A stretch of DNA of 24,302 nucleotides from positions 1-24,302 of the IMG/VR virus record IMGVR_UViG_3300030060_006992; one strand, given 5' to 3'. Within the stretch, counting starts at the first letter, position 1, and the number at the start of each line of letters is the position of its first letter. Shown here piece by piece: positions 1 through 24,302 of the stretch. The notes beneath the pieces are model-generated. The model was given only the letters and a program-made list of their open reading frames with translations. It was not told where the DNA came from and did not search any database. The DNA is from a virus. Both the position numbers and the translations under genes were made by a program.

Positions 1-46
1 CACGATCTTTACCCGTCAAATCATCAAAAGGTCTGTTTTCAATCAT
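1..46 (-). CDS. 5' end of an unidentified gene, cut by the window edge
   Basis: On the - strand an ATG at 46 opens a frame of 15 codons (MIENRPFDDLTGKDR) that runs off the left edge without a stop. It diverges from the + strand gene starting at 125, which fits a shared promoter region at 47-124. There is no clear Shine-Dalgarno, and the leader is AT-rich like most leaders in this window. Too little protein is visible to name a function. Confidence 0.4.
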   Translation of the reverse strand, partial: MIENRPFDDLTGKDR

Positions 47-124
47 AATAAAATTTAAATAATTTGAAGAACATATTGTAATTTTAAGGGATATGAGTAC
101 AGTAGACATGCTCACATACATATT

Positions 125-292
125 ATGCATGCAAAAACAAAGGTAAAAGATCCAAAATTTGATGAGATGTCTGATGAAGAACTCATTGAATTACAGGATG
201 GTTTTATCCAATTAAGAACTCATGCAACTCGTGGCTTAGAAAATGTTACGAGAATTTTACATGAGCGTTTAGAAAAGAGGTTTCAATCATGA
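125..292 (+). CDS. Small acidic protein of 55 residues, translationally coupled to SSB
   Basis: The frame begins at ATG 125 and reads MHAKTKVKDPKFDEMSDEEL, followed by a helical region ending in LEKRFQS. Its stop TGA (290-292) overlaps the ATG of the SSB gene (289-291) in an ATGA arrangement, a strong sign that both are translated from one message. A second ATG at 129 leads to a stop after five codons and can be dismissed. The motif MSDEELIELQ followed by a predicted amphipathic helix suggests a small all-alpha protein. The family is not recognised. As the first gene before ssb it probably belongs to the replication operon. Confidence 0.6.
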   Translation: MHAKTKVKDPKFDEMSDEELIELQDGFIQLRTHATRGLENVTRILHERLEKRFQS

Positions 293-987
293 ACATCATC
301 ACAACCTGTGCAATTTACAAGGGAGATGCTACAACTGAACGTGGTTTACGCTATCTCAAACTTGTGATTCCAGGAACTGGTAATAAACCAGTAGGTATTC
401 CCTTAGCACTACTACCAAGTTTTGCAGCGGGAGATACTTGTGCAGCTGGCATATTCAAGGAGGGATCGAACATTCTAGTCAATGGTCGGCTTTATCCAAG
501 TATGGATGGCATGATGTATGTTGTCCCCACACAGGCTCTGTATGCCCTTTCACAGGGTGTTGCCTTAAATCAAGTCCTACTTAGTGGAGGAGTTGGTTTC
601 ATAGGAGAACAACGCAGAGAAGATGCATTTAACTTTGGTTTAATGTGTCAAGCACCACCACAAAAGAGTATCGGACATACTTGGCAAGATAGCTTAGGTT
701 TTCGTGTAGAAAGCTGGAGAGATGATGCTGAACGTATGAAGAAACATCTATTTGTAGGTAGACAACTTTCTTTAGGTGGATCTCTTAAATATGAATCTTG
801 GACTGATAGAGATGGTAATCAAAGAGCTAATTACAAAGTGAGAGTAAGATCTCAACAGTATTCTTTCTTTGGTAAAAATCAAAAGACCCAAGAAGCAGAA
901 AAAGAGGTATTGGAAACCGTTAAAGAAATTGTTAAAGAAAATAAAGGGAAACCCCAAGAACCTCTAGCCGATGGTATTCCCTTTTGA
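289..987 (+). CDS. ssb: Single-stranded DNA-binding protein with SSB-type C-terminal tip
   Basis: Binds and protects single-stranded DNA during phage replication and recruits partner enzymes through its tail. The 232-residue protein ends in ADGIPF, close to the bacterial SSB tip (DDDIPF), after a charged low-complexity linker at about residues 198-225. Residues about 154-195 (GGSLKYESWTDRDGNQRANY, then alternating hydrophobic strands) look like the L-strand/loop part of an SSB OB fold. Residues about 60-85 (ILVNGRLYPSMDGMMYVV) look like a second, earlier OB-like strand pair, so the protein may hold two OB modules. It is longer than the usual 150-180-residue SSB. AGAGG at 276-280 lies 8 bases before the ATG and is one of the few convincing ribosome sites here. 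The next gene starts 55 bases later. Confidence 0.75.
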   Translation: MNIITTCAIYKGDATTERGLRYLKLVIPGTGNKPVGIPLALLPSFAAGDTCAAGIFKEGSNILVNGRLYPSMDGMMYVVPTQALYALSQGVALNQVLLSGGVGFIGEQRREDAFNFGLMCQAPPQKSIGHTWQDSLGFRVESWRDDAERMKKHLFVGRQLSLGGSLKYESWTDRDGNQRANYKVRVRSQQYSFFGKNQKTQEAEKEVLETVKEIVKENKGKPQEPLADGIPF

Positions 988-999
988 TAGGCTAGAAAA

Positions 1000-1014
1000 G
1001 CCGGACACTCCGGC
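1000..1014 (+). other. GC-rich hairpin between ssb and the next gene
   Basis: GCCGGA (1000-1005) and TCCGGC (1009-1014) form a perfect 6-bp stem with a CAC triloop, unusually GC-rich for this genome. No T-tract follows, so it is not a standard intrinsic terminator. It may be an mRNA-stabilising or attenuating hairpin; its role is inferred only from its position. Confidence 0.45.
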
Positions 1015-1042
1015 ACAAACACTCTGAACTTATTGAACAATT

Positions 1043-1960
1043 ATGTCTGTATTAGACCGTTTTAAAAATACTGAAAAGTATCCTCCACAGATGCGTGAAC
1101 TTGGAATGTTAATCATTCTAAATAGAAGAAAAGATCCTGGACTTTTTCTAAAAGATATGCATGCAGATCGATGTGGATTTTTTGGTAAACCTTCTCAACT
1201 ACCTGACGCTGAACACACAGAAGAAGAATTTGGTGATGATGGAAAGTTGGAATCTGGACTCCTATTAAGAACTCCAAGACTTATGGTTCTTAGGGGAGGA
1301 TATAAGGATGATCCTACCTTTGTAGAAAATAGTAAAGAAAAAGGAGCTATCGAAGGTCTTTACTCTGATGTAAACCATTTATGGGATACATGGAAAGAAA
1401 AATATCCTGATAAAGCTTCTCCCTACAGAAGAAGACGTTTAGTCCTTTGCTATTTAGTAGACAAAAATGGATCTCCTTTGCATAAAAAACCATTAATACT
1501 TTCTATTCATGGTGGAGCTGCAAAAATATTCTGTCAGAAATATGCAAACTTCATTGAACAAATGGAATCTGCCTACGCTCAAGCTACTGGAGATAAGGCT
1601 GCTCAAGGATTTGCAGATAAAATGTGTGCTTCAATGATTTGGACTCCTACATTTGGAAGTATGAAATACGGAGAAACAAGAAAATCTGACATAGCTGTAC
1701 CTGAATCATGGGATTTTCCAACTCCAGAAACTATTTTAGACTTTTGGCCTAAGAAAGAAGCAGACATTGATCACATAGAGGATGTCTATGAAAGTTGTCC
1801 TCCAGAAGTTTACGCAAGTAAATTCTTTAAGCAATGTGAAGCAGAGATTGGTATTAATGCCTTAAAGCCTGGCGTAGACATATCTGCTCCTGTTCTTCCA
1901 GCTGCTGATAACTTAGGGGATAGAGATGAGTCTGGTGCTCTCATAGGCGGTTTAAAGTAA
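1043..1960 (+). CDS. Conserved-type protein of unknown function, 305 residues, next to ssb
   Basis: A soluble acidic protein starting MSVLDRFKNTEKYPPQMREL. It has a patterned N-terminal half (RTPRLMVLRGGY around residue 75-86) and a central positively charged segment (YRRRRLVLCYLVD, about 128-140) followed by KPLILSIHGGAAKIF. The C-terminal 60 residues are acidic and probably disordered. No signal peptide or membrane segment is seen. The length and layout resemble cyanobacterial/cyanophage DUF5895 proteins, but that is recalled resemblance and not verified. Position directly after ssb and before a strong terminator (1981-2018) suggests a replication or recombination accessory role. There is no obvious Shine-Dalgarno before the ATG. 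Confidence 0.6.
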   Translation: MSVLDRFKNTEKYPPQMRELGMLIILNRRKDPGLFLKDMHADRCGFFGKPSQLPDAEHTEEEFGDDGKLESGLLLRTPRLMVLRGGYKDDPTFVENSKEKGAIEGLYSDVNHLWDTWKEKYPDKASPYRRRRLVLCYLVDKNGSPLHKKPLILSIHGGAAKIFCQKYANFIEQMESAYAQATGDKAAQGFADKMCASMIWTPTFGSMKYGETRKSDIAVPESWDFPTPETILDFWPKKEADIDHIEDVYESCPPEVYASKFFKQCEAEIGINALKPGVDISAPVLPAADNLGDRDESGALIGGLK

Positions 1961-1978
1961 GTCTCCTTATAAATTAAT

Positions 1979-2107
1979 TTAAGCGGATAGTTTCTCGTAA
2001 ACTTTATCCGCTTTTTTTATGATCTTTTGTGCATCATCTCTAGAGAGACAATCATCTGCTTTAACTTCTAATCTTAGAAGTTTTTTATTAGCTTTTTGTT
2101 TATTCAT
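1979..2107 (-). CDS. Tiny basic protein, 42 residues, coupled to the gene upstream
   Basis: Reading leftward from ATG 2107-2105 the frame is MNKQKANKKLLRLEVKADD, then CLSRDDAQKIIKKADKVYEK and a short end. Its ATG overlaps the stop of the 82-residue gene (TAATG at 2109-2105), which supports translation by coupling. Its last 12 or so codons double as the terminator of the convergent ssb operon. It is helical and Lys-rich, with no family recognised. It is short, but start/stop coupling and phage-like composition favour a real gene. Confidence 0.5.
   Translation of the reverse strand: MNKQKANKKLLRLEVKADDCLSRDDAQKIIKKADKVYEKLSA
1981..2018 (+). terminator. Intrinsic terminator of the ssb operon
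   Basis: AAGCGGAT (1981-1988) pairs with ATCCGCTT (2006-2013), and an inner AGTTT/AAACT stem (1989-1993 with 1999-2003) continues the hairpin; it runs into a T-tract (2012-2018). It lies 20 bases after the stop of the 305-residue gene. The T-run is on the + strand only, so the signal points rightward. It is contained in the 3' coding end of the convergent 42-codon gene at 1979-2107. Confidence 0.75.
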
Positions 2108-2355
2108 TATTGAATCTTTTTTTTATTTATTTTCCCTTTCTCTTCTAATTTGGTAAGTCTTTTTACTAATGCCCTAATAACAGCCTGTCTTTGTATTAAA
2201 ACTTTTAAAAGTTGTCTAGCTCCAATATAAATTTCTTCTTTAGTTTCCAGTTGGTCTAATTCATTAAGAACTGCAGTCATAGTAAACTCATCCTCTAAAG
2301 AAATTTTTATATCTTGAGGATCAATTGATAACTCTATCAGTTCATATGATGCCAT
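2107..2355 (-). CDS. Small two-helix protein, distant NblA-like candidate
   Basis: 82 residues. Residues about 20-66 give an ungapped, weak match to the NblA (phycobilisome degradation adaptor) pattern: LEDEFTMTAVLNELDQLET, then a longer helix GARQLLKVLIQRQAVIRALV followed by K/R. NblA proteins have the same two-helix hairpin, the LE-x-EF opening and an L...K near the end of helix two. The C-terminal 16 residues are a basic extension that NblA lacks. The match is much poorer than that of the 71-residue protein at 20353-20568, so a different small helical family is possible. It diverges from the 201-residue gene at 2442 and heads a two-gene operon with the 42-codon gene. Confidence 0.45.
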   Translation of the reverse strand: MASYELIELSIDPQDIKISLEDEFTMTAVLNELDQLETKEEIYIGARQLLKVLIQRQAVIRALVKRLTKLEEKGKINKKKIQ

Positions 2356-2391
2356 TAATTATGTGTCGTTTTCTATATTCTAGCTTACTTA

Positions 2392-2420
2392 TTGACAGTC
2401 ACCGTACAATCTTTTAAATT
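2392..2420 (+). promoter_or_regulatory. Sigma70-type promoter for the Gp157-like gene
   Basis: A perfect -35 TTGACA (2392-2397), a 17-base spacer, and -10 TAAATT (2415-2420, 4 of 6 matches). The expected start of transcription near 2427 leaves a leader of about 15 bases before ATG 2442. On the opposite strand the same gap must also serve the 82-residue gene; TAGAAT around 2376-2381 is a possible -10 for it. Confidence 0.6.
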
Positions 2421-2441
2421 TAAGCGGACACTAGTTCTAAT

Positions 2442-3047
2442 ATGGCAGACCCCTTAACCTACGCACAATTACTTGAAAAAGAAAAAGATTTACGAAGTAT
2501 TCTTGATTCCAATGATGTAGAAGATAACGAAAAAGAAGAACTTGAAAGAATCTGGAATGCTTTAAAAACTAGAGAGGAATCTAAATTTGATGCAATAATA
2601 AATATGATTAAAGATTGTGATCGTCAAATTACTGTAAGAGAAAAAGAAATAGCTGAATTAAAAAGAAATCAAGATCACTGGAAAAGGAAACGTAAGAATA
2701 TTATTAACATTATTAAACGTGCTTATGAAGAACATTTAATTAATTCTATGCCTACAGGTAATAAATATCAGGCAACAATTCGTAGAGTTAAATCAAAATT
2801 AGTTGATGGATATGAGTCTTGGGACAAAGATGAAAAAAAGAATTTTGGATTATACAAAACCACTATGATTCAAAAGACATCCGATGGCACAACAGTAGAC
2901 TGGATAGAAGAATATTTACCCGATAAGAAGGCAGTTAGAGAGTCTCTTGAACAGAATGATGGTAAAGCCCCTAAGAAAGCTCGTTTAGTGAGAAAATTTT
3001 CTATGATTTATAACCTTAGAAAAAGATTAAAAACTGGATTATGGTAA
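2442..3047 (+). CDS. Gp157-family (siphovirus Gp157-like) coiled-coil protein
   Basis: 201 residues. An N-terminal helix (LTYAQLLEKEKDLRSILDS), then a long charged coiled coil (about 45-100) ending in the typical RKNIINIIKRAYEEHLINSM turn, then a beta-rich C-terminal part with the hallmark WIEEYLPDKKAVRESLEQND, and finally a KKARLVRKFS strand. This order (dimerising coil, short strand, PDK-x-A-hydrophobic helix, G/A-x-R-L strand) is that of the Gp157 family named from Streptococcus thermophilus phages, usually found beside SSB and recombination genes. The biochemical function is unknown. Transcribed from the promoter at 2392-2420. Confidence 0.65.
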   Translation: MADPLTYAQLLEKEKDLRSILDSNDVEDNEKEELERIWNALKTREESKFDAIINMIKDCDRQITVREKEIAELKRNQDHWKRKRKNIINIIKRAYEEHLINSMPTGNKYQATIRRVKSKLVDGYESWDKDEKKNFGLYKTTMIQKTSDGTTVDWIEEYLPDKKAVRESLEQNDGKAPKKARLVRKFSMIYNLRKRLKTGLW

Positions 3048-3086
3048 TAATTTTAGGTTTTCCCTGTTTAAAATAATCAAAAAGCC

Positions 3087-3233
3087 ATGCAGTCAAAAAA
3101 AGAAAAATTTGATAAATTTATCGAAAATGCTTCCAAAAGTGTAGAGGACTATCAACTTCGTTCATATATAGACAAACAAAAAAAATTTTACAAATCTGAT
3201 GATCCAGAAAGCTATAGATTATACGACCGATAA
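3087..3233 (+). CDS. Small charged protein of 48 residues
   Basis: Starts at ATG 3087 and reads MQSKKEKFDKFIENASKSVE, ending in PESYRLYDR before TAA. It follows the Gp157-like gene by 39 bases in the same direction. It is hydrophilic and predicted mostly helical, with many Lys, Asp and Tyr. The family is not recognised. Codon use and composition match the neighbours, and the frame fills an otherwise empty gap, which supports it as a real small gene. Confidence 0.5.
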   Translation: MQSKKEKFDKFIENASKSVEDYQLRSYIDKQKKFYKSDDPESYRLYDR

Positions 3234-3279
3234 CACCTCAGAGTAGAAGGATTATTCTAGTCTTAACTACATAGTTTTG

Positions 3280-3528
3280 ATGAAAAATCAGAAGTCAACA
3301 TCTGTACTGGTCAAGCCATCTGAAATACTTGAATCCGTAACACATTTAGGTTATGAAATAAAAAGTTTACGGCATGCTAACACTGGTTTAGTGCTCTATA
3401 AATTTCCCAGTAAAATGCATAATTGGGAAGATTGTTGGACTATAGATTTAGAAACTGCTAAAACAGGAGTGTCAAAATATATGCAGCATATGAAAAAAAT
3501 TAAAGAAAATTTAAATAAAATCCTGTAA
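3280..3528 (+). CDS. Unknown small protein, 82 residues
   Basis: ATG 3280 is preferred; a TTG directly before it (3277) would add only one residue. The protein reads MKNQKSTSVLVKPSEILESV with a beta-like middle (HANTGLVLYKFPSKM, NWEDCWTIDLETAK) and a basic helix at the end. No membrane segment or recognised motif. It lies in the row of small + strand genes between the Gp157-like protein and the exonuclease. Confidence 0.6.
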   Translation: MKNQKSTSVLVKPSEILESVTHLGYEIKSLRHANTGLVLYKFPSKMHNWEDCWTIDLETAKTGVSKYMQHMKKIKENLNKIL

Positions 3529-3549
3529 AATAAATCTACACGGAAAATT

Positions 3550-3813
3550 ATGTTTGACGTAGCGAGGCCACTAATGACAAATCTTATGGATGATCTTGCA
3601 GAAAATATTCACAGACATCTATATGAAATCTCTACTGAATTTAATGGATCACATTTTGTTTTGATTCCTATTACTGAAGTAGTCAAAAAATTTGAAAGGA
3701 ATCATCGTACAATACAAAGACGAATTAATGCCTTAAAAAACGAAGGATTACTTGTTCCCATCATAAAAAGGAATACAATAACCTTATACCAAATCATTGA
3801 CAAAGAGGACTAA
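3550..3813 (+). CDS. Winged-helix DNA-binding protein, 87 residues
   Basis: A likely phage transcription regulator or replication-origin binder. Residues about 40-66 form a helix-turn-helix: IPITEVVKKFERNHRTIQRR, then INALKNEGLLVPI, and about 67-82 form the wing (IIKRNTITLYQI). The phrase 'I..V..F..N..TIQRRI..L..EGLL' is the standard winged-helix layout. Residues 1-35 form a helical N-terminus that could dimerise. The next gene's ATG (3814) follows the stop without a gap, so the two are co-transcribed. Confidence 0.6.
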   Translation: MFDVARPLMTNLMDDLAENIHRHLYEISTEFNGSHFVLIPITEVVKKFERNHRTIQRRINALKNEGLLVPIIKRNTITLYQIIDKED

Positions 3814-4119
3814 ATGCCAGAAAAAAACAAACCAAATCCATACTTAGAACATATAGATTTTCTAGTCTCATCTTTTACAGATAATGGAAGATCACTTAGA
3901 GGATTTACCTCTAACCCACAGGAATTAGCTATTACTATTTTAACCGCTGGCCTGCTATCAAATTCAAAGTTAATGATTGGACCGGAAGATGCAGTAAAAT
4001 CTGCATTTGATATACATAAAAAAATACAAGACCACGTAGCAAGATATCAATCAATGCAGTTTGCAGCAAACATAGATGAGGCTTTTCACGAACGGCCACC
4101 AGAAATCGAGCACGATTAA
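3814..4119 (+). CDS. Unknown 101-residue protein, downstream of winged-helix gene
   Basis: ATG directly abuts the stop of the winged-helix gene. The protein has a hydrophilic start (MPEKNKPNPYLEHIDFLVSS), a helical middle with ELAITILTAGLL, and an acidic C-terminus ending EHD. No transmembrane segment is long enough to be certain. Its 3' half (3935-4119) is overlapped by an open frame on the other strand that belongs to the convergent gene. The function is not recognised. Confidence 0.6.
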   Translation: MPEKNKPNPYLEHIDFLVSSFTDNGRSLRGFTSNPQELAITILTAGLLSNSKLMIGPEDAVKSAFDIHKKIQDHVARYQSMQFAANIDEAFHERPPEIEHD

Positions 4120-4306
4120 TATAAAATTTTTTTAAATCTTCAGCAGCTTTTTCTGCATCACTTCTTAATTCGTAATATTTACCTTCATAAACTTTTTTAC
4201 CATCATAGTACCAAGGTTTAAATTGAAATAAATATCCCATTATGATTGGATTTACACCACATTTATGAGTAAATAAATCAAAATCTCTGTAAGGCGTGTA
4301 GGACAT
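3935..4306 (-). CDS. Convergent gene of 123 residues with long antisense overlap
   Basis: Reading leftward from ATG 4306: MSYTPYRDFDLFTHKCGVNP, then GYLFQFKPWYYDGKKVYEGK and a charged helix SDAEKAAEDLKKF. These first 62 residues occupy 4120-4306, where the + strand has no gene, and they have real-protein composition. The remaining 61 residues are antisense to the 101-residue gene and look less protein-like (LLRGLVFFYVYQMQ). The gene may be real with a 185-base tail overlap, or it may be truncated or sequence-altered near 4120. Confidence 0.5.
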   Translation of the reverse strand: MSYTPYRDFDLFTHKCGVNPIIMGYLFQFKPWYYDGKKVYEGKYYELRSDAEKAAEDLKKFYINRARFLVAVREKPHLCLLQTALIDILLRGLVFFYVYQMQILLHLPVQSLTLNLIAGQRLK

Positions 4307-4394
4307 AATTTGCTTCTTTTTTAACTAATAGCTAATTTTAAATAGATTAGCAAGATTAGGGGGGCTTATTCTCGAATCACCTACTATTGCATTC

Positions 4395-5246
4395 TTGGAT
4401 TATAGATCACAAGGTGACACTAGAGTAACAATTAATGGCTCTAGACATTATAAAACTCCGTATGGTGCATTACCTTCGGTAACAACAATTCTTTCAGAAA
4501 CGCAGGGAAATAAAGAAGCATTAGCAAGATGGGCAAAAAAAAATCCAGGTGGTAAAGAAGCCGCTGCTGCTCGTGGTACAAAAGTACACTCACTAATGGA
4601 AGACTTTTTATTAGGAGTAGATAGAGAACCAGTAATTAAAGATACTGAGATAGCATCCTTTTGGGACGGTTTACCGAATAACCTCAGTAAATTAGATCAT
4701 GTCGTATGGGCGGAAAACCCTGCAAGTCCTGATGATTTCGCTTGGACAAAGGGAGGAGATGGAGTTTCTAGGGTATGGCACCCTGGTTTTAAAGAAGGAG
4801 AAAATTATGGTTGGGCTGGTACACCTGATATTGTTGCTGAATATAAAGGAAAAATAGTCTTAGGCGATTTAAAAACCAGTAATGGTCCTTACTATGCACG
4901 GTGGCCAGGTGCTGACACTCCCAAAAAAGAATATGGTAAACGAAGATCAGGCTTTATGAAATATCAAAAATGTCAAATGCAAATGGCTGCTTACGCAATG
5001 GCATTAGAACATACTATAAATATTAAACCAGAATTAATTATGACGTTTGTTGCCACCAAAGAAACTTCACAAGTATTTGTTATTCAATCAAGCACTATAG
5101 AAAAATATAAAGAGAAATGGAAACAAGCTGTAACAAAATATTATGAAGAAATATTACCAGCTAAAGAAGCTGAAAGAATCGAGTTGGAGGCTATAGATGG
5201 AGATAGTTTAGAAGAAAAAGAGGTAAGTTCATGCAGCATAAATTAG
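4395..5246 (+). CDS. PD-(D/E)XK exonuclease (RecB/Cas4-like)
   Basis: A metal-dependent DNA nuclease, probably for recombination or host DNA breakdown. The 283-residue protein shows the RecB-type layout: GALPSVTTILSETQG at the start, RGTKVHSLMEDF (about 55-67) with the His/Glu pair, then the catalytic signature T143-P144-D145 ... D158-L159-K160, which literally matches PD-(D/E)xK, followed by a Q-x-x-x-Y helix (KCQMQMAAYAMA). Start is TTG 4395: the frame is open back to 4332 but contains no ATG there, and residues from 4395 onward match the family start. There is no Shine-Dalgarno. It lies just before the primase-helicase, as in many phage replication modules. Confidence 0.85.
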   Translation: MDYRSQGDTRVTINGSRHYKTPYGALPSVTTILSETQGNKEALARWAKKNPGGKEAAAARGTKVHSLMEDFLLGVDREPVIKDTEIASFWDGLPNNLSKLDHVVWAENPASPDDFAWTKGGDGVSRVWHPGFKEGENYGWAGTPDIVAEYKGKIVLGDLKTSNGPYYARWPGADTPKKEYGKRRSGFMKYQKCQMQMAAYAMALEHTINIKPELIMTFVATKETSQVFVIQSSTIEKYKEKWKQAVTKYYEEILPAKEAERIELEAIDGDSLEEKEVSSCSIN

Positions 5247-5378
5247 TACAATAGTTACCATAAATAGTGTAAAAACCCTAAAAATTTAGAAAGTTTCTAT
5301 ACAGATGGGGTTTCATAGTTGAAAATAAAGGCTACTCTCAAAGTGGCATATTTTATAAAAAGATTGAAAAATTTATAA

Positions 5379-7949
5379 ATGGCAACAGCTAACCCAAATC
5401 CAAAGAAGAATTTAAAGGCAGGTGAGATAAATCTTGGCTATATCCCTATTGATTGGGCATTAACCCCACTACAAGGTAAAAGAGCATATATTCCTAATTG
5501 GCCTTCTCAACCATACACAATTGAAGAAATAAAACGTGAATTAAATCAGGGAAAAGCAACAGGAGTTGGATTAATTACTGGTGTATGGTCAAACTCTAAC
5601 GGTTTAGTGTGGGTAGATATAGATGGCACAGATGCCATAAAACCTTTAGAGGAATTAGCAGGCACTTCTTTAGAAGGTGCTTTTCCTCCAACACTAACTA
5701 TTTCTTCAGGAAAAACTGATAGAAGAAGAATGCTTTTCAGTATTCCTAAACAACGGCTTACTCAGTTACCTGATAAAGCGACTATAAAGATTGGTATACC
5801 ATCATTCGAAATTTTATATAGATCTAAACAAGGTGCAATCATGGGCACTCATCCTGATACCAAAGGATACTTTACTTTACCTGACAGAGGTTTTGAATAT
5901 GCAAAAAATCCACCAGAATTACCTGAGTGGTTATATGAGGCAATAGCAAAATCGTATCCATTAAATAAATATAAAAGACCTGTCAATGAAGGGGTACTAA
6001 CTCAAACAATAAATCTAAATTATGAGGATGGATCTGAGTTTCAATTAGAAGAAAATTTAAATGAAGCAAAAATCTATTTAGATCATTTAGAACCTGAAAG
6101 AGCCTCTGATTATGAGACATGGATAAAAGTAGGAATGTGTTTAAAACAGATCGATGAAACTCTATTACAGGAGTGGGTTGATTGGTCAAAACAGGCTGAA
6201 AATTTTGAAGATGGGGCATGTGAGAAAAAATGGAATACATTTGAAGTTGTAGAAGGAGGACCTTCACCTGAAAATCATTGTGGTCTACACCATTTACGTG
6301 CTATGGCTAAAGAGGATGGATATGTACATCTCGAAGGTTTTGTAGTTGAATCAGGCGATTCTTTAAAAGATAAAGCCAGAAAAATGTTTGCTGATCCCAA
6401 TACTGATCTTCCAATAAAGGCTGTAAGTGATGTTTTGAAAGATATGTGTGGCGAACCAACAGTAAAAGAACAACAAGAAATATTTAAACAAATATCAGGT
6501 AAGGGTAAACCAAAAACTCCTCCTGCTTCAGAGCTGGCAGAGTATGTAACCCAAATGGTTTTAGAGTGTGGATGGAGATATGATCCTAAATATGATACTT
6601 TTATGTTTTATCAGGCTCCAAGAGGAACTTGGCGCAGAGAAGAATATAGAGATGAATACAAACATTTTGTTCAAGATCTATTTGTAAGGGAAAGAATACC
6701 TACTCCTGGCGGATTTACTTCTCATTTACTTTCTGATGTAACAAATCTAACAAAGGCGTACATTACACAACCATATTGGAATGATGATCCCGATTTATTA
6801 GCTTTTAAAAATGGCGTGCTTGAAATGAGCACAGGAGAGTTTCTAGATCATGATCCTGATAATTACTTAACATGGGGTCTAGACTTCGATTATAACCCTC
6901 ACGCAGACTCTGGACCTATAATCCAGTGGCTTAGAAAGACTCAGTATAACGATGAAGAACGTGTACAAGTCTTAAGGGCTTGGCTAAAAGCTTGTTTAGT
7001 AGGTAAAGGTCATGAATTACAAAGGTTTCTAGAAGTTATAGGTCCTGGTGGTAGAGGTAAGTCAACTTTTGCAAATTTATGTTGTGCTTTAGTTGGTAAT
7101 GGTAATTATGCAAGTACAACCTTAAATCAGTTAGAACAAAGTAGATTTGAAATCGCGTCCATAAAAGGTAAAAGATTAACCTTAATAAATGATTCCGAAA
7201 GATATGGTGGTTCAGCTCAAATATTTAAAGCTTTAACTGGTGGAGATAATTTACGATTTGAAGAAAAAAATAAAAATGTCGGAGAACCATTTGTTTACAC
7301 AGGTATGGTTATGGTCTGTGCAAATGAACCAATACAGACAACTGACAATACATCAGGACTTACTAGAAGAAGATTAACTGTTGAATTTAATAGACCTTTA
7401 TGGGATAAAAATTCAGAGGCAATTGAAATGATAAAGCTTGAAAACGGAGAAGTAAACGGACTATGGAAGAGTTATTTACCAGGCTTAGTGAACTGGGTTT
7501 TAGAAATGGAAACAAAAGAAATGAGAGAATATTTACTTGATACATACGAAAAAGTTTCACATTTAAGAACTGTTAGAAACAGTATTCTATTAACTAGTAA
7601 CAATTTAGTTGAGTGGTTACAGTCAGAAGTCGTACATGTCGGTGATGCAGTATCAGCAGTAGGTAAAAAAATACCTGCACCGAAGGAATCGAAAGAAAGA
7701 TATTGCAATAGTAATTTTCATCTTTATGCAAGCTATTGTTCTTATTGTGAAGATACAGGTTCTAAACCAGTAGGACAAAAAAGATTTATATCACTATTAA
7801 TGGATTGTTGTAAAAATCAATTAGGTTTAAAAGAAATTTTTCATTTTAGTAAACAAGGCAGGCCATTTATAAAGGGATTAGCTATAAGAAATTCTGATCA
7901 AAAGTATAAAAACAGCTCAACTATTTTGCCAGAAAAAAAAGGTAAATAA
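5379..7949 (+). CDS. Primase-helicase: prim-pol, PriCT-type linker and SF3 (D5-like) helicase
   Basis: One 856-residue polypeptide that should make primers and unwind DNA at the phage replication fork. N-terminal AEP (prim-pol) domain: catalytic hDhD strand GLVWVDIDG with D80 and D82, an SSGKTDRRRMLF strand, and GTHPDTKGYF carrying the nucleotide-binding His. Middle: a PriCT-2-like helical domain at about 225-310 (RASDYETWIKVGMCLKQI ... WVDWSKQA). Then a D5_N-like region (about 385-530). C-terminal SF3 helicase: Walker A GPGGRGKS at 555-562, Walker B-like KRLTLINDSE at 598-607, and sensor/motif C MVMVCANEP with its Asn, followed by TRRRLTVEF. The last 130 residues are a Lys/Cys-rich tail. It replaces the T7- or T4-type helicases known in other cyanophages. 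No polymerase gene is in the window. Confidence 0.92.
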   Translation: MATANPNPKKNLKAGEINLGYIPIDWALTPLQGKRAYIPNWPSQPYTIEEIKRELNQGKATGVGLITGVWSNSNGLVWVDIDGTDAIKPLEELAGTSLEGAFPPTLTISSGKTDRRRMLFSIPKQRLTQLPDKATIKIGIPSFEILYRSKQGAIMGTHPDTKGYFTLPDRGFEYAKNPPELPEWLYEAIAKSYPLNKYKRPVNEGVLTQTINLNYEDGSEFQLEENLNEAKIYLDHLEPERASDYETWIKVGMCLKQIDETLLQEWVDWSKQAENFEDGACEKKWNTFEVVEGGPSPENHCGLHHLRAMAKEDGYVHLEGFVVESGDSLKDKARKMFADPNTDLPIKAVSDVLKDMCGEPTVKEQQEIFKQISGKGKPKTPPASELAEYVTQMVLECGWRYDPKYDTFMFYQAPRGTWRREEYRDEYKHFVQDLFVRERIPTPGGFTSHLLSDVTNLTKAYITQPYWNDDPDLLAFKNGVLEMSTGEFLDHDPDNYLTWGLDFDYNPHADSGPIIQWLRKTQYNDEERVQVLRAWLKACLVGKGHELQRFLEVIGPGGRGKSTFANLCCALVGNGNYASTTLNQLEQSRFEIASIKGKRLTLINDSERYGGSAQIFKALTGGDNLRFEEKNKNVGEPFVYTGMVMVCANEPIQTTDNTSGLTRRRLTVEFNRPLWDKNSEAIEMIKLENGEVNGLWKSYLPGLVNWVLEMETKEMREYLLDTYEKVSHLRTVRNSILLTSNNLVEWLQSEVVHVGDAVSAVGKKIPAPKESKERYCNSNFHLYASYCSYCEDTGSKPVGQKRFISLLMDCCKNQLGLKEIFHFSKQGRPFIKGLAIRNSDQKYKNSSTILPEKKGK

Positions 7950-7962
7950 CGCTTAATATTTC

Positions 7963-7980
7963 GTTACAAAAAGTTACATA
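7963..7980 (+). promoter_or_regulatory. HLR1 element (RpaB-type high-light regulatory site) before the hli cluster
   Basis: GTTACAAAAAGTTACATA reads as two 8-base direct repeats, GTTACAAA and GTTACATA, separated by AA. This matches every position of the cyanobacterial HLR1 consensus, (G/T)TTACA(T/A)(T/A)-NN-(G/T)TTACA(T/A)(T/A), the binding site of the light-stress response regulator RpaB in promoters of hli, psbA and photosystem genes. It lies 31 bases before the ATG of the first hli gene. With the likely -10 at 7984-7989 it occupies the -35 region, a position associated with repression that is relieved in high light. Confidence 0.8.
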
Positions 7981-7983
7981 AGG

Positions 7984-7994
7984 TAAAATATAAA
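7984..7994 (+). promoter_or_regulatory. -10 region of the hli operon promoter
   Basis: TAAAAT (7984-7989, 5 of 6 to TATAAT) and the overlapping TATAAA (7989-7994) are two candidate -10 hexamers right after the HLR1 site and 16-21 bases before ATG 8011. There is no good -35 hexamer at the right spacing other than sequence inside HLR1, which fits a promoter governed by a regulator. Confidence 0.5.
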
Positions 7995-8010
7995 GAAATG
8001 CTAAACAACT

Positions 8011-8202
8011 ATGACAACAGTTATTGAAAGCGGTGGTCGTCAGAACATCTATTCTATTGAGCCAACTACAACTGTAGACCCTAATTATGAGGGCTACCCG
8101 AAAGAGGCTGAAAAAGCTAATGGACGTTGGGCAATGATCGGTTTCGTAGCTTTAATAGGTGCTTACTGCACAACAGGTCAGGTAATCCCAGGCATTTTCT
8201 AA
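8011..8202 (+). CDS. hli: High-light-inducible protein, canonical, with N-terminal extension (Hli 1)
   Basis: A single-helix thylakoid protein that binds chlorophyll and carotenoid and quenches excess light in photosystem assembly and repair. The 63 residues have a soluble N-terminus of about 30, then the full motif E34-x-x-N37-G-R39-x-A-M-x-G-F45 and the typical end TTGQVIPGIF. E and N are chlorophyll ligands, and E pairs with R of the partner helix. First gene after the HLR1 promoter and the only one of the first four with an intact motif. Confidence 0.93.
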   Translation: MTTVIESGGRQNIYSIEPTTTVDPNYEGYPKEAEKANGRWAMIGFVALIGAYCTTGQVIPGIF

Positions 8203-8221
8203 AACTCCTCCTTTTTTAATC

Positions 8222-8329
8222 ATGACTCCTGAAGCAGAAAGATTTAATGGCTGGGCAGCTATGCTCGGTTTCGTAGCAGCAATCGGTGCATATGCTACAA
8301 CAGGTCAAATTATCCCTGGTATTCTCTAA
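8222..8329 (+). CDS. hli: Minimal Hli protein, 35 residues, Arg of motif replaced by Trp (Hli 2)
   Basis: Reads MTPEAERFNGWAAMLGF and continues through one helix to TTGQIIPGIL. It keeps the chlorophyll ligands E6 and N9, but the motif Arg is W11, so the usual Glu-Arg ion pair cannot form in a homodimer. It is almost nothing but the helix, near the lower size limit for the family. Its stop TAA overlaps the next ATG (TAATG at 8327-8331), so Hli 2 and Hli 3 should be made in matched amounts. Confidence 0.88.
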   Translation: MTPEAERFNGWAAMLGFVAAIGAYATTGQIIPGIL

Positions 8330-8442
8330 TGTCAAACAACGATATCTTTTTTAAAGCACAAGGACGTGCAGCAATGATGGGTTTTGTGGCCCTTTGCAGC
8401 ATTTACGCCTTCACTGGACAACTTATTCCTGGTTTTATCTAA
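8329..8442 (+). CDS. hli: Minimal Hli protein, 37 residues, Glu and Asn of motif replaced (Hli 3)
   Basis: Reads MSNNDIFFKAQGRAAMMGF and ends in FTGQLIPGFI. It keeps Arg (R13) and the AMMGF turn, but the Glu position is F8 and the Asn position is Q11. It is the mirror image of Hli 2, which has Glu without Arg. Coupled by TAATG on both sides (8327-8331 and 8440-8444). Confidence 0.85.
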   Translation: MSNNDIFFKAQGRAAMMGFVALCSIYAFTGQLIPGFI

Positions 8443-8579
8443 TGGATATTCAAGGATATAAACCAGAAAAAGAAAAGATTATTGCTGAAAAAATTAATGG
8501 TCAATTAGCAATAATTGGTTGCGTTGCCTTAATTGGTGCTTATGTTACTACAGGACAAATAATTCCTGGCATATTTTAA
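8442..8579 (+). CDS. hli: Degenerate Hli protein, 45 residues (Hli 4)
   Basis: The start is ATG 8442 (the frame is open to an ATG at 8394, but that would overlap Hli 3 and TAATG coupling marks 8442). The motif reads E16-K-I-N19-G-Q21-L-A-I-I-G-C27: ligands E and N are kept, R is Q, M is I and F is C. The end is VTTGQIIPGIF as in Hli 1. Coupled to the next gene by TAATG (8577-8581). Confidence 0.85.
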   Translation: MDIQGYKPEKEKIIAEKINGQLAIIGCVALIGAYVTTGQIIPGIF

Positions 8580-8749
8580 TGCCTGAATTATCAGCAATAA
8601 ATGAAATATCTCCCTTAATAGCAATCCTATGGTGTTTATATCCCATAGGATTTTTTATCGTATTAGAGTTAATTTTACGTATTAACGATAATGATGACGA
8701 TGATGATGAAGGTGGAGGTGTTATGACACCCTTATATCAAGGAATATGA
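8579..8749 (+). CDS. Single-helix membrane protein with poly-Asp tail, 56 residues
   Basis: Starts at ATG 8579, coupled by TAATG to Hli 4; an upstream ATG at 8519 lies inside Hli 4 and is not used. One transmembrane helix (about 11-33, SPLIAILWCLYPIGFFIVLE) is followed by an acid run NDNDDDDDEGGG and MTPLYQGI. It is not an Hli: no E-x-x-N. A short helix plus poly-Asp and a Gly/Met-Thr-Pro end suggests a thylakoid or photosystem-associated small subunit, but I cannot assign it to a named one. It is coupled (TGATG) to the next gene. Confidence 0.7.
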   Translation: MPELSAINEISPLIAILWCLYPIGFFIVLELILRINDNDDDDDEGGGVMTPLYQGI

Positions 8750-8823
8750 TGAATTATTTATTTTTTACATTACTAATAGCTACATACTTAGTATCTAATT
8801 TAGGTGCTATTGTTTACTCATAA
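8749..8823 (+). CDS. Single-helix mini-membrane protein, 24 residues
   Basis: ATG 8749 overlaps the previous stop (TGATG). The whole protein is one hydrophobic helix: MNYLFFTLLIATYLVSNLGA then IVYS. The size is like small photosystem or cytochrome b6f subunits (PetL, PsbT class), but no residue pattern allows assignment. Coupling and membrane character favour a real gene. Confidence 0.5.
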   Translation: MNYLFFTLLIATYLVSNLGAIVYS

Positions 8824-8835
8824 CAAAATTATTCA

Positions 8836-8973
8836 ATGAACTCATTTGTAAATACGAATCATACTTACTGGAAGTATGCAGAAAAAGTTAATGGTCGTTT
8901 AGCCATGATGGGTCTTCTAGCTTTAACTTTTAATTACTTTATATTTGGAACTATCATTCCTCCAATCTTCTAG
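8836..8973 (+). CDS. hli: High-light-inducible protein with altered C-terminus (Hli 5)
   Basis: 45 residues starting MNSFVNTNHTYWKYAEKVNG. The motif E16-x-x-N19-G-R21-x-A-M-M-G is complete. The end is FGTIIPPIF instead of TTGQIIPGIF, so it belongs to a different Hli branch from numbers 1-4. It lies 12 bases after the mini-membrane gene, without overlap. Confidence 0.9.
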   Translation: MNSFVNTNHTYWKYAEKVNGRLAMMGLLALTFNYFIFGTIIPPIF

Positions 8974-9004
8974 CTGTTAAAATACAGTTAATTGATTAAA
9001 AAAA

Positions 9005-9142
9005 ATGGAAGGAGCTACTGAAGCATGGAATACTCTCTCCTATGGAGAGGGTTTTCTTTTTACCTTATGGATTATTGCAGTTTACTATATAAAAAAAAGA
9101 ATTGATTTTTATTTTGAAAGAAAAGCTTTTTATAATAAATAA
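9005..9142 (+). CDS. Small membrane protein, 45 residues
   Basis: From ATG 9005: MEGATEAWNTLSYGEGFLF, then one helix (FTLWIIAVYYI) and a basic, aromatic tail (KKRIDFYFERKAFYNK). It is single-pass with a positive-inside C-terminus and ends the + strand membrane cassette. No family is assigned. Confidence 0.6.
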   Translation: MEGATEAWNTLSYGEGFLFTLWIIAVYYIKKRIDFYFERKAFYNK

Positions 9143-9245
9143 TTTGTAAATTTTTTAAAAAATTAAGTTAATTAATGTAATTGTGCTCATTGCACCAAGA
9201 AATGTAAGCAGCAATCTAGAGCTAGATCTTTTTGGAAATCTTTTA

Positions 9246-9509
9246 TTAAATCTCGTCTTTAGACTCTGTTTCTTCTTCCGCATACATTTGACCTAAGTAA
9301 CTTTCTTTATGGTTGTGTGCTATCCCTAGATCATGCATTCTCGCATGTTCTTTAATTGTATCTCTAAGTGTATTTGCTCCGGCTCCAACTGTAAGGTGTA
9401 ATCCATAACTAATTAGAAATAATAATATTAATCCTATAAACGCCACCATTTGACCTTCAGGTGACAAACCCCCATACGTTCCATGAGGTATTAAGTTTGA
9501 AAAAATCAT
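9246..9509 (-). CDS. Single-pass membrane protein, 87 residues
   Basis: One membrane helix at about residues 20-40 (GQMVAFIGLILLFLISYGLH) is followed by a hydrophilic tail. TVGAGANTLRDTIKEHARMH slightly recalls the end of photosystem protein PsbN (LRDPFEEHED), but the match is short and the tail continues for 35 more residues. Its ATG overlaps the stop of the upstream gene (TAATG at 9511-9507). It is the last gene of a - strand trio of small proteins that faces the + strand hli cassette across a 103-base gap. Confidence 0.65.
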   Translation of the reverse strand: MIFSNLIPHGTYGGLSPEGQMVAFIGLILLFLISYGLHLTVGAGANTLRDTIKEHARMHDLGIAHNHKESYLGQMYAEEETESKDEI

Positions 9510-9697
9510 TAAACTTTTTTTGATTTATTATCAGATATACTATAAAGATAATACGCACCAACAATTATTACAAGTGGTACAAAAATAGAATGCATTGTAA
9601 TCATCATTTCTAAATCTGATAAACCTGTATAGTTTACTGATTCTGACCAAGTACCTGGTAAAGTATAAACCGGTGGATTTGATAGTAAATAATTCAT
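9509..9697 (-). CDS. Single-pass membrane protein, 62 residues
   Basis: The soluble N-terminus (MNYLLSNPPVYTLPGTWSES) precedes one membrane helix at about 35-53 (SIFVPLVIIVGAYYLYSI) and a short basic end. It is linked by TAATG on both sides, to 9246-9509 and to 9697-9906, so the three genes form one tightly coupled unit. The family is not recognised. Confidence 0.65.
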   Translation of the reverse strand: MNYLLSNPPVYTLPGTWSESVNYTGLSDLEMMITMHSIFVPLVIIVGAYYLYSISDNKSKKV

Positions 9698-9906
9698 TAC
9701 CTAATTACCTTTAGCTCTTGTTTCAAAGTTGTCCAAACACCTTGTGATGCTTTTTGTAATGGCTTTTGTTCAAAGTCATCTTTAGAAATAAATAGAAGCC
9801 TATGATTTGTAAATTCTTTAAAAAATAAACTATCTATCTGTTCATATAATATTTGACTTACTTTTAAATGAAAAGCTAAATGCCAACAAACTACATTTAT
9901 TAACAC
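9697..9906 (-). CDS. Unknown 69-residue protein with GTG start
   Basis: The start is GTG 9906 because no ATG occurs in the frame. It reads MLINVVCWHLAFHLKVSQIL with a mixed C-terminal half (ISKDDFEQKPLQKASQGVWT). Its stop overlaps the ATG of the next gene (TAATG at 9699-9695). It is not clearly membrane-bound. No function can be assigned. Confidence 0.5.
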   Translation of the reverse strand: MLINVVCWHLAFHLKVSQILYEQIDSLFFKEFTNHRLLFISKDDFEQKPLQKASQGVWTTLKQELKVIR

Positions 9907-9947
9907 ATATCTTATTAAAACTGTTTTTAAATTACCTTATTTTTTGT

Positions 9948-10268
9948 TTATGACCAAGGCTTACCTGTCGCTTGGACTGGAGTGTTAATTAAATTAATAT
10001 TATCTTCTAAAGCTTTCTCAATAGCAGTCACCATGTCAGTTCCTAGAGCAGTCTTCACCCATTTTAATACCGTTGCTTCATCAAGTTTTGCATACTCTAC
10101 AAAATCAGATGGTAAGTTTTCTGGTTTAGTAAAAGAAACCTCTCCTGTTTGTCTGTCTTTTTCTGTACCACCATCTAATCCTTTAACTCTGTAAATGGCT
10201 TTTACAACATATCCATCAGAAATATCACGATCTAATGTATTAATTTGCCACTCTTTAGTAATTGCCAT
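9948..10268 (-). CDS. DUF7936-like small virion-associated protein, 106 residues
   Basis: Opens MAITKEWQINTLDRDISDGY and continues with alternating beta strands (VVKAIYRVKGLDGG, GEVSFTKPENL), then a helical half with WVKTALGTDMVTAIEKALED and the end ATGKPWS. This pattern (W-I-x-T-L-D/E-R, S-D-G-Y-V, WV-K-x-A-L-G, final P-W) is common in marine phages next to tail fibre genes (DUF7936, recalled, not checked). It lies 45 bases downstream of the tail fibre gene on the same strand. Confidence 0.6.
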   Translation of the reverse strand: MAITKEWQINTLDRDISDGYVVKAIYRVKGLDGGTEKDRQTGEVSFTKPENLPSDFVEYAKLDEATVLKWVKTALGTDMVTAIEKALEDNINLINTPVQATGKPWS

Positions 10269-10313
10269 AATTAAAAACTATTTTTTACATTTTAAATCGT
10301 ATAATCTTATAGA

Positions 10314-13043
10314 TTAAGCTGCCTTCAACGCTGCAACTTCGGTTTTTAATACTTCAACCTTACCTATAAGTTCCTGTACAGCAGCTACAAGTAAAGGTAC
10401 AAGTTTACTCTGATCTATTTGTTGTGGTTTTATAGAACCATCTTCATTAACTTGATCTTTTTCTCCTGAAATAGCTTCAGGTATTACATTTTGCACTTCA
10501 TGAGCAAAAAAACCATCAACGATTTTTGTTGAATCTTTTTTGAAATTAAATCTATATGGTTTTAATGTTTTTAATCTTGTTATACCATCAGATATTGCAA
10601 TTTCATTTTCTTTTAATCTGTAATCAGAAGATGTATTAAAAGACGTACTACTACCATTACTTGTTATTGAACCAGAGGTTCCATTTGTTTGGTCAAGAAA
10701 ACCAATCATTGTAGCATTAGTTCCGTCACCTTGATTACCTGCCCTATCATGTTTAATAATTACGCATGTTTGATCTTGTACATTATTAAAATAAAAAGTT
10801 GCAACGTGTGTACTGTCTCCTCCTTTTTGCACTGATAAAAATTCATTAAATACTTTTGAAGTAGCACCTATGAGAACCCTTCCATCGTCGTCTATACGTA
10901 GTTTTTCTGAACCGTCAGTATGAAAACCTATTATTGTGTTTGAATTTTCATTATCTCTATCTGCACTTAGAACTAAATCACCGCCTCCACCTCTAATCTC
11001 GGATTCTGGTGTACCTGAGGCATCACTATCTGTAAGTCTTATAGTTGGAGTAGTAGCTTCTATGTCTAAGGTAACACTAGGACTTGTTGTACCTATACCT
11101 ACGAGGCCAGCTGAAGTAACAGTCATTTTTGTTGATGGTCCAGCAGAATGACTAGAGGAGCATTGAATTTCTAGATTATGACCAGCACCATTATTTTTAG
11201 CAGATAGACCAGCACCTCTTTGATCTGGTGGATTAGTGGATAAAGCACCAAGCATTATTCTTGCTTCGTCATTTGTACCACCATCTGAATGATGTATTGT
11301 TGCTAATGATGGTCCTGTTCCCAAAACTTCTAATGGTGAGTCAGGATTTGTTATACCTATACCAAGAAAGCCTGTTACAGTAGCTCCAACACTTGTAGTC
11401 TCAAACTTTTTACTGTTGTTGAAATATAGTTCTACGGCTCCATCAGCTACAGCTAATAGTGAAGTTTCACCTTCTTTAGCGTTAAGATACATATTTCCAC
11501 TAACTGGGAATATTTGTCCATTACCGCTACCAGTATGTCTTATTTTTACTTTTTGAGCTAATATAACTTCACCATTATGACCAGAAGGTATATTAGTTTC
11601 CAACATTTTAGTGTTGTTGTAAAATAGCTCTACGGCTCCATCTGGTCTTGCTAGAAACGCATCTTCAGAACCACATTTAAGAGATATATGACCAGCAGTA
11701 CCAGAACCACCAGCACTTATAGTAAAAGTAGTATTGCTACTTGAAGTCAAATTTCCAAGAAAATTAACTCCCACGGCTGTAGTCTCGAGCCTGCTACTAT
11801 TGTTGTGATATAGCTCTACGGCTCCGTTCGCATTACAAACAATAGCGTCTTCACTTGTATTTACTTTAGTTACGACTGCTGATCCAGATGAAATATTTAA
11901 ATTACCTGTTGAGTTACTAATTTGCGATTGACTTCCATCATGAAAAAGTTGTAGGTCATCACCAGTTCCTAACTTTATTCTTGAACTATCGTCAGCATAA
12001 AAATGTCCTTGAGATAATTTAACGCCATCACTTCTAGTTTCAAACTTTTTACTATTATTGTGATATAGCTCTACTGCTCCGTTGGCATCTGCAACAATAA
12101 TATTTTCATTATTAGCTGCGTTTCTTAAATGAAAATTATCACTTCTTATATCTAACTCACCTGTTGCACTATGTATATGTGAATTTGTGCCATTATGAAA
12201 AATTTCTAGGTCATTACCTGTTCCGAATCTTGCTTTAGCATTATCAGCAAACTCCAAGCAACTATCTGATTTATCGAAAAGCACATTTGCAGAAGCTCCT
12301 GTGAAGAGTACATCTCCGTCATGAGTTGCACCATCATCAGTGATTGTTCCTATTACTTCTATACCATTTGCTGTAGTCTCTATTTTCTTAACGTTATTAT
12401 GATATAGCTCAACACTCCCATTTGCATTACAAACGATAGCATCTTCAACTCCATCTTTTACTTTTATTTTTATAGGTGAGGTAGCACCTACATTTTTTAT
12501 AATTGCTTCTGAACCTGTAAAAACTAATTGAAAGTTTTGATTAGCTCCTATTCTTAAGGCTTGATTGTCCGCATCAATATCAATATTTTCAGTCGTATCA
12601 ATCATTCCTATTACATCAATACCACTACTTGTAGTCTCTAACTTTTTACTGTTGTTGTGATATAGTTCTACTGCTGAGTCAGTATCAAAAACTATTCCAG
12701 ATTCACTTCCATCTGCATTTTTTATAGAGAAATTTGTCGCTTGTATTTCTAAATTTCCTGTTCCGCCATCTCGAATAACGCTTTTTGATCCATCATGAAA
12801 AATTTTTAAATCATCTGCTGCACCAAATCCAAGTATTGCATTATCTTGAAAACGAAAAGTATCAGCAGATCGTACCCAAGCTACATTGTAATTATTACCT
12901 GTAAAAGTAACACCACTAGTAAAAGTACCTCCTGCCAAAGGCATTGCCCCAGTTACTTTACTTACATCAATTGCCGCAGAATTACTTATATCCGCATTAA
13001 CAATAGTCGAGTCTTTTATAAGTTGTACTTCAGTTTGAGACAT
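10314..13043 (-). CDS. Long tail fibre with repeats and S74 intramolecular chaperone
   Basis: A 909-residue receptor-binding tail fibre or tailspike. The N-terminus (MSQTEVQLIKDSTIVNADIS) is the probable attachment part. The shaft has six imperfect units with (A/S)VEL(Y/F)xNNxxxxET (around 11.42, 11.62, 11.81, 12.06, 12.40 and 12.66 kb) alternating with DDL-x-IFHDGS/NGT segments, a cyanophage-fibre signature. The last 104 residues are an S74 peptidase/chaperone: S806-D807-Y-R-L-K811 with the Ser/Lys dyad, GFFAHEVQNVIPEAI, and a C-terminal coiled coil. This domain helps trimerise the fibre and then cuts itself off before S806. It is the largest - strand gene and probably determines host range. 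Confidence 0.9.
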   Translation of the reverse strand: MSQTEVQLIKDSTIVNADISNSAAIDVSKVTGAMPLAGGTFTSGVTFTGNNYNVAWVRSADTFRFQDNAILGFGAADDLKIFHDGSKSVIRDGGTGNLEIQATNFSIKNADGSESGIVFDTDSAVELYHNNSKKLETTSSGIDVIGMIDTTENIDIDADNQALRIGANQNFQLVFTGSEAIIKNVGATSPIKIKVKDGVEDAIVCNANGSVELYHNNVKKIETTANGIEVIGTITDDGATHDGDVLFTGASANVLFDKSDSCLEFADNAKARFGTGNDLEIFHNGTNSHIHSATGELDIRSDNFHLRNAANNENIIVADANGAVELYHNNSKKFETRSDGVKLSQGHFYADDSSRIKLGTGDDLQLFHDGSQSQISNSTGNLNISSGSAVVTKVNTSEDAIVCNANGAVELYHNNSSRLETTAVGVNFLGNLTSSSNTTFTISAGGSGTAGHISLKCGSEDAFLARPDGAVELFYNNTKMLETNIPSGHNGEVILAQKVKIRHTGSGNGQIFPVSGNMYLNAKEGETSLLAVADGAVELYFNNSKKFETTSVGATVTGFLGIGITNPDSPLEVLGTGPSLATIHHSDGGTNDEARIMLGALSTNPPDQRGAGLSAKNNGAGHNLEIQCSSSHSAGPSTKMTVTSAGLVGIGTTSPSVTLDIEATTPTIRLTDSDASGTPESEIRGGGGDLVLSADRDNENSNTIIGFHTDGSEKLRIDDDGRVLIGATSKVFNEFLSVQKGGDSTHVATFYFNNVQDQTCVIIKHDRAGNQGDGTNATMIGFLDQTNGTSGSITSNGSSTSFNTSSDYRLKENEIAISDGITRLKTLKPYRFNFKKDSTKIVDGFFAHEVQNVIPEAISGEKDQVNEDGSIKPQQIDQSKLVPLLVAAVQELIGKVEVLKTEVAALKAA

Positions 13044-13086
13044 TTATAATCTAAGCTTTTAGTGATGTCTCAATTTTACGATGACT

Positions 13087-13272
13087 TTATATACGAATTA
13101 CTGCACGACGTTTGGCCGGCTGACCACCTTTCTTTTCATATTCTTCTAATACTAAATAATCTGGAATATTAGTTCCCGCTTGTTCATAAATTTGTTTTCT
13201 TTTAACATAAGAATCTAAAAAAGGTTTTCCACCTCCATTAGCCATTACAGTAGGAAAATCACTATCTCCCAT
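13087..13272 (-). CDS. Small protein, 61 residues, upstream of tail fibre
   Basis: ATG 13272 is chosen over the TTG three bases earlier because it overlaps the previous gene's TGA (TGATG). It reads MGDSDFPTVMANGGGKPFLD and ends in KKGGQPAKRRAVIRI. It is polar and Gly-rich with a basic end. The fourth of four short coupled genes before the fibre, perhaps a virion or assembly part; the function is unknown. Confidence 0.6.
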   Translation of the reverse strand: MGDSDFPTVMANGGGKPFLDSYVKRKQIYEQAGTNIPDYLVLEEYEKKGGQPAKRRAVIRI

Positions 13273-13517
13273 CAATCATCCCTTCGATAACTTAAAAAAT
13301 CCTTTTCAAATGAAGGAGAATTTACTATAGTCGATATAAAATTTTTTAAAAAACCTGCAGATCTTCCTTGAAACGTATTAGATACATCTCGACCTTTACT
13401 ATCTGTAATTCTTGGACGTTCTGGTACTGATGACGTTGATACTGTCTCGTTTTGTACTCTTGGAGTATTACTTCTTGCATCCTTTAAATAACTACCTGAT
13501 GAACTAAAAAATGACAT
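13272..13517 (-). CDS. Ser/Arg-rich protein, 81 residues
   Basis: Reads MSFFSSSGSYLKDARSNTPR followed by a disordered Ser/Thr/Pro stretch and a short hydrophobic helix (GFLKNFISTIVNSP) and an RRDD end. TAATG (13519-13515) couples it to the gene upstream and TGATG to the one downstream. Low complexity suggests a linker-like or minor virion protein. Not assigned. Confidence 0.6.
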   Translation of the reverse strand: MSFFSSSGSYLKDARSNTPRVQNETVSTSSVPERPRITDSKGRDVSNTFQGRSAGFLKNFISTIVNSPSFEKDFLSYRRDD

Positions 13518-13720
13518 TAATCATCCTCCGAAAACATTTGATCACGTAAAGAACCACCTAATTCTTTATCTATTTGTTTTCTTATTCCACCAGTAAAGAC
13601 ATCTTTAGATTCTTCAAGCAAGCTACCACTTGGCCTAAAATTTAATCTTTCATCTATATAACGCTTTAAATTAGTTTTAGCGTCATAAGGATCTTTACTA
13701 AAATAATTTGAATAAGCCAT
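13517..13720 (-). CDS. Small charged protein, 67 residues
   Basis: Reads MAYSNYFSKDPYDAKTNLKR with a helical C-terminal half (SLLEESKDVFTGGIRKQIDK) ending SEDD. It is coupled to 13272-13517 by TAATG and starts directly after the stop of 13721-13945. No family is recognised; position suggests a minor virion or assembly protein. Confidence 0.6.
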   Translation of the reverse strand: MAYSNYFSKDPYDAKTNLKRYIDERLNFRPSGSLLEESKDVFTGGIRKQIDKELGGSLRDQMFSEDD

Positions 13721-13945
13721 TTAAGGACGCATCCTAGATAAAAAATCATTTACTTTTTCTCCAATTCCTGGCTCTTGAGAAGCAGCATTCATTGGATTGT
13801 TCTTTAAAGATGCCTGTTTCATAGCTTCAGAATAAGGCGCTGACACAGCTACTCCCTGATTTGCATATCCACCTGGAAGTCTTGACTGCCTAGTAGGATC
13901 TATTGAATCTGCTAATCCAGAAGGATCAAAACCTGCGGGGTTCAT
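13721..13945 (-). CDS. Pro/Gly-rich protein, 74 residues, first gene of the fibre operon
   Basis: Opens MNPAGFDPSGLADSIDPTRQ, then SRLPGGYANQGVAVSAPYSE, ending in FLSRMRP. It is a disordered, Pro/Gly/Asn-rich protein like many small phage structural proteins. Its upstream region holds a plausible - strand promoter (13987-14015). Confidence 0.6.
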   Translation of the reverse strand: MNPAGFDPSGLADSIDPTRQSRLPGGYANQGVAVSAPYSEAMKQASLKNNPMNAASQEPGIGEKVNDFLSRMRP

Positions 13946-13986
13946 CTATAAAAAAATAAGGTGTTTCTATAATTTTACTCTGAAAA

Positions 13987-14015
13987 AATATTGAGACTAG
14001 TTACTTGCCTGTAAA
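13987..14015 (-). promoter_or_regulatory. Candidate promoter of the tail fibre operon
   Basis: On the - strand: TTTACA (14015-14010, 5 of 6 to TTGACA), a 17-base spacer and AATATT (13992-13987, 4 of 6). The expected start near 13980 leaves a leader of about 35 bases to ATG 13945. The -10 is weak, so this is a moderate call. Confidence 0.4.
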
Positions 14016-14340
14016 TCTAAATTAGTGTTTTTATTTACACTCATCAACCTAACCCTACCCCGACTTTTTTCCAAATTATCATCAAATATTATCTATAACT
14101 AGGTATGGGTTCTATGTTTATTTTATACATTACGCCTCAAACTCCTTGCGATAAGATGAATCTACTATGAACAGCCAAATTCAATAAAAAAAAGAGGATT
14201 TTAATCGAAGACGTGTATGTTGAGGATAGGTACAAGAGTGTATATATTAGAAGTTACAGTCACATACCTAACCTCACTTTCCTTAGAAGTAAATAAAAAG
14301 AGTAAAAAAAATAGGTTTTTGTGTGTTCAACGATTGCCAT

Positions 14341-14349
14341 TGATATAAA
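14341..14349 (+). promoter_or_regulatory. Extended -10 promoter before the double-HNH gene
   Basis: TGATATAAA fits the TGnTATAAT extended -10. The predicted transcription start (near 14356) falls at the first in-frame ATG (14358), so the message would either be leaderless or be translated from the second ATG at 14388 with a 30-base leader. Confidence 0.45.
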
Positions 14350-14357
14350 AGGGATGT

Positions 14358-15497
14358 ATGCTCCTAATTACCACTCCCCCTACTTGCATGAACGAAAAAC
14401 CAGCTTTTCTATATAATGACTTGACTCCATATGATCAAATTGTTTTTGCTAATGCTTTTAAAACAGCCTTAAAAATATTAGGTAAAGACTCTTGTTGGTG
14501 TATGAAAAAATTAAAACATTCAGCTTTTCAAGGTTTTAATACCAGTAAGAATAAATTATTTTATAAGGGTAGAGATGCAAGACCTTTAATACTTTGTTTG
14601 ACAGGTAGAAATCCAAAAGATCAAAATACAATTATTGTGAGAAAATGTTCTTGCAATTCGAATTATTGTCTAAATCCATCTCATTACTATTATGGTACTC
14701 GTCAAGATGTTGCTTATGAAAAGGCTTCAATAAGTAAAAAATTTATAGATAAAGACTTAATAACTAAATTAAGACTAGAAAAAGATAAAGGAATTAGTAG
14801 TCGTAAATTATCTAAAACTTATAAATTGCCCTATCATTCTGTACGAAGAATTTGTAACTATGAGACTTTTGATGATGTTCAAAACTCAAAAGATAAATAT
14901 AATGAAAGTAAAATTTGGACAAATTTATCAAAAATTTGCGAAATTCTTACCTCCTCTTATACAGATGAGGCTAAAAAATATAATTTAAACTTTCATGTGA
15001 CTGAAAAACTAGAGTGTCCTTGGCATAATCAAGGGTCTAACAAACATATAGGTAATTTTGGGATGATGGGTGAATGCCTAGACTGTATGTCAGAAATTAA
15101 AAAAGGTAAATGCACAGTAGATGTAAGGGAATTTGATTTCCGTTGGTATTGGCAAGTAAAAAGATTTTGGGAACAGGTAGATGTAAAAGATGATAACGAA
15201 TGTTGGGTTTGGAAAGGTGCTAAAAGAAAAAACAATACAGAATCTACAGCTTATTTCCCCTCACCATTCCATTCAGGAAAAACTCAGTCAGCCCCTAGAA
15301 TAGCTTTTTGGTTATCAAGAGGATATACAGGTAAATATAGAATTTTTAATAATAAATCATGTGAGCCTTTTTGTTGTAATCCTATGCATTTAAATATTAA
15401 AGATTCTAATTTGACATGTAGACCAACAAAGATTAAATCTAAAAAACTATCTCATGATAATATTTTTGAATACTATAAAAATAAACAAAAAAAGTAA
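14358..15497 (+). CDS. HNH-type endonuclease with two zinc/HNH modules and a helix-turn-helix
   Basis: Probably a mobile (homing-type) or host-attacking nuclease. Module 1: C-W-C at about 47-49, then KCSCNSNYCLNPSHYYYG with C104, N106, P107 and H109. Next a helix-turn-helix (GISSRKLSKTYKLPYHSVRR, about 145-165) for DNA recognition. Then a small Cys/His cluster (CPWH ... CLDC). Module 2 has the classic HNH_3 layout: CWVWKG (C282-G287), RIAFWLSRG, and CEPFCCNPMHL with N341, P342 and H344. ATG 14388 (MNEKPAFLYNDL) may be the true start, since the first ten codons are Pro/Thr-rich and atypical. It is AT-richer than its neighbours and sits in a + strand island inside the - strand block. Confidence 0.7.
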   Translation: MLLITTPPTCMNEKPAFLYNDLTPYDQIVFANAFKTALKILGKDSCWCMKKLKHSAFQGFNTSKNKLFYKGRDARPLILCLTGRNPKDQNTIIVRKCSCNSNYCLNPSHYYYGTRQDVAYEKASISKKFIDKDLITKLRLEKDKGISSRKLSKTYKLPYHSVRRICNYETFDDVQNSKDKYNESKIWTNLSKICEILTSSYTDEAKKYNLNFHVTEKLECPWHNQGSNKHIGNFGMMGECLDCMSEIKKGKCTVDVREFDFRWYWQVKRFWEQVDVKDDNECWVWKGAKRKNNTESTAYFPSPFHSGKTQSAPRIAFWLSRGYTGKYRIFNNKSCEPFCCNPMHLNIKDSNLTCRPTKIKSKKLSHDNIFEYYKNKQKK

Positions 15498-15532
15498 GGC
15501 TACAATAGTAAAAAGACTCGAAATCACTATAA

Positions 15533-16210
15533 ATGACAAGATTTTTAAACACTATTCCAAGTAATTCTGGTTTTACTAATCTTGGTTTAGTAGAAACCTA
15601 CCCTACTGGGGGTGCGGGTCCAGTTGCATATGGTCCAACTTCTTACTTTGGCTCAGATCCACTCCCAGCAGAAGATGGTGATAATTTAAATGATCCTATA
15701 GATTTAGGTTTATTTACTGAAGTTTTTAAATCGTTTGATATAAATAATACACATGGTGGTTCTACAAGAAAACAAACAACTTTTTACAAATTATCTCTAT
15801 TAATACCAAGAACAATTCAATTCACACAAAATTTTTCACAATTTGCTCTAACTGAAGATACAAATAGAAATACATTAATTGCGTTTTATCAACTTCATGA
15901 GGATGGAAGACGAGAAGAATTACCTATAAATGATGAAGGATATGTATATAAAGAAAGTGCAGTCGATTACTTAGATGACGATGATGGACTAATTCCTACT
16001 AGAGACTATCCAGTAACTGCATTATCAGAAGGAAACTATTTATTTTTAATTACCAATGACATAAGGTATTTAGAAACTAATTATTCAATTACTGTAAATG
16101 CATCTGTATTAGATTTCAGATTTGTAAAAGAGGCCATATCTGAACAGATAAATTTTGGGCTTATTACCAATAGTGCCAAGGCTTTTTTAAATTTAGGTTC
16201 TATTATTTAA
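15533..16210 (+). CDS. Beta-rich protein, 225 residues, possible virion decoration
   Basis: Unknown function. A Gly/Pro-rich N-terminus (GGAGPVAYGPTSYFGSDP) is followed by a beta-sandwich-like section: KQTTFYKLSLLIPRTIQF, ALTEDTNRNTLIAFYQL, EGNYLFLITND, NYSITVNASV. The pattern of a strand-rich domain with 'GNYLFLITN' recalls pre-peptidase C-terminal (PPC)-like domains that bind surfaces, as does the 127-residue protein at 19964-20347. TACAAT at 15501-15506 could be its own -10. It follows the double-HNH gene by 35 bases and meets the 192-residue - strand gene with a 4-base overlap. Confidence 0.55.
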   Translation: MTRFLNTIPSNSGFTNLGLVETYPTGGAGPVAYGPTSYFGSDPLPAEDGDNLNDPIDLGLFTEVFKSFDINNTHGGSTRKQTTFYKLSLLIPRTIQFTQNFSQFALTEDTNRNTLIAFYQLHEDGRREELPINDEGYVYKESAVDYLDDDDGLIPTRDYPVTALSEGNYLFLITNDIRYLETNYSITVNASVLDFRFVKEAISEQINFGLITNSAKAFLNLGSII

Positions 16211-16785
16211 ACTCTCTTTCCTAACTGTTTTGGTAAGAATATATCATCTGGCCTATTAGCAAATGATGGATCTTTTGTAATAGTTCCAGTAGGACGGGGT
16301 GTCTTTTTAGCATAGTCAACAGCATCTGCGTAACTCTTTTGTGCATCAGTTAATTGTTTTCTTGCCATATCCCTTACTATGTCTAAGTTACTCTTAGACT
16401 TCGTGCTTGTAGTACTTGTACTTCTAGCTACACCAGTGCCACTCAACTTTTGACCTGGTTGTGTAGTGGCTGAACTTGCAGTAGAAGTAATACCAAAAGG
16501 TCTTGGAGTAGTTTTAAAACCTGTATCAGGACTACTTGTAGGTAAAGAAGCTAAATATGATGCTGCTTCATTCATTCTTACTTTTGCTTGCCGTGCACCT
16601 CTATCAGCGGGAGTTCCTGTCTCGTCATATCTTTGTTGTTGAACCTTCGCAGTTTCTTTCTCAATACGATTCATTGTTTCAGCTACATCCTGAAAACTTT
16701 CCTGTGGTATTAAGGACTGATACCTTTCGGCTGCAGTCTGTGGAGGCATTATTACGGTAGGAGGGGAAGGAGCTGAACCACCCAT
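16207..16785 (-). CDS. Low-complexity virion-type protein, 192 residues
   Basis: Starts MGGSAPSPPTVIMPPQTAAE, a Gly/Ser/Pro-rich opening typical of short-tailed and siphoviral marine phage structural proteins. Then a helix (VAETMNRIEKETAKVQQQRY), a Ser/Thr-rich disordered middle and a helical C-terminus. It is probably a minor or internal virion protein. It directly follows (one base gap) the 43-residue membrane gene at 16787-16918. Confidence 0.55.
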   Translation of the reverse strand: MGGSAPSPPTVIMPPQTAAERYQSLIPQESFQDVAETMNRIEKETAKVQQQRYDETGTPADRGARQAKVRMNEAASYLASLPTSSPDTGFKTTPRPFGITSTASSATTQPGQKLSGTGVARSTSTTSTKSKSNLDIVRDMARKQLTDAQKSYADAVDYAKKTPRPTGTITKDPSFANRPDDIFLPKQLGKRV

Positions 16786-16786
16786 T

Positions 16787-16918
16787 TTATTTTTTTAACT
16801 TTATTTCTATACTAATTGTATCTGTAATGAACTCGTAAGCATGATTCACTCCGATGTATCCAATAGGTAATAAAATTAAAATCAATAACAATTCAGCATA
16901 AGTAATTGGACGACGCAT
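16787..16918 (-). CDS. Small membrane protein, 43 residues
   Basis: From ATG 16918: MRRPITYAELLLILILLPIG, one hydrophobic helix, then YIGVNHAYEFITDTISIEIK and a Lys end. N-terminal arginines and a single helix fit an inner-membrane protein with its N-terminus inside. It ends one base before the ATG of the 192-residue gene. Given the lysis genes nearby it could be a pinholin- or spanin-like part, but nothing proves this. Confidence 0.6.
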   Translation of the reverse strand: MRRPITYAELLLILILLPIGYIGVNHAYEFITDTISIEIKLKK

Positions 16919-17042
16919 AGCAAAAACTAGTCTTTCTTAAATGATATTAGCCAACTTCTATATGATATGTCCACGTCTTAAATATAGAATTATGGGACAA
17001 AATTGAAAAATGAGTTAAGATTTTAAAAGAACAAGTCCTTAT

Positions 17043-17636
17043 ATGACTCAAGAAATTACAGAGGACTGGCTAGATATATTAGATACTAATAACTACGAAC
17101 CATATAATGATCCTGATAATACTTACAAAAGCTATAGATTTGTAGATTTAGAAATTAAAACTGTCACAATAAAAAATTATAAAAAGAAACTTTGTAAATC
17201 ATTAATAGAGCAGGTAGAAATATTCTTACCCCCCTCTGGTAGTTTCAACAATGCTGACTTAAGAAGATATTTGGAATTAGTTTCTCAATATGAAACTAGT
17301 ACCACAGATGTAATTTTAGGTTTATCTTTAGCAGATCAAATAAGAATTACTTTCAGCGATATGAAAACTAGCACTATATGTGATCGATATCCCGATATTA
17401 ATTTAGCAGAAAAACGTAGATATAGATGTGTCGCTGAGTATCTTATACGACAAGGAGAGCTAACAAAACTAAGAGATGAAAATGGCAAATTAATTAAAAA
17501 AATTGGAAATATGCAAAAAGCTGTAGTTTTATATCGACCTCTGCCAAAACTATTAGAAACACTTAGAAAATCAGGTTTAGGTAAGTTAGTAAAAATTGAT
17601 AAGAAGCCAAAAGATGTTAAACCAGTAGAATCTTGA
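17043..17636 (+). CDS. Unknown 197-residue protein with a winged-helix-like C-terminal part
   Basis: Acidic N-terminus (MTQEITEDWLDILDTNNYEP) and helical middle; residues about 125-170 look like a winged helix: LAEKRRYRCVAEYLIRQGEL then TKLRDENGKLIKKI and a wing strand NMQKAVVLYRP. The C-terminus is basic (KLVKIDKKPKDVKP). It is a possible regulator. First gene of the second + strand island, followed after 26 bases by the 135-residue gene. Confidence 0.5.
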   Translation: MTQEITEDWLDILDTNNYEPYNDPDNTYKSYRFVDLEIKTVTIKNYKKKLCKSLIEQVEIFLPPSGSFNNADLRRYLELVSQYETSTTDVILGLSLADQIRITFSDMKTSTICDRYPDINLAEKRRYRCVAEYLIRQGELTKLRDENGKLIKKIGNMQKAVVLYRPLPKLLETLRKSGLGKLVKIDKKPKDVKPVES

Positions 17637-17662
17637 TACACTAGTTCAGAAGCAGTAATTTT

Positions 17663-18070
17663 ATGTCAAGCAGAAGAAACAAACTACTTTCTAAATTAAT
17701 ACAAGGTGCAACGGGAGAGGAAGAAGCAAAACTATATCAATTAACCATAGAAAGAATTTGTGCCGATATGTGTGAATATTTTGCAAAGTTTCATAGTAAT
17801 GAGGGTCCAGGTGCAATGGTATTTATTCCCACAGCTAAAAATGAAAAAGATAGTATGTTTTATTTAAATTTAAGCTGCTTAATGAATGCACTTAATGACT
17901 TAAATAATAGGGAAATGGAAGGTCCGGCTGATGTAATGAGGAAAGCAATTGCCAGAGCTGAACAAATAGATCCAATGAAAGAATCATTATTTATAATTCA
18001 AGATGAAAAAGCTATGAGTCTTGTTCATTTAAAGCATGATTCTGAGGGAGCATCCTTTAAACACCTTTGA
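17663..18070 (+). CDS. Unknown 135-residue protein
   Basis: Opens MSSRRNKLLSKLIQGATGEE with a helical core (ERICADMCEYFAKF) and a middle with strand-like GAMVFIPTAKN, then LNLSCLMNALNDLNN. The hydrophobic/polar pattern is that of a soluble alpha/beta protein. The stop overlaps a TTG used to start the Dam-like gene (TTGA at 18067-18070), so the two are coupled. The function is unknown. Confidence 0.6.
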   Translation: MSSRRNKLLSKLIQGATGEEEAKLYQLTIERICADMCEYFAKFHSNEGPGAMVFIPTAKNEKDSMFYLNLSCLMNALNDLNNREMEGPADVMRKAIARAEQIDPMKESLFIIQDEKAMSLVHLKHDSEGASFKHL

Positions 18071-18690
18071 AAAGAAAAATACACTGGTCGGTTTACCGTA
18101 ACTTTCTTACAAAGATTGCTCATCTTGATCAAGATTGGCTTACACCTTGTGAGTATTTACCGTACATCGATGCAGTTTTAGGAGATATAGATTTAGATCC
18201 TTGCTCTACTCATAGTGCAAATGTTGAATTTTTAAGAGCAAAAAAGATATATACATTAGAAGAAGATGGTTTAAATATTGAAGATCCTTGGGTGGGTCAG
18301 ACTTATTTATTTCCTCCAACATATGGAAGATGTTCTTACTCTCAAGCAAGAGGTACATGGAGATGGAGTAAAACTGCAGGACTTGGAGCTAAAGCACCTT
18401 CTGTCATTTGGTTTAGGAGATTATTAAGAGAATGGAAGCTTAGAAACGTGTCAGAGGCTATTTTTTTTACAATTTATCCAGAAATGATGCGTATATGCCC
18501 AGAAATGTGGGATTACCCTATTTGCTTTCCTAAAGACAGGGTAAATTTGATACATGGTAAAAGATTAAAAGCTCTAAATCTGCCAGTGCACTGGGGATAC
18601 TTTATTTATTTACCTAGATTGGAGTATGGATTTCAACAAGTAGATAAATTTAAAGAAGTATTTTCACATCTAGGAAAAGTAGTTACTTGA
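18067..18690 (+). CDS. Phage Dam-like methyltransferase relative with altered catalytic motif
   Basis: 207 residues, TTG start coupled to the previous stop. Residues 24-46 (WLTPCEYLP ... DIDLDPCS) and IYTLEEDGLN-x-x-DPWVGQTY match the phage N6-adenine methyltransferase (Dam-like) family, which reads WxTP, DLDPC/A, YT..DGL..W.G. The catalytic (D/N)PP(Y/W) should follow as LNPPYG, but here it is L81-F82-P83-P84-T85-Y86-G87: the essential Asn/Asp is Phe and one residue is inserted. Either the protein is catalytically dead, or it uses another residue. The C-terminal half keeps Trp/Tyr-rich strands (PVHWGYFIYLPRLEYG). Confidence 0.65.
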   Translation: MKRKIHWSVYRNFLTKIAHLDQDWLTPCEYLPYIDAVLGDIDLDPCSTHSANVEFLRAKKIYTLEEDGLNIEDPWVGQTYLFPPTYGRCSYSQARGTWRWSKTAGLGAKAPSVIWFRRLLREWKLRNVSEAIFFTIYPEMMRICPEMWDYPICFPKDRVNLIHGKRLKALNLPVHWGYFIYLPRLEYGFQQVDKFKEVFSHLGKVVT

Positions 18691-18888
18691 TTTTTTCATT
18701 ACATTACCAATATTACTGACTTCCATATTGTCTTTTGGAAAGTCAGGATCTCTACTTGATGAAGGTCGTAAATTTATATTTTTTGTGTATTGTCTTAAGT
18801 AATTTAAACCTGCATTATTATCCTGAGCATTTTTCATTCCTCTATAACGCTCGTCAACTTTGTAATTTTGGCTAAAATTAGATTGCAT
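18670..18888 (-). CDS. Unknown polar protein, 72 residues
   Basis: From ATG 18888: MQSNFSQNYKVDERYRGMKN, then LNYLRQYTKNINLRPSSSRD and an acidic/polar end. It is Asn/Ser-rich and probably disordered, like small virion proteins of the - strand block. Its 3' end overlaps the Dam-like gene by 21 bases, and its start is 24 bases from the divergent Nmad1-like gene. Confidence 0.5.
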   Translation of the reverse strand: MQSNFSQNYKVDERYRGMKNAQDNNAGLNYLRQYTKNINLRPSSSRDPDFPKDNMEVSNIGNVMKKSSNYFS

Positions 18889-18912
18889 AATTTTATTTTA
18901 TTAGTAATTAAC

Positions 18913-19188
18913 ATGGAAATGACAGATACCCAAGTTAAAATCAAAGAAGTCTGTGATGACATAAAAGAATTATTAATATATAAAAATCAAAAGTATGGAG
19001 ATTCAGCTATGAACCCATGTCGAATATTTAGTAAAACTAGCTGTACAGAACAATTAATGGTTAGAATCGATGATAAATTAAATCGAATTATGAAAGGAGC
19101 TGGTTTAATAGCAAAAGATGAAGATGTTATAGATGATTTGATAGGATACCTAGTATTACTTAAAATAAACTTGAAAAAAGAGCAGTAA
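18913..19188 (+). CDS. Nucleotide modification-associated domain 1 (DUF1599) protein
   Basis: ATG 18913 is preferred to an upstream in-frame ATG at 18868, which would lie in the other gene. The protein (91 residues) shows the Nmad1/DUF1599 pattern: IYKNQKYGDSAMNP, RIFSKTS, MVRIDDKLNRI, then DEDVIDDLIGYLVLLKI. This all-alpha domain resembles MazG-type nucleotide pyrophosphohydrolases, and the family is linked to phage nucleotide modification. Its acidic E/D positions (DEDV..D) would bind metal. Beside the Dam-like gene it suggests modified phage DNA or nucleotide-pool control. Confidence 0.75.
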   Translation: MEMTDTQVKIKEVCDDIKELLIYKNQKYGDSAMNPCRIFSKTSCTEQLMVRIDDKLNRIMKGAGLIAKDEDVIDDLIGYLVLLKINLKKEQ

Positions 19189-19193
19189 AAATT

Positions 19194-19367
19194 ATGGATT
19201 ATGACGAGTTTCTAAAAAACTATACCCCAGAATTGAAGCTATTAGATGCTTTGGACTATGCTAAAGATCGTCCGTGGGAGGCGATTGAGATCCTAAACCA
19301 GTTGGCTTTTGATTCCAATAACGAAAAAAACGACGTAAAATCTGATCAGAAGGATCTAAAAGTTTAA
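19194..19367 (+). CDS. Small acidic protein, 57 residues, overlapping lysozyme antisense
   Basis: From ATG 19194: MDYDEFLKNYTPELKLLDAL, then DYAKDRPWEAIEILNQLAFD and an acidic end. It follows the Nmad1-like gene by 5 bases in the same direction, and its composition is protein-like. Its last 107 bases are antisense to the 3' end of the lysozyme-fold gene (19261-19977). The family is unknown. Confidence 0.55.
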   Translation: MDYDEFLKNYTPELKLLDALDYAKDRPWEAIEILNQLAFDSNNEKNDVKSDQKDLKV

Positions 19368-19977
19368 GTTTTTTTTCTAAATACTCTATGCCCTTGATTT
19401 GAGTAGGAGATCCATTATAAGTCTCAGCTAAATTTAATAAACATATTTTGCTGTGACATTTATGAGGATAAAAAGTAGGTATTGTCTTATCAGGAGCATA
19501 AAATGTATTTAACTCCACACGTCTTCGATCGATCATAATGTCTCCTCCTGACCTCCATAAGGTATTTATATAAGGACTCCATTCTTTAATTATTTGAGAT
19601 TTAGGTTTTATTTCATTTATTAAATCCAACAATCGGCAACTTTTAAAAGATTGTATACCAATACTGTGAGCAAATGACAATAAAGCCGCCTTTCTATTTT
19701 TGTTTAAGGGTACAAAAATATATTTCTCCGCCACTTTAGAGAACTCTTCTAAATCTAATTTAAATTGAAACTCTATCTCTTCTTGTGTGGCTTTATCTTT
19801 TGAATTTAAATAATGATCTTTTATTTTTATACTGCCATATCCTATTCGCCAATAGTTGTCATCAAAATCTTTGTATGCAGCGTATTTACCTAGACCTAAA
19901 GAAACTCTAGGTATTGTATATCTTTTTGTTATTTCAAATCCTTTTTTAGTAAAAAAACTATCCTTAAGGGATGACAA
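19261..19977 (-). CDS. Lysozyme-fold (GH24-like) protein with changed catalytic residues
   Basis: 238 residues with a T4-lysozyme-like frame: AAYKDFDDNYWRIGYGSIKI (residues 33-52), a QEEIEFQFKLDL helix, LNKNRKAALLSFAHSIG, and DRRRVELNTFY near 150. The canonical catalytic Glu (nine before D37) is G28, and the Thr before IGYG is R44; only D37 of the E-D-T set remains. It may be a structural or binding version, or act with another residue. The start is TTG 19977, 14 bases inside the preceding 127-residue gene, with no ATG nearby. The last 30 residues are a Pro/Gly/Ser tail. Confidence 0.65.
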   Translation of the reverse strand: MSSLKDSFFTKKGFEITKRYTIPRVSLGLGKYAAYKDFDDNYWRIGYGSIKIKDHYLNSKDKATQEEIEFQFKLDLEEFSKVAEKYIFVPLNKNRKAALLSFAHSIGIQSFKSCRLLDLINEIKPKSQIIKEWSPYINTLWRSGGDIMIDRRRVELNTFYAPDKTIPTFYPHKCHSKICLLNLAETYNGSPTQIKGIEYLEKKLKLLDPSDQILRRFFRYWNQKPTGLGSQSPPTDDL

Positions 19978-20347
19978 CAGTTCCGTTATAACTTACTTCA
20001 GAATACCCATCAAAATTTAAAAGAACAACGTAGTTCTTTGCTGCATTCGTCACTGTTACGCCAACAGCTCCTTTTTGTTTGCCAGCTTTTTCAATATCAA
20101 AGAATTTCTGAAATCCTGTAGGAGCACTTCCCGTATTAAAGGAATCTTCTTGAAATATTTGCAGATCTCTAAGACCATTAGAGCTATCTATTGTCACAGT
20201 TAAAGATCCAGTTCCAGATGGATTTACACGGAAACCTCTTGTTAGGTCACCTTTATTACCACCAGCTGTGGTTCCGAGATAAGTAATTTCACTACCAGCA
20301 TCGACATTAAATGTATCTAAAGTAGCTTCAATAGTTCTAGTTGGCAT
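19964..20347 (-). CDS. Beta-sandwich protein, 127 residues, probable virion surface or tail part
   Basis: Opens MPTRTIEATLDTFNVDAGSE with strands GSLTVTIDSSNGLRDLQIFQ, KGAVGVTVTNAAKNYVVLLN and GYSEVSYNGTVVIP. This jelly-roll/PPC-like strand order and lack of Cys fit a virion surface protein. It overlaps the lysozyme-fold gene by 14 bases and follows NblA by 5 bases, so the three are one operon. No named family is assigned. Confidence 0.6.
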   Translation of the reverse strand: MPTRTIEATLDTFNVDAGSEITYLGTTAGGNKGDLTRGFRVNPSGTGSLTVTIDSSNGLRDLQIFQEDSFNTGSAPTGFQKFFDIEKAGKQKGAVGVTVTNAAKNYVVLLNFDGYSEVSYNGTVVIP

Positions 20348-20352
20348 GATTC

Positions 20353-20568
20353 TTAAGAAATTTGTCCTTGAGTGGAAAATTGGTATTTTATGTCTGCATC
20401 AATTCCATGTTCCTTCAAAATGCCATAAAACATTTGACGATCGAGGGCTTTTTGATGCATAAGCTCTACGAATGAATCCTCTAAGTCTTCTCGACTTATA
20501 GTTTGGATAGCTAATGCTGCAGCGTGTATAGAAAACTCTACATTTGCAGGAAGCTCGATTGCATCCAT
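20353..20568 (-). CDS. nblA: NblA: phycobilisome degradation adaptor
   Basis: A small adaptor that binds phycobilisomes and brings Clp-type proteases to them, causing antenna breakdown in starvation or infection. The 71-residue protein has a 13-residue lead-in, helix 1 (EFSIHAAALAIQTIS) and helix 2 (SREDLEDSFVELMHQKALDR), then QMFYGILKEHG. The ISRE-x-LED-x-F(V/I)E...QK......F.G pattern corresponds, without gaps, to NblA of Synechococcus elongatus as I recall it (ISREQLEDLFIE ... QK ... IFKG). A 17-residue polar tail follows, longer than the usual 59-65-residue NblA. NblA is known from freshwater cyanophages and an uncultured marine cyanophage lineage. Confidence 0.85.
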   Translation of the reverse strand: MDAIELPANVEFSIHAAALAIQTISREDLEDSFVELMHQKALDRQMFYGILKEHGIDADIKYQFSTQGQIS

Positions 20569-20594
20569 AAAAAATTTAAAACCTTATAGTTATA

Positions 20595-20853
20595 TTAACA
20601 GCGCTCAATTGAGGGGCAAGATTCTGCAGGTCTTAAACCCTGACCTCTTTGATCTAATGTAATTATGGGAATATCTAATGGAGTGTCAATATCTCCAACT
20701 TCGCTTATCTTTCGGTTTTTTATAAAGAGCTGTAAGTGTTTCTTTGGATTTATATGTGGGGTCATGGATTTTAAAATTTTTCCTCAATAAGATGGAACTT
20801 ACACCATAAGCACTGCCAAATAAAATTATGAAACTGACAGCAATAACGTGCAT
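20595..20853 (-). other. Two overlapping short frames, one with a membrane helix
   Basis: Between NblA and the oxygenase lie two candidate - strand frames. ATG 20853 to TGA at 20686: MHVIAVSFIILFGSAYGVSS, a membrane helix and a basic tail (55 residues). ATG 20765 to TAA at 20595: 56 residues starting MTPHINPKKHLQLF and ending in PAESCPSIERC, in a +1 relation to the first. Their overlap is about 80 bases. They may be a nested pair, a frameshifted single gene or chance. The second lacks a lipobox, so an Rz/Rz1 pair is not supported. Confidence 0.35.
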
Positions 20854-20902
20854 GAACCTTCTTTATGCCTCATACTTATTGTAGGACGTGTAGAACTTAG
20901 TT

Positions 20903-21697
20903 ATGAATTTAGATGATTTAATAAAAGAGTTCATGCAAGCAGCTCTTAGTGGTGCAAGTAGAACACAAGTAATTAGGACATTTAAAAAAAATTATCAATT
21001 AAGTGATTCTCAAATAGATACTTTAATAAGAATTTGTAAATTTAAAGTAAAACCAAAAAAAATTAATTATTTAAATTTTTATAAAAATCCTCTAAAGAAT
21101 AAATGTGAAAGAATAAAATACCCAATAACACAAATATACAAATATAAAAATTTTTTATCAAACGATGAATGTGAAGAAGTAATCGATTTAATTTCTAAAG
21201 ATTTAAAGCCATCTACAGTGGCCGATCTAAAAGATACCTGTCTAGTATCCGACTACAGGACAAGTAAAACAGCACCTATGAGTCATTTTCATAATGATTA
21301 TTATTTAAAAATAGATAAAAAAATATCTGATTTACTTGAATTAGAAGCATTTCTTGGCGAGGTGATGCAAGCGCAAAAATATAAACCTGGACAGTATTAT
21401 AAAGAACATTGGGACTATTTTACTCCGTGGGAAAAGCAATATAAAACATATTGTGAATGGATGGGACAAAGAACTTGGACAACAATGATTTATTTAAATG
21501 ATGTAGAAGAAGGTGGTGAGACATATTTTAAACATCTAAAATTAAAAATAAAACCAGAAAAAGGATTGCTTGTAGCTTGGAATAATTTATTTTTTAATGG
21601 CTTTCCCAATTACAAAACTATGCATGAGGCTTTACCACCAACTTCAGGAGATAAATATGTAATTACAAAATGGTGGCGTAGTTGGTCTTTAATATAA
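20903..21697 (+). CDS. 2-oxoglutarate/Fe(II)-dependent oxygenase (prolyl 4-hydroxylase-like)
   Basis: Oxidises a protein or other substrate with 2-oxoglutarate, O2 and Fe(II). 264 residues: an N-terminal helical extension (1-65, basic; RTFKKNYQLSDSQIDTLIRI), then a P4H-type domain opening ITQIYKYKNFLSNDECEEVI. The iron triad is H169-x-D171 (YYKEHWDYF) and H241, and K251 (GDKYVITKWW) would hold the 2-oxoglutarate carboxylate. Also typical are WTTMIYLNDVEEGGETYF and GLLVAWNN. Such enzymes are frequent in cyanophages; the substrate is unknown. It sits alone on the + strand between - strand genes, and its stop abuts that of the next - strand gene. Confidence 0.88.
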   Translation: MNLDDLIKEFMQAALSGASRTQVIRTFKKNYQLSDSQIDTLIRICKFKVKPKKINYLNFYKNPLKNKCERIKYPITQIYKYKNFLSNDECEEVIDLISKDLKPSTVADLKDTCLVSDYRTSKTAPMSHFHNDYYLKIDKKISDLLELEAFLGEVMQAQKYKPGQYYKEHWDYFTPWEKQYKTYCEWMGQRTWTTMIYLNDVEEGGETYFKHLKLKIKPEKGLLVAWNNLFFNGFPNYKTMHEALPPTSGDKYVITKWWRSWSLI

Positions 21698-21985
21698 TTA
21701 CCACTTAACTTTATGTGACCAATACCTAGCAGACATCTTATCAGGATTAGCATCTTGAGCATTATGTCTAGCATAGTAAGCTTTCTTTCTAGCCTTTTCC
21801 TTCTTTGATTTTGGATTCTTACCGGCTCCCTTAACTCCCTGTTGACCAAATCTAATTATCTTTTCTTTACCATCTTCACAAGCTTTTACAATATGAGATT
21901 TTGTTTTATGATTAGGTGTTCTCTTAGGTTTATTACATTTCAAACGTTCTTTCGAAAGTCTTTTTGCCTTTGCTCTATCAGCCAT
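21698..21985 (-). CDS. Small basic conserved-type protein (DUF5872-like), 95 residues
   Basis: A very basic protein: KAKRLSKERLKCNKPKRTPN, HIVKACEDGKEKIIRFGQQG, KKAYYARHNAQDANPDKMSA, and an RYWSHKVKW end. The phrases IIRFGQQGV and ARHN..NPDKMSARYWS-x-KVKW are, in my recollection, the marks of a family shared by phages and cyanobacteria (DUF5872-like); the function is unknown, and nucleic acid binding is likely from its charge. It starts 2 bases after the 53-residue gene. Confidence 0.65.
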   Translation of the reverse strand: MADRAKAKRLSKERLKCNKPKRTPNHKTKSHIVKACEDGKEKIIRFGQQGVKGAGKNPKSKKEKARKKAYYARHNAQDANPDKMSARYWSHKVKW

Positions 21986-21987
21986 AT

Positions 21988-22149
21988 CTAACTCACCTTA
22001 ATAGTTCCATCAGCTACTTTCTTCTTGATAGACATAGATTCTTGACCCTCAGTGCTTCTTAACACTGGATCTCTTTTATCTAACATTGCAATATAATTTT
22101 TTAAATATTGCTCACCATCAGGGCGTGATCCATCCAATCGAGATTCCAT
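21988..22149 (-). CDS. Small charged protein, 53 residues
   Basis: From ATG 22149: MESRLDGSRPDGEQYLKNYI, then AMLDKRDPVLRSTEGQESMS and KKKVADGTIKVS. It overlaps the 3' end of the HNH gene by 32 bases in another frame and runs to within 2 bases of the basic 95-residue gene, so it is probably co-transcribed. A downstream ATG at 22086 would give 32 residues; the longer start is favoured because the extra residues look normal. Confidence 0.5.
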   Translation of the reverse strand: MESRLDGSRPDGEQYLKNYIAMLDKRDPVLRSTEGQESMSIKKKVADGTIKVS

Positions 22150-22528
22150 GGTCAATACTAGGGTTGGCTTTTTCAGCCGATAACAACTTAATAGAGGCTG
22201 GATTATGCTCCATCCAATGTCTTATTTTAACAAGTCTTTTCTCTGAGTAACCATAAAAAGAGGGAACATACCAATCTTCTAAATTAATTGATCCTTTTAA
22301 TCTATTGCATTTTGAACAGCAGCAAACCATATTTGACTTAATATTATGACCACCTCTAAATTTAGGGACAACATGGTCAATAGTTGCAGAGTCTTCATCT
22401 AATTGTCTATCGCAGTAAGCACACTTCCAATCCCATGAACTAAATATACAAGTGCGAAATTTACGACGAGCGTACTTAGGAGTTAACTCAATGAGGTTTG
22501 CTAAGAGATCTTGCTCGCAATCAATCAC
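22118..22528 (-). CDS. HNH endonuclease, 136 residues
   Basis: A metal-dependent DNA nuclease. Zinc site C36-x2-C39 (KCAYC) with C71-x2-C74 (CSKC), and catalytic ATIDHVVPKFRGGHN with D51-H52, then N66 and CN75RLKG, the normal HNH order. The N-terminus (30 residues) is helical and basic. Phage HNH genes of this size are either packaging-linked nucleases or free-standing mobile nucleases. Here it is preceded by its own terminator hairpin (22549-22587) and overlaps the next gene, which leans towards a mobile insert, though this is inference. Confidence 0.85.
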   Translation of the reverse strand: MIDCEQDLLANLIELTPKYARRKFRTCIFSSWDWKCAYCDRQLDEDSATIDHVVPKFRGGHNIKSNMVCCCSKCNRLKGSINLEDWYVPSFYGYSEKRLVKIRHWMEHNPASIKLLSAEKANPSIDHGISIGWITP

Positions 22529-22548
22529 ATGAAATTTGCAGCCTTGAA

Positions 22549-22587
22549 AAAACTTTATGGTGCATATACTTACACAAATAAAGTTTT
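22549..22587 (-). terminator. AT-rich intrinsic terminator before the HNH gene
   Basis: On the - strand AAAACTTTAT (22587-22578) and ATAAAGTTTT (22558-22549) form a perfect 10-bp stem with a 19-base loop, and the T-run continues for two more bases (22548-22547). It lies at the stop of the 74-residue gene and just upstream of the HNH gene. The stem is AT-rich, so it may be only partly efficient. Confidence 0.55.
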
Positions 22588-22810
22588 ACTCAGTAATAAA
22601 AACTAGATCTTCTTCCTCTTCTTTGTTGTGCTCAGACTCTTCTAGCAATCTTAATAAATAATAATGAATTTTTTCATTAACCCATCTTAAATCTTTATCT
22701 TTAACATCTTTTAATATTGCACAGAGTTGTAAATCTCTTGGTGGAGTTTTCAAGTACTCTGCAAGTACTTTTAAAGCTTTATGACGATCTTTGTTAAGTT
22801 CTGATAGCAT
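22586..22810 (-). CDS. Acidic helical protein, 74 residues
   Basis: Reads MLSELNKDRHKALKVLAEYL, then helix VKDKDLRWVNEKIHYYLLRL and an acidic C-terminus NKEEEEDLVFITE. It starts directly after the stop of the coiled-coil gene. The family is unknown, with no membrane segment. It belongs to the virion/lysis run on the - strand and ends at the terminator hairpin. Confidence 0.55.
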   Translation of the reverse strand: MLSELNKDRHKALKVLAEYLKTPPRDLQLCAILKDVKDKDLRWVNEKIHYYLLRLLEESEHNKEEEEDLVFITE

Positions 22811-23032
22811 TTATCCATCCTCAAGTGCATTTAGTTCTTCTTTTAACTCTTTTGATTGTAAAGCAACTATTTCAATAGCACCATTAACTTTTTCGTATGA
22901 ATTTCTAATAATTACTAAATCTGCCTCTCTTACTTTTATATCTGCAGATAAATTACGTTGTTGATCTAATAATTCTTTAGTAAGTTCCTCAAGTCTGACT
23001 ATACGAGTTTGAACTTCTTCTTTTGTTGCCAT
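22811..23032 (-). CDS. Coiled-coil protein, 73 residues
   Basis: Almost entirely heptad-like: TRIVRLEELTKELLDQQRNL and READLVIIRNSYEKVNGAIE, followed by LQSKELKEELNALEDG. Such short coiled coils occur in phage tail or lysis regulators. No signal peptide or membrane segment. It directly abuts the 74-residue gene. The function is not assigned. Confidence 0.6.
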   Translation of the reverse strand: MATKEEVQTRIVRLEELTKELLDQQRNLSADIKVREADLVIIRNSYEKVNGAIEIVALQSKELKEELNALEDG

Positions 23033-23062
23033 TTTAAAAATGTATTTGATTTAAATATAACT

Positions 23063-23290
23063 TTAAATTCTTCGCAAGCCATCCCAATGATCAGTAATCA
23101 ACCACCAAGATGTATTTTCTTTACCTATCTCAACATGAGTATGACCATCTTTTCTTTCAAGAATTTGACATCTAGATAAATTTATTCCTTCTTCTATCAA
23201 AACTTTTTGATGATCAGGTAAGTAATCAATATTTACTGGTTGTTTTTTAAACCATGTATCGGTGTTAGCGCGGATATGTGACCAAACCAT
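23063..23290 (-). CDS. SH3-like small domain protein, 75 residues
   Basis: Reads MVWSHIRANTDTWFKKQPVN, then DYLPDHQKVLIEEGINLSRC, a turn GHTHVEIGKENTSWWLITDH and WDG. The 'LP..QKV.I..G..L.......GH..V.......WW....H' pattern resembles SH3-like modules attached to phage lysins and cyanobacterial peptidases, so it may bind cell wall. It is a standalone module here. Its ATG overlaps the stop of the upstream membrane gene (TAATG). Confidence 0.5.
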   Translation of the reverse strand: MVWSHIRANTDTWFKKQPVNIDYLPDHQKVLIEEGINLSRCQILERKDGHTHVEIGKENTSWWLITDHWDGLRRI

Positions 23291-23838
23291 TAGCAGTTAT
23301 TAAATTCTCTTGCAAGGTTACCACCAAGATCTGCACCTTTATTCTGACTAAACATTGCAACCCACCCTGCAGCCAACCATCCTATTACAGGTATGTTACT
23401 TACAGCAGGTGCTGCTTTAACACCCATAGAAGCCCCTACAAGCCTCCCTGTAGACTCTCCACTTCCTTCTATCTTGTAACATGCTATATCTTCATCAGTA
23501 ATCCCAGAGCCTTCTCCCGTAGTATTTAAGGAGGTATTCTCTCCATTCATTGTAAATTCTTTACTAATTACAATTTTTTCTTTTTTATTACCAAAAAATC
23601 CTTTTGGTGTTTCACTTCTTTTTATACTATTTAAGACCTTGGGATCATTTGCCATGTAAGAAATTTTATATCCAAATTCTGAGGCATCTACTTGATATGT
23701 CGTATAAGGTCCCACAGGTAAATTAATTACAGGTAACTTACTTTTGTTTAGTAAGGTATTTATTAAACCAATATTTGATACACCTAAAAGGGAAACTAAA
23801 ACTATAGTTCCCCATCTACGTTCAGGTCTTCGATACAT
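23290..23838 (-). CDS. Membrane-anchored protein, 182 residues
   Basis: The basic start (MYRRPERRW) is followed by a helix at about 11-30 (TIVLVSLLGVSNIGLINTLL), then a soluble beta-type middle (PVGPYTTYQVDASEFGYKIS). A second hydrophobic stretch lies near 145-165 (VSNIPVIGWLAAGWVAMF), and the end is EFNNC. An uncleaved signal-anchor is likely. It overlaps the holin-like gene by 17 bases. Candidate lysis-accessory or envelope protein; the family is unknown. Confidence 0.6.
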   Translation of the reverse strand: MYRRPERRWGTIVLVSLLGVSNIGLINTLLNKSKLPVINLPVGPYTTYQVDASEFGYKISYMANDPKVLNSIKRSETPKGFFGNKKEKIVISKEFTMNGENTSLNTTGEGSGITDEDIACYKIEGSGESTGRLVGASMGVKAAPAVSNIPVIGWLAAGWVAMFSQNKGADLGGNLAREFNNC

Positions 23839-24256
23839 CGTTATTATTAGGGACTTCAGTAACTATCTTAATAGGAGCTTGTTCAATACGCAAGATTTGA
23901 GTAGGCGCAGTCTGTGTAGCCTTTTCTATAAGTTTTTCAAAGTCCGCCTTAGTTAAATTTGGATTTTGATTCTTATCAACTTTCATAGTTCCATCCCCCC
24001 TTTTACGTGCTGCCTCTACGCCGAATGTGCTCAAAACCCCCGTCAAAATCGAAGCTGGAAAGGTGATATCCTTGGGTTCTGTGCTATATCCTGGGATAGT
24101 TATGTAGTTTAAGCTAACGATAAAACCGGACCACCCAACTACAACAAGCCTTACCACAACTGAGATAAAGGCTAATTGTTCCTCTTTATCATCTATGTTG
24201 TCTTTAATTTTTTGAAAAACATTTTTCTTTTGTTGATCTTTTAAATTTTCAGCCAT
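23822..24256 (-). CDS. Holin-like two-helix membrane protein, 144 residues
   Basis: Short soluble N-terminus (MAENLKDQQKKNVFQKIKDN) followed by helix 1 (about 30-48, FISVVVRLVVVGWSGFIVSL), a loop with IPGYSTEPKDITFPAS, helix 2 (SILTGVLSTFGVEAA, then RKRG) and a long charged tail (KNQNPNLTKADFEKLIEKAT). Two helices with a charged C-terminus and a position upstream of other envelope genes fit a holin, which would open the inner membrane for lysis. No diagnostic motif is known, so this is by form and position. Confidence 0.45.
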   Translation of the reverse strand: MAENLKDQQKKNVFQKIKDNIDDKEEQLAFISVVVRLVVVGWSGFIVSLNYITIPGYSTEPKDITFPASILTGVLSTFGVEAARKRGDGTMKVDKNQNPNLTKADFEKLIEKATQTAPTQILRIEQAPIKIVTEVPNNNDVSKT

Positions 24257-24272
24257 TTTATTTAGGAATTAT

Positions 24273-24302
24273 TTACTAAGTGTAGCTCCATTAAAGTTAT
24301 GA
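24273..24302 (-). CDS. 3' end of an upstream gene, cut by the window edge
   Basis: Leftward frame ending ...HNFNGATLSK then TAA (24275-24273). Only about ten codons are inside the window. It belongs to the same - strand block, since it ends 16 bases before the holin-like start. The frame is short, so the call is tentative. Confidence 0.35.

Follow-up and report, generated by a model that had tools for sequence, protein, structure and literature searches.

In LHCII, the chlorophyll-ligand Glu pairs with an Arg of the partner helix. The functional sites of LHC proteins are Glu+0, His/Asn+3, and Arg+5, of which E-0 and R-5 are ubiquitous (PMC3020630). Hlips need dimerization to bind four Chl and two carotenoids, and both homo- and heterodimers are formed (PMC12142464). 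In Synechocystis, one-helix Hlips occur in dimers, as HliC/HliD heterodimers and HliD homodimers (ChlG2-HliD2), with one partner having a very short N-terminus, and HliD dimers sit on chlorophyll synthase; HliC and HliD both have the Chl-binding motif, and we did not find a partner without Glu or Arg described (PMC12142464, PMC13297055). The non-redundant plant one-helix proteins OHP1 and OHP2 also heterodimerize, as is proposed here for phage Hlis, but their motifs (EIWNSR and EISNGR) keep both Glu and Arg, unlike the Hli2 and Hli3 proteins described below (PMC9916820 Table 1). Heterodimeric Hlips, namely HliC/HliD and OHP1/OHP2, are already known.

The window, that is, the whole stretch of 24,302 nucleotides analyzed here, comes from a record that is a 24.7-kb virus fragment. 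Hli2 (MTPEAERFNGWAAMLGFVAAIGAYATTGQIIPGIL) and Hli3 (MSNNDIFFKAQGRAAMMGFVALCSIYAFTGQLIPGFI) are two members of a five-gene hli array in this DNA (Table 1). All five proteins matched the Hlip profile phrog_178 (E values between 6.5e-27 and 3.8e-13), and resemblance to Pfam PF00504 was found only in Hli1, Hli2, and Hli5, in each case below the cut-off. The C-terminal tail TGQ[VIL]IPG is present in Hli1–Hli4 and reads FGTIIPP in Hli5; a TGQxIPGx tail is typical of phage and Prochlorococcus Hlips, and a TGQIIPGF motif has been described (PMC5083919). In the chlorophyll-binding motif, Glu at E-0 and Arg at R-5 are both present in Hli1 and Hli5, the canonical Glu-Asn-Arg members at the flanks; Hli2 and Hli4 have no Arg, and Hli3 has no Glu. 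Judged from these residues, the motif of the Hlip homologues Hli2–Hli4 is non-canonical, and chlorophyll binding by these three is not to be assumed. By the same reading, Hli2 and Hli4 are Arg-less types in which both chlorophyll-ligand positions are kept; a reduced ligand set is likely for Hli3, whose Gln may still ligate chlorophyll. The ORF of phrog_7843, a family of unknown function, contains an Asp-rich stretch and occurs with the hli arrays of dozens of phage contigs.

Table 1 Features of the hli array in the window.
Feature	Position	Strand	Description
hli1, 63 aa	8011..8202	+	Canonical E-x-x-N-G-R, N-terminal extension; phrog_178 E=6.5e-27
hli2, 35 aa	8222..8329	+	Trp-type: Glu6, Asn9, Trp11 (Arg position); phrog_178 E=9.5e-20
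TAATG	8327..8331	+	hli2 stop and hli3 start sharing one base
hli3, 37 aa	8329..8442	+	Glu-less: Phe8, Gln11, Arg13; phrog_178 E=2e-13
hli4, 45 aa	8442..8579	+	E16, N19, Q21 (Gln at Arg position); TAATG overlap with hli3 stop; phrog_178 E=9.3e-17
56-aa small membrane-type ORF	8579..8749	+	phrog_7843; TAATG overlap with hli4 stop
24-aa hydrophobic ORF	8749..8823	+	TGATG overlap with stop of phrog_7843 ORF
hli5, 45 aa	8836..8973	+	Canonical E-x-x-N-G-R; phrog_178 E=3.8e-13

Reading of the sequence confirmed the three motif residues that an earlier note on this DNA had assigned to each of Hli2 and Hli3, as well as the TAATG overlap of their genes. The complementarity of these residues is not peculiar to the pair, however, because Hli4 also has no Arg. 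Nor does the overlap support the claim that the two proteins are made in equal amounts: most genes of the array are packed in that way, so equal synthesis does not follow from it. In all loci scanned, the junction between the upstream hli stop and the hli3 start was TAATG in 98 cases and TGATG in 15.

The hli03-hli04-hli05 genes of P-SSM2 and P-SSM7 (T4-GC 267/270/271) have the same gene order and 1-base overlaps as the window, and likewise encode a Trp-type, then a Glu-less, then an Arg-less protein. They differ in having Leu and Asn at the Glu and Asn positions of Hli3, instead of Phe and Gln, and an Hli4 whose Arg position is occupied by Ile, where the window has Gln; the window phage, judged by its primase, lies outside the P-SSM2/P-SSM7 family. 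P-TIM40 carries the cassette in the same order with the same 1-base overlaps, the Trp-type gene followed by the Glu-less one, and the hli2-hli3 part is also present in P-TIM68. Cassettes of this kind are common in phages and already annotated, and their sequences have long been public; a literature search of incomplete coverage found no published comment on the missing motif residues. Homologous genes in the phage order also form a Prochlorococcus host cassette, ENW-EIR-ENY-ENR (e.g., AG-402-P18, loci L174/L337), which like the window comprises a Trp-type, an Arg-keeping Hli3-type, and an Arg-less Hli4-type (Tyr) protein. In host Hli3, unlike the window Hli3, the loss is at the Asn ligand position and the Glu site still has Glu (or Asp/Asn); no host locus scanned had a 1-base overlap with hli2.

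The 856-aa primase/helicase of the window (5379–7949) was closest to that of Synechococcus phage S-EIV1 (35.5% identity over 98%). Environmental contigs (L023–L030 and L300) contained the same primase at ~81%, with an hli array just downstream (L300 ends after hli1), and in a relative of the window phage (L282; 60% primase identity) the primase gene was also located directly upstream of hli genes, in this case encoding an Arg-bearing Hli1, a QIR Hli3, and an ENA Hli4 and including no Trp-type gene. The primase relatives beside hli genes point to a marine phage related to the S-EIV1 lineage. Megablast revealed resemblance to isolated phages only in ~225 bp covering hli2-hli3 (window 8220–8444; 82.5–87.6% with P-TIM40, P-TIM68, and others), for which P-TIM40 was the best match, with a DNA identity of 82.5%. 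Since similarity to isolated phages is limited to this stretch and the primase is S-EIV1-like, the sequences suggest that the hli cassette moved between unrelated cyanophage lineages. Elsewhere in the window, a 2OG-Fe(II) oxygenase (phrog_61; 20903–21697) is another auxiliary gene, and a large tail-fibre-like protein with internal repeats is encoded at 10314–13043 (−).

Hli3 loci were drawn by Hli3-like patterns as best matches only, which is no census, and neighbour identity was not a selection criterion. The matches listed comprised 93 distinct phage loci and 61 distinct host loci. In the phage loci, the Glu site was L, V, F, I, or T in 85 (the Glu-less loci) and Glu or Gln in the other 8; none of the host loci had a hydrophobic residue at this site (24 Glu, 24 Asn, and 13 Asp). 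Arg was invariant in the 97 distinct Hli3 peptides among the matches listed (77/77 phage and 20/20 host), and every one of them kept one ligand position, no more or fewer: L/V/F/I/T at the Glu site went with Q/N at the Asn site in 69 peptides, and E/Q/D/N at the Glu site went with I/V/L at the Asn site in 28. Hli3 is probably a separate, older subfamily in which Arg is always kept and one of two ligand positions is lost; phage Hli3 appears mostly to have lost Glu and kept Gln/Asn, whereas in host Hli3 the position lost is that of the Asn ligand and Glu/Asp/Asn remains at the Glu site.

In a tree of Hli3 (33–36 columns), a single branch divided the Glu-less class from the class with a polar Glu site, and rebuilding without the trait columns again gave a single change; branch support in the reduced set was weak (68). 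One switch on the tree means that there is no repeated or independent covariation, and because of this single origin the association between Glu-less Hli3 and Arg-less Hlis is weak as functional evidence. The Glu-less state forms one clade on the tree, and its co-occurrence with Arg-less neighbours may represent one event followed by inheritance, reflecting shared descent and not function.

Among the matches listed, a Trp-type gene directly preceded Glu-less hli3 with a 1-base overlap in 67/85 loci and at a distance of up to 40 bp in 5 more; 81/85 had a Trp-type gene somewhere within 900 bp. Glu-less hli3 overlapped the gene of an Arg-bearing Hli in 9 of the 85 listed loci and that of a Gln-type in one (L064), and the upstream Hli was not visible in 3. 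Some Arg-less Hli was present in the array of 83/85 listed Glu-less loci and the remaining two (L047 and L085) end at a contig edge; a Glu-less Hli3 with visible flanks but without a nearby Arg-less Hli was not found among these 85 distinct loci. In this direction, from Glu loss to an Arg-less neighbour, the association put forward in the earlier note held. Of the 61 listed host loci, 25 combined an Hli3 homologue carrying Asp or Asn at the Glu site with Arg-bearing neighbours only, no Arg-less Hli lying within 900 bp.

We considered whether these arrangements reflect a dedicated, obligate Hli2-Hli3 pair, in which a single bridge would form between Glu6 of Hli2 and Arg13 of Hli3, Trp11 would lie against the hydrophobic former Glu position, and the pigments would be reduced in number. 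The residues are charge-complementary, F/L/V/I/T at the Glu site of all Glu-less Hli3 could pack against Trp, and the frequent placement of the Trp-type gene upstream of Glu-less hli3 with a 1-base overlap, or within 900 bp, is consistent with such a pair. However, the Trp-type is widespread without Hli3. A Trp-type match was found in 236/266 Prochlorococcus genomes (E<=1e-15) versus any Hli3 homologue in 63/266 (E<=1e-9), and in viral contigs retrieved with Hli2, Glu-less Hli3 was nearby in only 2/80 loci, some of which had cut flanks. Among isolates, the Trp-type occurred without a Glu-less match in P-HM1, P-HM2, MED4-213, P-SSM4, P-RSM4, and S-SSM5, as well as in the podoviruses P-SSP2, P-SSP3, and P-SSP7; the arrays of P-HM2, P-SSM4, and P-SSP7 were inspected. 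S-RIM50, P-SSM4, and S-CBP4, which showed tblastn likeness to Hli3, were rejected as Hli3 carriers, the matched gene having a canonical ENR motif. Among the matches listed, the Trp-type also adjoined Hli3 in 7/8 phage loci whose Glu site is polar and in 23/61 host loci; these polar-site homologues include some that keep Glu, both in phages and in cassettes of the host. The overlapping Arg-bearing and Gln-type partners noted above, and the single origin of the Glu-less state without independent covariation, also argue against a dedicated pair.

The homologue search proposed in the earlier note thus found Arg-to-Trp without a Glu-less partner, which by the refuting condition of that note counts against the obligate pair, and from the distribution in hosts and phages we reject an obligate coupling of Arg loss and Glu loss. 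Of the asymmetric heterodimer that it had proposed, the complementary residues stand: they are present and conserved, and they would allow a Hli2-Hli3 heterodimer with one Glu-Arg pair. Its obligate, coupled part fails on distribution. A dedicated pair is accordingly an unlikely reading.

Instead, we favour, with a probability of about 0.6, the reading that Hli3 is a ligand-depleted, Arg-keeping general partner helix within an ordinary cyanophage auxiliary hli array. A general role is favoured over a dedicated pair because the Trp-type needs no Hli3 and Hli3 homologues have several kinds of partner. Several single-helix Hlips would be produced from the array, presumably together during infection, and would insert into the host thylakoid, where they could dimerize among themselves and with Hlips of the host, and where, around the assembly and repair of PSII, they could keep chlorophyll and carotenoid in a quenching form. 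The Arg of Hli3 would serve the Glu of whichever Hli has one (Hli2, Hli4, Hli1, or a host Hli), and a heterodimer of this kind is plausible from the residues. The resulting dimer would carry fewer pigments, with no chlorophyll at the Glu site of Hli3, and no dedicated obligate Hli2-Hli3 pair would be involved. A function in infection is suggested by what has been published on the role of Hlips and by hli expression when P-HM2 infects in the light: the phage transcribes its own hli genes, and host hli genes rise (PMC5082946).

A narrower reading, that Glu-less Hli3 is a phage-specific subfamily acting solely as Arg donor to an Arg-less Hlip, seems doubtful to us; it would give a half-loaded unit with one Glu-Arg bridge and Trp on a hydrophobic residue, a dimer form not described so far.

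Relaxed constraint after tandem duplication, in which Hli3 drifted and retained helix-packing residues only, with no pigment and no specific partner, is somewhat less probable again. One ligand position is absent in every Hli3 lineage, and amino-acid evolution of Hli3 was about twice that of Hli2: pN/pS over all pairs was 0.40 and 0.18, respectively (rough values, with synonymous sites far diverged), and dN/dS in less diverged pairs was 0.37 and 0.12. Nevertheless, the pN/pS values are well below 1, and by these estimates both hli2 and hli3 are under purifying selection; moreover, Arg is invariant in all 97 distinct peptides, and position and overlaps are fixed in 85 distinct phage loci, among the matches listed. 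Such a number of distinct listed phage loci, together with purifying selection, also excludes chance or sequencing error as the source of the residue pattern. A non-pigment scaffold resembling PsbS (helix and Arg kept, second ligand absent, E-x-x-V-G-R), serving in sensing or spacing, is very improbable: host ExxIGR/ExxVGR (EIR/EVR) matches the PsbS motif ELFVGR (PMC9916820), but in the window Hli3 the loss is the reverse, with Glu gone and Gln present, and PsbS is a four-helix protein and no close relative, the likeness lying in the motif alone.

Taken at the level of its residues, the locus is a real, conserved, and known phage cassette in which obligate paired substitution is not supported, and a new obligate asymmetric Hli unit is not demonstrated. 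Phage Hlips are assumed to act as the canonical chlorophyll-binding proteins of the host. Common Hlis of phage arrays and their host counterparts are without residues held to be universal in the family, and therefore some Hlis may be structural partners, not pigment carriers.
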